64,000 bases of DNA from the NCBI GenBank assembly GCA_021815405.1, contig JAKAGV010000017.1, forward strand, positions 1 to 64,000, in the 5' to 3' direction. This document shows, in pieces, positions 1-64,000 of the stretch. The DNA is from Bacteroidota bacterium. GTDB taxonomy: Bacteria; Bacteroidota; Ignavibacteria; Ignavibacteriales; Ignavibacteriaceae. Position numbers and translations under genes: made by a program. How positions within the stretch are numbered: position 1 is the stretch's first letter; each line of letters starts with the position of its first letter. The notes under the pieces were generated by a model, which saw nothing but the letters and a program-made list of their open reading frames with translations, had not been told where the DNA came from and searched no databases.

Positions 1-51
1 TCTCTCTTCTTCTGTCAGTTGTACTGCTGCTCTAGTGTTTTGTCTGCTCAT
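1..51 (-). CDS. Partial N-terminus, possible IS630-family transposase
   Basis: Only the first 17 codons lie in the window, starting at ATG 51 on the minus strand and running off the left edge. The start is preceded by an AAGGAAAGT ribosome-binding site. The peptide MSRQNTRAAVQLTEEER resembles the N-terminus of helix-turn-helix IS630-type transposases, in which a polar start precedes a TEEE-type helix. With 17 residues this is pattern recognition only; another HTH protein is possible. Confidence 0.4.
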   Translation of the reverse strand, partial: MSRQNTRAAVQLTEEER

Positions 52-94
52 ATACTTTCCTTTTTTTGCAGACTAATTTATTAATTTTATTCCA

Positions 95-124
95 ATGTAC
101 TACTATTTATAAAACCATGTACTA
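95..124. repeat. Direct repeat ATGTACTA, 22 bp apart
   Basis: ATGTACTA occurs at 95-102 and 117-124, between the partial left-edge gene and the histidine kinase. It could lie at the end of an insertion element or be a regulatory double site. The flanks do not show clear terminal inverted repeats inside the window. Confidence 0.3.
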
Positions 125-152
125 GGTTTATTATTTTCTAAATTAGAAGAAT

Positions 153-1751
153 TCATTTCACCTCCGTTGAATTATTCCGATTCATTAGGACTGTAAAAGT
201 TGTGCCTTTACCTTTTATACTTTTAACTGTAATTCCAGCATTGTTGATTTCTAAATATTTTTTTGTAAGTGCAAGCCCAAGCCCGTTTCCGTCAAACTTT
301 CTTGAATAACCAATTTCCTCTTGAGTAAACGGCTGAAAAAGCTTTGGCAAATAACTACTTGAAATTCCAATCCCCGTATCAATAATTTTTACTGAAATTT
401 TTTTAGGTGTATCCTCGCTAATTATTTCTACAAAACCCTTGTTTGTATACTTAACGGCATTATCAATTAGATTCTGAAATGCTTGTGTTAAAGTATATTT
501 ATCTGCAAAAATAAAACTATTTCTACTAATATTCTTATAATTGAGTTTTATTTTCTTCTCCTCAGCTATTGGTTTGAATTCCATAACCAAGTCGGTCAAT
601 AGTTTTTCAAGATCAAATTTTTCGTTTATTATTTCATAAGTGCCCGATTGAACCATAGACATATTTAATATTAAATCAATCGTTCTTAGCAATCTCCGGC
701 TGCTTGCATCAATAGTATCAAATTCTTTACTTAAATTTAGATTATTTACTTCTTGAAGTTTTTCTTTTATTAAAGAATTGTAACCTAAAATTATATTGGT
801 AGGTGTTCTTATTTCATGAGAAACTTGAGCAAGAAAAGCCGATTTCAGTCTATCAGATTCTTCTGCTTTTTCTTTAGCTTTGATTAATTGTTCGTGAGCC
901 AATTTCTTCTCATGGATATCGTTTATGGTCCCCGAAATACCTGTTATATTTAAATTGCCATCGAAAGTAATTCTTGCATTTATCTCTACCCATTTATAGT
1001 CGCCTTGTTTAGTTTTTATTCTTGATTCGAATAGAGAATAAGACTTCTTTTTATAAATTATCGAGACAAATTGGTCAGTAAACTTTTTTTTATCCTCCAG
1101 GTGAAAGTAGGAAAAAAGCGGCTTGCCAATACAGGACTTTATGTCGTATCCAGTCAAATCATTCCAGAAAGGATTAAGAAAAGTAAAAATACCGGCATCA
1201 TCGGTAGTAAAAATAACCTCCCGGACATTTTGGACTACTGATCTATATTTTTCTTCGCTCGCTCTGAGAGCATCTTCAGTTTGTTTGCGATCCGTAATAT
1301 CTATTGCTGTTCCAAGAAATCCTGCAAAATCATCATTAGGTAAAAATCTTGTAACTCCCCTTGTGAATATCCAACGAAATTTACCGTCTTTTCTTTTTAA
1401 CCTAAATTCGATTTCAAAATTTTTCTTTCTCTTAAATGCGACATTATAAGCTTTGAGAAAAGTATTTACATCATCCGGATGCATATTTTCCAGCCATCCA
1501 TTTCCGAGTTCATCAAGTATGGATCTTCCGGTAAAGCTTAACCACATTTTATTGAAATAAAAGAATTGCTTATCGGCACCAGAGATCCAAACCATAATTG
1601 GAGCGGTATCTGCCATTAAACTAAATCTTTCTTCGCTCTCAATTAAAGCATTCTCAAATTTTTCTTTCTCTTTAAAAACTTCATGCTTGATTTTATAATT
1701 GGTAGAATGAGGCAGCTTTATTTTTTTATTGCGTTCTTCAGAATTTTTCAT
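153..1751 (-). CDS. PAS-PAS sensor histidine kinase
   Basis: A 532-residue sensor kinase without obvious membrane segments, so probably cytoplasmic. Two PAS domains (about residues 38-155 and 165-285), each ending in a PAC-like segment with an I(D/N)DI motif, are followed by a short coiled coil. The HisKA domain carries the phospho-acceptor His312 in VSHEIRTP. The HATPase_c domain has N box NLIDNAVKYT, G1 DTGIGIS and G2 GNGLGLAL. The PAS domains should sense a small ligand or redox state. No response regulator or receiver domain is adjacent, so this is an orphan kinase and its partner is unknown. ATG start. Family assignment is secure; the signal is not known. Confidence 0.93.
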   Translation of the reverse strand: MKNSEERNKKIKLPHSTNYKIKHEVFKEKEKFENALIESEERFSLMADTAPIMVWISGADKQFFYFNKMWLSFTGRSILDELGNGWLENMHPDDVNTFLKAYNVAFKRKKNFEIEFRLKRKDGKFRWIFTRGVTRFLPNDDFAGFLGTAIDITDRKQTEDALRASEEKYRSVVQNVREVIFTTDDAGIFTFLNPFWNDLTGYDIKSCIGKPLFSYFHLEDKKKFTDQFVSIIYKKKSYSLFESRIKTKQGDYKWVEINARITFDGNLNITGISGTINDIHEKKLAHEQLIKAKEKAEESDRLKSAFLAQVSHEIRTPTNIILGYNSLIKEKLQEVNNLNLSKEFDTIDASSRRLLRTIDLILNMSMVQSGTYEIINEKFDLEKLLTDLVMEFKPIAEEKKIKLNYKNISRNSFIFADKYTLTQAFQNLIDNAVKYTNKGFVEIISEDTPKKISVKIIDTGIGISSSYLPKLFQPFTQEEIGYSRKFDGNGLGLALTKKYLEINNAGITVKSIKGKGTTFTVLMNRNNSTEVK

Positions 1752-1768
1752 TATTTAATTTTGAGGAA

Positions 1769-2539
1769 TTAAAGTGGGAAACCAACATTTAATTGTATCA
1801 CGGCATTAAAGCCGCCCGATGCTATAAAATTTCTCATCGGCTGGTTAGAGTTTTCAACAGCCGGCATTTCAGCAGCTGAGTCATCGGCTTTCATTTTATC
1901 TATTGAGAAAAATGTATAACCCGCTAAGCCTTCAATGCTGACATATTGCTCAATGATATCAAGAATAAATCCGGTGCCTACAGAATACCCCAAAACATAT
2001 TTTTCGTTATTATATTTTTTTATAACTGTTGTAGGACCCGGAAGATTCAAAGTGTTTGTAAAGGTTACAGTATTAAAAAGCACAGCAGCATCAATTACCT
2101 TCCAACTCAAACCTCCAACAATTGAAGTCCCTAGATCAAGACCAAGTCCCCAATTAGTTAAATTTAATTGATAAGTTGAATTTGAAGTACCTTGAGCAGT
2201 AATCATTGAAGCAGAATTTTTTTCGTTGAGTGCTTGATAAAATCCTTTTGTAGTTAGAATAAATCCTTTGATATTAGCTCGGAAAAAATTTATCCCGACT
2301 CGATAACCCTGAGCCTTTCCAAATTTTCTCATTGGAGAACTGAGAGAATCTTTATTGTCTAAGTTATAAGTCGAAACATAATCGTTTAATCCTTTGGCAT
2401 CGAATTCTTGATAAGAATATCCGCCGTAACCGCCAACAAAACCCAAACAGCCGAAGCCGAATGTTTGTGGAAATATATTTTGAACAACTGTCAGACAGTA
2501 AAAAGCAATCAGCAATGCGATTGACTTTTTCAGTATCAT
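1769..2539 (-). CDS. Secreted or outer-membrane protein of unknown function
   Basis: A 256-residue protein with an N-terminal signal peptide (MILKKSIALLIAFYCLTVVQ, likely cut after IFPQ). The mature part is rich in Gly, Asn and aromatic residues with alternating patterns, as in small outer-membrane beta barrels. A GFGCLGFVGGYGGY segment follows the cleavage region. It lies 17 bp upstream of the sensor kinase gene on the same strand, so co-transcription is likely. A GAGGTTTTATG ribosome-binding site supports this ATG. No domain is recognised; an outer-membrane beta-barrel is the best guess. Confidence 0.7.
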   Translation of the reverse strand: MILKKSIALLIAFYCLTVVQNIFPQTFGFGCLGFVGGYGGYSYQEFDAKGLNDYVSTYNLDNKDSLSSPMRKFGKAQGYRVGINFFRANIKGFILTTKGFYQALNEKNSASMITAQGTSNSTYQLNLTNWGLGLDLGTSIVGGLSWKVIDAAVLFNTVTFTNTLNLPGPTTVIKKYNNEKYVLGYSVGTGFILDIIEQYVSIEGLAGYTFFSIDKMKADDSAAEMPAVENSNQPMRNFIASGGFNAVIQLNVGFPL

Positions 2540-2611
2540 AAAACCTCAAATCGATTGCATGAGAAACTTAACAATAAATTGCATAAAATGGAATTGTTGG
2601 ATTAAATATCT

Positions 2612-3898
2612 TTATGAAGCAGTTTCTAATCGTTGATTTTTTTTTGCAATCCCTTTTTCCAAACCATGTCCGTGTACACTCAGTTCTGCTCTTCTCAAAA
2701 GAAATGAAAAAAGCATTCCGAGGAAACCTAGAATCGAAAAAATCCACATTCCCATAGTGTAACCACCGCTAAAATCATTGGACCAGCCAATTACAAGATT
2801 GAATCCGGCAAGACCAATATTTTGAATCATCGTCATTAAACCGTAAGCAGTTCCCAGCTTGGATTCATCAACAATTATGGCAACTGACGGCCACATTACT
2901 GCCGGTATTAAAGAAAAAGACAATCCCATCAGTGCCATTGGAATGAATAAATTTATTTTAGTATAAGCCATCAGCAAATAAACCGGGATTAGTATGATCG
3001 AGCCAAACATCATTAACAAGGAACGCTTGCCGAAGTAGTCAGCAAATAACCCAAACAACGGCGTTAAAATCATAGCGGAAAGTGTGAGCATACTTGAAAG
3101 GAATCCACCGAACTCTCTCGTTGTTCCATGAACTTCCATAAAGAATTTTACAGCGAATGTTTGGAAGGGAAAAATTCCTGAATAGAAAGTAACACAAAGC
3201 ATCACCACGAACCAGTATGATTTTGAAAAAGAAAAAATTTCTTTAAAAATAATTTTTTCCTGCTTGGGAATTTCTTTTAAAGTGAAATTCTTTCCTGCAT
3301 AGACATCCATACCCCAATAAATTACAACAGCAACAATAGAAATTGTAGCAGTTGCAACCGAGACTAATAAAGGTTTTTGCCAGTAACTATAAAAAGAATT
3401 TCCCCAAGTTGGAGAATTTAAAGCCGCAAATGAGCCAAGCCGCGCTAACGTTAAATTTAAACCGAAAGCAAATGAAAGCTCCTTGCCTTTAAACCATCTG
3501 CCGATGATTGTTGTAACCGCGACGATTAAAGATTCTGCTCCAAGTCCGAAAATCAATCTGCCTGCTGCCATAACTTCCAAAGTTCCGCTTGAAGCAGTAA
3601 TTGCAGCCCCAAGAAGACAAAGCAATCCAAATATAAAAGTTGAAATTCTTGTCCCAATTTTATCAATTATAATACCTCCGATTAGAACCATAAAGACGTT
3701 GGGAATACTATAAATGGCGTTCAAAAGACCAATATTAGAATCGGAAAAATGAAGTTGCTTTGCCAGGAGGTCTGCCAATGGGCTAATGCTGTCGTAAACG
3801 TAATAATTCCCAAACATCGCCACACTGACGAACAGTAAAATCATCCATCTGAATATACGGGAAGGTTCAGGTTTAATCGCGGTAGAGGTTAAATTCAT
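2612..3898 (-). CDS. MFS transporter, MFSD1-like (possible dipeptide carrier)
   Basis: A 428-residue major facilitator with about 12 membrane helices. The first half follows the layout of animal MFSD1: RWMILLFVS in helix 1, LNAIYSIPN in helix 2, GGIIIDKIGTR in the 2-3 loop, AAGRLIFGLGAESL in helix 4, and RWFKGKELSFAFG before helix 5. MFSD1 is a lysosomal dipeptide transporter, which is notable because a dipeptidase and an oligopeptide transporter are encoded directly upstream on the same strand. The substrate is therefore inferred, from family resemblance and context only. ATG start with GGAACTAAT upstream. It is separated from pepD by a 25-bp perfect palindrome, so it may have its own promoter. 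Confidence 0.85.
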   Translation of the reverse strand: MNLTSTAIKPEPSRIFRWMILLFVSVAMFGNYYVYDSISPLADLLAKQLHFSDSNIGLLNAIYSIPNVFMVLIGGIIIDKIGTRISTFIFGLLCLLGAAITASSGTLEVMAAGRLIFGLGAESLIVAVTTIIGRWFKGKELSFAFGLNLTLARLGSFAALNSPTWGNSFYSYWQKPLLVSVATATISIVAVVIYWGMDVYAGKNFTLKEIPKQEKIIFKEIFSFSKSYWFVVMLCVTFYSGIFPFQTFAVKFFMEVHGTTREFGGFLSSMLTLSAMILTPLFGLFADYFGKRSLLMMFGSIILIPVYLLMAYTKINLFIPMALMGLSFSLIPAVMWPSVAIIVDESKLGTAYGLMTMIQNIGLAGFNLVIGWSNDFSGGYTMGMWIFSILGFLGMLFSFLLRRAELSVHGHGLEKGIAKKNQRLETAS

Positions 3899-3925
3899 AT
3901 TAGTTCCACTTTATAGAAATTATTC

Positions 3926-3950
3926 GGAGATACACTTAAAGTGTATCTCC
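3926..3950. terminator. 12-bp perfect palindrome between pepD and the MFS gene
   Basis: GGAGATACACTT at 3926-3937 and its exact complement at 3939-3950 flank a single A. The structure starts 28 bp upstream of the MFS start and 9 bp past the pepD stop. It may terminate the pepD operon; there is no long T run, so an operator for the MFS gene is the alternative. Confidence 0.5.
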
Positions 3951-3958
3951 TATTGAAA

Positions 3959-5419
3959 TCAGTTCTGAGGAATATTTTTTAAAACGTTGTTGAGAAGATT
4001 CCAGAATTTCTCAACAGTACTTATCTGTACTCTTTCATCTGGTGAGTGCGCACCGATTATTGTTGGTCCGAAAGAAATCATATCCATTTCAGGATAGCGC
4101 TCATTTATTATTCCGCATTCAAGTCCTGCATGGATTGCTTTAACTTCTGGAGCTGTTCCGTATAAATCCGAATAAACTTTTTTCAAAACACCAAGAACTG
4201 GTGATTTAATATTCGGGTTCCATCCGGGATATCCGTCTGATTGCTTCACATCAGCTTTAGCAAGTTTGAACAATGCTGAAATAGAATTTGAAATATCGTT
4301 CTTTTCAGATTCAACAGAACTGCGCTGACTAAGAATAACGTCAACTGTTTTCCCTTTTGTTGATACAACTGCTAAGTTAGTAGATGTTTCAACCAGACCT
4401 TCGATATCCGCACTCATTTTAATAACGCCGTTCTGAACAGTATAAAGAGAGTTGATCAAATTTGTTGCAGTAGGTTTATCGAATACTTTTGCGCGCGATT
4501 TAGTTTCCGAAGCGGCAACATTTAAATTTGGTTCTACGGTTGCAAGTTCAAACTTCACTATTTTATTATATTCCTCTACGTAAGCAAGAACTTCTGCAGA
4601 TTGCTTAGTTGCAACTCTGATAATGGAAAGGCATTCACGTGGTATTGCATTGTGTTTACTTCCGCCGTTGATGCTTGCAAGACGAATTCCAAATTTATAA
4701 TTTAATTCGTGAAGAAGCCTTGCCATAATTTTTATCGCATTTCCTTTTCCGGTATTTATATCCAAACCGGAATGACCGCCTTTCAATCCAATGACTTTCA
4801 ATTCAAGAGCAGTTGTATTTGTAGGCGCATCTGCTGGATTGAATTTGAATTTAACATAAGTATTCTGACCACCTGCACAGCCTATATATAATGCACCATC
4901 TTCTTCAGAATCCAGATTAAGAAGAATTTTAGCCTTGAGCCATCCGGGCTTCAATGCCTGTGCACCAAATAATCCCGTCTCTTCATCAAGTGTGAATAGT
5001 GCCTCGAGTGGACCATGCTCAACTTCTTTTGATTCAATGACAGCAAGTGCAGCTGCAATGCCTATTCCATTATCCGATCCAAGTGTTGTTCCTTGAGCCT
5101 TAACCCAATCTCCATCTACATATGGAGAAATTGGATCTTTGTTCCAATCGTGCTGAACATCGTTATTTTTTTCCGCAACCATATCAAGATGACCTTGAAG
5201 AACTACTGGTGTTAAATTTTCTTTCCCAGGCGTTGCCGGTTTTCTAATTAAAATGTTTCCAAATTCATCTTTTAATGTTTCGAAATTGTTCCTTTTACCT
5301 ACAGACATAACATAACCCGCAATCCTCTCCTCTTTGCGAGAAGGACGCGGATACTTGCAGATTTCTTCGAAGTGGTTCCATACCGCTTCAGGTTTTAAAT
5401 GACCTAGAATGTTTCCCAT
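3959..5419 (-). CDS. pepD: Aminoacyl-histidine dipeptidase (Xaa-His dipeptidase)
   Basis: A 486-residue M20 (PepD/PepV) metallopeptidase, the normal length for PepD. It hydrolyses dipeptides such as beta-alanyl-histidine and other Xaa-His substrates in the cytoplasm using two metal ions. Visible metal-site motifs: HLD at residues 77-79, the bridging Asp116 in GSDNGIGIA, and the catalytic pair in LDEETGLFGA (about 144-153). A central lid/dimerisation domain occupies about 200-390. The C-terminal part has the HAGLECG metal-binding segment. The gene starts one base after the stop of the PqqD-like gene, with GGAG of its ribosome-binding site inside that gene, so it is translationally linked to the OPT-PqqD operon: import followed by hydrolysis of peptides. 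Confidence 0.93.
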   Translation of the reverse strand: MGNILGHLKPEAVWNHFEEICKYPRPSRKEERIAGYVMSVGKRNNFETLKDEFGNILIRKPATPGKENLTPVVLQGHLDMVAEKNNDVQHDWNKDPISPYVDGDWVKAQGTTLGSDNGIGIAAALAVIESKEVEHGPLEALFTLDEETGLFGAQALKPGWLKAKILLNLDSEEDGALYIGCAGGQNTYVKFKFNPADAPTNTTALELKVIGLKGGHSGLDINTGKGNAIKIMARLLHELNYKFGIRLASINGGSKHNAIPRECLSIIRVATKQSAEVLAYVEEYNKIVKFELATVEPNLNVAASETKSRAKVFDKPTATNLINSLYTVQNGVIKMSADIEGLVETSTNLAVVSTKGKTVDVILSQRSSVESEKNDISNSISALFKLAKADVKQSDGYPGWNPNIKSPVLGVLKKVYSDLYGTAPEVKAIHAGLECGIINERYPEMDMISFGPTIIGAHSPDERVQISTVEKFWNLLNNVLKNIPQN

Positions 5420-5420
5420 A

Positions 5421-5804
5421 TCAATCTCCTTCAGATTTAATTTCGTTAAATGATATATAACCTTGAAGATATAGATTTGTTAAGAATTTTGTCAGCCGTT
5501 CTTCAACCGGCTGAATTTTATCACCGAATTTTTCCACCAATTTTTTACAGATAGCAGTAACGTTCCTATTGCCGTTTAGCAATTGCCAAACCTCGGAGCC
5601 AAATTCATCAAGCTTAATGCGGATATTCATCGGCTTACCTAATTGCTTTATAATGTTAATCGCAAATTCCTTTTTGAATTTGGGAACAATTATCGTAACT
5701 CTTCCATTTGAGTCTACTTCTTCATCATAAATTTTGAAAGGAGTAATTTCCATATAATTTACTTTTTTCAAAATTCTTCTTCGTTCGTAAAAGCTTAACG
5801 GCAT
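5421..5804 (-). CDS. PqqD-family protein
   Basis: A 127-residue protein. The last ~65 residues match the PqqD fold (RiPP recognition-element type winged helix): GSEVWQLLNGNRNVTAI, then KLVEKFGD, then LTKFLTNLYLQGYISF. The N-terminal half contains a conserved-looking VDSNGRVTIIVPKFK segment. PqqD proteins bind leader peptides for radical SAM enzymes, but no such enzyme or precursor is nearby. Here it sits between an oligopeptide transporter and a dipeptidase and may bind peptides. The ATG at 5804 has GGAAAG upstream; a later ATG at 5753 has no good ribosome-binding site. Function unknown. Confidence 0.75.
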   Translation of the reverse strand: MPLSFYERRRILKKVNYMEITPFKIYDEEVDSNGRVTIIVPKFKKEFAINIIKQLGKPMNIRIKLDEFGSEVWQLLNGNRNVTAICKKLVEKFGDKIQPVEERLTKFLTNLYLQGYISFNEIKSEGD

Positions 5805-5813
5805 TTTCTTTCC

Positions 5814-5843
5814 AAAAAAATTTGTCCCGATTTTTATTGGGAC
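5814..5843 (-). terminator. Hairpin with T run after the OPT gene
   Basis: On the minus strand a GTCCC...GGGAC stem (5839-5843 with 5824-5828, extended by wobble pairs) is followed by a run of seven Ts (5820-5814). It directly follows the OPT stop and may reduce transcription into the PqqD-like and pepD genes. Confidence 0.6.
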
Positions 5844-5855
5844 GGTTAAAACATG

Positions 5856-7805
5856 TTACATTGATACTGATGGCGGAGCCGGCTCATCCGGGCTTCCAGC
5901 ATTCTTTAATGAGTACTTAACCAGCAGCCATCCAATGAAAATGAAAATTATAATACTTATCCAGAAAGTTGGATGCTCAAAGAATGAAAATAGTGGAACC
6001 TCTCCAAACTTGAGCCCCGCAAATAGAAGCCCGATCAAGGCTTCTCCGGCTATAAGTCCTGCGGCAATTAATATTCCTCGGTTTTCTACTCTAGTTTTCT
6101 GTGCAGCATTATATTTTCGTTTTGTACTTGTTAAATCTACGATTCCTTTAACCAAACCACCGATAAAAATTGCAAACGTTGTTCCAAGCGGAAGATACAT
6201 TCCAACGCTTACAAGCATAGGACTTTTTACATTCATCATAATGAAACCCACGCCCATCAACATTCCGGCAAAAATTAAAATCCATTCCATCTGTCCGGAC
6301 ACAATTCCTTTGGCAAGAATTGCCATCAAGCTAGCTTGAGGTGCAGGAAGGTTAGCACCGCCGAATCCGGTACCACCGCTTCTAATATCGCCTTCATGCA
6401 AAATAAAAATAGGAATGAACATAACTGCTGAAGCAACTACCAATCCGATTAAATCTCCAACCTGCATTTTCCAAGGAGTACCGCCTAGGATATGACCGGC
6501 TTTCAAATCTTGAAGCATCTCACCTGCAACTGCTGCCGCAACACAAACAACCGCCGCAACTCCTAAAACCGCGGCAACACCTTGAGTTCCAGACATTCCC
6601 AAAAGAACCATCAGTAATGCTGCAACAACTAACGTAGATAATGTTAAACCGCTAATTGGATTATTGCTTGAACCGATAATTCCGACGAGATATCCGGAAA
6701 CTGCCGCAAAGAAAAATCCAGCGATTATCATTACTATGGTAGCAACTAAAGCTGCAGTAATGTTTTGTGCAAAGAAGTTGTAGATAAAAAATGTAGCTAC
6801 ACCTACAGCAAGAATACCAACAATAACCCAATTGAAACTAATATCTTTGTCAGTTCTTGCAGTATGATGCTCACCAGCGGCAGCTTTTTTTACGTCACCG
6901 ATAGAACGAGCAATACCTGCAAGTAAACTCTTACGCATTTTCCACAAAGTATATGCAGCACCAACAAGCATTCCGCCTATTGCAATTGGTCTTACATCAT
7001 CTTGCCATGCTTTTATAATAGCACCAGTATAATCCATACCTGCTGGTAATCCGTTTCCATATTTAAAGTATGCGATAATTGGAGCTAACAATCCCCAAGC
7101 TAAAACACCGCCGCTAAAATTCAATGCAGCTAAATTAGGACCGATAATAAAACCGACTCCCATATAGGCTGGACTAACATCCGGAGACTGAAAAAGAATT
7201 CCTCCTTTAGTAAGATTGATTAATTTTTGATATGAAGTAGCGAATAAATTGAATTGACCTAATGCCTGAATAGCAGCACCTATTCCCATAGCGCTGAATA
7301 AAAATCCGGAACCACTAGAACCATGGCTTCCTGCTTTATGAATTTCCGCTGCTGCTATCGATTCAGGGAATGGAAGCTCAACATCTTCTACCATTACTCT
7401 TCTTAAAAGAGCTACAAACATAATTCCAAGCACACCACCCGCAACCATTATTGCAGTTGAAATTGCATAATGACCTGCCGAATAAAATGGATTCCAAATC
7501 CCAGCTATATAAAAAGCCGGTAAGGTAAAAATTGCACCGGCTGCAATTGATTCGCCGATTGAACCAACAGTTCTAGCAAAGTTTTCTTCAAGTATAGTCC
7601 CTTTCATTAATTTTATAATTGCCATTCCAATAACTGCCGCCGGATAGGTAGCGGCTATTGTCATGCCTGCTTTTAGTCCCAAATAAGCATTTGCAGCTCC
7701 CAACACAACAGCCATAACAAGCCCAATAATAAGTGCTCTGATAGTAAATTCAGCCATGTGGGTTTCAGGTGAGACAAAAGGTACAAACGGTTTTTGTTCC
7801 GGCAT
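5856..7805 (-). CDS. OPT-family oligopeptide transporter
   Basis: A 649-residue integral membrane protein with about 14-16 hydrophobic helices. The N-terminal segment AEFTIRALIIGLVMAV, then NAYLGLKAGMTIAATYPAAVIGM, is the signature of bacterial OPT (YSL/OPT_sf) carriers. The family imports oligopeptides or metal-chelate complexes with protons. An internal EMLQDLKAGHILGGTPWKMQ segment is also typical. ATG with GGAG ribosome-binding site. It is the first gene of a same-strand group with a PqqD-like protein and PepD, pointing to peptide rather than siderophore uptake; that substrate choice is inferred. Confidence 0.92.
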   Translation of the reverse strand: MPEQKPFVPFVSPETHMAEFTIRALIIGLVMAVVLGAANAYLGLKAGMTIAATYPAAVIGMAIIKLMKGTILEENFARTVGSIGESIAAGAIFTLPAFYIAGIWNPFYSAGHYAISTAIMVAGGVLGIMFVALLRRVMVEDVELPFPESIAAAEIHKAGSHGSSGSGFLFSAMGIGAAIQALGQFNLFATSYQKLINLTKGGILFQSPDVSPAYMGVGFIIGPNLAALNFSGGVLAWGLLAPIIAYFKYGNGLPAGMDYTGAIIKAWQDDVRPIAIGGMLVGAAYTLWKMRKSLLAGIARSIGDVKKAAAGEHHTARTDKDISFNWVIVGILAVGVATFFIYNFFAQNITAALVATIVMIIAGFFFAAVSGYLVGIIGSSNNPISGLTLSTLVVAALLMVLLGMSGTQGVAAVLGVAAVVCVAAAVAGEMLQDLKAGHILGGTPWKMQVGDLIGLVVASAVMFIPIFILHEGDIRSGGTGFGGANLPAPQASLMAILAKGIVSGQMEWILIFAGMLMGVGFIMMNVKSPMLVSVGMYLPLGTTFAIFIGGLVKGIVDLTSTKRKYNAAQKTRVENRGILIAAGLIAGEALIGLLFAGLKFGEVPLFSFFEHPTFWISIIIFIFIGWLLVKYSLKNAGSPDEPAPPSVSM

Positions 7806-7893
7806 ATACTGCTCCTTTAGATCGTTAAAGAATCATAGATTTTTGTTTTTGACAAAATAAAAATTGTCCTAAAATTTTGCGCTAAATATAAAG

Positions 7894-7916
7894 AGGTTAT
7901 TTTTTGAGAACAACCT
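7894..7916 (-). terminator. Possible terminator of the SatD operon
   Basis: AGGTT at 7894-7898 pairs with AACCT at 7912-7916; both sides are T/A rich. On the minus strand it lies about 45 bp past the TIGR02757 gene. The stem is short, so this is tentative. Confidence 0.35.
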
Positions 7917-7960
7917 TTTTTTCAAAAAATTATTCAATATTTTTCTAATTATTGCTATAA

Positions 7961-8761
7961 TTAAAATTCAAGTTTCCTCATTCCTATATGGCAAATTGCG
8001 AAGTCGTATTTAACCGGGTCAGATGAGTCAAACTTTTTGAGATTCTCTGTAATTTCTTCAGCCATTGCCCAACTCGTATTTTTTCTTTTAGTAAGATTTA
8101 GCGATTGACAAATTCTAGCTACATGAGTGTCGACAGGAATAATCAGTTTATTTGTTGGTATTTCATTCCATAATCCGAAATCAAGTTCATCTTTTCTAAC
8201 CATCCAGCGGAGAAATAAATTCATTCTTTTACAGGCGCTTCCTAATTCTGGTAACGGAAACATAAACTTAAAACCTGGGCTAACAGTTCCACCATTTCTA
8301 TTCAAAGCATAGTTTATAAAATAATCGGAAAACTTCGTAATTGAATTTTTTATTTGCCCGTCTTCGTTATAAAAAATTTGGAAAAGATTTTTAAGCGAAT
8401 CATATTGATGATAAACATAGCCTAAAATATTGAAGAGAAGAGAAATATCATTTTCCGTATAAAAACGGTGCTTCAATCCGCCGAGGTCAAAAGATTTTTT
8501 TTTATTATAAAAGCTGGTAATAAATTTGTACGGCTGCTTATCCGTAATTACTAGAATTTTATTAAGAGTATTAATAATTTGATTTACATTACCATAAGCA
8601 AATACAGAAGCGATAAAACCGATAACCTCGATGTCTTTTTCATCATCAAATAAATGGAGGAATTGAAGCGGGTCCGGAGAGATTTTGGTTCTATCAAATG
8701 CTTTGTAATGGAAATCTAATTTTTGTTTTAATGTCATTCTGAAGTTCTGGAAATGGTTCAA
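7961..8761 (-). CDS. TIGR02757 (DUF2400) family protein
   Basis: A 266-residue cytosolic protein of the TIGR02757/DUF2400 family, seen mostly in the Bacteroidota-Chlorobi group. It contains family segments LHLFDDEKDIEVIGFIAS, KRMNLFLRWMVRKD and IPVDTHVARICQ. The last resembles the HhH-GPD DNA glycosylase core, where an Asp follows a helix-hairpin-helix, but no activity is established. The longest frame begins at TTG 8761 and overlaps the previous stop as TTGA; an ATG at 8737 is an alternative. It is the last gene of the SatD operon. Confidence 0.88.
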   Translation of the reverse strand: MNHFQNFRMTLKQKLDFHYKAFDRTKISPDPLQFLHLFDDEKDIEVIGFIASVFAYGNVNQIINTLNKILVITDKQPYKFITSFYNKKKSFDLGGLKHRFYTENDISLLFNILGYVYHQYDSLKNLFQIFYNEDGQIKNSITKFSDYFINYALNRNGGTVSPGFKFMFPLPELGSACKRMNLFLRWMVRKDELDFGLWNEIPTNKLIIPVDTHVARICQSLNLTKRKNTSWAMAEEITENLKKFDSSDPVKYDFAICHIGMRKLEF

Positions 8762-9498
8762 AACATGCTTTTAATAAGAAGAGCAATTGCAATTGCCGAA
8801 AGCGAAGACAATAATGTTCCGATGAGAACATATTCGGCAAAATCTCTGTTATCAAGTTCGCGGAATCTTGTAAATCCTTTGGCAGCGATTATAAAACCAA
8901 TCGCCGCGTATTGATTTACGAGGACGAAAAAGAAAATTAAAATTCTTTCAACCCATCCGATAATTCTTCCGGCATTGTACTCTTTCTTATCGATTCCATT
9001 TGCCTCACCGGAATTGGGAGCTTGTGGAGCTAAATTAAACTTTTCGAAAAAATATCTGATTACGAAGTTTGTTTCGTTTAATAATAACAATATGCCAAGT
9101 AAAACAAGGTTGAACTTGTACCAATTTATTTTAATTAATACTGAACTAATAAAAGAATCATTACCCGAGCCGCTAATTAAATTATAGAAGCTGCTATTAA
9201 AGTTCTTTGGAATAAAAATAGACGAGAATATACCGAATATTAAAAAGTAAAAAAGAAAAGAAAGACAGCGGATTAAATTTAGATTGTTAAATCTGTTTTC
9301 TATCCAATAAAAAATGAGATCAAATACAAAAACTACTGCAATCAATAAAAATAATTTGATACTAAATTCAAATAAAAGTAATAACAGAATTTGAGTTATA
9401 ATTACCTCAAGGAGTTTTACTTTAGAGACCGGTTCATTTTTAAAGCCTAAACTCAGTCTGGAAAGCAATATAACATTCAGAAAATATATGAATTGCAA
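8758..9498 (-). CDS. DUF3307-like membrane protein
   Basis: A 246-residue very hydrophobic protein with about six to seven membrane helices. Its size, its position directly after a SatD gene and its ending in a TLLSSLSAIAIALLIK helix fit the DUF3307 family that commonly pairs with SatD proteins. The frame opens at TTG 9498, four bases after the SatD stop; no ATG fits better near the start. It overlaps the next gene by four bases, so it is translationally coupled. No enzymatic motif is visible and the function is unknown. Confidence 0.65.
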   Translation of the reverse strand: MQFIYFLNVILLSRLSLGFKNEPVSKVKLLEVIITQILLLLLFEFSIKLFLLIAVVFVFDLIFYWIENRFNNLNLIRCLSFLFYFLIFGIFSSIFIPKNFNSSFYNLISGSGNDSFISSVLIKINWYKFNLVLLGILLLLNETNFVIRYFFEKFNLAPQAPNSGEANGIDKKEYNAGRIIGWVERILIFFFVLVNQYAAIGFIIAAKGFTRFRELDNRDFAEYVLIGTLLSSLSAIAIALLIKSMF

Positions 9499-9502
9499 AA
9501 CT

Positions 9503-10129
9503 TTATTTCTTAATTATGACATCTAATTCTTTGGCAATTTCTCTTGTAATCTTAACAATTAAGGTCAAACTGCCGGAATCAATATTCTTATAGACTGCTT
9601 TATCGGAAATTTTTAGTTTGGCAGATATTTCCTTAACGGATTTTCCTTCGTAAAGCATTACAAGAATTTTAAGTCTGGTCGATTTCCACTTGCCGAAAAT
9701 ATTTGAGATTAAAAACAAGCTGTGCTTTATCAGTTCATTTCTGTTACCTTCATCGGCAATAATGTTAAAAAGATACGAAGTCTTTTTTAATTCCGTTAAA
9801 CCTTGTCTTGCATTATGAAAAGCCGGACCATCCATACCGATCGATTGCTTTTTATTTATCCGAGTCGATAATTCTCCGACACCAATAGAAAACCTTACCT
9901 TTGCGGGATAAAGCACTAGTAATATTTCCCATATATCTTTAAATAAATCGCTCCCCTTGCTGTATAATGCCTGGAATTCATCTCCGAGGGTAATAGTAAA
10001 CGGAGAAAGAAGAGTTTTATGATTCACATTTACCGTATTAAAATAGCGTATAAGCTTTTTCTGGATTTCTTCTCTCTTTTTTATTTTTCTCGAACTGACT
10101 ATATCTCCGATTAAAGCAATCTTCTTCAT
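9503..10129 (-). CDS. SatD-family protein with C-terminal HTH
   Basis: A 208-residue member of the SatD family (PF16264 type). The N-terminal KKIALIGDIVSSRKIKKRE and FTITLGDEFQALY segments and GMDGPAFHNARQGL are family hallmarks and give the region a nucleotide-cyclase-like (ferredoxin-fold) look. Residues about 150-200 form a helix-turn-helix (EGKSVKEISAKLKISDKAVYKNI), so the protein may bind DNA. Upstream lie three equal palindromes spaced 28 bp, an obvious candidate operator for autoregulation. ATG start. It leads the operon with the DUF3307-like and TIGR02757 genes. Regulatory role is inferred. Confidence 0.82.
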   Translation of the reverse strand: MKKIALIGDIVSSRKIKKREEIQKKLIRYFNTVNVNHKTLLSPFTITLGDEFQALYSKGSDLFKDIWEILLVLYPAKVRFSIGVGELSTRINKKQSIGMDGPAFHNARQGLTELKKTSYLFNIIADEGNRNELIKHSLFLISNIFGKWKSTRLKILVMLYEGKSVKEISAKLKISDKAVYKNIDSGSLTLIVKITREIAKELDVIIKK

Positions 10130-10178
10130 ATTATATCTTATTTATTTCAGAAGGAACTTAAGAAAAGTAAATAAAACT

Positions 10179-10253
10179 TTCAACCGGTTTGGTTGAATAA
10201 TTCATTTTCAACCAATTTGGTTGAAAACTTAAATTTCAACTGATTTGGTTGAA
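10179..10253 (-). promoter_or_regulatory. Three palindromic operators at exact 28-bp spacing
   Basis: TTCAACC-N5-GGTTGAA occurs at 10179-10197 and 10207-10225, and with one change (TTCAACT) at 10235-10253. Start-to-start distance is 28 bp both times. The array lies between the pdxJ stop (10264) and the SatD start (10129), so it belongs to the SatD operon promoter region. Dyad symmetry suggests a dimeric HTH protein, most simply SatD itself. Confidence 0.75.
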
Positions 10254-10263
10254 TGAACTTTTG

Positions 10264-10974
10264 TTATTTTATTAATCGCATCATCTCCTGGACAGCTTCC
10301 TTCAATCCGGTAAATACAGCTCTCGCAATTACAGCATGCCCAATACTAACTTCATCAATATCCGGGATCTCCCTAAATATTTTTATATTCTGATAATCAA
10401 GTCCGTGTCCCGCATTCACGCCTAATCCGAGTTTCTTTGCGTGCTTTACCGCGGTTCTGATTTTATCAAGCTCATCAAATTGTTCTTCTTCGGTAATAGC
10501 ATTGGCAAAAACACCGGTATGAATTTCGATAAAGTCTGAATTAATCTCTGCAGCAGCATCAATCTGGTCTAAGTTTGGTTCTATGAATAATGACACCAAT
10601 ATTTCCGCATTGTGCAAATCAGTAATTGCATCTTTCAACCGGTTTATATTATCAATTACATTTATACCACCTTCGGTAGTTAATTCCTGGCGGCGTTCGG
10701 GAACAATTGTGGAAAGCTCCGGACCGACATCGCAAGCTATCTTGATAATTTCATCTGTAGCCGCCATCTCTAAATCGAGTTTAGTTGTAATTAATTCTCT
10801 AAGTAAACGGACATCTCTTTCATTTATATGACGCCGGTCTTCTCTAAGATGAACAACTATTCCATCAACACCGGCTTGTTCAGCAAGTAATGCTGCAGTA
10901 ACCGGATCCGGTTCATTCTCTCCCCTGGAATTTCTTAGTGTCGCTATATGATCTACGTTTAATGAAAATCTCAT
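10264..10974 (-). CDS. pdxJ: Pyridoxine 5'-phosphate synthase
   Basis: A 236-residue TIM-barrel enzyme of normal length. It condenses 1-deoxyxylulose 5-phosphate with 3-amino-2-oxopropyl phosphate to make pyridoxine 5'-phosphate in the deoxyxylulose-dependent vitamin B6 pathway. Hallmarks: NVDHIATLRNSRGENEPDP at residues 5-23, HLREDRRHI (substrate-binding His/Arg), the Glu-containing EMAATDEI, and GLGVNAGHGL near the C-terminus. ATG start, 11 bp downstream of the CPBP protease gene on the same strand, so both may be co-transcribed. Assignment is secure. Confidence 0.96.
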   Translation of the reverse strand: MRFSLNVDHIATLRNSRGENEPDPVTAALLAEQAGVDGIVVHLREDRRHINERDVRLLRELITTKLDLEMAATDEIIKIACDVGPELSTIVPERRQELTTEGGINVIDNINRLKDAITDLHNAEILVSLFIEPNLDQIDAAAEINSDFIEIHTGVFANAITEEEQFDELDKIRTAVKHAKKLGLGVNAGHGLDYQNIKIFREIPDIDEVSIGHAVIARAVFTGLKEAVQEMMRLIK

Positions 10975-10985
10975 TTTCTTATTCC

Positions 10986-11783
10986 TTAAAAAATTTGTTT
11001 TACAACATTAACTAATGAATTCACTCCGACTCCAAAATCATTCGCCCTGTATCGAAGAGTAGAAATTAAATCTATACTAAACATAATAATTGAATGAGTA
11101 ATAACGCAATAGTAGATTGATCTGGATCGATAAGCCAGAATGCCTAGCGCTAAACCTCCCGCAATTGCCCCGAAGGTTTCAAGCGGCGGCTTGCCATCAT
11201 GAAGAATAACAAACGGCAACATCTGAATTACAACGGCATAATAACCAAATTTTTCTTTCAAACCAAAAAGCATAAATCCGCGCCAGATAAATTCCCATGC
11301 AAATAAATAGAAAACCAGTCCGAGTTCGTAAATAAAAAATATATTCCAGGAATCTCTTGCCTGGTAAAGCAGAGGATAAGTTAAGCTGAACGATTGCTGT
11401 GAAGTTAAAAACCAAATGAACGGAAGCATTATTAAAATGAAGATCACTGAAATTCTAACTCCGGCATTTATATCTCCAATCGCAATTCCGTAATCTCTAA
11501 TTTTTTCTTTGAAGAATAGTTTTATAATTAAAAATGGAACAATGAAATAGACTATGAAATCACCAAGGTACCAATAAAAAAATTCTAAAAGATAAACTTT
11601 AGAATGATTGGAAAGCTCTATGAAAAAATTAAGATGGAAGAACGTACGGGATGTAAAATACCATGAAATAGTCTGAAGTACGGCAGCAGCAACTAAAACG
11701 GTGGTAACTTTTTTATCCAGATTCTTTATTATTGCCGTTAGTTCATTAACTTCTTTTTTAAAATAGAATTTTGGAAATGCCAT
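10986..11783 (-). CDS. CPBP-family intramembrane metalloprotease
   Basis: A 265-residue membrane protein with about seven helices. The second half carries the CPBP (Abi/CAAX protease and bacteriocin-processing) pattern: WEFIWRGFML stands for the usual EExxxR motif with only one Glu before the Arg, followed by a second-motif His in MLPFVILHDGKPPLE and a third in CVITHSIIMFSIDL. Such proteins cleave membrane-embedded substrates; substrates here are unknown. The reduced Glu motif leaves catalytic activity open. ATG start; divergent from the esterase gene across 114 bp. Confidence 0.78.
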   Translation of the reverse strand: MAFPKFYFKKEVNELTAIIKNLDKKVTTVLVAAAVLQTISWYFTSRTFFHLNFFIELSNHSKVYLLEFFYWYLGDFIVYFIVPFLIIKLFFKEKIRDYGIAIGDINAGVRISVIFILIMLPFIWFLTSQQSFSLTYPLLYQARDSWNIFFIYELGLVFYLFAWEFIWRGFMLFGLKEKFGYYAVVIQMLPFVILHDGKPPLETFGAIAGGLALGILAYRSRSIYYCVITHSIIMFSIDLISTLRYRANDFGVGVNSLVNVVKQIF

Positions 11784-11897
11784 AGTTCCAGAGAATCTAA
11801 GTAATTTTTATTTCAAAATTACTATTTCCCAGCTAAGAAGGAAAACATTTTTGGATTATATTTAGTTATTGAAAAACTTAAAATTGGGAAACATTTT

Positions 11898-13043
11898 ATG
11901 AAAAGATTATTGTTAACCATTGCAGTCTTTACCTTGGCAGCAAAATTTATATTTCCGCAGAATAAAATTACATTTGTCGTTACAACTCCTAAGCTTCCTT
12001 CTAACGAAACAATATATGTCACCGGAAACAACTCTGAACTTGGCGATTGGAATCCATCCGGCGTCGCCCTAACTAAAAGCAACGATTCCACATGGGCAAA
12101 AACATTCAGCTTTAATTCAAATGAAAAAATTGAATTTAAGTTTACCAAAGGCTCATGGAATACCGAGGCGCTTACAAATGATGGACTTGTACCGCCAAAT
12201 TATTCTATGATAATAAAAAATGATACTACTGTCTACTTCACAATCAATAAATGGAAAGATGAAATCAGCAATGTTAACCGGGCAATGTTTCCCGGTCAAA
12301 TCACTGGTACCGTAAAATATTTATATAACATGAAAGGCGAAGGAATCAAGCCTCGCGACATCATTGTATGGCTTCCTCCTTCTTATGACAGCAGTAAAAC
12401 AAAACGGTACCCGGTGCTTTATATGCAAGATGGACAAAATCTTTTCGATCCAAAAACATCTGCCTTCGGTATCGATTGGCAGCTTGACGAAACTGCCGAC
12501 AGTTTAATTAAAGCCGGCGCTATAAAAGAAATTATAATCGTCGGAATTTATAATACTTCTGATAGAAATGACGAATATGGCGATACCAAACTTGGTCGTA
12601 AGTATATGGATTTCATCATAAACGATTTAAAACCATTTATAGATAAAAATTTTAGAACATTGTCTGATCGACAAAATACTGCTGTCGGTGGTTCATCGAT
12701 GGGAGGATTAATTTCTATGATGCTGGTATGGGAACATCCGGAAGTTTTTTCGCAGGCTGCATGTTTATCGCCGGCATTTCATATCGGTGACATCAACTAC
12801 ACAAAAAAAGTTGAAAAATATAACGGAGAGAAAAAGCCAATCAGAATTTATATTGATAACGGAACCATCGACCTTGATGCTCGGCTAAAACCCGGCGCCG
12901 ATGAAATGGTTAAAGTACTTGAAGATAAAGGCTACAAACCCGGGAAAGACTTAGATTATTTTGTTGCTGAAGGCGCTACACATAACGAAGCTGCGTGGGC
13001 AAAAAGAAACTGGAGATATTTAGAGTTTATGTTTGGCAAATGA
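11898..13043 (+). CDS. Secreted esterase with N-terminal CBM20-like domain
   Basis: A 381-residue exported protein. Residues 1-20 form a signal peptide ending in FPQ. Residues about 22-118 resemble a starch-binding CBM20 module (VTTPKLPSNETIYVTGN, then LGDWNP). Residues about 130-380 form an esterase-D type alpha/beta hydrolase: IVWLPPSYD, YPVLYMQDGQNLFD, nucleophile elbow GGSSMGG with the catalytic Ser, and a C-terminal EGATHNEAAW His. It probably deacylates a carbohydrate or a siderophore-like ester outside the cytoplasm; substrate unknown. The stop is directly abutted by the lptB stop on the other strand, with no base between them. Confidence 0.87.
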   Translation: MKRLLLTIAVFTLAAKFIFPQNKITFVVTTPKLPSNETIYVTGNNSELGDWNPSGVALTKSNDSTWAKTFSFNSNEKIEFKFTKGSWNTEALTNDGLVPPNYSMIIKNDTTVYFTINKWKDEISNVNRAMFPGQITGTVKYLYNMKGEGIKPRDIIVWLPPSYDSSKTKRYPVLYMQDGQNLFDPKTSAFGIDWQLDETADSLIKAGAIKEIIIVGIYNTSDRNDEYGDTKLGRKYMDFIINDLKPFIDKNFRTLSDRQNTAVGGSSMGGLISMMLVWEHPEVFSQAACLSPAFHIGDINYTKKVEKYNGEKKPIRIYIDNGTIDLDARLKPGADEMVKVLEDKGYKPGKDLDYFVAEGATHNEAAWAKRNWRYLEFMFGK

Positions 13044-13781
13044 TCAGTAACGGTCAAGTTTAAATTTTTCTCCAAGATATAATTTCCTAACTTCGGCATC
13101 TTCGGCAAGCTCTAATGCTTTACCTTGCTTGAATATCGTTCCGTTAATTAGGATGTAAGCATTATCTACGATGCTTAAAGTTTCGTGAACATTATGGTCG
13201 GTAATAAGTACGCCAATGCCGCGGTTTTTCAAGTTGGCAACTATCTGCATAATATCTTCAACAGCAATCGGATCAACACCGGCAAATGGTTCATCTAATA
13301 AAATGAAGCTCGGATCGGTTGCTAATGCACGGGCAATTTCGGTTCTTCGTCTTTCTCCACCGCTAAGCTGAAAACCTTTACTTTTTCTGATATGAGTTAT
13401 ACTCAAATCTTCAAGAAGATTTTCACATTTTTCTTTTCTTGCTTTAGCATCAAGATTAGTTAATTCGAGAACCGCCATCAAATTATCTTCAACGGATAAC
13501 CGTCTGAATACTGAGGCTTCCTGCGGTAAATAACCTATGCCCATCCTAGCCCGTTTATACATCGGTTCGTGAGTTATTTCCTTTTCATCAAAAAAAACTT
13601 TTCCTTTATCAGGACGAATCATTCCAACGATCATATAAAAAGTTGTTGTCTTGCCGGCGCCGTTTGGTCCAAGAAGCCCGACAATTTCTCCTTTAGAAAC
13701 TTTTACAGATGCTTTATTTACTACGGTGCGTTTCTTATAAATCTTTACTAAATCTTCGCTTCTTAAAGTAGTTGATTCCAT
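13044..13781 (-). CDS. lptB: LPS export ABC ATPase LptB
   Basis: A 245-residue ABC ATPase that powers LPS extraction from the inner membrane with LptFG, passing it to LptC and LptA. Walker [10 protein letters not shown] (about 37-45), Q-loop, signature LSGGERRR, Walker [14 protein letters not shown] and the switch His in TDHNVHE are all intact. The acidic-aromatic C-terminus [12 protein letters not shown] is typical of LptB. Last gene of the kdsA-kdsD-lptC-lptA-lptB group; ATG with AGGAAA ribosome-binding site. LptF and LptG are not in the window. Confidence 0.96.
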
Positions 13782-13801
13782 TTTTTCCTATTTATTATAT
13801 T

Positions 13802-15277
13802 CTATTTTAAATCAGACGAATGTAATTCAAATTTGTTTTTTACCGGTACTTCTTTACCGGAAGCAAAATAATTATCCAGCAAATCATTCTTAACCGGACG
13901 ATCTTTATAAATCAAAAATCCCGGAAGTGTAAACGAAAGCTCACTGCCGAGAACTTTTTTTTCAGGATAATATTCACTCGTCGGTGTTCCATATAATTTT
14001 ACAGCACTAACTCTCTTATTATCAAATAAAATTTTTGCCGACTCAGAAGAAGACTTAGTTAATCCGTTCGGATCGTTATCTTCATAAAGATAATAAATAC
14101 TATGAACTCCGCCGTAAACATCTGTTTCCTCAATTCCTTCATCTCCAAAATGAATTACGACTCGGCTTCCCGAAATTTGATCGAACCGCTTTTTATATTT
14201 TTCATTTTGCGAAAGTATGAAAGCATTCCTGTCAACGTCAAGCATATTAATCTTATTTTCTTTTAAGAATATTGAAACCGAATCGCCTGTTAGCTGAGAA
14301 TTCTCGTACCAAATTATCGGCTGATTTGAGTCTTCGCTTTTCTTTATAGTAATTATTTCACCTTTATTCCTAAAATATTCTGTAAAATCATTTCTTGATG
14401 CGAAAGCTCCTCTAACTATTCTAACTGAATCTTCCGCTTTGAATAAGTTAATTGTATCGCGGTAGGCTTCCATTTTCTTTGCTCTGATAACAAGCGTATC
14501 AATCTTCAGTACCAATGATGTATCATTACGATTCGAAACCGAACCGGAATCTCTTTTTTGAATATATGAAGAATCAATCTGGATGAATAGCGGATTCTTA
14601 TTTACAAGCGTATAATATTTTGCCGGATAATCTTCAAGATGATCACCAAAGATGATAGAATTGTTTGCAGAGCTGCTAATACGTACATGGCTGTCGGCAA
14701 ATGTTACTCTGGAATCACGGTAGTGAATTAAACTATCAGCTCGAATAACATCTTTTGATTCAACAATCTTAACGTGTCCGGTCGCAATAGCTTTGCCGGT
14801 ATCTTTATAATAAATCAATTGGCTGGAAGTTAGAGTTGAGGAAGTATCTACAAGCTTAACATTACTTCTGAAAACTGCTTTATCTTCGTTAAAAAAATAA
14901 TCGCCGGAGTCTGCAGTAAGAACAACTTTTTTATCATTTAATTGAACACCGGAATTTGATTCTGCTTTTCTGTCATCGCCGTAATAATATCCGTGAGAAG
15001 TTGTAATTGTTAAAGTATCTTGTGTAGCAACAACATTTCCGATTAGCTCTGCAACATTTCTTGAAATATATCTGATTGCGTGATCGCATGTAATTTTAAC
15101 ATTACCCTGAGTAATTACAACCGGTGCAAATACTTCTTGAATCATCTCACCGTTGACAGTAGAATAAACCCCGCGGCTTCCGGTAACCTGCATTATATCC
15201 TGCTGTTGGGCAAAAACTTTCATCCCGGTAAGGGAAATAAGAGCCATAAATAATATAATCTTATTTTTTATTTCCAT
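13802..15277 (-). CDS. lptA: LptA/OstA-like periplasmic LPS transport protein
   Basis: About 491 residues from the ATG at 15277; the frame is open upstream to a TTG at 15289. A signal peptide ends in GMKVFAQQ. The N-terminal half has the repeated beta-strand pattern of OstA/LptA jelly-roll proteins (VKITCDHAIRYISRNVAELIGN, then VVATQDTLTITTSHGYYY). LptA bridges LPS between LptC and the outer-membrane LptD. The protein is much longer than the ~185-residue proteobacterial LptA, with at least two OstA-like stretches plus a C-terminal part similar in style to the LptD N-terminal domain. It sits between lptC and lptB, which supports the role. The exact architecture is uncertain. Confidence 0.82.
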   Translation of the reverse strand: MEIKNKIILFMALISLTGMKVFAQQQDIMQVTGSRGVYSTVNGEMIQEVFAPVVITQGNVKITCDHAIRYISRNVAELIGNVVATQDTLTITTSHGYYYGDDRKAESNSGVQLNDKKVVLTADSGDYFFNEDKAVFRSNVKLVDTSSTLTSSQLIYYKDTGKAIATGHVKIVESKDVIRADSLIHYRDSRVTFADSHVRISSSANNSIIFGDHLEDYPAKYYTLVNKNPLFIQIDSSYIQKRDSGSVSNRNDTSLVLKIDTLVIRAKKMEAYRDTINLFKAEDSVRIVRGAFASRNDFTEYFRNKGEIITIKKSEDSNQPIIWYENSQLTGDSVSIFLKENKINMLDVDRNAFILSQNEKYKKRFDQISGSRVVIHFGDEGIEETDVYGGVHSIYYLYEDNDPNGLTKSSSESAKILFDNKRVSAVKLYGTPTSEYYPEKKVLGSELSFTLPGFLIYKDRPVKNDLLDNYFASGKEVPVKNKFELHSSDLK

Positions 15278-15330
15278 CAGAAATTTCAAATTTGAGATTC
15301 ATTACTTCAGCCAAAGCTTTTCTATAAATT

Positions 15331-15891
15331 TTATTTTTTGATTTTTGATTTTGAATTATTTGTCGTGTCAAGTCTAGTAACATATGTTATATTATAGATA
15401 GTGTAGTTTTTAAGATTTTCATCAGATTCAAAACCAAAACCTTGCACTCTTTCTTTTGGAGAAGTAATTGTTACAAATTTATCGGAGATAATTTTTCTAT
15501 CCTTGTTCCGCCACATCAGTTCCTGAGTTCTTAAAGTAACACCGCTGTCATTAACCGCAACAACACTGTCTATAGCGTATAAATCTTTTGTTAAGTCATT
15601 TACCTTTCCTTGGTTGGCGGTAAGTGTCGTTGTCTGTTGACCGGAAGGATTAAAAAACTTAACAGTAATTGTATCAAGTAAAGTTTCTTGCGGCGAATCA
15701 TACATTCTTAAATGTTTTGCGTAAAGAATTGCTTTAGTATCTCCGGAGTCGCTGAAGAATACAGTATCGTCCCAGCTTTCCTGCGCAGGCAGCTTTGCCA
15801 CTTGAAGTGAGGTATTTATTGACGGCTGTACTTTTTCTTCTCCGCAACCGGCTGCCAATAACAAAAATATTAAGAAAAAGAACAACTTCAT
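15331..15891 (-). CDS. lptC: LPS export protein LptC (lipoprotein form)
   Basis: A 186-residue exported protein with lipobox LLLAAGCGEE, so it is probably lipid-anchored rather than held by a transmembrane helix as in E. coli. The LptC domain covers about 35-175: DTKAILYAKHLRMYD, VKFFNPSGQQTTTLTANQGKVND, and TQELMWRNKDRKIISD are family strands. LptC accepts LPS from LptBFG and hands it to LptA. The start overlaps the kdsD stop as ATGA, showing translational coupling. Confidence 0.9.
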   Translation of the reverse strand: MKLFFFLIFLLLAAGCGEEKVQPSINTSLQVAKLPAQESWDDTVFFSDSGDTKAILYAKHLRMYDSPQETLLDTITVKFFNPSGQQTTTLTANQGKVNDLTKDLYAIDSVVAVNDSGVTLRTQELMWRNKDRKIISDKFVTITSPKERVQGFGFESDENLKNYTIYNITYVTRLDTTNNSKSKIKK

Positions 15892-16877
15892 CTTTGGCTT
15901 AGACCGAGATTGATTAAGTCGTGAAGATGCACAATTCCGATTGGACGATTTGAATCATCAATAATAATCATGGCGGTAATTTTGAAATTCTCCATCTGCT
16001 GAAGTGCAAATGAAGCAAGATAACTTTCTCTCATTACTTTCGGATTATGAGTCATTATATCCTTCGCCGTCAAATTTTTAATATCGAGAGTTCTTTCAAG
16101 TAAACGCCGTAAATCTCCATCGGTAATTACACCGGTTAAAACGCCTTCATTATTTATTACTGTTGTTGTTCCTAAACGCTTTGATGTAATTTCAAGAATG
16201 ACATCTTTAATCGAAGTTGTTTCCTCAACTTTAGGAATTCTTTCACCTTGGATCATAATTTCTTTAATCTCAAGTGAAAGCCTTTTACCAAGACTGCCGC
16301 CCGGATGCAGAAATGCAAAATCTTCCGCCGTAAATCCGCGTTTTTGAAGCAGAGCAACTGAAAGCGCATCTCCCATCGCAAGTGTTGCAGTTGTTGAGGA
16401 AGTCGGTGCAAGATCATGCGGACAAGCTTCTTCTTTCACACCTATATTAAGAAATATATCGCATTCATTACCAAGCTTGGAATTTTTTATACCCGACATT
16501 GCAATTAACGTAACCTTTAATCTTTTTAACATCGGTAAAAGATTAATTATTTCTTCGGTGTTTCCGCTTTTCGAAATTAAAATAACTACATCTTCATTCC
16601 TTACCATGCCGAGATCGCCATGCAAAGCATCTGTAGGATGCAAGAAAATTGCGGGAGTGCCGGTGGAATTTAAAGTGGCTACAATTTTCCTGGCAATTAA
16701 TCCAGATTTACCCATACCGGTAAGTATTACTCTGCCTGTGCTTTCAAAAATTACATTTACAGCTTTTATAAATTCTCCGTCGATGCTGTCTGCTAAATTA
16801 GCTACAGCTTCGGATTCAATTTTAATTACTTCTCTCCCCTTTTGAATAATCTCATTATCTGTCAAGGTTATCCTCAA
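15888..16877 (-). CDS. kdsD: Arabinose-5-phosphate isomerase (KdsD/KpsF family)
   Basis: A 329-residue enzyme that interconverts ribulose 5-phosphate and arabinose 5-phosphate, the first step to Kdo. An SIS domain occupies about 40-180 (GMGKSGLIARKIVATLNSTG, then HPTDALHGDLGMV and SKSGNTEEI). Two CBS domains follow (about 210-325). The frame opens at TTG 16877; a second TTG at 16865 sits behind AGGAT and is an equally good start. No ATG is available near the N-terminus. Between kdsA (upstream) and lptC (overlapping by four bases). Confidence 0.94.
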   Translation of the reverse strand: MRITLTDNEIIQKGREVIKIESEAVANLADSIDGEFIKAVNVIFESTGRVILTGMGKSGLIARKIVATLNSTGTPAIFLHPTDALHGDLGMVRNEDVVILISKSGNTEEIINLLPMLKRLKVTLIAMSGIKNSKLGNECDIFLNIGVKEEACPHDLAPTSSTTATLAMGDALSVALLQKRGFTAEDFAFLHPGGSLGKRLSLEIKEIMIQGERIPKVEETTSIKDVILEITSKRLGTTTVINNEGVLTGVITDGDLRRLLERTLDIKNLTAKDIMTHNPKVMRESYLASFALQQMENFKITAMIIIDDSNRPIGIVHLHDLINLGLSQR

Positions 16878-16884
16878 TTAAAAA

Positions 16885-17754
16885 TTAATAGCGTTTTATA
16901 ATTTTATCGATAGATTTTATTTCATCAAGAAGTTCTTTAAGCTCACTTAACGGAAGCTGGCTTGCGGCATCACTTAATGCTTCTTTCGGATTCGGATGAA
17001 CTTCGAGAAATAGAGCATCGATTCCGACCGCTGCAGCAGCCCGTGCGAGTGGCTTAATAAATTTCGGCTCACCGCCGCTTTTACTTCCTTTGCTCGGAAG
17101 CTGTACAGAATGTGTTGCATCCATAACAACCGGATAACCAAATTCCTTCATTATAATAAATGAACGCATATCAACAACCAAATTATGATATCCGAAAGTT
17201 GTTCCTCGTTCCGTTAGCAAAATTTTTTTATTTCCGGTTGAAGCAATCTTTTCTGCAACGTGTTTCATATCGTCCGGTGCAAGGAATTGTCCTTTCTTAA
17301 CATTAATTACTTTGCCGCTCTTTCCTGCTGCAACAAGCAGATCAGTTTGTCTTGATAAAAACGCCGGTATTTGTAAAACATCTACAGCATCTTTAATCAT
17401 TTCAATTTCTTTTTCAGTATGAACATCCGTAAGCACCGGAAGGTTTAGTTCCATTCTAACCTTCGCAAGAATTGCAATCGCTTCTTCATCTCCAATACCG
17501 GTAAAAGAATTTAAACTTGTCCGGTTTGCTTTTTTGTAGCTTGATTTGAAAATATACGGTATCTGCAACAATGAAGTTATTTCTTTAATTGACTTCGCTG
17601 TTTCCATTATTAATTTTTCGTTTTCAACAACGCATGGACCGGCAATTAACACAAACGGTTTTCCACCGCCTATTTTGATGTCATTTATTTCTACCAAAGC
17701 TCTGCCTAATTTCTTAAAATCTATTTTACTGCTGCTAAATATAACTATTTTCAA
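16885..17754 (-). CDS. kdsA: 3-deoxy-8-phosphooctulonate synthase
   Basis: The enzyme condenses arabinose 5-phosphate with phosphoenolpyruvate to Kdo 8-phosphate. Motifs: GKPFVLIAGPCVVEN, FKSSYKKANRTS, TDVHTEKE, LLTERGTTFGYHNLVVDMR, and VMDATHSVQLP. The frame from TTG 17754 gives 289 residues, but the first ~19 look unrelated to the family. TTG at 17697, behind AGG at suitable distance, gives 270 residues, the usual KdsA length, and is probably the true start. First gene of the Kdo/Lpt group. Metal-dependent or independent class was not determined. Confidence 0.95.
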   Translation of the reverse strand: MKIVIFSSSKIDFKKLGRALVEINDIKIGGGKPFVLIAGPCVVENEKLIMETAKSIKEITSLLQIPYIFKSSYKKANRTSLNSFTGIGDEEAIAILAKVRMELNLPVLTDVHTEKEIEMIKDAVDVLQIPAFLSRQTDLLVAAGKSGKVINVKKGQFLAPDDMKHVAEKIASTGNKKILLTERGTTFGYHNLVVDMRSFIIMKEFGYPVVMDATHSVQLPSKGSKSGGEPKFIKPLARAAAAVGIDALFLEVHPNPKEALSDAASQLPLSELKELLDEIKSIDKIIKRY

Positions 17755-17914
17755 ATTGTTATATAAGTAGTTTTCCCAGTCTTTGTTAGAAGATTTTTGA
17801 AGGCAATGTGATTCCGGGAAAAAACTTGCGGACGTTTACCGGTTATTTAAAATTTTCGTTTTATATTTTGCGGCATAACGATAAAATTTCCAAAATCAGA
17901 GAGTTACTTCCGTG

Positions 17915-20452
17915 ATGAATATAAAAAATCTTTTTCACTTTATATTTCTTCTTAGCTTTGCAATGCTGAATATCCAAACTACATTTGCTCAATCCAGCGC
18001 CGTAATGAACTCCTCCGACCTTAAGCTTGCATTAGATAAGTTGAATGTACTCGGCAGTGTTTTGTATGTAGCTGCTCATCCCGACGATGAAAACAACGCT
18101 CTACTAGCCTATTTTGCAAAAGGCAAATTACTCAGAACCGGCTATCTTTCGATGACACGCGGAGATGGAGGGCAAAATTTAATCGGTCCGGAACAAGGCG
18201 ATTTATTGGGAGTGATTAGAACTCAAGAGCTTCTTGCTGCCAGGAGAGTTGACGGCGCCAAACAGTACTTTACACGAGCTATTGATTTTGGATTTTCAAA
18301 ATCCGGTGACGAAACTTTCCGTTTTTGGGGAAAGCAAAAAATCTTATCCGATGTTGTATGGGTAATTAGAAAATTCAGACCCGATGTTATTATCACTCGC
18401 TTTCAAGGTACGAAAGCAGACGGGCATGGCAACCATACAGCTTCGGAAATTTTAGCTGCGGAAGCATTCAATCTCTCCGGCAATCCAAAAGCTTTTCCCG
18501 AACAAATTGAGCCGGAGGCTCATCAGCCTTTGGCTGAAGAATATGTAAAACCCTGGCAGGCTAAAAGAATTTTCTGGAATGCTTGGTATCCTCTTTTGGA
18601 AAGAGAGCATGCTGATTTAAATAAATTCATCAAAGTTGATGTAGGTGTTTATAATCCTTTACTTGGAAAATCTTATCCGGAAATTGGAGCCATAGCCAGA
18701 AGTATGCATAAAACTCAAGGATTTGGTTCGAGCCCGCAGTTTGGTGAACAGGTAAATTATTTTTTATTAACAGACGGATCGCCGGTCAAACATGGTTTGT
18801 TTGATGGAATTGATATGACATGGAATCGAATTCAAGGCGGTGAGAAGGTAGGACAGTTACTAAAAGAAGCGGATGATAAATTTAATCCGGAAAATCCATC
18901 TGAAATTCTTCCTTTGCTTTTAAAAGCTTATAAAGAGATGAATCAACTAAAAGATAGTTACTGGGTTCGGTTAAAGAGAAAAGAACTTGTAAACGTTATC
19001 CGCTCTTGTGCAGGAATATATATTCAATCGAATGCTTCGGATTATTCTGCAGTCCCCGGACAAACAATTTCTGTCACTTCAGAAATCATTAATAGATCTA
19101 ACTTCCCCTTTACTTTAAAGAAAATTGAAACGACAGATCAGGTAAATGGAAATGATGTTAACAAAAAGTTGGAGAAAGAAACTCTTTTAAAATTTAACTA
19201 TGAAGTAAAAATTCCGGATGATGCAAAATATTCTCAGCCTTACTGGCTGGTTCATAAACACGGACTTGGCGACTATGTTGTTAATAACCAGCAGCTAATC
19301 GGAAAGCCACAGAATAACCCACCGCTAAAGACTACTTTTATAGTTTCTGCCGGAGATCAGGATTTGGATTTCACAATTCCAGTTCAACATGAATGGAATG
19401 ACCCGGTTGCCGGGGAGAAAATACGACCGTTTATAATTGTTCCCCCGGTTGCAATAAATATTGAAAGTAAAAACTATATCTTCCCGACCGACAGTTCCAG
19501 AAAGATCAATATAGCATTGACTTCAAATGCAAATAACGTTTCCGGAATGCTCAAATTAAATGTTCCCGAAGAATGGAAGATAGAACCTTCACAGCAGAAT
19601 TTTTCAATACCGCAAAAAGGCGATGTGGTTCAGTTTATATTTACAGTTACTCCGCCGCCGACAAGTTCTGACGTTGAATTAAAGGCACAGGCAGATGTCG
19701 GCAATAAAGTGGTTACTCAGGGAATGATCACGATCAGTTATTCTCACATACCAACTCAAGTAGTTTTTCCACCAGCAGAAGCTAAACTTCTAAGACTTAA
19801 CATTAAAAAAGTTGTAAACAATATTGGATATATTATGGGTCCCGGTGATGATATTCCTCAATGTCTTGAAGAACTTGGCTACAAAGTAAACATGCTTACA
19901 AATAAAGATATTGAAAACGGAAATTTATCGAAGTACGATGCGATAATTACCGGAGTTAGAGTTTACAATACTAAACCGGAAATGGTTTACGAACAATCTA
20001 AACTTCTTAATTATGTTAAGAACGGCGGTACGCTTGTAGTTCAATATAATAAAAATTTTGGTTTGGTAACTGATAATATTGGACCATATCCATTCCATAT
20101 ATCTGTACATAGGATTACAGATGAAACATCCAAAGTAAAATTTATTGATCCGGCAAGTCCGCTTTTAAATTTTCCGAATAAAATAACGGAGAAAGATTTT
20201 GACGGCTGGATTCAGGAACGAGGAATTTATTTTGCCGATAAATGGGATCCGCATTATAAAACGGTGATTGAATGCCATGATCCCGGCGAAGACGAACTTC
20301 CTGGCGGTTTAATTTACACCAAGTATGGAAAAGGAGTTTTTATTTATACAGGATATGTTTGGTTCAGAGAATTACCTGCCGGTAATCCAGGAGCTTATCG
20401 GATATTTGTTAATTTACTTTCGGCAGGTAAATCTCCGGAAGTCATCAATTAA
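17915..20452 (+). CDS. Secreted PIG-L family deacetylase
   Basis: About 845 residues. Signal peptide to TTFAQS. The PIG-L (LmbE) domain covers about 40-290: the zinc motif AAHPDDENN, TRGDGGQN, and the second His pair in ADGHGNHTASE. PIG-L enzymes remove N-acetyl groups from sugar conjugates. The remaining ~550 residues include a beta-sandwich (NEW3-type, about 490-610) and a C-terminal ThuA/GATase-like Rossmann segment (about 640-840; LNYVKNGGTLVVQYN). The same three-part architecture occurs in Bacteroidota enzymes. ATG 17915 is preceded by an in-frame GTG at 17912, so either may start translation. Divergent from kdsA across about 160 bp. Substrate unknown. Confidence 0.9.
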   Translation: MNIKNLFHFIFLLSFAMLNIQTTFAQSSAVMNSSDLKLALDKLNVLGSVLYVAAHPDDENNALLAYFAKGKLLRTGYLSMTRGDGGQNLIGPEQGDLLGVIRTQELLAARRVDGAKQYFTRAIDFGFSKSGDETFRFWGKQKILSDVVWVIRKFRPDVIITRFQGTKADGHGNHTASEILAAEAFNLSGNPKAFPEQIEPEAHQPLAEEYVKPWQAKRIFWNAWYPLLEREHADLNKFIKVDVGVYNPLLGKSYPEIGAIARSMHKTQGFGSSPQFGEQVNYFLLTDGSPVKHGLFDGIDMTWNRIQGGEKVGQLLKEADDKFNPENPSEILPLLLKAYKEMNQLKDSYWVRLKRKELVNVIRSCAGIYIQSNASDYSAVPGQTISVTSEIINRSNFPFTLKKIETTDQVNGNDVNKKLEKETLLKFNYEVKIPDDAKYSQPYWLVHKHGLGDYVVNNQQLIGKPQNNPPLKTTFIVSAGDQDLDFTIPVQHEWNDPVAGEKIRPFIIVPPVAINIESKNYIFPTDSSRKINIALTSNANNVSGMLKLNVPEEWKIEPSQQNFSIPQKGDVVQFIFTVTPPPTSSDVELKAQADVGNKVVTQGMITISYSHIPTQVVFPPAEAKLLRLNIKKVVNNIGYIMGPGDDIPQCLEELGYKVNMLTNKDIENGNLSKYDAIITGVRVYNTKPEMVYEQSKLLNYVKNGGTLVVQYNKNFGLVTDNIGPYPFHISVHRITDETSKVKFIDPASPLLNFPNKITEKDFDGWIQERGIYFADKWDPHYKTVIECHDPGEDELPGGLIYTKYGKGVFIYTGYVWFRELPAGNPGAYRIFVNLLSAGKSPEVIN

Positions 20453-20525
20453 TTCGTTCTCTTAATCGTAATCGCTTTAAAAACTAGGACGAGTAAGATA
20501 AAGATTAATGCTATTCCCTTTCTAA

Positions 20526-21161
20526 ATGTTTTTCAATGCAAATTTAAATTGCTATTTTGCGGCTGTTAATCATTTTAATTTTAAATTGGAAAAAGAAAGA
20601 AAGCTCCAGATTATTAAAGCCGCCGCGAAGCGTTTCGATAAACACGGTGTTAATAAAACAACCTTAAATGAAATTGCCCGCGACTTGCGAATTGGTAAAG
20701 CAACTATATACGGATATTTCAATTCCAAGGAGGAGCTTTTCTTTTCTGTGCTTGAATGGGAAGGCTCGCAGTTTCTTGAAGAAGCTCAGAACATCTTTAA
20801 TAAGGAAGAACTTCAATTACGAGATCGTTTTCTACAATACTTTGATTCTAAAGAAAATATATCTCAAAGATATAAACTGATGATTGATTCTTTCATAAAA
20901 GTTCTTGATGAGAAAGGATTTGATGGAGAATTATTATTTATAAAAAATCTTCTTACTAAAGAAGAAGAACTTATTAAATCTGTGCTGTCAAAAGCTAATA
21001 CAAATAAAAATACCTCCCTTGAGCCATCCTTACCTATTTTTCTTGCTCTGAAAAGCTGGGGATTATATTTCGGATTTAAGCTTCACTCACTTTCAACACC
21101 GGAAAATAATATCGACCTAAAAAAAAATCTCTTAAAAGAAATTGATAATTTACTCTTATAA
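20526..21161 (+). CDS. TetR/AcrR-family transcriptional regulator
   Basis: A 211-residue regulator. The HTH (about residues 24-70) reads IIKAAAKRFDKHGVNKTTL, then EIARDLRIGKATIYGYFNSKEELF, a textbook TetR_N pattern. The C-terminal helical domain would bind an unknown ligand. The first ~20 residues are atypical and no good ribosome-binding site is seen; TTG at 20586 (just before EKERK) may be the true start. Downstream on the same strand is a cytochrome c lipoprotein gene it may control. Confidence 0.88.
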   Translation: MFFNANLNCYFAAVNHFNFKLEKERKLQIIKAAAKRFDKHGVNKTTLNEIARDLRIGKATIYGYFNSKEELFFSVLEWEGSQFLEEAQNIFNKEELQLRDRFLQYFDSKENISQRYKLMIDSFIKVLDEKGFDGELLFIKNLLTKEEELIKSVLSKANTNKNTSLEPSLPIFLALKSWGLYFGFKLHSLSTPENNIDLKKNLLKEIDNLLL

Positions 21162-21249
21162 GCTTTTGTAATTTCGCCTCAATCTCTTATTTTGGAACTG
21201 CGGATTCTAATCAATAAAAAATATCTAAAAACAAAATAGAGGTGGTGCT

Positions 21250-21837
21250 ATGAGAAAAAATTTTCTATTTTCATTCCTCTGTGTTCTTTCTTTGCTGTTT
21301 CTCTTTTTGCAGTTTGACTGCTCTTCAAATAAAATGACAAAAGAAGATCAGATTGCGAGAGGGAAATATCTTGTTACTATCGGTGGATGTAATGACTGTC
21401 ATTCACCTAAAATTATGACGCCAATGGGACCTGTTCCTGATTCTACAAGATTATTGTCAGGTCATCCGGCTGAACAGCCGCTTGCTGCTATCGATCCCAA
21501 AACTGTGGCTCCTGGCAACTGGGTTTTAACAGATGATGGAACAACTACATGGGTTGGACCTTGGGGAATTTCTTACACTGCTAATCTTACTCCTGATTCA
21601 TCAACCGGTTTAGGATTATGGACTTCAGATATTTTTATAAAAGCAATGCGAACCGGCAAGCATATGGGCACAGGAAGAATGCTGCTACCGCCTATGCCCT
21701 GGCAATCAATTGGTCAGTTAAGCGATAATGATCTTCGAGCAATTTTCGCTTATCTGCAAACACTAAAACCAATAAACAACAGAGTACCGGCTCCAGTTCC
21801 ACCAAATATGCTTTCAGAAAAATTAATGAATAATTAA
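21250..21837 (+). CDS. Monoheme cytochrome c lipoprotein
   Basis: A 195-residue exported protein. Lipobox LFLQFDC puts the lipidated Cys near residue 25. One heme site, CNDCH (about 54-58), and a probable axial Met in LLPPMPW near the C-terminus match class I cytochrome c. A helix SDNDLRAIFAYLQTL close to the end is the family C-terminal helix. It should carry electrons in the periplasm or at the outer membrane. GAGGTGGTGCT ribosome-binding site before ATG. Followed by a strong terminator, so it is not co-transcribed with the multiheme genes. Confidence 0.88.
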   Translation: MRKNFLFSFLCVLSLLFLFLQFDCSSNKMTKEDQIARGKYLVTIGGCNDCHSPKIMTPMGPVPDSTRLLSGHPAEQPLAAIDPKTVAPGNWVLTDDGTTTWVGPWGISYTANLTPDSSTGLGLWTSDIFIKAMRTGKHMGTGRMLLPPMPWQSIGQLSDNDLRAIFAYLQTLKPINNRVPAPVPPNMLSEKLMNN

Positions 21838-21841
21838 TTCG

Positions 21842-21866
21842 AGGGAGCTTCGGCTCCCTTTTTTTT
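21842..21866 (+). terminator. Rho-independent terminator
   Basis: AGGGAGC (21842-21848), a TTCG tetraloop and GCTCCCT (21853-21859) followed by Ts to 21866. It lies five bases past the cytochrome stop. A clear intrinsic terminator. Confidence 0.93.
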
Positions 21867-22153
21867 CAACCATTCCTAAGACTCCTAACTTAAAATTTCC
21901 TAGCTCAATACCGAGCTAATAATATTCTTTCAAAAATAAAAGTTGTAACTCATTTTTTAACCCAGCTTTCTACGATTTATAAATTGGATCGCACGTCTTT
22001 TCAATTCGCTTTCTCTAAACAAAGAGAAGATTTAGGGCATTTTCTCATGACTGAAAAGCAAAAATTTATTAAATGCTGAATTTTATTACAAGAAGTTTGG
22101 TTTGCTTTTTGAAGTTGTGATAAGAAAAATATTGGAATAATATCCGGTGTAAA
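21867..22153. other. Intergenic leader of the electron-conduit locus
   Basis: No gene seen. Two small hairpins occur: TAGCTC/GAGCTA (21901-21918) and TTCTCT/AGAGAA (22011-22028). I looked for a GEMM-type cyclic-dinucleotide riboswitch, common before cytochrome genes in some bacteria, and saw no matching core. The promoter of the 9-heme cytochrome gene should lie here. Confidence 0.5.
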
Positions 22154-23743
22154 ATGAAAATAAAACTATTTACAACTTTATTGGGGATTCTTTTTGTATC
22201 CTCTGTCGCCTTAAGTCAAAATTTTTACTTAGGAGTTGGAACTTCTAGCGATGTGCAAGGTACTTCATGCGCTTCTTGTCATACAGCTAATAATATTGCA
22301 GCTCAAGATCCTTATTATGATACTTGGAAATTTACAAAACATGCTCAAGCTTATGATTCGCTTAAAACAATTCTAAACTATAGCTGTTTACAATGCCATA
22401 CAACCGGCTGGGATACCTCGGTCGTTAACTATGGCGCCGATGAATATGTAAAGCAAGATACTTCTGTAAAGCACGGTTATGTAATAACTGATTCCGTTGG
22501 TTTTGCAAGAACTAAAAATGTTCAATGCGAAGATTGTCATGGACCTATGGGTAAGGCAGATGGTACTTTAAATACAGAATATCATTTTGGATATTTAACC
22601 GGAACCGGAACAAACGTACCGGATTATTCAGCTCAGGTATGCGGAAAATGCCATTCAGGGCACGATCCATTTTATGAAGAGTGGTCGCAGTCGAAACATG
22701 CACTTTCAACTTCAGGCTCGGCAGCTTTTGCGGCAAATAATAAATCTTGTAACAGATGCCATGTAGCGCAAAACTTTGTTGCTTACATGAAAAATCCTTC
22801 AACCTACAGGGATACAATATTAGTTACGGGAAGCGCAATGCAGCCTCTTACATGCGTGGCTTGCCATGATCCTCACAATGCTCAGTATGTAGCACAATTA
22901 AGAGCGGATGTAACACCGAATGCTGTCATCTGCGATAAATGCCATTACGCCGAAATGGATTCTGTAAATGTTAACGTAGCACCTCACGAACAATCCGGTT
23001 TAGCATTAAGCGGAGATCCGAATTTTGGATATAGATATGCAGGATATAAATATGATAACTCAGCACATAAGTGGGCAGCTACAGAAAGATGCATAAACTG
23101 TCATGTGAACATGTCACCTAATCCTGATGGAAGCAATAATTTTGGTCATACTTTTGAACCTAGAGTTCAAGCCTGCGAACAATGTCATTCAGATTATGCT
23201 ACTTCAGTCAACTTAGCTGACTCTACTAAAATGTTTGATTATAGAAACACGCAGACAACAACCGACAGTCTAATGAATGTTCTTCAGACTAAGTTGAATC
23301 ATGCGTCTTCCGCCGATTCAGCAACCTTCTCATTCAAGGCAGCCAATTACAATCTGCTTGCTGTAGAATCTGATGGTAGTCAAGGAATTCATAACACTAG
23401 ATTGATTCAAGAATTATTAAAGAGTTCGATAGCGTCCTTTACTCCTACAGGTATTGAGAATGTAAAGAATAATATGCCGGCTACTTTCGAATTAAGTCAG
23501 AATTATCCTAATCCATTCAACCCGACAACAACTATTAGATTCTCTTTACCTATTTCATCAAACGTAAAGATTATTATTTATAACGCAGTTGGTCAGCAGG
23601 TTCAAACTCTTATTAACAGATTTTATTCACCGGGAAATTATACAATCCAATGGGATGCCACCAATATGGCTTCAGGTATTTATTTCTATAGGATTGAAGC
23701 AAAGAACTTCAACATGGTGAAGAAGATGGTTCTACTGAAATAA
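22154..23743 (+). CDS. Nine-heme cytochrome c with T9SS sorting domain
   Basis: A 529-residue exported protein. Signal peptide ends VALSQ. Nine CXXCH heme sites are present: CASCH, CLQCH, CEDCH, CGKCH, CNRCH, CVACH, CDKCH, CINCH, CEQCH, all before residue ~360. The last ~85 residues form the type IX sorting domain (LSQNYPNPFNPTTTIRF, then VKIIIYNAVGQQV, then GIYFYRIEA). The protein should thus cross the outer membrane through T9SS and become cell-surface attached, placing nine hemes outside the cell. The heme spacing resembles cytochrome c554-like folds. Substrate or partner unknown; extracellular electron transfer is inferred. Confidence 0.92.
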   Translation: MKIKLFTTLLGILFVSSVALSQNFYLGVGTSSDVQGTSCASCHTANNIAAQDPYYDTWKFTKHAQAYDSLKTILNYSCLQCHTTGWDTSVVNYGADEYVKQDTSVKHGYVITDSVGFARTKNVQCEDCHGPMGKADGTLNTEYHFGYLTGTGTNVPDYSAQVCGKCHSGHDPFYEEWSQSKHALSTSGSAAFAANNKSCNRCHVAQNFVAYMKNPSTYRDTILVTGSAMQPLTCVACHDPHNAQYVAQLRADVTPNAVICDKCHYAEMDSVNVNVAPHEQSGLALSGDPNFGYRYAGYKYDNSAHKWAATERCINCHVNMSPNPDGSNNFGHTFEPRVQACEQCHSDYATSVNLADSTKMFDYRNTQTTTDSLMNVLQTKLNHASSADSATFSFKAANYNLLAVESDGSQGIHNTRLIQELLKSSIASFTPTGIENVKNNMPATFELSQNYPNPFNPTTTIRFSLPISSNVKIIIYNAVGQQVQTLINRFYSPGNYTIQWDATNMASGIYFYRIEAKNFNMVKKMVLLK

Positions 23744-23796
23744 TATTTTATAATGTAGATAAAGTTGTTGTTGTAAATATAAAATTTAATAAAAGC

Positions 23797-23833
23797 TTGT
23801 CAGGCAGTTAACTAGAATTTAGCTGCCAGACAA
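23797..23833 (+). promoter_or_regulatory. Intergenic hairpin
   Basis: TTGTCAGGCAG (23797-23807) pairs with CTGCCAGACAA (23823-23833) with one mismatch. It sits between the 9-heme and 4-heme genes without a T run, so an mRNA-stability or attenuation role is possible. Confidence 0.45.
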
Positions 23834-23876
23834 CAAATTATAAACTAACATAAAAGGTAAATTCATAGGAGGAACA

Positions 23877-24440
23877 ATGTTGAAGAAAATATTAGTAACG
23901 GCATTATTATTTGTATCACCGCTCTTATTGGCACAGAACGAACCAGCAAAGACAGAGGCTAAACCTCATGGTTATGTCGGTGCTGAAATGTGCGGCATGT
24001 GCCATAAGACAGAAAAACAAGGCAAGCAGTTAAGCATCTGGCAAGAAAGCAAGCATGCGCAAGCATATAAGACTTTGCTTACTGACGAAGCAAACAAAAT
24101 AGCTAAAGAAAAAGGCTTCACTACACCGGCAGCAAAAACACCTGAATGTTTAAAGTGTCATGTTACCGCATACGGAGTTGATGCTTCTTTACTTGGTCCC
24201 AAATTTAATATGGAAGATGGTGTACAGTGCGAATCTTGCCATGGTGCAGGTGCAGATTATAAAATGCTTTCTATCATGAAAGATAAAGAGAAAGCAATTG
24301 CAAACGGTTTGCAGATTCATACAGATCTTAAAACTTTTTGCGCTACCTGCCATAATTCGCAAAGCCCAACTTACAAAGAAGGCTGGGATGCAGAAGCAAG
24401 TTTTCAGAAAATCAAACATGATATTCCTAAAGGCAATTAA
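23877..24440 (+). CDS. Four-heme cytochrome c (c554-like)
   Basis: A 187-residue periplasmic cytochrome. Signal peptide to LLLAQ. Four CXXCH sites: CGMCH, CLKCH, CESCH, CATCH. The segment WQESKHAQAYKTL between hemes 1 and 2 is typical of cytochrome c554-type proteins, whose His supplies an axial ligand; the 9-heme protein next door has a similar WKFTKHAQAYDSL. It likely shuttles electrons between the inner membrane and the outer-membrane conduit. AGGAGGAACA ribosome-binding site before ATG, a strong signal. Confidence 0.92.
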   Translation: MLKKILVTALLFVSPLLLAQNEPAKTEAKPHGYVGAEMCGMCHKTEKQGKQLSIWQESKHAQAYKTLLTDEANKIAKEKGFTTPAAKTPECLKCHVTAYGVDASLLGPKFNMEDGVQCESCHGAGADYKMLSIMKDKEKAIANGLQIHTDLKTFCATCHNSQSPTYKEGWDAEASFQKIKHDIPKGN

Positions 24441-24515
24441 CTAAAAAGCTGGTTGAATATCCTGACCTTTTATAGATAATGGCTCAGCCATCACGATGCG
24501 AAAGAAAAAATAAAA

Positions 24516-25793
24516 ATGAAAAGATTACTTGTAATAATTTTCAGTCTGATTTCGGTTTCTACATTAGTCTTTCCACAGAATATTAATATAAACGGAAGAT
24601 TTTCTTCTTCCGTTTATTCTTTTCAAAGATACGATACAGCTCAAGCGTCCAATAATTATCTCAGTGCATATCAAATGCTAATTCTGAATTTAAACAGGGG
24701 TAATGTTGCGCTTCATTCGTATATGAATCTTGAAAATGATCTGGCAACAAAGATTGACGGTACACCGAGAATGAGTTTCTATAATTTATTTCTCGAAGTA
24801 CGAAACCTTTTTAATATTGCTAATGTTAAGCTTGGAAGGCAGCCATTGTTCAATAGTGTTGCCGGAGGAATATTCGACGGCTTAAACCTTGATCTGAAAA
24901 AAGATGCTTACAAATTTACCGCTTATTACGGCGGTAATGTACCCGCTTATGAAAAACTTGAGGTGACAAATGATTTTGCACATAATTTTGTTCTCGGCGG
25001 AAAATTTACAACTGATGCTATTAAAAATTTCCAGGTTGATTTAAGTTACATCAACAAGAACTATCAGCCTGAACCATACTGGGCAACACGTCTTGATGCT
25101 AGCCTTAATCCTATTCAAGTTTTAATAGAAAACAATTCCTGCCAGTACCAGTTTGCTTCTGCAGAAGTTGCGTACAATCTACAGAATAAGCTTTCTATCA
25201 ATACAAGGTATGATTATGATTTAAATTTTAATACAACATCTAAAGTTGAATTAGACGGTACATATAATCCAACTAAAAAATTTAATCTCGACTTCTACTA
25301 TAATTTCAGAGCACCGGAAATTAGATACAACTCTATATTCTCGGTATTCGATTACGGGAACACTCAGGAAGTTGAAGTAGGTGCCGGATATGCGTTAAAT
25401 AAAATATTTACTTTATCCGGAAGATACGGAGATGTAGTTTATCAGGATGCAAACTCTCAGAGAGTTACTATAGGGATAAATTCCAATTATGGAAGCTTTT
25501 CCTATAGAAAGACATTCGGCTATGCTGGCGAGCTTGATGCATTATCATTGTATGGTGCTTATTCCCTATTGCAGGGAATGCTAACACCATCGCTGGGATT
25601 AACTTACACAAAATACAAATTGTCAGATTCCGATGCCGCAAATGATCTTGCTGCCATTATAGCAGATGTTAATGTACGTCCGTTAAATATGTTGTCCGTT
25701 GATGTACAGGGGCAATATATGGATAATAAAATCTACCGTAACGACTTCAGGTTGTTTCTAAAACTAAATTACTGGTTTAATACAAATTTCTGA
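24516..25793 (+). CDS. Outer-membrane beta-barrel protein of the cytochrome locus
   Basis: A 425-residue protein with a signal peptide (to TLVFPQ) and alternating hydrophobic-polar strands throughout, ending in a terminal aromatic residue (NYWFNTNF), as outer-membrane barrels do. Lengthy strands such as FNLDFYYNFRAPEI and KIFTLSGRYGD are visible. Its place among four multiheme cytochrome genes suggests it is the porin sheath of a conduit, like MtrB or PioB in function, though no sequence signature of those families (such as an N-terminal CXXC) was found. Barrel nature fairly sure; role inferred. Confidence 0.72.
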   Translation: MKRLLVIIFSLISVSTLVFPQNININGRFSSSVYSFQRYDTAQASNNYLSAYQMLILNLNRGNVALHSYMNLENDLATKIDGTPRMSFYNLFLEVRNLFNIANVKLGRQPLFNSVAGGIFDGLNLDLKKDAYKFTAYYGGNVPAYEKLEVTNDFAHNFVLGGKFTTDAIKNFQVDLSYINKNYQPEPYWATRLDASLNPIQVLIENNSCQYQFASAEVAYNLQNKLSINTRYDYDLNFNTTSKVELDGTYNPTKKFNLDFYYNFRAPEIRYNSIFSVFDYGNTQEVEVGAGYALNKIFTLSGRYGDVVYQDANSQRVTIGINSNYGSFSYRKTFGYAGELDALSLYGAYSLLQGMLTPSLGLTYTKYKLSDSDAANDLAAIIADVNVRPLNMLSVDVQGQYMDNKIYRNDFRLFLKLNYWFNTNF

Positions 25794-25803
25794 TTGTAAT
25801 AAA

Positions 25804-27009
25804 ATGAAAATCAAACACGCATACATTTATTTAATATCCATAATAGCAGGCGTGATTTTACTTGCTGCCTTTACGCTTAATAAATCTTCCGATCAACCAA
25901 AGAGCAATAAAGAATTAATAAAATTCTCACACAAGACCCACTATGGAAATGCAGAGTGCGAAGATTGTCATTCTACAGTTAGAACCAGTAAATCTCTTAA
26001 CGATAGACTGCTGCCTAACCACGATAATTGTGCAAACTGTCATGATGTTACTGATGAAAAGAAATGCAGCAAGTGTCATTATGAAGGTATAAATGAACCG
26101 TTGATTCAAAAAAAGTATGAACTCACTTTTAATCACAGCGCTCACCTTTCTCAGAAAAATGTAAAATGCGAAACATGCCATAAAGGTATCTGGAATGTAG
26201 CCTATGCTGAAGATGCACCGCAAGGATCGCCTTCAATGGAAACATGCTACTCATGCCATAATGGTACCACCGTGGCTTCCAATGCTTGTGAAACTTGCCA
26301 TACTTCTACTGCCAATTTAATACCTCAGTCTCACAAGAATGTATCTTTCATTCATACGCATAAATTTGCTGCAAGAGAAATGAATGCTAACTGTGCAATG
26401 TGCCATGACAATGCTTCTTGCCAGGACTGCCATTCTTCAACAAATATGATTACAGAGAATAATACTCCTAATAATTTTTATAGACCTTATTCACCAAGCA
26501 ATTCTGGAACGGGCATTAAACAGCAGAAAATTACACGAGTTCATAGTCTTAATTACGTTTACACACACGGCATTGATGCTAGAGCCCATTCATCCGAATG
26601 CCGCTCTTGTCATCAAGAAGAAACCTTCTGCACGAATTGCCACCAAGGAAAGAATGCGGATTACTCAATGAGCGGCGTTGAACCGATGTCGCATCTAAAA
26701 TCTACTTTCATGAATCCTGTTATCGGATCCGGCGGCGGCGACCATGCGAGACTTGCTAGGAGAGATATTGAAAGCTGCGCCGCATGCCATGATGTTCAAG
26801 GCGGCGATCCTACATGTATAAAATGCCATACTGATCCTGATGGAATTCAAGGTACAAATCCAAAAACGCATCCGGCAAACTATATGAAAGATGTGTATGG
26901 AGATTGGCATAACAGCGAAGGTTCAATTTGCTTTAACTGTCATACTAATACTCATCAGGCTGGTATCGGATTCTGCGGTTATTGCCATGGATCAAATGTA
27001 AACAGATAA
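25804..27009 (+). CDS. Fourteen-heme cytochrome c
   Basis: A 401-residue protein with an N-terminal membrane segment (residues 7-24) acting as signal or anchor. Fourteen CXXCH sites are present: CEDCH, CANCH, CSKCH, CETCH, CYSCH, CETCH, CAMCH, CQDCH, CRSCH, CTNCH, CAACH, CIKCH, CFNCH, CGYCH. Many additional His residues (FSHKTHY, FNHSAHL, FIHTHKF) would serve as distal ligands, as in cytochrome c3/c7-type and MtrA-like electron wires. It starts ten bases after the barrel gene, so the two are probably co-expressed and may form a plug-in-barrel complex across the outer membrane. That assembly is inferred. Confidence 0.92.
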   Translation: MKIKHAYIYLISIIAGVILLAAFTLNKSSDQPKSNKELIKFSHKTHYGNAECEDCHSTVRTSKSLNDRLLPNHDNCANCHDVTDEKKCSKCHYEGINEPLIQKKYELTFNHSAHLSQKNVKCETCHKGIWNVAYAEDAPQGSPSMETCYSCHNGTTVASNACETCHTSTANLIPQSHKNVSFIHTHKFAAREMNANCAMCHDNASCQDCHSSTNMITENNTPNNFYRPYSPSNSGTGIKQQKITRVHSLNYVYTHGIDARAHSSECRSCHQEETFCTNCHQGKNADYSMSGVEPMSHLKSTFMNPVIGSGGGDHARLARRDIESCAACHDVQGGDPTCIKCHTDPDGIQGTNPKTHPANYMKDVYGDWHNSEGSICFNCHTNTHQAGIGFCGYCHGSNVNR

Positions 27010-27012
27010 TTT

Positions 27013-27951
27013 ATGGAAATAAAAATGAAATACTTCTTACTCGATATTCTGTTCACAGTCATATTAGGAATTTTCCTTGCAAGCTGCAGCAAGCTTCAAG
27101 AAAATATACCTGTAGCTCCTAAATTATCTGTCCATGTACAAGGATTTACAAACCCGGCATCAGCAAACTTTCATGGAACTTACATAAAAGATAACAACTG
27201 GAATATGCAGCCTTGCGAAAACTGCCATGCGGCTAATTTCACCGGAGGTACTACAGGAGCTGCATGCACCACATGCCATAAAGATGCGAATGGTCCGGAG
27301 GCTTGCAATACTTGTCACGGCGATTTTAATGATCCTTCAAGACCTTCGCCGCCAAGAGACGTCAATGGAGACACTGCAACAACTTTAATGACAGTAGGTG
27401 CTCACGCAAGTCATTTATATAATAACACACTTGGACAAATAGTAGCATGCAATAACTGTCATGTAGTTCCTCAATCAGTTTATTCTCCTGGTCATCTTGA
27501 TGCAACACCGAACACTATGGTAACTCTTTCCGGAGTTGCTACTACCAACGTAGCATCTAATGCATCTTTCGACCCTAACACCGGAACATGTGCTAACACA
27601 TATTGTCACGGTAATTTCAAATTTAGAAAAAGCAACGCTGTCCCGACGAATCAGTTCATCTTTACAGATTCTGTTATTGTTGGAAATGATGTTTCAGTAA
27701 CATGGACCAAGGTAGATGGCAGTCAAGCAAAGTGCGGTTCATGCCATGGACTTCCACCTATAGGTCATGTTGGTCCAATTCCAATTACTGAATGCTTTAC
27801 CTGTCATGGAAATGTTGTCGACGAAAATGGTAACATCATAAACCAGTCATTACATATTAATGGTACTGCAGATGTTCGAGGTAGTGTTGTTTCAGGTGCA
27901 ATTAAACCGGGAAATCCGCTTTATAATTTAATTCATAAGAATTCAAAATAA
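27013..27951 (+). CDS. Multiheme lipoprotein with CXXCH and CX4CH sites
   Basis: A 312-residue lipoprotein; lipobox FLASCSK. Six CXXCH sites (CENCH, CTTCH, CNTCH, CNNCH, CGSCH, CFTCH) plus one CX4CH site (CANTYCH), the mixture known from Geobacter-type CxxxxCH/CxxCH proteins. The CX4CH may bind a seventh heme or be structural. It starts three bases after the 14-heme stop; ATG 27013 or ATG 27025 could be used. Probably outer-membrane attached and the last member of the conduit operon. Confidence 0.88.
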   Translation: MEIKMKYFLLDILFTVILGIFLASCSKLQENIPVAPKLSVHVQGFTNPASANFHGTYIKDNNWNMQPCENCHAANFTGGTTGAACTTCHKDANGPEACNTCHGDFNDPSRPSPPRDVNGDTATTLMTVGAHASHLYNNTLGQIVACNNCHVVPQSVYSPGHLDATPNTMVTLSGVATTNVASNASFDPNTGTCANTYCHGNFKFRKSNAVPTNQFIFTDSVIVGNDVSVTWTKVDGSQAKCGSCHGLPPIGHVGPIPITECFTCHGNVVDENGNIINQSLHINGTADVRGSVVSGAIKPGNPLYNLIHKNSK

Positions 27952-28404
27952 GATTTCTTCTACAAATTAAAATGCTCACTATTCATTTTCTAAAATGGAT
28001 ATTGAGCATTTTAAATTTCTCATCTTTAAAATATCCCTGAGCATTACTTCCCTTTCGCATGATTCTTCATTTATAGGAATTCCAAATAATGGATTTGAAG
28101 ATATAATCTTCAACCTAAACCAAAAATTTCTTTTATTAGATTAATCCAGGCAGTTTTAAACATTTTCCAGGCAGATCGAATAACTTAATTACTAAAAATA
28201 TTTAAACCCGTCGAAATTAATTAAACCACTTATAATTTTATTTTGTCAACAAAAAAGAATTACGAATTTTGATCGAACTGCATGAGCGAGAGTGCAGATG
28301 CTAGAACATTAATTTAGTTGAAATGGTAATTTCGGTTTTTAATCTCCAGCGATAATCGATGTTGATTTGTATGATGTATAAATTTAAGCAAAGGTATAAG
28401 TTTC
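27952..28404. other. Intergenic region with terminator and short repeats
   Basis: No gene seen in 453 bp. After the terminator described separately, CCAGGCAG occurs twice at 28146-28153 and 28167-28174, 21 bp apart. A segment around 28262-28312 (GAACTGCATGAGCGAGAG and following) resembles text at 35460-35500 and 39735-39770, suggesting a degraded dispersed repeat. Confidence 0.4.
27969..28012 (+). terminator. Double hairpin terminator after the cytochrome operon
   Basis: AAAATGCTCA (27969-27978) pairs exactly with TGAGCATTTT (28003-28012). Nested inside, CATTTT (27984-27989) pairs with AAAATG (27992-27997). It follows the last cytochrome gene by 17 bp. Confidence 0.7.
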
Positions 28405-31296
28405 ATGAAAGCATTAAATTACTTATTAGGGGCAATAATAATTTTGTTTATCAGTTTTCCTCTTTTCTCACAAACCTTTGAATTTATCTCTCCAAAAGAT
28501 AATTCGACTCTAGTTTCATTAACATCAAACCTAATCTTTACTTCATCTGAAAAGATAGACGGTTCAAGCCTGTCCTATAATGATTTTATTGTTAAAGGAA
28601 CCTTGAGCGGAATTCATAATGGTACTGTGAAGTTAGTAAACAACGGCTATACTATTCTATTTTGTCCAGCTACACCATTCTCTGCCAATGAGGAAGTAAG
28701 TGTTATCGTTAAGCCCGGTATAAAAACAATAGAAGATAAAAGTATCTCCGGATTTTCATTTCAATTTAAAACAACTCCTTTAACTCAGCCAGTTAACATA
28801 AATCCATTAACTTTTTTAGGCAATGGTTCATTAGCAAAAGATATCAACTTAAAATCTTTGTCTAAAACTGTCGGAGGAAAATTTATATCAGGTACATTGC
28901 CTTCGGATTTTCCTAAAATTACCGTCGACAGCACAAACAATCCCTCCGACGGAAAAATCTTTCTTGCAAATTTTTCAGCTACGGGAAATGATTCTATAGG
29001 TAATTATTTAATGATCTTAAATAATGATGGCACCGTTCTAAAATACAAAAAGCTTGATCAGCCTGCATTTGATTTTAAAGTACAGCCGAATGGTGAGCTT
29101 TCATATGCTGAGGTAATTGTAAATTATACTTCGTATGCAAAAGTAAGATGGATTGTGATGGATACTTCCTTAACTCCCGTTGATACATTTCAATGCGGTA
29201 ATGGTTATACCGCAGACTTGCATGATTTTCTTCTTTTACCAAATGGACATGCATTAGTTCTTGCTTATGATCCTGAACCGGTTGACATGAGCAAGATTGT
29301 TCCCGGCGGCAATCCAAATGCAACTGTTATTGGAGCGGTAATCCAGGAGATAAATGCTTCCAAAAATGTCGTATTTCAATGGAGGACATGGGACTATATT
29401 CCTATGACAGATTCTTATATGGATTTAACTGCAAACCTTGTCGACTTAATTCACGGCAATGCATTTGACGTTGACTATGCGGGAAATATTGTTTTTTCGA
29501 TGCGGCATTTGTCCTCAATAATTAAGATTGACAGGCAAACAGGAAATGTTGATTGGATACTCGGCGGAAAGCAGAATCAATTTACATTTTTAAATGAGCA
29601 CCAATCAAATAGTCCGAATTATTTCTCTTTCCAGCATGATGTTCATATTCTTCCGAATGGAGATATTACGATGTTTGATAACGGCAACCAGCATACGCCT
29701 CCCTATTCTCGCGCCGTTGAATATAAACTTGACGAGGAAAATAAAACAGCAGATTTAGTTTGGGAGTACAGGCATAATCCTGATATTTATAGTTTTGCTA
29801 TGGGTTCCGTTCAAAAGTTATCTAATGGAAATACTTTTATCGGATGGGGATATGCAAGCGCCAATGGTGCTCCTGCAATTACAGAGCTTCATCCGGATAA
29901 TTCCACTGCACTCGAAATTAATCTTCCATTAGGACAAGCATCTTACCGTGCATTTAAATTCCCTTGGGCAAGCGGAACACCTTCTGCAAATGTCATCGTA
30001 TATGAAATTTATCAGGGCAATACTTACAATTTTAATTCGAAAAATGATACTACCGGTATTACCATTACGTTTAACCAAATAAGTTCAGCTCTGTATGCAA
30101 ATGCGATAGTTACAAAATATGATTATGCACCAATAAAACCGGGCTTCAATACCCAGGCACCTTTAATGGTTCCTGAATATTTCAATATCAAAGGACAAGG
30201 AATAACTTCATACAATGGTTTAGTAAAAGTTAATCTTAATAATTATCCCGGAATAAATAATCCAAGTGAGACAATTGTTTATGCAAGAACTGGCACTGGT
30301 TATAATTTCGTCCCCCTTCCAACTAATTACGATTCATTATCTAATCAATTAACTTTTAGCACTTCAACCTTTGGTGACTTTGCTTTCGGAATACCTCAGG
30401 AAGATTCGACTTTATCTCCCGTACCTTTTTCTCCAAAGAATAATGAAATTGTTAACGAAGACGAACCTGTTAAGTTTACATGGGGAACAAAAGGCATCGT
30501 TAAAACTTATCATCTGCAAGTTGCATCAGACTCGACGTTTGATAATATTGTTGCAGATTATCCAAACTTAATTTCGACCTCCGCAGCATTAGGCTCTGTT
30601 AATGATAATTCGGTTTATTATTGGCGTATCAACAGTACTAATTCAGCCGGGACAAGTGATTGGTCTAATATTTTTAGATTTTCGACCTCATCACCCTTTA
30701 TAAAAATATTAAAACCTAATGGAGGTGAAACGGTCTATACTGATTCGACCTATGTAATACGCTGGCAGACTGACGTTGATGATACTGTTAGAATTCTATT
30801 AATCGACAATAGCAACAACACAGTTACTGTAATAAAAGATTCAGTATTCTCTGCTACAAATGCTTTGAACTGGAATATTTCCTCACAGTTAATGAAGAAT
30901 GATAATTATAAAATTCAAATTGAGAGTATTAGCAATCCTGCTTTGTCAAGTGAAAGCAGCAATACATTTACAATTAAGTCAGGTTTGAGTGCGGTAAATA
31001 ATTCAACGTCGACAATTAAAGATTTTACACTACAACAAAATTATCCTAATCCGTTTAATCCTTCTACGGTTATAAAATATTCATTGCCGGAAGTAAGCCG
31101 GGTAAAGATTACGATCTTTAACCTCATTGGACAAAAAATTGCTACGCTTGTAAATACAGATGAGCAGCAAGGCAATTATGAAGTCAGTTGGAATGCAGAG
31201 CATGAATCTTCCGGAATATATTTCTATTCCATACATGCAACTGGAAACTCAGGCAAGAGCTTTTATGCCGTAAAGAAAATGATGTTGATAAAGTAA
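28405..31296 (+). CDS. Arylsulfotransferase-family T9SS protein (paralogue 1)
   Basis: A 963-residue secreted protein. Signal peptide to FPLFSQ; a SbsA/Big-like Ig domain (about 22-130); an arylsulfotransferase_2-type beta-propeller (about 175-530) with LHDFLLLPNGHALVLAYD, LIHGNAFDVDYAGNI, QTGNVDWILGGKQNQF and FQHDVHILPNGDITMFDNGN, the last containing the conserved His of this fold; an FN3 domain (about 675-770); a Kre9/KNH-like domain beginning ILKPNGGETVYTD (about 770-855); and the T9SS sorting domain (QNYPNPFNPSTVIKYSLP to the end). It should be exported and surface attached. Family enzymes move sulfate between phenolic compounds; activity here is unproven. Confidence 0.88.
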   Translation: MKALNYLLGAIIILFISFPLFSQTFEFISPKDNSTLVSLTSNLIFTSSEKIDGSSLSYNDFIVKGTLSGIHNGTVKLVNNGYTILFCPATPFSANEEVSVIVKPGIKTIEDKSISGFSFQFKTTPLTQPVNINPLTFLGNGSLAKDINLKSLSKTVGGKFISGTLPSDFPKITVDSTNNPSDGKIFLANFSATGNDSIGNYLMILNNDGTVLKYKKLDQPAFDFKVQPNGELSYAEVIVNYTSYAKVRWIVMDTSLTPVDTFQCGNGYTADLHDFLLLPNGHALVLAYDPEPVDMSKIVPGGNPNATVIGAVIQEINASKNVVFQWRTWDYIPMTDSYMDLTANLVDLIHGNAFDVDYAGNIVFSMRHLSSIIKIDRQTGNVDWILGGKQNQFTFLNEHQSNSPNYFSFQHDVHILPNGDITMFDNGNQHTPPYSRAVEYKLDEENKTADLVWEYRHNPDIYSFAMGSVQKLSNGNTFIGWGYASANGAPAITELHPDNSTALEINLPLGQASYRAFKFPWASGTPSANVIVYEIYQGNTYNFNSKNDTTGITITFNQISSALYANAIVTKYDYAPIKPGFNTQAPLMVPEYFNIKGQGITSYNGLVKVNLNNYPGINNPSETIVYARTGTGYNFVPLPTNYDSLSNQLTFSTSTFGDFAFGIPQEDSTLSPVPFSPKNNEIVNEDEPVKFTWGTKGIVKTYHLQVASDSTFDNIVADYPNLISTSAALGSVNDNSVYYWRINSTNSAGTSDWSNIFRFSTSSPFIKILKPNGGETVYTDSTYVIRWQTDVDDTVRILLIDNSNNTVTVIKDSVFSATNALNWNISSQLMKNDNYKIQIESISNPALSSESSNTFTIKSGLSAVNNSTSTIKDFTLQQNYPNPFNPSTVIKYSLPEVSRVKITIFNLIGQKIATLVNTDEQQGNYEVSWNAEHESSGIYFYSIHATGNSGKSFYAVKKMMLIK

Positions 31297-33213
31297 TACT
31301 GAAAGGATAATTGTTTTGAAAAATTCGAATATTAAATTTTTAATTTTTATTATGTCTGTTTTAGTGATTTCAATTTTAATTCCGGTGAAAGCGCAAACAA
31401 TTTCTAATATTGAATATGTCAGCCCTTTACCCGGCTCAAAATATGTTTCGCAGTTTACCAAAATTTTAATCAGACCTGGCAATGTCCTGAATCAATCTTC
31501 CATTAATAACTCACTAATAAACGTAACTTCTTCATTAAGCGGAAGTCACGATGGCAAGATTACTTTATCCGATGATTCAAAGACTTTAATTTTTTCGCCG
31601 GATAATCCTTTCCTTGCTGGTGAAGAAGTTACTGTAATTTTAAATAAAGGATTATTAACCAAAAGCGGAACGAATGTCGGCAGCTTTACTTTTACTTTCC
31701 ATACTACCAAAACAAGCCCATACGTGTCATTAGAAAAGCCGGCTGTCATTACTTCAAAGAAAATCAGAGCAATAAAAAAGTCTGCTTTGGTGCCGGACAC
31801 GACTTTGCCGTCTGACCTGCCTCCAATTGTTGTTGATCAATCAAATAATCCCTCGCCGGGATATTTATTCCTTTGCCCTATGCCCTATTTGATGATCGTT
31901 GACAATCAAGGCACGCCAGTATTTTATAGAAATACCGATGGAATTAATTACGATTTTGATCTTCAGCCGGATGGTGAATTGACTTATTTTATTTATCCTA
32001 CAGAATGCTTCGGACTAGATAGTAATCTTAACCAGATTAGAACGTTCATTACCTCTGACGGCTTTACGCCGGATGTACATGAGCTTCGAGTTCTTCCTAA
32101 CGGCAACTATTTTATTTTAGGAAAACGGAATGCTTATGTAGATATGAGTAAAATAGTCAGCGGTGGAAATTATAATGCAGATATAATTGACGGCGATATT
32201 CAAGAGTTCGATGCTTCCGGCAATTTAATTTTCCAGTGGGATGGGCTTGATCATTATAAAATTACTGATGTCGATGACGAAGTTGATTTAACACAACCAA
32301 CGATCGATTTTACTCATTTAAATTCAATTGAATTAGATTCTGATGGTAATATACTTTTATCAGCAAGAAATCTAGACGAAATAACTAAAATCGATCCGAA
32401 CTCCGGCAAAATTATCTGGCGGTTAGGGGGCAAAAACAATCAATTCAAATTTATTGGTGATTCTCTCGGATTCTCCCGCCAGCATGATATAAGAAGGTTT
32501 TCTAACGGCGATATCAGCCTATTTGATAACGGAGTATATCATCCTGAACAGGTTTCAAGCGCAGTAGAATATAAACTTGATGAAGTTAATAAAATCGCTA
32601 CTCTTGTAAGACGTATTTATTTTGATGGATTATTTACTGACACGGAAGGCAACGTTGAAGAATTACCAAACGGTAATCGGCTTATTTCCTGGGGACACAA
32701 TTATGATCCGGCTGTAACAGAAGTGAAGCCTGATGACTCGATAGCTTATGAAATCAGCTATACGGATTACTACGACACTTATAGAGCATTTAAATATATT
32801 TGGCAAACTTCACTTTTTAGTACTAATATTGATTCGATTGACTTCGGTACCGTTTCTCCGGGAAATTCATTGACAAAATATGTCACCATTTATAATCCTC
32901 AACCAGAAGAGCTGACAATAAACGGATTCTATTGCACTGATCCTGCTTTCTCAACAACCGCAAGCCTTCCCATAAATATTACTCCGAATGACTCAGTTAC
33001 TATTCCAATAATATTTAAGCCAACCAAGAATGGATATTTTTCAGCTACTTTTAACATAAGAGATTTTGGTACATACCAGTCAATGCCGCAAATGATTGCC
33101 CGGCAGGTAATACTTAAAGGTACCACGGATAATGTTTCTGATATTAATAACTCAACTGTTTCGCCAACAAAGTTTGAACTTTTCCAAAATTATCCTAATC
33201 CGTTTAATCCTTC
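31036..33213 (+). repeat. 29-bp exact direct repeat in two T9SS domains
   Basis: The DNA encoding QNYPNPFNPS is identical over 29 bp at 31036-31064 and 33185-33213 in the tandem arylsulfotransferase genes. It marks recent duplication or gene conversion of the sorting domain; the sequence between is the coding region of the second gene. Confidence 0.85.
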
Positions 33214-33436
33214 GACTATTATCAGCTACGAAATCCCTAAATCGGAAAGAGTAGTTTTAACAATCTATAATATATTAGGGAAAGAAATTACAACTCTTGT
33301 AAACCGAGATGAACAGGCAGGCAGTTACAATGTAACTTTTTCACCAAGTGATTATCAGCTTCCAAGTGGAGTTTATTTTTATAGACTTGAAGCAGGTGAT
33401 TACACTGCTGCAAAGAAACTTTTACTGCTTAAATAG
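31316..33436 (+). CDS. Arylsulfotransferase-family T9SS protein (paralogue 2)
   Basis: A 706-residue paralogue of the preceding gene, starting at TTG 31316 with GAAAGGATAA upstream and 19 bp after the preceding stop. Order: signal peptide (to VKAQ), Ig-like domain (about 28-135), arylsulfotransferase_2 propeller (about 165-500; DVHELRVLPNGNYFILGK, THLNSIELDSDGNI, RQHDIRRFSNGDISLFDNG), a DUF1573/ASPM-like Ig domain (about 505-605; IDFGTVSPGNS, IFKPTKNGYF) and the T9SS sorting domain. It lacks the FN3 and KNH modules of paralogue 1. The pair is probably one operon. Sulfotransfer is inferred from the family. Confidence 0.87.
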   Translation: MKNSNIKFLIFIMSVLVISILIPVKAQTISNIEYVSPLPGSKYVSQFTKILIRPGNVLNQSSINNSLINVTSSLSGSHDGKITLSDDSKTLIFSPDNPFLAGEEVTVILNKGLLTKSGTNVGSFTFTFHTTKTSPYVSLEKPAVITSKKIRAIKKSALVPDTTLPSDLPPIVVDQSNNPSPGYLFLCPMPYLMIVDNQGTPVFYRNTDGINYDFDLQPDGELTYFIYPTECFGLDSNLNQIRTFITSDGFTPDVHELRVLPNGNYFILGKRNAYVDMSKIVSGGNYNADIIDGDIQEFDASGNLIFQWDGLDHYKITDVDDEVDLTQPTIDFTHLNSIELDSDGNILLSARNLDEITKIDPNSGKIIWRLGGKNNQFKFIGDSLGFSRQHDIRRFSNGDISLFDNGVYHPEQVSSAVEYKLDEVNKIATLVRRIYFDGLFTDTEGNVEELPNGNRLISWGHNYDPAVTEVKPDDSIAYEISYTDYYDTYRAFKYIWQTSLFSTNIDSIDFGTVSPGNSLTKYVTIYNPQPEELTINGFYCTDPAFSTTASLPINITPNDSVTIPIIFKPTKNGYFSATFNIRDFGTYQSMPQMIARQVILKGTTDNVSDINNSTVSPTKFELFQNYPNPFNPSTIISYEIPKSERVVLTIYNILGKEITTLVNRDEQAGSYNVTFSPSDYQLPSGVYFYRLEAGDYTAAKKLLLLK

Positions 33437-33460
33437 AACAAATAGGAATTAGTTAAATAT

Positions 33461-33511
33461 TATAAAGGTATAAGGATTTGAAAAATAAACTTTGTACCTT
33501 TATACATTTTT
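33461..33511 (+). terminator. Terminator after the arylsulfotransferase pair
   Basis: TATAAAGGTA (33461-33470) pairs perfectly with TACCTTTATA (33495-33504), followed by CATTTTTCC. Located 25 bp past the stop. Confidence 0.65.
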
Positions 33512-33607
33512 CCAAAGCAATGAAAATTGTCTAAGACATTCACTTGAGAAGTAAAATTCTTAATAGCTTAAATCCAATTTACTTTTCAATGATGATTTTA
33601 GTCCCTG

Positions 33608-34030
33608 CTATTTTATACTAAGCTTAATCTCAATTAGCGACTTAGCATACTCAACATCTTTTTTATTCTTAAAGTCGATTACAACTGCCCAAATTTTACC
33701 TTTTCCTTTCCCGGAATTATATTGCTTTTTCAGCTCAGTGGAAATCTTACTTTTATTAATAAGTTCTTCAGCCTTTTCATTTAAATAAAAAGCCATTTTG
33801 AAAGAGCCTTCAACAATCCTAAGCCAGAAAATTGTTTTCGATTTTCTAACCGCTTTAAGCAGCCAGCTTTTACCGTCGATATAATAATTCCAACCATGCG
33901 AAATATCCGGATGCTTTTCATGAATGTATTCGAATATCAAATTCCACAATATATTTGTTTTCCCTATATGTGAAAATACTATTTCATCAGTCGGATATTG
34001 ATTCCTGTCACTAAGAACCGGTAATTCCAT
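33608..34030 (-). CDS. DUF3788 family protein
   Basis: A 140-residue cytosolic protein of the DUF3788 family: NILWNLIFEYIHEKHP, GWNYYIDGKSWLLKAVRKSKTIFWL, then FYLNEKAEELI. Members resemble YdhG/SnoaL-unrelated small alpha-beta proteins and have no proven function. GGAGGAAAA directly before ATG is a strong ribosome-binding site. Single-gene unit, convergent with the arylsulfotransferase pair. Confidence 0.85.
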   Translation of the reverse strand: MELPVLSDRNQYPTDEIVFSHIGKTNILWNLIFEYIHEKHPDISHGWNYYIDGKSWLLKAVRKSKTIFWLRIVEGSFKMAFYLNEKAEELINKSKISTELKKQYNSGKGKGKIWAVVIDFKNKKDVEYAKSLIEIKLSIK

Positions 34031-34373
34031 TTTTCCTCCTTCTTATTTTATTGCTGTTGAAAGTAGATATTATTTATTCCTGAATAATTTAAATTAATAA
34101 CTGAAGTTAGGCAAAATGGAAGAAACGGTTAATTTGTCTTTTCGAACTAGTTTCGGAATCTTTATTCTTAAGCTGTTTTTAGATGCTGAAACAAGTTCAG
34201 CATGACAATTGCGTAACTACACTTAATAATATTCTTTACTCGGATTAAAATTCAAGTTCGACAACAGAAATTCTGATGCACAAACATCATCATCATCAAC
34301 AGCAAGTCACACAGCGCTTTTAACTATGTTTTATTTTTATCTTTTACTCCCAACGTCCTTAGTTAAGAGTAGT
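34031..34373. other. Intergenic region with a REP-like palindrome
   Basis: No gene seen. ATGCTGAA (34183-34190), five bases and TTCAGCAT (34196-34203) form a perfect hairpin. The surrounding text, with a TTTCGGAATCTTTATTC segment and a TGAAACAAGTTCAGCATGAC segment, looks like a dispersed extragenic repeat rather than a gene-specific terminator. Confidence 0.5.
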
Positions 34374-35243
34374 TCACTTATTCAAGCCTATTGTCATTTT
34401 ATAAGCCATTGCAGCTTCGTTAAAAGGTGTTAATGTATCTAATAAAATATTGTAAGTCCCTTTTTCAGATAGTTCATCAGCAACTTTTTTAATTAAAGCT
34501 AAAGTAGCTTTCATCAAACTGGAACCAAAACTTACACGGGCAACACCTAAATTCTGCAATTCTATTATAGATAGGGTCATTCCTTCTCCAATAGTGGGAT
34601 TTACAAGAATATTAATTGGAGCATTAATTTCCTTAACCAATGTTGAAATCGTTTCTTTTTTCCATACAGGTTGTACAAAAATGCAGTCGGCGCCTGCTTC
34701 CCGGTATTTATTGCCGCGCTTAATCGATTCAGACAATTTTTCCTGCGGCGAACCTGACGAAACATAAAATGAATCGGTTCTTGCATTAATTACTAAATGA
34801 AAACCAAGTGAATCTGATAATTCGCGAATTGCTGATATCCTTTCACAAAATTCCATCTCGTCAATTAATTTTGGACTTAACTCAAAACTGTCTTCAATGT
34901 TTATTCCGACAATTCCTGTTGCAATTATCTTTTTAACAGATTCAATTATTTCATTTAAATTATTTCCATATCCGGCTTCTATATCCACTGATACCGGAAC
35001 TTGTACTGCATTTACAATTCCAGTTATTACTTCAATCATTTCAGATAATTGTATTACCTCGCAGTCAGGATAACCTAAAGAGGCAGCTATTCCCATACTT
35101 GTTGTTGCTACAGCTTTATATCCGCATGCTTCTATTAATTTAGAACTTCCGGTATCCCAAGAATTTAATAGAACAAGAATTTCTTTATCATGATGATATT
35201 TCAAAAACAGGTCGGCTTTTTCCTTTTGAATATTTGAAACCAT
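34374..35243 (-). CDS. Isocitrate lyase/PEP mutase family protein
   Basis: A 289-residue TIM-barrel enzyme of the PEP mutase/isocitrate lyase superfamily. It has NSWDTGSSKLIEACGYKAVATTS near the N-terminus, VPVSVDIEAGYG (metal-binding Asp/Glu), GINIEDS, and INARTDSFY. The classical KKCGH loop of isocitrate lyases is absent, so true isocitrate lyase activity is unlikely; carboxyphosphonoenolpyruvate or oxaloacetate-type chemistry is possible. ATG with an AAGAAAGGA ribosome-binding site. No pathway genes nearby. Confidence 0.88.
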   Translation of the reverse strand: MVSNIQKEKADLFLKYHHDKEILVLLNSWDTGSSKLIEACGYKAVATTSMGIAASLGYPDCEVIQLSEMIEVITGIVNAVQVPVSVDIEAGYGNNLNEIIESVKKIIATGIVGINIEDSFELSPKLIDEMEFCERISAIRELSDSLGFHLVINARTDSFYVSSGSPQEKLSESIKRGNKYREAGADCIFVQPVWKKETISTLVKEINAPINILVNPTIGEGMTLSIIELQNLGVARVSFGSSLMKATLALIKKVADELSEKGTYNILLDTLTPFNEAAMAYKMTIGLNK

Positions 35244-35886
35244 GATATCGTCCTTTCTTAATATTTAATATCAATGCATCTGACTTCTCACTTAATAGCT
35301 ATGCGACAAAATAAATTAAAGAGCTATAATAAGTCAATTGTATTTTCATTATACTTACTTTGATACTAAGTTCATCACTGCGTTGTTACCAACAACAAGC
35401 CCAAGTTGTCGCGACGAACTTGAGGCTCGTCGAAGACGGTTTACAGAGCCTGATAATGGAGTGCGAATACAGATGCGAGGCTATCCGATTGAACTGCTAA
35501 AAATCAAACCGGTTTAAGCAACAAGCTTATAGGAGATATCTAACAGCGACAAGAATCATTAACGAATTTTTTAATCTTATTCGCCGGCGATTTTTATTGC
35601 TTTTCAGGGTACATTACAGTGTTTCGCTTCCGATGAAAGCGGGAGTGGAATGTATCGAAGAACTTCTCCCTTCTATCAAAATATATTTTTTTATTAAATC
35701 AACCATTATTAATTTCTTGTTGTTGATATTGTAATATTATTAAAAAAAATTACCATCACTTTCTTTTTATTAATCTTAATCGGATTTTTCAATAAGTAAG
35801 CATTCATAAAATTAAAGTTAGATTATGAATAGAAGCCTGAATACATCAGCAACTAAACCTTTAATAAAAATTTAACGGAGAAGAAT
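35244..35886. other. Divergent intergenic region, 643 bp
   Basis: Separates the PEP mutase-like gene (leftward) from the alpha-galactosidase gene (rightward). No open frame looks like a protein. AACAACAAGCCCAAGTTGT and CTCGTCGAAGACGG form loose inverted repeats near 35385-35440. The stretch near 35460-35545 shares short words (GAGTGC..A.ATGC, CTTATAGGAGA) with 28280-28310 and 39740-39770. It reads like remnants of a dispersed repeat plus promoters. Confidence 0.4.
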
Positions 35887-37896
35887 ATGCGAAAGACAGT
35901 TTTTACCACTCTCCTTTTACTCATCATTTATTTACCCTTTATTAATTCACAGACAATCTGGCTCGATAAGCTCAATCTTTCTTCGATGACATGCGGCTGG
36001 TCTAATCCTCACGCAGATAAGTCCGTTGAGGGAAATACGCTTTCAATAGCCGGACAAAAATTTGAACGTGGAGTCGGGACTCATGCAATCAGCACTTTCC
36101 TTTTAAATCTTAACGGCAAGGGAAAGAAGTTTTCTGCAGTTGTTGGTTTGGATGATGAATCAAACAGCCGCGGCTCTGTTGATTTCTATGTTATCGGCGA
36201 TAAGAAAGTTTTATGGCAAAGCGGTATAATGCGTAAAGGCGATGCGCCGAAAAATGCAGACGTTGATATAAGCGGAATTAAAAAATTAGGTCTGCTTGTT
36301 TCCGATGCCGGGGACGGAAATGATTGGGACCATGCCGATTGGTGTAATGCTAAACTTGAAATGACTTCGAATGTTAATCCGGCAAACCTAGTTACTCAAA
36401 TAACGTACAAGCCTTATATTCTTACTCCCAATCCTCCGGCAGAGCCGAGGATAAACGGTGCAAAAGTTTTCGGCGTTCGTCCGGATCATCCATTTCTTTA
36501 TACAATAGCAGCTACAGGAAAAAGACCAATGACATTTGCAGCGGAAAATTTACCGGATGGTTTATCTCTCGATCAGAATACAGGAATTATTACTGGCAAG
36601 ATTGATAAGGAAGGAACTTATGAAGTAAAGCTTATCGCAAAAAATAATTTGGGAAAGGCAGAAAGCAATTTTAAAATATCTGTTGGAAATACAATCTGCT
36701 TAACTCCTCCGATGGGATGGAACAGTTGGAACTGCTGGGCAACTTCGGTTGATGAAAAAAAAGTGGAAGCCGCCGCAGATGCAATGGTTAAGACAGGATT
36801 GATAAACCACGGCTGGACTTACATTAACATTGATGATAGCTGGTCAATTTATCCCGGCAGCAAAGATCCTTCCATTAGCGGAGATCCGCGAAATAAAGAT
36901 GGAATGATTAATTCAAATAAAAAGTTTCCCGATATGTCTGCGTTGACAAAATATATTCATTCCAAAGGATTGAAGGCAGGAATATATTCTTCACCTGGAC
37001 CACTAACATGCGCAGGCTACACCGCATGTTATCAGCATGAACAGCAGGATGCCGAACGATTTGCCGAATGGGGATTTGATTATTTAAAATATGATTGGTG
37101 CTCTTACGGAGAGATTGCAAAAGATACAACATTAGCTACATACGAGAAGCCGTACAAAATTATGGATGCCGCTTTAAGCAAGGTTAATAGAGATATTGTT
37201 TACAGCCTTTGCCAATACGGGATGGGCGATGTTTGGAAATGGGGCGCAGAAGTTGGAGGTAATTTATGGCGGACTACGGGCGACATAAATGATAGCTGGT
37301 CAAGTATGTCTTCAATCGGATTCGGTCAAGCAGGTCATGAAAAATATTCAGAACCTGGTCATTGGAATGATCCCGATATGCTTGTTGTTGGATTGGTAGG
37401 CTGGGGACCAAGTCTTCATCCTTCAAGATTAACTCCCGATGAACAATATACTCACATCAGTCTTTGGTGCTTATTAGACGCACCGCTTTTAATCGGCTGC
37501 GACTTAAGCCGAATCGATAAGTTTACACTAAGTCTTTTAAGCAATGATGAAGTACTAGCAGTTGATCAAGATCCGCTTGGCAAACAAGCAAGCAGAATTT
37601 ATGATGAAGATGGAAAACAAATCTGGGCTAAAGATATGTCCGATGGTTCAAAAGCAGTCGGATTATTCTATACTGGTGAAGATAATAAGATAAAAGATCC
37701 GGCAGATTATTTCCATTGGAATAAAATTCCTTCAAAAGAAAAAATTACTTTAACTGCTTCTGAGCTTGGTATTTCAGGCAAATTCAAAGTAAGAGATCTT
37801 TGGCGTCAAAAAGATCTTGGCACATTTACTAATGATTTTACTACCGAAGTTCCTTACCATGGAGTTGTATTGGTAAAGGTCACTCAGGAGAAATAA
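35887..37896 (+). CDS. Secreted alpha-galactosidase (GH27) with NPCBM domain
   Basis: A 669-residue exported glycosidase. Signal peptide to FINSQ; NPCBM domain (about 22-155; ERGVGTHAISTF, VVGLDDES, FYVIGDKKVLWQSG); a putative Ig domain (about 190-265); GH27 catalytic barrel (about 272-560) with MGWNSWNCWA, INIDDSWS, nucleophile Asp403 in YLKYDWC and acid/base Asp495 in EPGHWNDPDM; C-terminal beta domain. It should release terminal alpha-galactose from oligosaccharides or polymers in the periplasm or medium. GGAGAAGAAT before ATG. No transporter or polysaccharide locus adjoins. Assignment is secure, substrate is not. Confidence 0.93.
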   Translation: MRKTVFTTLLLLIIYLPFINSQTIWLDKLNLSSMTCGWSNPHADKSVEGNTLSIAGQKFERGVGTHAISTFLLNLNGKGKKFSAVVGLDDESNSRGSVDFYVIGDKKVLWQSGIMRKGDAPKNADVDISGIKKLGLLVSDAGDGNDWDHADWCNAKLEMTSNVNPANLVTQITYKPYILTPNPPAEPRINGAKVFGVRPDHPFLYTIAATGKRPMTFAAENLPDGLSLDQNTGIITGKIDKEGTYEVKLIAKNNLGKAESNFKISVGNTICLTPPMGWNSWNCWATSVDEKKVEAAADAMVKTGLINHGWTYINIDDSWSIYPGSKDPSISGDPRNKDGMINSNKKFPDMSALTKYIHSKGLKAGIYSSPGPLTCAGYTACYQHEQQDAERFAEWGFDYLKYDWCSYGEIAKDTTLATYEKPYKIMDAALSKVNRDIVYSLCQYGMGDVWKWGAEVGGNLWRTTGDINDSWSSMSSIGFGQAGHEKYSEPGHWNDPDMLVVGLVGWGPSLHPSRLTPDEQYTHISLWCLLDAPLLIGCDLSRIDKFTLSLLSNDEVLAVDQDPLGKQASRIYDEDGKQIWAKDMSDGSKAVGLFYTGEDNKIKDPADYFHWNKIPSKEKITLTASELGISGKFKVRDLWRQKDLGTFTNDFTTEVPYHGVVLVKVTQEK

Positions 37897-37901
37897 ATAA
37901 T

Positions 37902-37958
37902 CCTTCGACAGTTAAACTGCTGAAGGAAGATTCTGTGCGAGAGTTTATCTCTCGCACA
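37902..37958 (+). terminator. Two tandem hairpins between GH27 and M1 peptidase genes
   Basis: First CCTTC...GAAGG with an inner CAGTT/AACTG stem (37902-37926), then TGTGCGAGAG paired with CTCTCGCACA (37934-37943 with 37949-37958). No long T run; probably a weak terminator or mRNA-end structure. Confidence 0.55.
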
Positions 37959-38004
37959 ACTTTAAACTCAAACCTTTGCTTAATTTCAACTAAAGGATTT
38001 TAAT

Positions 38005-39714
38005 ATGAAAAAACTTCTATACTTTTTCTTGTTTACACTTTCAATCTTTCAAATTGGTTTTCCACAAGAACCATCTCATTACGATTGGGGAACTTTTACT
38101 AAAGCAGATTCACTCCGGGGATATCTTTCGCCTCTCCGCTCTTGTTATGATGTAACATATTATCATCTTAATGTCGCGGTTAATCCTTCGGATAGTTCAA
38201 TTAAAGGATCGAATACTATAAGATTTAAAGTTGTCAATCCATTTAAAGAAATGCAGGTGGATCTATTCGCAAATATGAAAGTAGATAAGATTGAATTTGA
38301 AGACGGAACTCCTTTGAAATACTCACGCGAATTTGGCGCTGTATTCATTTACCTTCCGAAAGAATTAGAACGAAATACAACTCATCAGATAATTTTTTAT
38401 TATTCCGGCAGACCGCAGATTGCAAAGAATCCACCGTGGGACGGAGGCTTTATCTGGAAGAAACAAAAAGAAGGAAATCCTTGGGTAATGGTTACTTGCC
38501 AAGGCACTGGTGCAAGCTTATGGTGGCCAAACAAAGATCATCAATCTGATGAGCCGGACAGTATGCTGCTTAGTGTTACTATTCCCAAAGGACTTGAGGA
38601 TATTTCGAACGGAAGATTAAGAAGCAAAATAGATTTAACTGATGGACAAACACAGTACAATTGGTTTATAAGCTATCCTATAAATAATTATGATGTTACA
38701 ATCAATATCGGTAAGTACGCGCATTTTAGTGATGTTTATACAAGCAGCGATGGAAGCAAACTAACCTTGGACTATTACGTACTTCCGGAAAATCTACAGA
38801 AAGCTAAAAAACAATTTGAACAAGTCAAGACAATGCTTGCCTGCTATGAGAAATATTTCGGCAAGTATCCTTTTTACCGGGACGGCTACAAACTGATTGA
38901 ATCTTCACACAACGGTATGGAACATCAGACAGCGGTTGCTTATGGCAACCATTATCAAGGCGGATATGAAGGACGTGCTAGCTCTGCTGTCGGATTGAAG
39001 TTTGATTTCATCATCATTCATGAAAGCGCACATGAGTGGTGGGGAAACAGTGTAACGGCAAAAGATGTTGCAGATATGTGGATACATGAAAGCTTTGCTG
39101 CTTATGCTGAAGCTCTTTACGTTGAATATAACTGGGGACATAAGGCAGCGCTTGAATATATCAACGGGAAAAAGCAGAATGTTAGAGATGAGAAACCGAT
39201 TATTGGTCCTTACAATGTAAATCAAGAAGGTTCCGGCGATATGTATGATAAAGGTCAGCTTGTGTTGAATACTCTTAGGGATGTAATAAATAATGATTCT
39301 CTATGGTTCTCGATTCTCAGAGGAATTCAGAAAAAATTTGCTTATAAGACAGTAGATGCAGACGACATTACAAATTTTATAAACGAAAAGACCGGAACAA
39401 ACTACAATTATTTTTTCGACCAATTTCTTCGTTATCCAAAAGAGCCAGAGTTCTTTGCAATAGTAACTCAGAAAGGAAACGAAACGGCAGTAAGATATAA
39501 ATGGAATGCAGATGTAAAAGATTTTAAGATGCCGCTAAAAGTAACTACATCGCCAAACAATTTTGAGTTTATTTATCCGACAACTCAATGGCAAACATTA
39601 AAGCTGAAGGATTTCGATCCGAAAGATTTTAAAGTTGATGAAGATGAGTTCCTGTGCAAGGTAAAGATTTATCGTCAGTATATCGATCCCGAAAGCAAGA
39701 TAAAAATCTTTTAG
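38005..39714 (+). CDS. Secreted M1-family metallopeptidase
   Basis: A 569-residue exported zinc peptidase. Signal peptide to QIGFPQ. N-terminal beta domain (about 40-245), then the catalytic domain with GMEHQTAVAYG (exopeptidase motif, normally GAMEN-type), zinc ligands His339 and His343 in HESAHEWWG, and Glu362 in IHESFAAYAEALY, exactly the HExxH-x18-E arrangement. C-terminal part short compared with ERAP-like enzymes, as usual for bacterial M1 gluzincins. It likely trims peptides in the periplasm, in keeping with the peptide uptake genes elsewhere in the window. ATG start. Confidence 0.93.
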   Translation: MKKLLYFFLFTLSIFQIGFPQEPSHYDWGTFTKADSLRGYLSPLRSCYDVTYYHLNVAVNPSDSSIKGSNTIRFKVVNPFKEMQVDLFANMKVDKIEFEDGTPLKYSREFGAVFIYLPKELERNTTHQIIFYYSGRPQIAKNPPWDGGFIWKKQKEGNPWVMVTCQGTGASLWWPNKDHQSDEPDSMLLSVTIPKGLEDISNGRLRSKIDLTDGQTQYNWFISYPINNYDVTINIGKYAHFSDVYTSSDGSKLTLDYYVLPENLQKAKKQFEQVKTMLACYEKYFGKYPFYRDGYKLIESSHNGMEHQTAVAYGNHYQGGYEGRASSAVGLKFDFIIIHESAHEWWGNSVTAKDVADMWIHESFAAYAEALYVEYNWGHKAALEYINGKKQNVRDEKPIIGPYNVNQEGSGDMYDKGQLVLNTLRDVINNDSLWFSILRGIQKKFAYKTVDADDITNFINEKTGTNYNYFFDQFLRYPKEPEFFAIVTQKGNETAVRYKWNADVKDFKMPLKVTTSPNNFEFIYPTTQWQTLKLKDFDPKDFKVDEDEFLCKVKIYRQYIDPESKIKIF

Positions 39715-39803
39715 AGCAAACAAGCACAGCTCATAGAGCAAAGTGAAAATGCTAACTTATAGGAGACTTTATGCGCTTTGCCGTATATATAAATAAATAT
39801 CGT

Positions 39804-40172
39804 TCATTGATTAGCACTGAACATTCCCCATTTCAAATCGAAATTCTTCAACAATTCCTTTACTGTATCAACTTGATTATTGCGTACCATTAAGATTGTC
39901 GGATCCATATAGCCGCGGATAGAAGATGTATTTTCGCCCTGCAAATAATATTCTATTCCTTCGTTATCCAGGATGCTTCTTATTAAAGCAATGTCTCCAA
40001 GGTTATATGTTGATAAAACAGGTATGAAAGTTTTGTTGTCATTATCCTCGCTAGCAGTTTTAACGTCCAATTGAGCTTTTCTATCTGGTAGATCTTTTAC
40101 AAGTTCTACATCGCAGTCAGGACAGTGAGTAAAACCTTCTCGGTACTCGGCGCCGCAATTTGGACAAAACAT
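39804..40172 (-). CDS. Zinc-ribbon DUF2007-like protein
   Basis: A 122-residue protein. N-terminal zinc ribbon with CPNC (3-6) and CPDC (about 17-20). The C-terminal half (FIPVLSTYNLGDIALIRSILDNEGIEYYL, and VRNNQVDTVKELLKNF) matches the DUF2007 alpha-beta fold, which resembles P-II-like signalling proteins. AGGAGGGTTT before ATG is a strong ribosome-binding site. Function unknown. Confidence 0.85.
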   Translation of the reverse strand: MFCPNCGAEYREGFTHCPDCDVELVKDLPDRKAQLDVKTASEDNDNKTFIPVLSTYNLGDIALIRSILDNEGIEYYLQGENTSSIRGYMDPTILMVRNNQVDTVKELLKNFDLKWGMFSANQ

Positions 40173-40323
40173 AAACCCTCCTAAAATTATTACCAGAAAT
40201 TACGCAAAAATAAATATTCAAGTAATGAATATCACCTCTGAATTTTCATACAGCCTATAAATAGCGGGATTAATAAAGTTCTGATATCAAAAATATTTTC
40301 TAAATAAGAATTGGTGACTTTTC

Positions 40324-41091
40324 TTATTCTTCCCAAAGTATTGTAAGCACCGAATTGTACCTGTACATCGGAATGTTCTGCTCATAAAGGAAGTAATCTT
40401 TTTTATAATTGAAATCTTCCCAGAACCAGGCATCAGCAAGTATTTTCTCCGGCTCGAGTGCAATGTTTTCTCCGTTATAAAATTCATATGCATAGGAAGA
40501 CGAAGTAACTTTGCTGCCGTTTCTAATAAACCTAAACGGGAAATATTCATTTATACGGCTCCATTTAACAACCGAATCTTTACTCATTATAATTGCGACG
40601 GGATGATTCCCTATTTCGGCATAGCGCATAGCCGCGGCACTCAATGATACATTAAAATATTCAGCCGAGGCAGAGAGAACGCCTTTGGTAAACTTTTTCC
40701 CTTTTGTAAAATTACAAAACCATTGTTCCGGCATAAGCAGCTCGGCGGCAAAATCATTTGCATCAATCTCGGCAGAAATGTTCTGCTTGATTCCTCTTAT
40801 ATCCAACCCGCTGCAGAAGAAGCTATTCTCCTTTTTACCGGAATTAAAATAATGCCCAAGCTCGTGAGCAATAGTGAATCTTTTTTGACCACTCTCAGCG
40901 AGCCCGGCATCAACGGAGATAATACCCAAACCGTTCTTAAAAACGAATTGTCCCTCGCAAGATTCAAGCGCTTTTTCCTCAATAAAAATATTTTCACAGC
41001 CGGCAATAGCATATAAATCAATATTACCCGGTTCATCTATGAATAAGCCACGCAATAATCTTTTAGCGTTAGCTTTAGCGAGTATGCTCAT
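40324..41091 (-). CDS. ImmA/IrrE-type zinc metallopeptidase
   Basis: A 255-residue peptidase. HELGH at residues 76-80 in RFTIAHELGHYFN provides two zinc ligands; a downstream acidic patch (IDANDFAAELLMP) is where the third ligand lies in this family, and AELLMPEQWF is a family signature. ImmA of ICEBs1 and IrrE of Deinococcus cleave repressors to trigger gene expression. It overlaps the preceding small gene by 17 bases and shares an operon with a sigma-like gene. The usual partner, a Xre-type repressor, is not visible here. The C-terminal ~110 residues are unassigned. Confidence 0.88.
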   Translation of the reverse strand: MSILAKANAKRLLRGLFIDEPGNIDLYAIAGCENIFIEEKALESCEGQFVFKNGLGIISVDAGLAESGQKRFTIAHELGHYFNSGKKENSFFCSGLDIRGIKQNISAEIDANDFAAELLMPEQWFCNFTKGKKFTKGVLSASAEYFNVSLSAAAMRYAEIGNHPVAIIMSKDSVVKWSRINEYFPFRFIRNGSKVTSSSYAYEFYNGENIALEPEKILADAWFWEDFNYKKDYFLYEQNIPMYRYNSVLTILWEE

Positions 41092-41458
41092 CTTTGTCGT
41101 CCAGAAAATTTTTAAGCTTATCTATTTTCTCCTTCTGTAATTTTAATTCTTCTTTGTTATCATCAGAAGAGCTTTGTTTTCTATACGCAAAGCCTAAATC
41201 ATTTAAAGAAGAATCATCCTCTTTTATTATTCCCATGTTACTAGCTAAATCTTTCAAGAAATCCCCTGCCTTTTGCTGCCTTTCAGTTCCCATTTTTAAT
41301 TTAATCTCCGCTTCCTTCCGGTCTAAAAAATTGTTAGCCCGTGCGATAATTGCATCGGGATCTTCCCCGCGCTCAAGAAAAGTTGACCGAATATCTTCTT
41401 CATCCTCAGAAGGCGAAAGGAAGATGTCGAATAATATTTCAAGTCGCTTATTTGTCAT
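41075..41458 (-). CDS. Small acidic protein of the sigma-ImmA operon
   Basis: A 127-residue hydrophilic protein rich in Asp, Glu and Lys, with a C-terminal coiled-coil-like stretch (EELKLQKEKIDKLKNFLDD). Residues about 20-60 contain EEDIRSTFLERGEDPDAI. No family is recognised. It lies between a sigma-like and an ImmA-like gene and could be the substrate or inhibitor the protease acts on, for example an anti-sigma protein. This is inference from order and size. ATG with AAGGTG upstream. Confidence 0.7.
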   Translation of the reverse strand: MTNKRLEILFDIFLSPSEDEEDIRSTFLERGEDPDAIIARANNFLDRKEAEIKLKMGTERQQKAGDFLKDLASNMGIIKEDDSSLNDLGFAYRKQSSSDDNKEELKLQKEKIDKLKNFLDDKDEHTR

Positions 41459-41485
41459 TTTGCACCTTATTAGTTTGATAAATGA

Positions 41486-42133
41486 TTATTGATATTTTTG
41501 AATTTTTTCAATTAAATCTCTTGGTAAATTCTGTAACAAGTGATAAGGAATATTTTTACTTATTCTCCTCCTAATTTTTCTAATAGCAATTTCAGCTTCA
41601 TTAACTGTAATGCCGAGGTCTAAAGAGATACTTTTCGGCTTATGCTCTTTTATCATCTCGTTAAAAATAATCTGGGCATCTACATCATCGCTAAGAATAA
41701 CTTCCCTGCAATGCTTTTCGATAATATCCGCATCGATGAAGCCTTCAATATCCTGAGGCTTAGTATTAATTAAGATATCCATTTTCGGGTTGCCATCTTC
41801 GTCGTCATTATTATGAGGATTGTCTACTGAAACGTACCGCTTTTCTTTTTTTGCAAGGTTTGAAACTTCACTGTCTATACAGCCCCACATTATCTGTTCG
41901 AGCTTAAATTTATTCATATCCCAGGCTCTCGTTCCGTCTATTAAATCGCTGAAAATTTCATCCATTATCTCTTCAGCCTTGCAGGTTTTCATAAATTCGT
42001 GCCCAAGAAAAATACCAAGCTCTTTCCTGGCATATTCGACCATATCTAGATAGGATTTATGGTTAGAATTTATAAAATACTGAATAGCTTTTCGGCGGCA
42101 TTCTTGTTTTATCAGATCATTCAAAGGAATCAC
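41486..42133 (-). CDS. Sigma-factor-like regulator
   Basis: A 215-residue protein whose shape resembles small sigma-70 family regulators: helices with EEIMDEIFSDLIDGTRAWD and KFKLEQIMWGCIDSEVSNLAKKEKR (region 2-like), an acidic linker, then a C-terminal helical part (KEHKPKSISLDLGITVNEAEIAIRKIRRRI) that looks like region 4 HTH. Similarity is structural in feel; a phage-type DNA-binding protein is the alternative. The frame opens at GTG 42133, but GAGGTG overlaps it and would better serve a TTG four codons in (42124). First gene of the operon with the acidic protein and the ImmA-like peptidase. Confidence 0.6.
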   Translation of the reverse strand: MIPLNDLIKQECRRKAIQYFINSNHKSYLDMVEYARKELGIFLGHEFMKTCKAEEIMDEIFSDLIDGTRAWDMNKFKLEQIMWGCIDSEVSNLAKKEKRYVSVDNPHNNDDEDGNPKMDILINTKPQDIEGFIDADIIEKHCREVILSDDVDAQIIFNEMIKEHKPKSISLDLGITVNEAEIAIRKIRRRISKNIPYHLLQNLPRDLIEKIQKYQ

Positions 42134-42162
42134 CTCATAATATTTTATTCAATTACCTGTAA

Positions 42163-42222
42163 TACTCCCGCAAATTCAAATTCCGTCAAAGACGGAAAGA
42201 TATTTTTTGGGAGTAATACTCC
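42163..42222 (-). promoter_or_regulatory. Nested palindromes, candidate operator of the sigma-ImmA operon
   Basis: TACTCCC (42163-42169) pairs with GGGAGTA (42209-42215). Inside, TTCCGTC (42181-42187) pairs with GACGGAA (42191-42197). The right arm itself belongs to a 13-bp palindrome GGAGTAATACTCC (42210-42222). GTAATACTCC is also directly repeated at 42159-42168 and 42213-42222. The block starts about 30 bp upstream of the sigma-like gene. Confidence 0.65.
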
Positions 42223-42330
42223 TAGAAACAATGAAATTGAAAATGGTAATCGTTAATAAATTAAATATAGTCCATAAAAACAGAAGCCGGAAAAAAGAAG
42301 CAGGCATAAGGAAATATTATCGAGCAATTG

Positions 42331-42517
42331 CCGTTTATTTCATATCCCTTTACCGTCTAAATGCCGTCTGTTTACTATCCATTTGCCGTGAAGTTTCCGT
42401 CAAATTGCCGTCCATTTCATATTTATTTATTACCTGTTTACCGTTTAATACCCGTTTAAATTCCGTAATGCTGCCGTTTTGCTCCCGGGATGCAGCCGTT
42501 CCCGTCTCGTCAAATAA
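42331..42517. repeat. Degenerate 11-bp phased repeat, CCGT-N7
   Basis: CCGT recurs on an exact 11-bp grid: 42331, 42353, 42364, 42386, 42397, 42408, 42441, 42452, 42463, 42474 and 42496. Near matches sit at 42485 (CCGG) and 42507 (TCGT); grid positions 42342, 42375, 42419 and 42430 have lost the core. The seven bases between cores vary (TTAAATT, CAAATTG, CTAAATG and so on). About 17 units in all. Confidence 0.8.
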
Positions 42518-42609
42518 AAAGAATTATAACCGCATAATCAGTGCACTGCCGGTGATTAAAAGAATGTTTGAATCGAACCAGTTTAATAATTTATCGCCGC
42601 CTTACCAAG

Positions 42610-42641
42610 CCCTCGCTCTGCCCTGACCCAAATAGCGAGGG
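42610..42641 (+). terminator. Hairpin, possible terminator
   Basis: CCCTCGCT (42610-42617) pairs exactly with AGCGAGGG (42634-42641), followed by TTCTT. No gene ends just before it on the plus strand, so it may be an mRNA-leader structure or a leftover. Confidence 0.45.
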
Positions 42642-42771
42642 TTCTTGCGGGCACAGGCAAACAGAGTTTTATGTGCAAGTAAGAATATGGGCTTAATTTA
42701 TCATTATGAAAGAAATTAACCGGTTTAAATTAATATAATTTTTAATAATAATTAATAAGGAATAAAATACT

Positions 42772-43458
42772 ATGGCAGAGATAAAGAGCGGCATACTCGG
42801 CAACGTCCGGGGTGCAGTAGGAAAAATAACAGGGCGAATTTACAAAGGGAGAAATATAATAAGCCAAAGACCCGAATTCAGGAGAATTTCCACAAGTCCG
42901 GGTGTAATTACGCATAAAAATAATTTCAAGCTGTGCGTTAAATTCAGCTCGGCGGCATGTTCTATGGATGCAATAAAAGCCGCATGGCAGATGAATTTAT
43001 CACCTGAGATGAATTATTTTAATTATTTCATTCAGACGAACATAAAGCTGGTAAGTGAAGGCATGCTGACGGTAAATAACATAATAACTCCGTACAGCGG
43101 CTTTGCAATCAGCAAGGCTTCAAACGCAATAGCACCTGCTGAAATAAGTATCGGGTTAAGCGCACTATCAGGCTCTTATAACTTTGATACCGCAGTTGAA
43201 GTAAAGGCAAAGCTGTATGCCGTATTGTATCTTTACGGTTCGTCAAATCCACAGGCACCGGAATATTTTTTAATGCCTGTTGAATTCGATACGCAGGCAT
43301 TACAGCTTAATGATCCGCTGTCTTTCACGAAAGCATTTCTGCTTACGGATCAGACAGTGATTGGCGGCTATGCCAATCGAAAGGTATATGCGGCATTAAT
43401 TACATTTGATGCTAACGATGTGCCGGTGAACTTTTCGGCAACATTGTGCATTGAGTAA
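42772..43458 (+). CDS. DUF6266-like (possibly phage-derived) protein
   Basis: A 228-residue protein. The N-terminus KSGILGNVRGAVGKITGRIYKGRNII recalls the start of DUF6266 proteins of Bacteroidota, where a GxxGxVGxxxG-x-KG pattern precedes beta-rich domains; the rest is beta-rich (about 85-225) with no catalytic motif. Such proteins are often found as lone cargo or near phage genes. ATG with AAGGAATAA upstream; a strong terminator follows. Codon use is less AT-rich than in the defence genes downstream. Function unknown. Confidence 0.65.
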   Translation: MAEIKSGILGNVRGAVGKITGRIYKGRNIISQRPEFRRISTSPGVITHKNNFKLCVKFSSAACSMDAIKAAWQMNLSPEMNYFNYFIQTNIKLVSEGMLTVNNIITPYSGFAISKASNAIAPAEISIGLSALSGSYNFDTAVEVKAKLYAVLYLYGSSNPQAPEYFLMPVEFDTQALQLNDPLSFTKAFLLTDQTVIGGYANRKVYAALITFDANDVPVNFSATLCIE

Positions 43459-43469
43459 ACCTACCCTTA

Positions 43470-43500
43470 AAGGCGGCGCTGAAAGGCGCTGCCTTTTTTT
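43470..43500 (+). terminator. Rho-independent terminator
   Basis: AAGGCGGCGC (43470-43479) pairs with GCGCTGCCTT (43486-43495) with one G-T wobble, followed by Ts to 43500. Ends the DUF6266-like transcript. Confidence 0.92.
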
Positions 43501-44068
43501 AACTTTTATATTTTGTTGTAAAAAGCAATCATCGTCTGAACCCCGCCCAGGCGGGCAAGCCTGATTCACAGGATTTTAAGATTAACAGGATAATCGATTC
43601 TTAATCCAATTTGAGAAATTTTTTTAAGAATATTTTAATAGCTGATTGTAAGGGATTGAGAGGTGAAAAAAAACTTGAGCGCTTTTTTCGTCAGTTTGAA
43701 ATTTCTATCGATTTTACTTTTTATATAATGAGTATTTCATTCAGAAGCAGATTTTTATTTGTTAGTAATAAAGCTAGAGACTATGATTAGCGTTGCAATT
43801 ATTGAAGAACTGGAGATGCTTTTGTTATCGGAAATGAGTTGATTGAACAGAGATAATATTTTTTGCAATGGCTACATGGTAATTATTTGTATTGAAAGAA
43901 AAACAATTTGAAATGAATAAACACTTGAGAAGATAGGAAGTTAAGGCCAAGCTTTTGAATAATTACACTAAATATTCCAATTTTAAGGTTATATTTGATT
44001 TTGAAAGATAAATTTATGAATTTACCCACAGCGGTTGAAAAGATTTCTTAGACCAAAGGCATATTTAT
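43501..44068. other. Intergenic region before the AAA gene
   Basis: No gene seen in 568 bp apart from the dispersed repeat at 43534-43593. The DNA from 43600 on is AT-rich and should contain the promoter of the AAA ATPase gene. It marks the left edge of the AT-rich defence-like block. Confidence 0.45.
43534..43593. repeat. Dispersed REP-like element
   Basis: GTCTGAACCCCGCCCAGGCG and the following GGCAAGCCTGATTCACAGG, then ATTAACAGGAT, correspond to a widespread extragenic repeat in which short CAGGAT words recur and a CCCGCC/GGCGGG hairpin sits at one end. Such elements are common in Bacteroidota-Chlorobi relatives and other phyla. Confidence 0.65.
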
Positions 44069-45094
44069 ATGACCCAAATAAATTACATAAAAGAACTTGT
44101 TAAGTATGGGCTTGAAAACGATCAAGAAAAATTCAAGTCTGCTTTAAATGAGTTGATAGAGTATGCAAAGCAAACTAAAAAGACAAATTATGCCTTGCAG
44201 CTGCAGTCTATTTTAAAAGATGCAATTAGAAATGAACAAAACCGAGGTCCTAAGCTTGTCGGCAGCCCTTCGTATTTTACCAGGATTGAAGACCGTGAGT
44301 TAAATGAATTAATTTTAGAGAAAATTACTTCAGAATATAAATTTAAGAATTTGATTGCAGGGAAAGATGTTCTTGAACAACTAGAATATTTTATAAAGGA
44401 ACACAAATCCAAGGATATGTTGAATAATTTACGGCTTTCAGTATCCAACAAGATTTTGTTTTATGGACCATCCGGTTGCGGTAAGACATTAGCGTCTTAC
44501 GTGCTTGCCGGTGAATTAGAAAAGATGATGTATGTTATTAATCTTGGAGCTATTGTTTCTTCTAAGCTAGGTGAGACCAGCAAGAATTTAGCTAAGGTAT
44601 TTAGACAAGCTACTGTTGAAGACTCAATTATCTTTATAGATGAATTTGATTCTTTAGGCAAAATAAGAGACTATGATCAAGACCATGGAGAAATGAAAAG
44701 AATAGTTAATACTATTTTACAGTTATTCGATTATTTACACCAGAACAGTATAATAATTGCAGCAACAAATCAGATTGAGATGATTGATAACGCATTGTTA
44801 AGAAGATTTGATCTTAAGATCAAATTAGATTTGCCGAATCAAAAACAAATAAAGGAACTAATTAGTTTAATTCTAATGAACGGACAGTTTACATTTGATA
44901 GAAAAAATGTACTGTCAACAATATTAAAAGAAGCTAAAGGTTTGTCATACTACAGCATACAAAAATCATTAATCGGCGCAATTAAAAGAAGCATTTTTGA
45001 CACAAACAATAATGAGAACAATAGTATAATAATAAAGACAAGTATTTGGAAAGAACTGCTAAAATTAGAAAGAGAACAAATCAAACTTTCCTAA
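44069..45094 (+). CDS. AAA+ ATPase, partner of subtilase
   Basis: A 341-residue ATPase. An N-terminal helical region (1-100) precedes a classical AAA+ module: Walker A GPSGCGKT (133-140), Walker B IIFIDEFD (187-194), sensor-1 ATNQ, and arginine finger region LLRRFD. It resembles FtsH/spastin-like AAA proteins that are encoded beside S8 peptidases in many genomes. Such pairs have been found in defence-rich regions. Here the pair is convergent: the stop codon overlaps that of the subtilase (CTAA, 45091-45094). ATG start, no strong ribosome-binding site. Probably delivers substrates to, or controls, the peptidase. Confidence 0.88.
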   Translation: MTQINYIKELVKYGLENDQEKFKSALNELIEYAKQTKKTNYALQLQSILKDAIRNEQNRGPKLVGSPSYFTRIEDRELNELILEKITSEYKFKNLIAGKDVLEQLEYFIKEHKSKDMLNNLRLSVSNKILFYGPSGCGKTLASYVLAGELEKMMYVINLGAIVSSKLGETSKNLAKVFRQATVEDSIIFIDEFDSLGKIRDYDQDHGEMKRIVNTILQLFDYLHQNSIIIAATNQIEMIDNALLRRFDLKIKLDLPNQKQIKELISLILMNGQFTFDRKNVLSTILKEAKGLSYYSIQKSLIGAIKRSIFDTNNNENNSIIIKTSIWKELLKLEREQIKLS

Positions 45095-47532
45095 GCTTCC
45101 AATTCAGCCTCAAGATCAGCAGTTGTTACTGCTTCTAAGGTATTAATTAAAATCATCTCGTTATAAAGCATTCCGGTATTTTCACCCTGGATAGGATTTT
45201 CTTTTATAGATAATACAAGAGAAAAATTTTGAGCAACAGAATAATTATCTGCCAAATATGGAGGCAATAATTTGTGTAACTCACTCTTAACAGCAAGCTT
45301 AAACTGGTTGTCTTCATCAATAATATTTTGCTTTGAAACAGTAAAGCTATATTTCTGACAATTGCTTAACAGCTTTGCGCGCCAATAGTAATCTTGGGAC
45401 CATGACAAATTTGCTTTAATCTTAACTTTTTCTGATAAGTTACCATTTAACCCAATATTTAAATTTGCAGTGTTCTTTAATTCTAAAGGAAGATTCTTAA
45501 AAATTCCGAATGATATATTTAACGGGCAATATGCTAATTGATTATTAGGTACAGGTAAAAATTTGAAGCATAGCGTTATTTGAAATTCCAACAAAGCATT
45601 TTGTTTTTCAAATTCTAATAAGTATTCCGGAATGTGAATCGGATAAGATTTTATATTACCAGCAACTATACTATCTTCTAAAATCATCGTAACATTATTC
45701 TCATCCGAATAAATAGAATAGAAATCATTAGGAGAACCATTACCGGAGATAAATGAAGAAGGTGTATTTAAATTATCGAATAAAAAGCCGAAGTCGGGTT
45801 TATTAGAAGAATTGATAAGAAGTGCTTTGATGGTTTGCATATTAAATGCCGGGTAAGTACTGTGAATTTTAGCAGCTAAATTAGCCAACAGTGGAGCGGC
45901 ATAGCTGGTTCCTAATGATTTTTCAAATGAAATTGCTGGATTTGCAGAAAGTACTGTAATACCAGTATTATCAGGAAGCATGTTTAGATTATAATCACCA
46001 GAGGGAAAAATTAAATCCGGTTTAATAAGTTGTTTGTTTTTACGATATTGATTAAAAAATATATGTTGATAATCCAGATGGAATTTCCGTGAATAACATG
46101 CCGGATAATTTCTGCTTGGAGTAAGATTAATAGAATTATCGAAAGATTCAAAATTTTCAGCAGAAGCACCGCAGGAAATATTATTATAAGATTCTGCAGG
46201 AGGACATAAACAAGTTTTACTGTTTTCAAATTGCATTGGGTATTCAAGTAAGACCCCGGTACCGTTATTTGCTGCTAAATGAGTTAAACCTAAATTACCA
46301 GTAGAAATAAAAATAATGATATCGAGTTCATAGGTAAGATTATCGAGAGCGCGAGCATAGTCAGAGACTTCGGAGTTGGATTTTATTTCGTCTTTATAAC
46401 CAAGGGTGAGGACAAAAATCTTAGTGCCAAAATCATGATATGCTTTTCTAATTAAAGAAATTACTTTAGATTCCATAATAGGAGAGTTATTAGAATCAAT
46501 AACTTTGATTGAAAGTAATTTTGCATCGGCTTCCATGTTAGGAGAAAAATCAGTAATAAATTTATTGCCTAGAGCAGCAAAAGCAGCAACTCCGGTTCCG
46601 TGGTCAATGTTATCGATGATAGGACTGGTACCGGTTGTATCAAAGTCATTATTTGTGTTTAGGATTAGCGGAGCCAATGGTGTATTACTACTAATACCGG
46701 AATCAATTATACCAATGATTGGTAAATCCTCGTTAGAATTTGAAATGGTAAAGCCGTAAGTTCTTTCCGGCAGATTAAAAGGGGTGGGTGCTATTCGACC
46801 GGACAATGGTGAATTAACAGTATGGATAATATCAAAGTTATCAATAATAATTTTTAACTCTTCAGACGGGATATTTACTATTTCCAAAATATTATTGAAT
46901 CTATCAAAATTATATTCAAAGTGTTTTTGTTGAAGGTATTCATTAAGTGATGATTCGATAGGAGAAATTTTGTCAGTAAATAGTTCAACGTTATCTACTA
47001 AACTTAACCGGACATAATTAGATAGTTCACTATATTGAATAATCTTTAGTGTAGTTAATAGTTTAAAACTTTTAATATATCTGATGTTATGATTATAGGT
47101 AGCATCATTATCCGGATCAGTAGAGTTTATAAAAGTATTTACATCACGCAGAAAAAATTCGAACAATGTTTGATCAGAGATTGCGAATAATCCAGCCGTA
47201 TTATATTCAAAATATTTAACCGGAACTATCCCGAAATCATTCCGATAATAATTCTCATATTTAATTGAATCGAATACATTAAAGAACTCAAGAATTATAT
47301 ATTCAACATTAGCCGGAATATCCAAAGCACGTATACGGTTCTCACGTCTTGCACGTCGATCTGAAATGAATTGTGCATGTGCACGACGGAATTCATCTTT
47401 GTGAGGAGTATAAATACTTACATCGATTTCATCTGTGTCTTCATTGTTAGTGTTGCCGGGAACCCTTTGCTTCTGGCGAAGTGTAGTTACTCCATCTACA
47501 GGATTATGAAAGTATAAGTGTGATTTTCGCAT
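45091..47532 (-). CDS. S8-family subtilisin-like peptidase
   Basis: An 813-residue serine peptidase without a signal peptide, so probably cytoplasmic. The N-terminal ~260 residues form an unassigned domain. The catalytic triad is complete: Asp277 in GIIDSGIS, His311 in DHGTGVAAF, and Ser543 in GTSYAAPLLA; the oxyanion Asn413 lies in STGNLG. A C-terminal beta-rich domain (about 610-800) follows. Intracellular subtilases with AAA partners are thought to act on cellular or invading proteins. It runs 36 bp after the HEPN-like gene on the same strand and could share its transcript. Target unknown. Confidence 0.9.
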   Translation of the reverse strand: MRKSHLYFHNPVDGVTTLRQKQRVPGNTNNEDTDEIDVSIYTPHKDEFRRAHAQFISDRRARRENRIRALDIPANVEYIILEFFNVFDSIKYENYYRNDFGIVPVKYFEYNTAGLFAISDQTLFEFFLRDVNTFINSTDPDNDATYNHNIRYIKSFKLLTTLKIIQYSELSNYVRLSLVDNVELFTDKISPIESSLNEYLQQKHFEYNFDRFNNILEIVNIPSEELKIIIDNFDIIHTVNSPLSGRIAPTPFNLPERTYGFTISNSNEDLPIIGIIDSGISSNTPLAPLILNTNNDFDTTGTSPIIDNIDHGTGVAAFAALGNKFITDFSPNMEADAKLLSIKVIDSNNSPIMESKVISLIRKAYHDFGTKIFVLTLGYKDEIKSNSEVSDYARALDNLTYELDIIIFISTGNLGLTHLAANNGTGVLLEYPMQFENSKTCLCPPAESYNNISCGASAENFESFDNSINLTPSRNYPACYSRKFHLDYQHIFFNQYRKNKQLIKPDLIFPSGDYNLNMLPDNTGITVLSANPAISFEKSLGTSYAAPLLANLAAKIHSTYPAFNMQTIKALLINSSNKPDFGFLFDNLNTPSSFISGNGSPNDFYSIYSDENNVTMILEDSIVAGNIKSYPIHIPEYLLEFEKQNALLEFQITLCFKFLPVPNNQLAYCPLNISFGIFKNLPLELKNTANLNIGLNGNLSEKVKIKANLSWSQDYYWRAKLLSNCQKYSFTVSKQNIIDEDNQFKLAVKSELHKLLPPYLADNYSVAQNFSLVLSIKENPIQGENTGMLYNEMILINTLEAVTTADLEAELEA

Positions 47533-47568
47533 AGTGCCTTTTTGAAATAAATCAGATCAAATTATTTA

Positions 47569-48339
47569 CTACTTTTTATAATATTTTAAAATTTCACTTA
47601 ACTCAATAGGTTCAGAACAAAATTCATAAGGGATTGTAGGATTATTATGAATTTTTTTACTTATATATTCTATAAGTTTTCTTGCTGATGATATAATATT
47701 TTCATTAATTACATCGTTAACTAAAAATTGAATGAAATTTAGTTGAGTGGATTTATCATTAATAATAACATCTTTTTTAAGGTGAATTAATTCATCACGG
47801 TATTTCTTTAAATCGGTAAATTTACGCCAGAGTTTGAAGCTATTTGCATGAAAATTTACTTGAAGAGCTTTCGGAATAACCTTCTTTATTTTTATATCAA
47901 TTGGGATATTTCTTTGAATATAAAAACAGTCAACGTTCTTAAGGATGCCATTATCTTTATATGGAAATATAAAATCGGATGGAATAAGGGAATTTATGAA
48001 TGCTTCAACTGCAGTATAAGCAAAAGATACAGAAATAACTATTGACTCAATAAAATCAAATACTACGTCTTCTTTGACCACTGAATTAAGCTTATAAGAA
48101 TTATCTACTTTTTCATATTGTATATTAGGTATTAAAAAATCATTTAAAATATGGACAGCATTTTGCAATGCTTTATCAGATACACTTAAATAGATGGCTA
48201 CCATATTAGGTTTAAAAAAATTAAAAGGCGCATCATTATTTTTGAATTTATAATGAAAAAGCTCCGTTACAAAACGATAATATTTATCCCCCTTTTTGAA
48301 ATGACGATCACTTCGTTTATCGAAATTATTTGAAGTCAT
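47569..48339 (-). CDS. HEPN-like protein of unknown function
   Basis: A 256-residue mostly helical protein. Residues 95-118 (ESIVISVSFAYTAVEAFIN) followed by KLWRKFTDLKKYRDELIHLK (169-188) have the form of HEPN domains, with an R-x4-H pair (Arg181, His186) where HEPN ribonucleases carry their catalytic motif. HEPN proteins are RNases or dimer scaffolds common in defence and toxin systems. The polar residue usual after the Arg is Asp here, so activity is plausible, not certain. It lies between drmB (142 bp upstream) and the subtilase. ATG with AAGGAATTAC upstream. Confidence 0.6.
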   Translation of the reverse strand: MTSNNFDKRSDRHFKKGDKYYRFVTELFHYKFKNNDAPFNFFKPNMVAIYLSVSDKALQNAVHILNDFLIPNIQYEKVDNSYKLNSVVKEDVVFDFIESIVISVSFAYTAVEAFINSLIPSDFIFPYKDNGILKNVDCFYIQRNIPIDIKIKKVIPKALQVNFHANSFKLWRKFTDLKKYRDELIHLKKDVIINDKSTQLNFIQFLVNDVINENIISSARKLIEYISKKIHNNPTIPYEFCSEPIELSEILKYYKK

Positions 48340-48481
48340 TTTAGTAATTCCTTAGAACCACTGGGGTTAATTATTTGTTTTTTCTTGAGGCTATAAATAT
48401 TAAACACTTTAAGATATATTTTGAATAATAATTTTAAGTTTTTATTCTTTATTCTTTAATCTAAACTCATTTCATTGTTCA

Positions 48482-50350
48482 TTAAGTTGTCAAAGTATCT
48501 TTGAAAAATCCAAATTGTTCATCAATTAGAATTCTTCTATCTAAGAAACAATTGAATTCTTCACACGAAATATCAGGTAAAAGTGAGCAAGAATAGCAGG
48601 CGGCCAGATTCAAGTTTTCCACACCTTGTCCTTCTGAATTTTCACATATTGGGTCTGATGAGCAATCCTTTGACCTCTCTACAGCACTATTTACAATTCG
48701 ATTTAAATTATCGAGATCATCACATTGACTAACTAAACCGCCTAGACTTCCTTCGGTGCCTTCGATAGCCATGATCATAAAACCTAACATATTATTACTT
48801 ATGTATAGGCGCTCTTGTAGAGAAGCTGCCGGATATCCACAAACATATTCTAATTCTTTAATAATTAAATGAGAGAGTGTATGAATTAGTAAAAATTGCG
48901 GCGTAATGTTTTCACTTTTTCTTCTAATAAATTTACGTTGTGAAGAGAGCGCATTATTTTTTATAATATCTGCTCGTTTAATAATATTCTCATCTATGCA
49001 CCACTTATCAATACGATCTTTTTCAAGTATAAATAATATAGCTTCGCCAAACGACTCTATACCAGGTAATAATAACGTATTAATGTTATTTTTTGAGGTG
49101 GACTGGCGTTTTACTTCGAATTCTTTTTTAAATTCATCTTCTTCCATATTAAGCAAAACAGCGTCCAAGTCTATCGGCATTTGACGAGTAAATGATGTTT
49201 GAACTGAAATTTGTTTTAACTTTTCAATTCTAATTACTTTATCGAATCCATTTATTTTCGCATTTACATTAATTTTAGAAAATTTAATTGAATTATCTGT
49301 AACAGATTCATTATTCAGAAAATAGTCATATTCTACTTCTCTGAATGATTGTTCGGAAATAAAATTCTCTGAGCCTGCTAAATACTTTATAGTTTCAGAT
49401 TCGGGAACATCATAGTCAAGTTTCATATCTCTTATGATTTCATTTTCTAGTTTACCACGATCTAACCATTTAGAAATTAAAACTCTATGTTGTTGTTTTA
49501 GATTAATCTGATTAACTGGGATATAAATACTTGAAATTAAGTTTGCATAATAAATACTGTTACTTGATTTAATTACAACTTTTAATTTTTCTTCACAATT
49601 ATGATGTTCATTCTTACCTAGCCAAGGTTCATTACCACTACATTTCATTCTAAATCCAAAAACGCCACCCAAATTTTCTGCTTTACCGCAGCTTTTACAT
49701 TCTATATGAATTCCAGACAATTCTGAGTTCTCTCTACTAACTGAGTATACTAATTTTTGATTTTGGCAGCACTTTGAACTAAAGTCTAAAAATATTGAAC
49801 CTCCATTATCCTCTTCTTCATCTGAAAAAGAATCTTGTTCTGATGGTTTCTCCTTTGTTTGATTGTTCCAAAACTTCCATGGTATGTCTTGAATATGTCC
49901 ATTAGGACAAGTCATAACAAAACGAACCTGTTCTAATATTTCCTCATTACAGTTTTTGTTCGAACATTTAGGAGGAAAGAAATATTTTTTGTCTTTCCCA
50001 ATCTCGTTCCAATAGTTAAACCATTCATAATATTCTTTGAACTGCTTGCATTTAGGACAATAAAACCATTTGGGGAAATAATTAGCTCGAGGATTTACTT
50101 TCCTATCATATTCATCTGGAACACTTACGATGTGTTGTAGATTTTTAAAAATATATTTAAGCCTATAAAGCAATCTATCATCTATTATTAAGTACTGCTC
50201 AATTTCATTTGAACTCAAAATGTTGCTGTATCCCCAATTATCAAAAGTTTCTATTATTACTGAACCGTCTGTTGTTTCGACAACAGAACCAACTCCACCA
50301 TAACTAGATAGAATCTTATTTTTGCCGTGATTAAAATTATCTTTTGCCAT
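48482..50350 (-). CDS. drmB: DUF1998 protein, DrmB of DISARM
   Basis: A 622-residue protein with an N-terminal NKILSSYGGVGSVVET start and several zinc-binding Cys clusters (YCPKCK near 95, CSNKNCN near 130, MTCPNGH, CKSCGK near 220). The C-terminus is DUF1998: LLIHTLSHLIIKELEYVCGYP, GTEGSLGGLVSQCDDLDNL, and the Cys cluster LAACYSCSLLPDISCEEFNCFLD. DrmB works with the helicase DrmA in the DISARM antiphage system, where DrmAB binds DNA ends. The start overlaps the drmA stop by one base (TAATG), showing tight coupling. Confidence 0.9.
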   Translation of the reverse strand: MAKDNFNHGKNKILSSYGGVGSVVETTDGSVIIETFDNWGYSNILSSNEIEQYLIIDDRLLYRLKYIFKNLQHIVSVPDEYDRKVNPRANYFPKWFYCPKCKQFKEYYEWFNYWNEIGKDKKYFFPPKCSNKNCNEEILEQVRFVMTCPNGHIQDIPWKFWNNQTKEKPSEQDSFSDEEEDNGGSIFLDFSSKCCQNQKLVYSVSRENSELSGIHIECKSCGKAENLGGVFGFRMKCSGNEPWLGKNEHHNCEEKLKVVIKSSNSIYYANLISSIYIPVNQINLKQQHRVLISKWLDRGKLENEIIRDMKLDYDVPESETIKYLAGSENFISEQSFREVEYDYFLNNESVTDNSIKFSKINVNAKINGFDKVIRIEKLKQISVQTSFTRQMPIDLDAVLLNMEEDEFKKEFEVKRQSTSKNNINTLLLPGIESFGEAILFILEKDRIDKWCIDENIIKRADIIKNNALSSQRKFIRRKSENITPQFLLIHTLSHLIIKELEYVCGYPAASLQERLYISNNMLGFMIMAIEGTEGSLGGLVSQCDDLDNLNRIVNSAVERSKDCSSDPICENSEGQGVENLNLAACYSCSLLPDISCEEFNCFLDRRILIDEQFGFFKDTLTT

Positions 50351-53300
50351 TAATATTGATTTATTTTTATTCGTGTTGATGGTTCAACGTCCCTTACGGA
50401 CTGCATTGTAATTAAGACATCGGTTGCACTTTTTTGCTCCCGAGTTTTAAGAAAACTTTCTTCACCTTTAGTTGAGTTAAATTTTAGATTATATTTTGTA
50501 TCAGAAGCAGTTTTGATTTTACTTTCCCAATAATCTAAAAGATCTTCAAACTTTCTTAAAAAGCTTTGTGTTTCATTTTTAGTTATACCTTCATGTTTGC
50601 TCATTAAATTCACAAAAGCATTTTTTAATCGCTCTCTATTAAGATTTACGACATCATCATTTGAATGATTTCCCAACTTATGCCTGAAATAAGTAACTAC
50701 ACTAGTCAATAGCATTCTATCAAAAGTATTTTCTGTAAATGGAGTTAAGCTTAACGGTTCTATTTCTTTGTAAAATTTTTGGTGGAATGATACAAAATGT
50801 TCAAAGTATGATAAATCTCTAGAATAATCCGGATTAAAAAGTGTAAATATGATCCCTTTGTTTTTTCTTGCAACGCGAGAAGTTGATTGGATATATTCTG
50901 CAATATTTCTCGGCATACCATTTACAAGCATTACACCTAATCTCTGAACATCAAGACCGACTGAAATCATATTTGTTGCTAATACTAAATCAATAGCTTT
51001 TGAATTTTCAATATCATTTTCAAATTGAATGTTTAATCTGTCTAAAGTTTCCTTTATTCTGTCACTTGATATCCTACTTGTTAGCTCTTGTGCAAATTTT
51101 AATCTTTTGTAATTGGCGTTAGTTGTGTTCAACAGTCTGTAATGAAGTTGTTTCAGCGTACTATCTCGTAATTCAGAACTAATTTTATTCGCCATTTTTC
51201 CAACATCTTTTAAGCTATTGAAATAAGAAACTACAGTCCAAAAATTATCTGCACTTTTTCTTATTTCCGAGGCTTCATTTTGCCAAACATCAAGCCGAGC
51301 GAATAACATAGCTGCTAATATTTTTAATTGAGTCATAGTAAAGTTTTTGCCGGTAGGCATTATTCCAATATAACGTCTTAATGAATGTTCTTCCGTTTGA
51401 GAGAAAAAATTGTCTTTTGTATCTAAAGCAAATGGAGGGAATATAGAAATTTGTTTGCCATATAATTTCTTTACTTGATTTTCTGCATTCTTAGTTGTTG
51501 CTGTGGATGCTATAATTTTAGGAACGATACCGTTCTTCTCGCATAATGATTGGATTACATTTTCAAATAATCCCGCAATACTACCTAATGGACCACTAAT
51601 CAGATGTAATTCATCTTGAATTATTAATTCAGGAGGTAAATATTCATTATGCTGATTAAATAATTTTCTTCCTTCCGGTCGCCAAGCTAGCATCGCAAAT
51701 TTATCAACAGTGCCAAAGAGTAAAGTTGGTGGTTTGTTGTAAATATCTTCATCGACTAGAACAATCGGGAAACCATTCCTTTGTTCTGAGAAATCACATA
51801 AGGGATTATGGCAATAAACTTTTATACCTTGATTTAAATAATGCCTTCGAATGCTAATTTTATATCTTTGGTCATCTTTGTTTGATTTGGTAATAATACG
51901 AGAATTACACCATTGGCAAGTATTAACTTGAAATTTATTGTTTGCGTGGTCGCCATTATTTAATCGGTCTAGAATTTTATTAAGATATTCATTTGCTTTA
52001 TCTATTTTATTAGGTATAGTTGATGCTCCTACCCAAAAGCCTATTGTAATTTCTTCAGCACCAAGTATGACTTTATTTTCTCTTCTAATCTTCTCACAAG
52101 CCAATATTATTTTTGATGCCCTTTCAAACTGTTGAGCAGTCAACAGTCTTAAAGTATAGCGGATAATTGCATTTACGCCATAAGCTTTATCTTTATATTT
52201 TAATCTTCTGTAAAAGATTAAAAAAGAAGTTGCTGTTAGATAGGCTTCAGTCTTGCCCCCACCAGTTGGGAACCATATTAGATCTACTAAATTTCGATCT
52301 TCAGAGGTCGGCTCAGTTATTGAGTTCAGTAAAAGCAAAATAAAGCCAAGTTGAAACGGGCGCCACTTTGGTATTTTGCCCGAAGGAAAACTTGACGTTG
52401 CGTAATCTTCATATTTAGGTATGCCCTCATTTTGGAATCGATCATTCCATTCGAATAACTCAAAGCCTTTATTGAAATCATTTCCGAAATATCGTGCTGA
52501 GTGGAACATTTGCATATACATTGCGGAGTTTGCAAACTGAAAAGCTGTAAAGGCATTATAGTTATTTTTTAAAATTTCTATTCCTTTTTCAATCCGATTA
52601 AATATAATCGTGCAGTTACTAAGATTTTTAAACCCGATAGCATTATTAGAACGCGTTTCATTTTCTTTAGTCTTTTCTTCAATCCATTTTTTATAGAAAT
52701 AATTAAATCTTTGCAGCCCTGTAATAATATCTTCTCTAGATAACTGACTGAAAGAAGATAAGTTTTTAATATCAAGTATTTTTTCTACATCTGAATTTAT
52801 GATATTAAATTCAGTGCTTTGATTTTTTATATCGTGGTAAGGAAAGAAAGAAGTTTTTATCCAACTTGGATTATCTGCCAATTCCCACATACAAGCGACG
52901 CCGTGTCCAATACCGTAGCTCTTAACATCCTCATACAAAAAATTTAATATTTTATCTTCCTCAGAGATAAATTCATTCTCACTTTTTTTATCAAATGGTA
53001 ATAGCTTATCAGAATGTGCGGTAATTTCTACCTGGAAAAGACAACTTTTGTTAAGCTTTTCATTATTGGGGATATATTTTTTTGCTTTAATACCAGCAGC
53101 TTTATTTTCCAGTAATAATTTGACAAATTTTTTGCCCTCAGAATTATCTTGGAAAACTTTTATATATAAAATAATACCTTTAGATAAATTATTTGGCAAC
53201 TTACTAAAATCAACAGCTAAATCTTCTAAGGTATATTTACCGCTTTTATCAATTCTTATTTTAAAATTATAATTGTGTGAAATCCTTTGCCATTTATCTT

Positions 53301-53967
53301 TACCGTAGACTAACTTCTTAATATGCCTGAGCAGGGTATGATCTCTTGATATTTCTGAAGCAAAGTTTTTAAGACAACTATCCAATATTAAATAGTCACC
53401 GCTTTTCTTATTCCTCTTTTTCTTACCTTCTAATTTTTTCTTAAGAAATAAAACTTTGCTTGTTGCATCATATTCAATGTGCTCTTGTAGCCCAAACTTT
53501 GAAATAAGTTCTATACCCTCACCATTATATTTAATACCAATTTTGTTTGCGCTTGAATCTTTATAAGTACCAAAACTTAAATTTACCTCAAGCTCATGAA
53601 CATTTTGGTTAACACAAAATGTTAAACCGATATTAGTAGGGAAATATAGTTTTGATGTTAATTTAAAAGTTTCCTCTTCCTCATCAATTTTAGTTATTTC
53701 ATTTTCGTTCTTAATTTCTTCTTTTCCAACGTGGATTATTTCTTGAGGTTCTTCATTTATCTCACCATTATCTTCACTAAATAAATCTGGATCATCTTCG
53801 ATTATTTCTTGTTTGGGTGGGAATAAAATTCCAGAATAATACCTTGTTAACGGTTTGCCGTCAATAATTTCATCAATGTAGTCTTCTGAACATAAATAAA
53901 TATCTGAGCCGGGACCAATAAGCTCTCTTTTAATTCTATCTGTATAAATATCACGTGCTTCACTCAT
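50350..53967 (-). CDS. drmA: DISARM helicase DrmA
   Basis: About 1205 residues from ATG 53967; GGAGG lies at the right distance before it. An N-terminal domain (~1-540) precedes the superfamily 2 helicase core. Walker A is FPTGGGKTEAYL with Lys573; motif II is QDELHL with Asp786 (DEAH/DExH type); motif III STAT; motif V ATNMISVGLDVQRL; motif VI YIQSTSRVAR. DrmA is the ATP-driven motor of DISARM that loads on unmethylated or foreign DNA with DrmB. It overlaps orf510 upstream by a few bases and drmB downstream by one. Length is in the range of DrmA proteins. Confidence 0.92.
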   Translation of the reverse strand: MSEARDIYTDRIKRELIGPGSDIYLCSEDYIDEIIDGKPLTRYYSGILFPPKQEIIEDDPDLFSEDNGEINEEPQEIIHVGKEEIKNENEITKIDEEEETFKLTSKLYFPTNIGLTFCVNQNVHELEVNLSFGTYKDSSANKIGIKYNGEGIELISKFGLQEHIEYDATSKVLFLKKKLEGKKKRNKKSGDYLILDSCLKNFASEISRDHTLLRHIKKLVYGKDKWQRISHNYNFKIRIDKSGKYTLEDLAVDFSKLPNNLSKGIILYIKVFQDNSEGKKFVKLLLENKAAGIKAKKYIPNNEKLNKSCLFQVEITAHSDKLLPFDKKSENEFISEEDKILNFLYEDVKSYGIGHGVACMWELADNPSWIKTSFFPYHDIKNQSTEFNIINSDVEKILDIKNLSSFSQLSREDIITGLQRFNYFYKKWIEEKTKENETRSNNAIGFKNLSNCTIIFNRIEKGIEILKNNYNAFTAFQFANSAMYMQMFHSARYFGNDFNKGFELFEWNDRFQNEGIPKYEDYATSSFPSGKIPKWRPFQLGFILLLLNSITEPTSEDRNLVDLIWFPTGGGKTEAYLTATSFLIFYRRLKYKDKAYGVNAIIRYTLRLLTAQQFERASKIILACEKIRRENKVILGAEEITIGFWVGASTIPNKIDKANEYLNKILDRLNNGDHANNKFQVNTCQWCNSRIITKSNKDDQRYKISIRRHYLNQGIKVYCHNPLCDFSEQRNGFPIVLVDEDIYNKPPTLLFGTVDKFAMLAWRPEGRKLFNQHNEYLPPELIIQDELHLISGPLGSIAGLFENVIQSLCEKNGIVPKIIASTATTKNAENQVKKLYGKQISIFPPFALDTKDNFFSQTEEHSLRRYIGIMPTGKNFTMTQLKILAAMLFARLDVWQNEASEIRKSADNFWTVVSYFNSLKDVGKMANKISSELRDSTLKQLHYRLLNTTNANYKRLKFAQELTSRISSDRIKETLDRLNIQFENDIENSKAIDLVLATNMISVGLDVQRLGVMLVNGMPRNIAEYIQSTSRVARKNKGIIFTLFNPDYSRDLSYFEHFVSFHQKFYKEIEPLSLTPFTENTFDRMLLTSVVTYFRHKLGNHSNDDVVNLNRERLKNAFVNLMSKHEGITKNETQSFLRKFEDLLDYWESKIKTASDTKYNLKFNSTKGEESFLKTREQKSATDVLITMQSVRDVEPSTRIKINQY

Positions 53968-55492
53968 CAATGTCCTCCGCTCTAACTAAGCTAGTAGTAA
54001 TATTTATAATTTTTTTAAGAGGCATTTGCTCTTCAATTACTTTTCTTAAGGTTTCTGGTGATATATTATTCTTTTGCATTATCTCACCAATAGAGCCTTT
54101 AGCTAAGAAGTTTTTTATTTCTTCTTTTAAATCCCTTCCAAGTGATATTAGCGTGCTGTTATAAATTCTTTTTGATTTCAAAATGAAACTTACAGAAGCG
54201 CCAAAGCTAATGTCCTTTGAGATTTCATAAATTGCTTTTAGTGCTTTATCGCTTTTAGGGAATTTAGTTTTTCCATAAATCCAATTATTTAACACAGTAG
54301 AAGATAAAACTTTTACGCCGTGATTTCTTAAATGATAATGTAACTGTTCTATATTCGTTTTATATATCTTGTGGTAAAGTTCCTTTAAGACATTTTTCCA
54401 AAGCTGACTATGTTTATCTATCTCACGGAATATTTCTGTTTGAAATTCCATCGCAGTATTTAGAAGAATCTCGCCAAAGTCAATTTTATAAACTCTGATT
54501 TTATCCCCGACTTTTAATCTGTTTATCTTAAGCAAATTATTTTTTTCATCGAATACAGTATCGGTAGATTTTAAGTAATCTAAATCGGTAGTGCCTTCAT
54601 ATTCAATCTGGTATAGAATATATTCATTGGAACTTTCATCGGGATCATCAATATTATTATCAAATTCTTTATCGTTCCAATTAATAGTTCTGTTAATTAT
54701 ATTTTGCAAAGATTGACCTAACGATACGGTGATAGGAGCTGGTGGTTCGTACTTAATACCGGAAACTATGTATCTATCTTCAGATAGTAATTCAGTTTCT
54801 AATTTTGATTTATATTTATTAACGCAATCTTTATATAGGTTTTCTTCATATTCATATAGAAAAATATTTATTTCTACAGACAAGTTATGATATATTTCAA
54901 AATCTCTATTGCCTTCTAAAAAATAACCGATAACGTAGTAATCCTTTAATTCTGCTTCTTTCATTTTAATGAATGTTTTGTATCTGATTACCAGGATATT
55001 CTTAAATCCATTTTTAACAACGTATTCATTTAAAATATCCTCATCATTATTATTGCAAAAAATAAGCAGTTTATTTTCTTGTGAATACTTTGGAAATATT
55101 TCTTTTAATAAGGGGTCGCTAATTTGTTCAGATGCCCAGTTAGTAATTTTAGTAAATATTGAATCAGCTTTTTTATTTCGATTATAAATTTTATGAGATA
55201 TTTGCAGTAATATCTCTTTGATATTAAGCTGACTTGGTATTTCTTCTATTCTATTGCCATGATTTGACAGTTCATCTTCGAAAGAAGAATTGAAATTTAT
55301 TCTTTCAATTAATTTAGAGGAATTGGAGACTGAAATATTCTCAATGCTTTTTAACAATCTGCTGAGGTAATATGAATAATCAGGTAAATTATTAATAAAA
55401 TAAGGTTCTTTACTAAGCTGATTAAAGGCTGACTCATATTTATTAAGTAATTCTGATAATTCTTCGTCTTTTATTTTGTGTATACTAATCAT
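53960..55492 (-). CDS. DISARM-associated protein, DrmE-like C-terminal half (candidate)
   Basis: A 510-residue protein. Residues 140-215 look Rossmann-like (NKLLIFCNNNDEDILNEYV, then GFKNILVIRYKTF). Residues about 385-425 contain a helix-turn-helix style block (HYHLRNHGVKVLSSTVLNNW) of the type seen in large defence proteins such as DrmE. With orf318 the combined length (~828 residues) is near that of DrmE, so orf318 and orf510 may be a split DrmE. I cannot confirm this by alignment. The start overlaps the orf318 stop as ATGA. Confidence 0.55.
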   Translation of the reverse strand: MISIHKIKDEELSELLNKYESAFNQLSKEPYFINNLPDYSYYLSRLLKSIENISVSNSSKLIERINFNSSFEDELSNHGNRIEEIPSQLNIKEILLQISHKIYNRNKKADSIFTKITNWASEQISDPLLKEIFPKYSQENKLLIFCNNNDEDILNEYVVKNGFKNILVIRYKTFIKMKEAELKDYYVIGYFLEGNRDFEIYHNLSVEINIFLYEYEENLYKDCVNKYKSKLETELLSEDRYIVSGIKYEPPAPITVSLGQSLQNIINRTINWNDKEFDNNIDDPDESSNEYILYQIEYEGTTDLDYLKSTDTVFDEKNNLLKINRLKVGDKIRVYKIDFGEILLNTAMEFQTEIFREIDKHSQLWKNVLKELYHKIYKTNIEQLHYHLRNHGVKVLSSTVLNNWIYGKTKFPKSDKALKAIYEISKDISFGASVSFILKSKRIYNSTLISLGRDLKEEIKNFLAKGSIGEIMQKNNISPETLRKVIEEQMPLKKIINITTSLVRAEDIDE

Positions 55493-56445
55493 AACGATTC
55501 AATAAAATTTATTTCCTCTTTAAGCCAATCCCAATATTTTATCAAGTTAGATCTATTTTCAATAGGGGTAGTGCAAATTCCTAAAATTCTAAATCCATTT
55601 TCAGGTTGGTCACTAATTATTTGTTGCAATTCGTCGAATCCATCATTGAACAAAACAATGTTATTAACCTTTATCTTATTTTGACCTTTATTATTTTTAA
55701 TGAATTGTTGGTGAGCTATACTATATGTTGGTGCAAAATATATTAATGGTTCAATGCCAAGAGTATCACTTTCTTTCCCATCTCTATTTATATAATAACA
55801 GGGTATGCAATTGTAAAGATTACCATTATAAATTGAAATATTCCGAAAACTTTCGAACATTTTTTTAGAACCAATGAATAGAGAGACAGAACCAAATTTT
55901 GTAGGAAAATAATCTTCATTTATGTCAAGATTATTAAGAGAACTAAATAACTTCAGGAAATTATTTAATGATTCTTTTTTTAAAGGCCGTGTAATAGGAA
56001 CAAATTCTTTTATTACATTTTTTTTATCAGCATATATTGTGGCTGGTCCATTAAAATCTTTTAATGTCTCTTTTTTTTGTTCTAATAGGGTAATCTGATT
56101 ATTGGTGATGCTTATTATTTTATACTTCTTATTTCTTTTCCCAATCTTTCTGACAAGAATTTCTCCTACAGTTAAGTCTGGATTTATATAATTTTGATAG
56201 AACTGTGTATTTGCAATAAACAGATAAAGATTGGAATATAATTCTTGCAACAAATTATCAAAGCAAGAAGGTACCTTTATAACAATATCATATCCAGTTG
56301 ATTTGTTTAGCGCTTTCTGTATAAACGAAAGGTTTATCTTGTTAAAGTTCGTAATGGGTAAAAGTGAAGAATTAAATTCAACATTCGCAGAAAATGTATT
56401 AATCAAATTTTTATAGTAATCATTATTTAATAAAACATCATACAT
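55489..56445 (-). CDS. Unknown protein heading the DrmAB operon
   Basis: A 318-residue protein with no recognised domain and no signal peptide. The first half is helical (FIQKALNKSTGYDIVIKVPS), then a small beta-barrel-like segment (VGEILVRKIGKRNKKYKII) and a FGSVSLFIGSKKMFESFR stretch, and a Rossmann-like end (KVNNIVLFNDGFDELQQII). It is first in the operon orf318-orf510-drmA-drmB and may be the N-terminal half of DrmE. ATG 56445 has no clear ribosome-binding site, as expected for a possible leaderless or weakly initiated message. Confidence 0.6.
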   Translation of the reverse strand: MYDVLLNNDYYKNLINTFSANVEFNSSLLPITNFNKINLSFIQKALNKSTGYDIVIKVPSCFDNLLQELYSNLYLFIANTQFYQNYINPDLTVGEILVRKIGKRNKKYKIISITNNQITLLEQKKETLKDFNGPATIYADKKNVIKEFVPITRPLKKESLNNFLKLFSSLNNLDINEDYFPTKFGSVSLFIGSKKMFESFRNISIYNGNLYNCIPCYYINRDGKESDTLGIEPLIYFAPTYSIAHQQFIKNNKGQNKIKVNNIVLFNDGFDELQQIISDQPENGFRILGICTTPIENRSNLIKYWDWLKEEINFIESL

Positions 56446-57193
56446 TATTAGTAAAGTGTAGTTGATGAAAATTTCTTGGGAAAATTTATTGTGTTATTTT
56501 GGTTTTGGAATCGGTTAGCAGTACTATTACTATTAAGCATTTAAGATTGAATCCCCTTAAAAAATCAAATATTTGTAAAGTCTTTGTTTTTCATAAGCTT
56601 ATATTAACAAAAATTAATCAAAGGTTAAATAGGAGGCTGAAAATTATTTAGGTGATATCAGTCCATAATAAATTTTGATAGTGGGAAAATAGATTTGGTA
56701 TGCTGCATCTATTTTGGACTAACTCAAATTAACCGCGGCTGACATCTCTTGAGAAGAGTAACGTCATTAAGTTAAATTTTAAAATTTCCTATCGATTAAT
56801 GACGAAAATATATCACATCTACGATGTTCTTTCATACGTTTTGATTTTCATCTTTAATAATATTTTACCGCTATGCGGTTTTGTTCATGAATTATTTTTC
56901 TCAATATCTAAAAATTCAATAGTTATTTTCAAATTAAAAATAACAAACGCCGGCAGCGTAAAATATTCTTAACATGCTAAGAATACTTAAAAACAAAACT
57001 TCATAGTAGTGACATATTATATATAAGGTACTTCAATGTTTTTCTGTTACTTTCATGCAGCTTAATCTAAAAAGATTCAAATCCCAAATGCCCCGGATGC
57101 CTTATCTTTTTTCTTTACGGCAACGGCTTTTTCAATTATACAAAATTATTCTGGACAGCAATGTTTTGGGCAATTGTTTTTAATTTAACTTTC
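56446..57193. other. Upstream region of the DrmAB operon, 748 bp
   Basis: No gene seen. It contains CGTCATTAA (56762-56770) and its exact complement (56796-56804) around an AT-rich palindromic centre, a CTCTT/AAGAG hairpin near 56742-56755, and ACCGC-TAT-GCGGT (56867-56879) followed by TTTGTT. It should hold the defence operon promoter and the right island boundary. Confidence 0.45.
56762..56804. repeat. 9-bp inverted repeat around an AT-rich core
   Basis: CGTCATTAA and TTAATGACG flank 25 bases that themselves contain AAATTTTAAAATTT. The whole could fold into one long hairpin and is a candidate miniature element or operator. Confidence 0.5.
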
Positions 57194-57949
57194 TCATCTG
57201 CGGCTGTTCATAAAATTAAATGCATTTTCAAAATCAGAACGGGAATTATTCATTATATTTTTTGCAAAGCCGACTACAATTTCGTATTCATCATTCTTCA
57301 ATGCGTTAATAGTCTCTTCCGCAACAACTTCCGATTTAATACCAAAATCCTTTTGTCCTCTGGCTTTCCTGGCACCTTTATCAAGGTCAGTGTCAACCGC
57401 CGGAGGTATCAGCTCAAAAACTTTTATGCCGCTATCTTTCAATTGATGTCTAAGCGAGACAGAGAAAGAATGCAGAGCCGCTTTGGAAGCGCAGTAAATA
57501 GGCATTCCTGCTATTGGAACAAACGCCAAGCCCGATGAAACATTTATAATTGCGCTGTTCTCCTTTCCGGATAAAAACGGTATGAACATTGCGGAAAGCA
57601 CCACCGGACTTTCAAAATTAATTCTCATCTCGCTGACTGCGGTTTCGATTATTTCGCTTCCCTTCTTAAAATTTACTTCCCGCTGAATTCCGGCATTGTT
57701 TATTAAAATATTTAAATTGCTGAAATCAGATTTTATCCAATTAAATAAGCCGGCTCTATCTTCGGGATTGGAAACATCGCAAACCCTTGTATGCAGCTCC
57801 GGAAATTTACTTTTAGCTTCCGCTAATAATTCCTCGCGTCTGGCGCAGATAATAACTTCGTTCCCTTCCTTCAGAAAAGATTCTGCAAGAGATAAACCGA
57901 TACCGGTGCTTCCTCCGGTAATCAATATTGTATTGCCTGATAATTTCAT
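57194..57949 (-). CDS. SDR-family oxidoreductase
   Basis: About 251 residues from ATG 57949, chosen because AAGGA lies seven bases upstream; the frame stays open to 57976. Classical short-chain dehydrogenase: NAD(P)-binding TGGSTGIG (about 10-17), NNAG motif (about 83-86), catalytic Tyr and Lys in YCASKAA, and the substrate-side Ser in NVSSG. The sequence is closest in style to DltE/YbbO-type SDRs (AVDTDLDKGARKARGQ near the end). Substrate unknown. It is isolated from the defence operon by 748 bp. Confidence 0.92.
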   Translation of the reverse strand: MKLSGNTILITGGSTGIGLSLAESFLKEGNEVIICARREELLAEAKSKFPELHTRVCDVSNPEDRAGLFNWIKSDFSNLNILINNAGIQREVNFKKGSEIIETAVSEMRINFESPVVLSAMFIPFLSGKENSAIINVSSGLAFVPIAGMPIYCASKAALHSFSVSLRHQLKDSGIKVFELIPPAVDTDLDKGARKARGQKDFGIKSEVVAEETINALKNDEYEIVVGFAKNIMNNSRSDFENAFNFMNSRR

Positions 57950-58012
57950 CTTCATATCCTTAAAAATTTTTTGCAAAAATAAATATTGAATTGATAAGTT
58001 GCTTGGTTGCTG

Positions 58013-58088
58013 CGGGGGGTACGGAGGGATAGGGTATAGAGGTATAAGGGTATATAGGTATAGGGTATAAGGGTATGGGGCTGTGTGG
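58013..58088 (+). repeat. G-rich GGGTATA repeat, possible quadruplex
   Basis: The plus strand reads as runs of two to six Gs separated by ATA or TATA: GGGGGG, GGAGGG, then AGGGTATAGAGGTATAAGGG and further AGGTATA/GGGTATA units to GGGG. It lies in the 274 bp between the SDR gene (leftward) and the first glycosyltransferase gene (rightward). Confidence 0.7.
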
Positions 58089-58223
58089 TACTATGTTCGA
58101 TGGGTAGAGGTGAATTAGATTTACCCTTTTACCCAGATTCACAATAAAGTTATTATACTGTTATTGATGTAAATTCAGATAGAATTGTTATTTTTGAAAT
58201 CATTTTCTTAAAACCGTTTATTG

Positions 58224-59276
58224 ATGAAAAGAATTCTATTAATACGCACGGACAGAGTTGGCGACGTTGTTTTTATTACACCGATGATACGTGAACTGCG
58301 CAAAGCCTTTCCCGATGCCTTTATAGCTACATTAACACAGCCGCATACAAAAAATATAATGCTGAACAATCCTCATCTTGATGCGATGATTACCGATGAT
58401 CTTAGCAAAGAAAATTTTTGGAAAGTTGTAAGGGAAATAAGGAAATACAATTTTACACACGGACTGATGATGCTTCCGACCGAACGAGCCGCCTACCAGA
58501 TGTTTTGGGCTGGGATAAAAAGCAGAATCGGCGTAGGACATAAATTGTACGAAGTAATTACTTTTATGAAAAGCGTCTCACGTAATAATTATACACCACT
58601 AAGGCATGAAGCTGATTATTGCATGGACCTTGCGAGAAAGATTGGAGTAAAAACAAACAATATTGAGCTGGAAATATTTCTTAGTGAAAAAGAAAAGAAA
58701 GAAGCAAAAGACTTCCTAAATAAATTTAGTGTATCAGAAAATGATTTTAAGATTGCCGTTCACTCCGGTTCGCTTGGCTCCGCACCAAACTGGAGTGAAA
58801 AGAAATACCTGGAACTTATAAAAACAATCCTAAATGAAGCTTCAATTCCAAATTTAAGGATACTTCTTACTTCAAAAGAAATGAGCGAGAATTTTGTAAG
58901 CGAAGCATTAAAGACTGCACCGGGAAAAATTGCAGACATTTCAAAATCATTTGAAGGATTGAGAGACTTTATAAAAGTAATCGGTCAGTTTGATATTTTT
59001 ATCGGACCATCTACCGGACCAATGCACATTGCAGATGCTCTCGGCAAAAGCGCAATTGTTATTCACTGCCACCGTGCTATGAGCTGCGCAATCCACCAGG
59101 GAATGATAAATAAAAACTGCATTAACCTTGAAGTGACTGATGAGAACTGCAAAAAGTATTGCAGCGCGGATCAGAATACATGCGGTATAGAGAATGCGCT
59201 TGGAATTGAAGAAGTTATCGCTGGCATAAAAACATTGTACAAAAGAAAAGTTGAAACCATAAAGGAGACTAAATGA
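58224..59276 (+). CDS. Glycosyltransferase family 9 (heptosyltransferase-like)
   Basis: About 350 residues from ATG 58224; a TTG three bases earlier is in frame. GT9/GT-B fold: N-terminal KRILLIRTDRVGDVVFITP with the catalytic-region Asp, and the C-terminal donor-site motif IGPSTGPMHIADALGK. These enzymes add heptose or similar sugars to lipid A-core or surface glycans. The C-terminus has a Cys-containing stretch (CKKYCSADQNTC). The stop overlaps the next start as ATGA, so the two GT9 genes are coupled. Confidence 0.9.
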   Translation: MKRILLIRTDRVGDVVFITPMIRELRKAFPDAFIATLTQPHTKNIMLNNPHLDAMITDDLSKENFWKVVREIRKYNFTHGLMMLPTERAAYQMFWAGIKSRIGVGHKLYEVITFMKSVSRNNYTPLRHEADYCMDLARKIGVKTNNIELEIFLSEKEKKEAKDFLNKFSVSENDFKIAVHSGSLGSAPNWSEKKYLELIKTILNEASIPNLRILLTSKEMSENFVSEALKTAPGKIADISKSFEGLRDFIKVIGQFDIFIGPSTGPMHIADALGKSAIVIHCHRAMSCAIHQGMINKNCINLEVTDENCKKYCSADQNTCGIENALGIEEVIAGIKTLYKRKVETIKETK

Positions 59277-60445
59277 AATTTTCAGAATTAAAGATTCCGA
59301 AGTGTAAAAACTTCAACGGATATAAACCATGCTTCTCGTATGAAAACTGTCTTGAGGAAGGCTGCCGACATGAGAACGATCAAACCAAAATTGGAGTGAA
59401 GATTTTAATTATATCTCTGGATGCGCTTGGTAATGTTCTTGACAACACTCCAATTCTTTATGCTATTAAAAGAAAATTTCCGGTAAGCACAATTTATTGG
59501 ATAACCATGCCTGGTGCAGATAAAATTTTGTTCAACAATCCGTTCATTGATAAAATTTTTACATGGACAGATGAACAGCGGATGATTGCGCGTCAAATAG
59601 AATACGATTACTTGATGAACGCAGACAAATCCGATTATGCATGTGCGTTTGCAAATGAAATAAAAGCGAAGAAAAAACTCGGCTTCCTATTGAATGAAGA
59701 CGGAAAAATTATTCCGGCGAACAAAGGAGCCATGTACAGCTATCTACTCGGAAATAACGATCAGAAAAAATTTAAGGAAAACACCCGCAGCGGAGTTGAT
59801 ATTATCCATGAAGTTTTCGAGCTTGAATATAAGCGCGATCCTTATGTCTTCGGACTTACAGATGAAGAGAAAAAATTTGTTTCATCATATAAAAAAGAAA
59901 TAAATTATAATCCTGATAAAACTTATGTTGGATTTAATACCGGCTGCTCTACCCTTTTTCCAAATAAAAAGATGACTATAGAACAGCATGTAAAATTAAT
60001 TTCCGAAATGTTAAAAGAGGAAAACCTTCAGGTTGTATTGCTTGGAGGAAGAGAAGACACCGAACGCAACAATAAGATTTATGAATCGTTCAACGAAGCA
60101 GACCGGAAGAAAATTATTAACACACCAACTACGATGGGACTCCGCAGAGGTGCATGTTTTATGGATATCTGCGATATTGTAATTACAGGCGATTCATTCG
60201 GAATGCACATGGCAATCGGCTTAAAGAAATATGTAATTGCATGGTTCGGACTTTCATGTGCTGCTGAAATTGAACTTTACGACCGCGGAGAAAAATTAAC
60301 GCCTGACGGACTTTGGTGCTCGCCGTGCTGGAAGAAAGTCTGCCCTTACAATCTTGAATGTATTCAAATGATTGACCTGGATAAAATTCTCAGGCTGACA
60401 AAAGATTACACTAATAAAAACAGAACTATAGAAACGAAGGCATGA
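59273..60445 (+). CDS. Cys-rich glycosyltransferase family 9-like protein
   Basis: A 390-residue GT9-type protein: VKILIISLDALGNVLDNTP (about 42-60) and a donor-site variant ITGDSFGMHMAIGLKKYVIAWFG. Unlike usual members it has a Cys-rich N-terminal extension (Cys11, 20, 26, 31) and a C-terminal cluster (LWCSPCWKKVCPYNLEC), together eight Cys that could hold a metal or Fe-S cluster or form disulfides. ATG 59273 has AAGGAGACT upstream. The role in surface-glycan assembly is inferred from the neighbours. Confidence 0.82.
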   Translation: MKFSELKIPKCKNFNGYKPCFSYENCLEEGCRHENDQTKIGVKILIISLDALGNVLDNTPILYAIKRKFPVSTIYWITMPGADKILFNNPFIDKIFTWTDEQRMIARQIEYDYLMNADKSDYACAFANEIKAKKKLGFLLNEDGKIIPANKGAMYSYLLGNNDQKKFKENTRSGVDIIHEVFELEYKRDPYVFGLTDEEKKFVSSYKKEINYNPDKTYVGFNTGCSTLFPNKKMTIEQHVKLISEMLKEENLQVVLLGGREDTERNNKIYESFNEADRKKIINTPTTMGLRRGACFMDICDIVITGDSFGMHMAIGLKKYVIAWFGLSCAAEIELYDRGEKLTPDGLWCSPCWKKVCPYNLECIQMIDLDKILRLTKDYTNKNRTIETKA

Positions 60446-60571
60446 TTGCGTGCATTGTCAAATTTGATTTGACAAGCTCTAATGAATTTAAGTATCCATA
60501 CTTCTTTTAATTCAAACTATTTGATTAAATTTCAGCAATGAAATTGTAAAACTTTTTAAAGTAGAAAAACC

Positions 60572-61675
60572 ATGGCATATAAAATTCAGGTTTACCAGCC
60601 TTCCCTTGACGGAAATGAAAAGAAATATGTAAACGAATGTCTCGATACCTCATGGATTTCATCCAGAGGAGAATTTATATCAAAATTTGAAAATGAATTC
60701 AGCAAGTTTGTCGGAGTTGAACATGCAACTGCCGTGAGCAATGGAACCGTAGCACTTCATCTTGCATTAGTTACACTTGGAATCGGTCCTGGCGATGAAG
60801 TTATTGTTCCCTCATTTACTTACATAGCTTCAGTAAGCACTATTTCGATTACCGGCGCTACACCTGTCTTTGTCGATTCACTTGAAGATACCTGGCAGGT
60901 CGACCCTAAAGATGTTAAGAGAAAAATTACTCCTAAAACCAAAGCTTTGATGGTCGTCCATCTTTACGGACATCCATGCGAAATGGATGAACTTGTTAAG
61001 ATTGCCAAAGAGCATAACCTTTTCTTAATTGAAGATTGCGCTGAAGCTTTCGGTTCAACATATAAAGATAAACATGTTGGAACTTTCGGTGATTTAGCTA
61101 CATTCAGCTTTTACGGCAACAAAACAATTACTACCGGTGAAGGTGGAATGGTTGTAACTAATGATGAAACTCTTTACGACAGAGCTTATCATTTGAAGAT
61201 GCACGGTTTGGCAAAATACAGAGAGTACTGGCATGATACGATCGGATTCAATTACCGCATGACCAACATTTGTGCGGCAATCGGTCTTGCACAACTTGAA
61301 AAGGCAAAAGAAAAAATTGCGGCAAAGAGACAAGTTGCCAAGTGGTATAACGAAGCATTAAAGAATTTACCTGTTAAGCCTCATGGAGAAATTGGAAAAG
61401 TATTTCATACTTACTGGATGTATTCAATACTTGTTGAATCGCCTCAAATTAGGGAAGAAGTTAGAAATTTTATGAAAGCCGAGGGAATTGAAACACGACC
61501 GACATTCTTCCCTGCTCATACAATGCCGATGTTTTCTCAAAAGTTTCAGAAACTTCCGGTTGCCGAATATCTCGGCTGGCATGGAATAAATCTGCCGAGC
61601 TTTCCCACATTGACAAAAGAACAGATTCAATTTATTGCCGATACAATTGCAAAGTTCTTTTCTCAAAAACATTGA
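60572..61675 (+). CDS. DegT/DnrJ/EryC1-family sugar aminotransferase
   Basis: A 367-residue PLP enzyme converting keto-sugar nucleotides to amino sugars. Motifs: SNGTVALHLALVTLGIGPGD, VIVPSFTYIAS, LIEDCAEAFGS, the PLP Lys184 in FYGNKTITTGEGGM, and HDTIGFNYRMTNICAAIGLAQL. The family includes PseC, WecE and perosamine synthases; the exact sugar is not predictable here. It follows two glycosyltransferases, suggesting surface polysaccharide synthesis. Ends in a bidirectional terminator. Confidence 0.94.
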   Translation: MAYKIQVYQPSLDGNEKKYVNECLDTSWISSRGEFISKFENEFSKFVGVEHATAVSNGTVALHLALVTLGIGPGDEVIVPSFTYIASVSTISITGATPVFVDSLEDTWQVDPKDVKRKITPKTKALMVVHLYGHPCEMDELVKIAKEHNLFLIEDCAEAFGSTYKDKHVGTFGDLATFSFYGNKTITTGEGGMVVTNDETLYDRAYHLKMHGLAKYREYWHDTIGFNYRMTNICAAIGLAQLEKAKEKIAAKRQVAKWYNEALKNLPVKPHGEIGKVFHTYWMYSILVESPQIREEVRNFMKAEGIETRPTFFPAHTMPMFSQKFQKLPVAEYLGWHGINLPSFPTLTKEQIQFIADTIAKFFSQKH

Positions 61676-61688
61676 TCTTTAAAAACAC

Positions 61689-61724
61689 GAAAGCGGCATT
61701 GTTATAAAAACTAATGCCGCTTTC
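61689..61724. terminator. Bidirectional terminator
   Basis: GAAAGCGGCATT (61689-61700) and AATGCCGCTTTC (61713-61724) form a 12-bp perfect stem between convergent genes; A-rich on the left and T-containing on the right, so it can serve both. Confidence 0.88.
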
Positions 61725-61744
61725 TTCAGGAGAGAGAATTTTTC

Positions 61745-63031
61745 TTATCTGCCTCTACCTCTTTCAACTTTTCTATCGCTTCCTCTGTTCTGATTACTAT
61801 TTTCTCTTCTCATTTGAGGTGCCTGTCTTACAGGTTCTCTTCTTATTTCCGGTCTTGAAACACTCGGTTGCGGTCTTTCATTCCTTTGCTGAGGTGTATA
61901 ACTTCCCGGATTCCATGGATTAGAATTTCTACTTTCCGGTCTGTTAATTTGCCTAGGATTTTGATTCCTGTTTTCCGGTCTTACATTATTTGGCTTCCAG
62001 GGGTTTGAATTTCTGTTTTCAGGACGAACATTTTCCGGCTGCCTTGGATTTATAATTCTATTATCCGGTCTGTTGTTTTGAAGCTGCCACGGATTTGAAT
62101 TTCTGTTTTCTTGACGGATATCCGGCTGCTGCGGATTTACATTTCTTCCTGCAGGACTTCTAAATAAATCTACTCTAGAAACATCCAGTGTAGATGATCG
62201 AAGACCTCGTTTAATATTGACATCTCTTCCAACAGTTTTTATCAACTCATTACGAGGCGGAATATAAGCTCTTACAACGCCGCTATTTCTACCGATTCCA
62301 TCTGAAAGATTACGAGGACTATCAACTCTATCAATTCTGCTTTCAACTATTCTGCCGCCGCTTCTTTGTCTTATATAATCAACATCAACACCGCGGTTAA
62401 TTACACGTCCGTCGGAGTAGCCGTAATTTGTTCTGAATCTTGAATTGGAATAGATTCTATATTTATATCTATCGTGTATAAAGTGATCGTAAGGATGAGG
62501 ATCGCAAAAATACCTGTATCCTACAAAATGCCAATAATTATAAGGTGTTACATAATTAAAAGAGAAATTTATTCCAAAGCCGATTGAGAATGATGCATAA
62601 GGCGGCAATGGTGCCCAGCCGATATAATCATTGTCATATCTCCATTGAACCCATGCTGGTGCCCACTGATTATCCGGTACCCAAATCCATCCGTAATAAT
62701 TATCATAATACCACCTGCCGTAATGATAAACTATATAGCCAAATGGTTCGTAAGAATCCCAATACCAGCCATCGTTTGTCCATACCCAATGACCATACCT
62801 GTACGGAAGCCATCCGTAACGCATATTCAGCGGTCGCCAAACTGTTAATCCATTATCAAGCTGAATCCAGTTTCCATACGGTGCAAGCGCGGAATAAAAC
62901 GCAACGGAGACATTCCCGCCGTTATCATTGTAATAACCATCGTTATTATAATTATCGCCGTAGTCCTGGGCAAAGCTTAATGAAAAAGCTATTCCCACAA
63001 TTAATATCATATAAAGAATTATTCGTTTCAT
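61745..63031 (-). CDS. Secreted DUF6600 protein with C-terminal repeats
   Basis: About 428 residues from ATG 63031, chosen because GAGG lies six bases upstream; the longer frame starts at a TTG inside that site. Signal peptide to SLSFAQ. Residues about 45-150 are rich in Trp and Tyr with the DUF6600 pattern (APYGNWIQLDNG, WLPYRYGHWVWTNDGWYWDS, WIWVPDNQWAPAWVQWR). The C-terminal ~130 residues are a basic, Asn/Pro/Arg-rich low-complexity region with about six copies of a unit like RPENRNSNPW. The protein is probably in the periplasm or on the surface; role unknown. Confidence 0.88.
   Translation of the reverse strand: MKRIILYMILIVGIAFSLSFAQDYGDNYNNDGYYNDNGGNVSVAFYSALAPYGNWIQLDNGLTVWRPLNMRYGWLPYRYGHWVWTNDGWYWDSYEPFGYIVYHYGRWYYDNYYGWIWVPDNQWAPAWVQWRYDNDYIGWAPLPPYASFSIGFGINFSFNYVTPYNYWHFVGYRYFCDPHPYDHFIHDRYKYRIYSNSRFRTNYGYSDGRVINRGVDVDYIRQRSGGRIVESRIDRVDSPRNLSDGIGRNSGVVRAYIPPRNELIKTVGRDVNIKRGLRSSTLDVSRVDLFRSPAGRNVNPQQPDIRQENRNSNPWQLQNNRPDNRIINPRQPENVRPENRNSNPWKPNNVRPENRNQNPRQINRPESRNSNPWNPGSYTPQQRNERPQPSVSRPEIRREPVRQAPQMRRENSNQNRGSDRKVERGRGR
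61900..62130 (-). repeat. Coding tandem repeat in the DUF6600 gene
   Basis: Unit encoding (R)PENRNSNPWxPxNV, about 16-18 codons, repeated with variation. At DNA level GGATTTGAATTTCTGTTTTC recurs. Such repeats are prone to copy-number change. Confidence 0.7.
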
Positions 63032-63170
63032 TTCACACCTCAAATTTTCACATTAAAATAAATACAAGCATTATGCCATCAGAAACATTGAATTTTAGTT
63101 CTTTTTCAAGATATAATTAGGAAACATTGTCCAAAATACTGCACAAAGCGAAGTTATTTCTACACAGATA

Positions 63171-63487
63171 AAGTAACGTCCTTTTCTCGCAGGCATTAAT
63201 GCTTTTCCGATAAGGAAACTTCCTTATGCGAATAGCCATACTCCTTATCGGTTAAGCAATATTCTTTAAGCCGTAGTGAACTTTCCTTTGCCAGTATGCA
63301 GTAATCCTTCAGCTTAAAGCAACTTTCCTTATAATGGAAGGAAAATTCCTTTACAGTTAAGCAACTTTGCTAATTACAAAAGGAAAGTTCGCTAACTGTT
63401 AAGCATCGATGCTTCTGCAGAAAGGACAATGCTTTGCCGAAAGGAAAATCCCTTCGGCGAAAGCATTTTTAGCTTAAATTCGAAGGA
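63171..63487. repeat. Degenerate ~21-bp tandem repeat
   Basis: About 14 units of AAnnTTCCTT-N7-AAGS (S is G or C). Seven consecutive units are exactly 21 bp: starts at 63280, 63301, 63322, 63343, 63364, 63385 and 63406. Outer units are 19-24 bp. Each unit alternates a CCTT/GCTT word with an AAGG/AAGC word, so complementary words occur every ~10.5 bp on alternating strands. Confidence 0.75.
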
Positions 63488-63734
63488 TTAGTTGTTAGTC
63501 ACAATGAATGTGTGACTTATGGACATCTTTATTTTATTATGAAAATTCTAATAATTCTTCTCTCCTTTACTCAACCTGGCTATTGAAATTACGCAAAATA
63601 TTTCTGTTGTCTGATTACGTAGAGAAGGATAATGCCGAGAATGAATCTTCATGATTTAATGCTTTTAATTTGCAGTATTCTAATCGTTGATAGAGTACAA
63701 CTCTTCGTAGAGTAATATTCGGCAGTATGACCGC

Positions 63735-63781
63735 CAAACAACGGCATCATTATGTTCCAAAGTGTAACTGTCAAACAACGG
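63735..63781. repeat. Direct repeat CAAACAACGG, 37 bp apart
   Basis: CAAACAACGG at 63735-63744 and 63772-63781, each flanked by AGTAT/AGTGT-type words (GGCAGTATGAC, AAAGTGTAAC, GGAGTGTAGAAC). Part of a second, less regular repeat zone. Confidence 0.55.
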
Positions 63782-63850
63782 AGTGTAGAACAATAGAGGA
63801 TATAAGGCTTGTTCATTAAAAATCTAATAATTAAATTACGAAGCAAAATT

Positions 63851-64000
63851 ATGCCAGAGATAAGCAGATTCTTAGGAATAATCATTACAATGTACTGGTA
63901 TGAAAATATGATACATCATACTCCACATTTTCACGCCCGTTATAATGAATACCGGTGTGTATATTCAATTGATGATCTTTCTGTAATTGAAGGAAAACTT
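63851..64000 (+). CDS. DUF4160 family protein, N-terminal part
   Basis: The first 50 codons lie in the window from ATG 63851, the frame still open at the right edge. MPEISRFLGIIITMYWYENM and HHTPHFHARYNEYRC match the start of DUF4160 proteins, with the usual PHFH motif. These small proteins are usually followed by a DUF2442 gene and may be toxin-antitoxin-like; function unproven. The partner gene would lie outside the window. Confidence 0.85.
   Translation, partial: MPEISRFLGIIITMYWYENMIHHTPHFHARYNEYRCVYSIDDLSVIEGKL

Follow-up and report, generated by a model that had tools for sequence, protein, structure and literature searches.

The 64,000-nt stretch of DNA analysed here (the window) contains a tandem array in which a short word recurs on an 11-bp grid, upstream of a gene for a 228-aa protein. 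Such arrays recur upstream of relatives of this gene, their words covary with the protein, and in some genomes further copies lie dispersed between genes. The array would be a tandem site read in 11-bp steps. As the word follows the protein lineage, and the words of several dispersed arrays also precede a 228-aa gene of their own genome, we regard the linked 228-aa protein as the most likely reader, although we place this reading at somewhat less than an even chance.

Table 1. Features at and around the array, in positions of the window.
Feature	Position	Strand	Remarks
11-bp-phased array	42331..42517	+	17 units, CCGT in 11
Leader ORF through the array, 131 aa	42231..42626	+	ATG at 42231; TTG at 42207 a possible start
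228-aa protein, remote DUF6266 relative	42772..43458	+	candidate array reader; basic N-terminal half, Ig-like C-terminal half
Palindrome TTCCGTC-AAA-GACGGAA	42181..42197		CCGT(C) word of the array, inverted; lies upstream of the sigma-like gene
215-aa sigma-factor-like protein	41486..42133	-	divergent from the array
127-aa protein	41075..41458	-	same apparent operon; no convincing family
ImmA/IrrE-type peptidase (Peptidase_M78)	40324..41091	-	Pfam E 1.7e-14

The on-phase CCGT words start at 42331, 42353, 42364, 42386, 42397, 42408, 42441, 42452, 42463, 42474, and 42496, and the remaining six grid points read ATAT, CTAT, ATAT, TTAC, CCGG, and TCGT, with a single further CCGT lying off phase at 42502. 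The grid is strict and the spacers between the words are variable, the next most conserved part after CCGT being a TT two to three bases 5ʹ of the word. When first-order Markov resamples of 42131–42780 were used as the null, 2000 trials gave a maximum of 4 and a mean of 1.1 CCGT on one phase within 187 bp, compared to the 11 observed, so that composition-matched sequences do not give equal periodicity. We also scanned the + strand of the window for any 4-mer except homopolymers at all periods from 7 to 18; the best one-phase count was 11, at the array itself, and the best counts at every other period were 4 to 6. In the 4.97-Mb genome, the pattern (CCGTN7)x3 had no second occurrence and the reversed pattern none at all, and when the word was relaxed to three units with at most three mismatches, a search returned the window array only. 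Because the resamples never exceeded 4, the other periods never exceeded 6, and the pattern is unique in the genome, the existence of the array is certain, and the preliminary description was right to place eleven CCGT cores on an 11-bp grid, which here occupies a single phase over 17 units. Its suggestion that one face of the DNA is read holds locally. The spacing is strictly 11.0 bp, which at 10.5 bp per turn amounts by arithmetic to a drift of about 17 degrees per unit; one face along the whole array would thus require underwound DNA.

The preliminary description had proposed looking for such arrays in related genomes, and the arrays do recur. We collected 131 hits of the 228-aa family from the fetched loci, which reduced to 102 distinct proteins after 29 duplicates were dropped; three of these had short upstream DNA, and the 99 with at least 200 bp upstream were kept. 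An array was called when period 11 gave z>4 within 520 bp upstream. By this call, 47 of the 99 distinct relatives had an upstream array and 52 had none, compared to two of 96 with a downstream array (L116 and L219). The same upstream test at eight other periods (8, 9, 10, 12, 13, 14, 16, and 17) gave between 0 and 5 of 99. When a first-order Markov model served as the null, arrays were found in 46 of 99 upstream and 2 of 96 downstream regions. Five members (the window, L067, L072, L074, and L075) had been preselected for arrays, and without them the upstream count was 42 of 94. In group A, marked by the sequence ..LGNLxAR, arrays were called in 14 of 51 members and absent by the test in 37, and in several of its loci shorter arrays can be made out by eye; outside group A, 33 of 48 relatives had arrays. 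DUF6266 genes elsewhere in Bacteroidota had an upstream array in 9 of 32 cases and a downstream array in none of 31 (32 loci with usable DNA; L191, L198, L205, and L253 left out), and no array was found at the best-scoring DUF6266 genes (L238–L243). The 228-aa protein is the partner common to most arrays here, in a collection for which the family was the bait and in which orphan arrays exist. L073 and L076 carry second arrays with the words of L074/L075 of the same genomes, where no 228-aa gene was found; the one in L073 sits within an ORF ending AVPRPPP.

The preliminary description had assigned the array to the divergent sigma-like/ImmA operon. A profile of 16 relatives of the sigma-like protein matched the RNA polymerase sigma factor 8x6g_H (PDB; E 4.4e-5, positions 9–192 of 199), with 8vd6_A ranking above it although no stretch of that match passes alone; Sigma70_r4_2 was found in 6 and GerE in 8 of the 16, and the window 215-aa sequence alone had no Pfam match. 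It is very unlikely that the reader is encoded by this operon. Its genes do stand beside the 228-aa gene repeatedly (sigma-like in 14, ImmA type in 13, and the 127-aa gene in 8 clustered loci), and the array word recurs in palindromic form before the sigma-like gene of the window; this CCGTC palindrome is conserved in L218 and degenerate in L088. However, among 18 loci with a sigma-like relative (including L072, fetched for its array, and L111, whose sigma-like gene lies on the other side), the upstream array reached z>4 in 9, 3.2–3.9 in 3, and less than 2 in 6, and arrays also occur beside 228-aa genes without a homologue of the window sigma-like gene, such as L075, L085, L089, L092, and L112. 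The other sigma-like genes scanned had no palindrome of the local word by eye, and a general palindrome operator before such genes was rejected. The assignment to the operon was weakened by the 6 of 18 loci below z 2 and by the arrays without such a sigma-like neighbour, and the window array goes with the 228-aa gene more than with the operon.

Around the CCGTC palindrome, 42159–42219 form an imperfect inverted repeat, GTAATACTCCC..GGGAGTAATAC, of which GAGTATTACTC is kept in L088. In L087, an ordinary-looking ECF sigma factor and an anti-sigma-like protein (6236–7445, by eye) lie divergently upstream of the 228-aa gene, and this ECF-like gene was not among the homologues found by neighbour clustering. 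The best PADLOC match of the ImmA-type gene was the defence model capP (E 9.7e-60, residues 6–255). Elsewhere in the window, an AAA ATPase and subtilase pair at 44069–47532 matches the IetAS defence proteins IetA and IetS, and a DrmB-like protein (DISARM) is encoded at 48482–50350 (PADLOC E 1.9e-69); together with the capP-like peptidase, the DrmB-like protein looks like part of a defence island. Other tandem repeats of the window are a short one of AGGGTATA type (58024–58080), a 28-bp repeat (10170–10254), and a 42-bp repeat (63317–63405).

Regarding the level at which the word is read, the array was compared with that of L218. Substitutions within the array were spread over the three codon positions (15/18/17), whereas the right flank (42518–42608) had 5/3/12, that is, third-position substitutions, and the left flank 6/11/9 without third-position excess. 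By unit position, CG of the word was the most conserved pair. Units in the same frame were not more alike than others (0.523, n=85 vs 0.546, n=272), and a coding repeat was ruled out as the cause of the array, as there was no 33-bp excess. RNA structure was ruled out as a general rule, the mean fold z of 43 arrays being -0.64 and -0.72 on the two strands; the window array gave +1.3 and +2.9, and the exceptional L202 array -5.9 and -9.4. Rfam returned one match in 41000–44500, below threshold and outside the array. Given the flat codon-position spread, the lack of extra likeness between same-frame units, and the lack of a general RNA fold, the array word is constrained as nucleic acid. In L202, the units of an array before a DUF6266 gene continue as inverted copies and make a long hairpin.

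A neutral minisatellite, or a side effect of a peptide with an 11-residue repeat, is the least likely explanation of all. It would fit the near-perfect array in L071 (about 5106–5420), which has an apparent 33-bp higher order and adjoins a 228-aa gene in decay (start MAEFKEK.., matched weakly by the profile at E 0.018), but it accounts neither for a strict grid with variable spacers nor for the enrichment upstream only, and the same-frame units show no excess similarity.

The preliminary description had called 11 bp not a coding period, which is right in that evolution of the array ignores codons, yet an open leader frame runs through the array in the window's subgroup. Sixteen relatives have a leader frame ending R-[A/S/G]-P-P, with the third base varying in all four codons. 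At these 16 loci, this frame was open for a median of 68 codons, compared to 9.5 in the other frames, and the first ATG lay 46–104 codons before the motif in 15. RxPP was present upstream in 17 of the 99 relatives (16 once the edge RGPP hit L098 was dropped) and in no antisense or downstream region. L091 and L094 have the RAPP-type leader without an array at z>4, and in L088 the frame that crosses the array is, by eye, not continuous with the conserved right flank. The window leader contains ...NNLSPP (SPP codons 42594–42602) where the relatives end RAPP-like, and therefore lacks the RAPP motif; L218 has NNLSPP as well. RAPP and RGPP are described as motifs that arrest the ribosome and are encoded ahead of other genes (PMC12992588, PMC10987492). 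Where an array overlaps a RAPP-type leader ORF, the same sequence would carry two codes.

The array could instead act in mRNA, through an RNA-bound oligomer on the translated leader, coupled to stalling at RAPP, a reading that ranks third among the alternatives and to which we give a small chance. The RAPP-type leaders of the 16 relatives, with all four codons third-base variable, are in its favour, as is the position of the word on the strand of the 228-aa gene in the family loci compared. It is difficult to reconcile with the low incidence of RxPP (17 of 99 upstream regions, and near 2 of 17 arrays of the genome G026), with group A arrays lying between genes and having no RAPP-type leader, with the LSPP of the window, and with the lack of a general RNA fold signal.

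The words vary by locus (CCGT, TCTCGA, GTCGTT, AAGCC/AGTCTC, CATACT, TGCACT, and others), some single arrays carry different words in blocks, and other arrays have about 2 to 10 conserved positions (70% or more) per unit. Word similarity tracked protein identity, rising from a mean of 0.32 below 25% identity to 0.76 above 60%. The correlation was rho 0.32 overall, a value reached by 0 of 500 permutations, and fell to about 0 when reverse-complement words were used as the control. By segment of the protein, rho was 0.43, 0.22, and 0.25 for residues 1–42, 43–95, and 96–228, respectively, being lowest for the helices of residues 43–95. Shared descent can explain part of this covariation.

Arrays of the same kind are also dispersed in genomes. 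An 800-kb sample of the window's genome contained seven arrays, all intergenic, one of them at the single 228-aa gene of the sample. When the six orphan arrays were compared with 41 family words, a word of an own-genome 228-aa gene ranked first or second for four. For two of these, the best match was the word of the own gene L085; for the other two, the L087 word came second (0.826 vs 0.839 and 0.765 vs 0.786), behind that of L236, from another genome, both times. The last two matched no own word well, with best own ranks of 11 and 4 of 41, and the best matches of all six were in reverse orientation. Whole-genome searches with the L085 and L087 words found 7 and 5 places, respectively, each set including one 228-aa gene, and the reversed patterns found none. 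The window's own word has no dispersed copy in its genome.

In G026, one word, AAAGCCGTN3, occurs at 22 loci, one of which is the 228-aa gene of that genome, and no ORF of at least 100 aa contains any of the 22 arrays. Where the 3ʹ gene is known, 15 of 19 arrays point towards it, from 101–1076 bp. Two of 17 arrays (L265 and L266) have RxPP within 300 bp. By eye, the copies have in common a left flank that ends in TTATATA, as well as a right end near AAGCCATCCTGATTAC, and in 16 of 420 BLAST-matching pairs the match continues for over 20 bp outside the array.

Genomes without the 228-aa gene served for comparison. At threshold 44, none was found in the 400 kb sampled from each of two genomes of the same taxonomic family with no 228-aa match, giving 0 per 800 kb compared to 7 per 800 kb in the window's genome. 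At threshold 42, there were 2 hits in G013 (1 intergenic), 0 in G018, and 7 in the own genome, with local shuffles giving 1, 0, and 1, respectively. The family was present in 50 of 146 genomes searched, own included, and the CCGT pattern was commoner in these than in the rest (11/50 vs 7/96, p 0.012), whereas the reversed pattern was not (11/50 vs 19/96, p 0.46).

Two further explanations bear on the dispersed copies. An unlinked host regulator, of OmpR/PhoB type or another HTH protein, may read the arrays, the 228-aa genes being only frequent targets. We consider this improbable, but a PhoB-type regulator is the main rival because PHO boxes are likewise 11-nt direct repeat units, described as bound head to tail with up to six in a row, and the G026 arrays resemble a regulon in preceding unrelated genes mostly in one orientation. 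Against such a regulator, there are several different words per genome, tied to 228-aa genes, the arrays reach 17 units, and the two family-free genomes sampled have no arrays at threshold 44. The second rival, which we find quite improbable, takes the arrays for non-autonomous repeats that the 228-aa gene disperses or that spread together with it, like REPs with TnpA_REP. In its favour, a single gene goes with scattered copies of its repeat, and the G026 copies are alike by eye in left flank, right end, and units, just as some dispersed copies in the window's genome share unit order. However, we found in general no palindrome and no nuclease family, the spacers differ within one array while the words stay, and the position before the gene is recurrent.

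The candidate reader belongs to a multi-copy family, with 8 matches in the window's genome, and the named records in a search with the group A alignment were from Ignavibacteria, Ignavibacteriales, Melioribacter, Stygiobacter, or labelled only Bacteroidetes bacterium. The N-terminal half of the family is homologous to DUF6266 (PF19781), with an hhalign probability of 97 over residues 12–96 and an E of 5.3e-11 that refers to one single comparison. The window protein had no DUF6266 match at the Pfam gathering score; at E<=0.01, the domain was found in 2 of 45 members, the best at 16.7 bits compared to the cut-off of 23.4. The mean net charge of the family was +4.1 for residues 1–42, +4.9 for residues 43–95, and -5.6 beyond, and the window protein had +7 and +3 in the first two segments. 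Its AlphaFold model had a mean pLDDT of 89. A fold search found no match to a known DNA-binding protein; the matches were potassium-channel, Fn3, and Ig-like proteins at a query TM of 0.32 or less, which we read as probably reflecting the modelled C-terminal Ig-like half. The N-terminal half had no match at E<=0.001, and a viral structure library gave nothing convincing. No nuclease family was found in the 228-aa family, and none of the 45 members had a Pfam match to the HUH Y1 transposase at E<=0.01. A phage origin was rejected, as tblastn with one group A member gave no phage record; one PHROG match (E 0.0078) was found among 45 members. The group A member L187 is on a viral contig, next to genes of the opposite strand that by eye resemble phage-tail genes. 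Group A loci such as L103, L114, L136, and L081 have secreted-thermonuclease-like and small HTH-like genes upstream (by eye), and some have an integrase-like ORF downstream.

The preliminary description had named a protein or oligomer as the natural reader, and one that steps along in 11 bp would still be the best reading. In the mechanism we favour, a sequence-specific protein would pack head to tail along the array, reading the nucleic acid each 11 bp; the 228-aa protein would do so via its basic N-terminal half and thereby control its own transcript; in the window's subgroup, the leader of this transcript also codes, in many relatives, for a RAPP-like peptide. Additional intergenic sites carrying the word of its own array would be targets of the protein in some genomes. 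The data suggest that a protein family is paired with a DNA address of its own in a way not described before. A wider claim, which we offer as speculation and think unlikely to hold in full, is that DUF6266-related proteins are undescribed sequence-specific nucleic-acid binders polymerising on arrays of 11-bp units, with a word per paralogue, autoregulated genes, dispersed sites for some words, and one branch overprinting an arrest leader. As each paralogue would have its own word, there would then be several orthogonal address systems per genome. The arrays give a testable lead for the function of DUF6266 and its relatives; no paper on DUF6266 was found in the literature searched. They also provide natural pairs of protein and word, of which a genome can have several. 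Such pairs, if they prove true, would reveal how the binding words of paralogous regulators are kept apart and would put modular 11-bp operators on offer.

None of the named families tested (PHO box, REPtron, ParMRC/parC, and RAPP arrest peptide) matched in all features. Our literature search on 11-bp phased direct-repeat arrays, including Bacteroidetes, returned nothing on such arrays; tandem operators are familiar, but no gene family that combines 11-bp words of its own with dispersed cognate arrays turned up in the literature searched. The TAACTGA heptamer repeats of Beggiatoaceae and some Bacteroidetes are mostly intergenic, direct, and oriented before start codons, and as described they are one heptamer genome-wide, no linked gene family being part of that description (PMC4679880). 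The parC centromeres of ParMRC plasmids, such as R1, are described as direct 11-bp repeats with plasmid-specific recognition (PMC9426499). In contrast, the arrays here are chromosomal, the 228-aa protein has no ribbon-helix-helix match, and ParM/ParR genes were found neither among the window neighbours nor, by eye, in the neighbour clusters.

The arrest peptides ApdA, ApdP, and the RQH family are reported as short upstream ORFs ending RAPP, RSPP, or RGPP (PMC10987492, PMC12992588). The 16 relatives resemble them in a RAPP-like-ended short ORF before another gene, with putative stalling, but here the leader contains an 11-nt array, the downstream gene has no known secretion link, and the window copy reads LSPP. 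The PHO boxes of PhoB/PhoP, which are OmpR-type response regulators, share with the arrays here the 11-nt head-to-tail direct repeat unit, bound cooperatively in the published accounts (PMC4415409, PMC7866108). They differ in having, as described there, two to six units and one consensus per species, compared to up to 17 units and several words per genome, and the arrays here are generally without a linked response regulator. The PHO-box unit has seven well conserved and four weak positions; the window unit has a CCGT core and a weaker TT. REPtrons, finally, are described as a TnpA_REP gene with nearby repeats and cognate intergenic REP copies co-evolving in sequence (PMC8266576). The REPs of that account are palindromic, mostly preceded by GTAG, and paired with a domesticated transposase, whereas the arrays here are direct 11-bp units; the likeness lies in a gene with cognate dispersed intergenic repeats, which we observed for three words, though not for the window's own.
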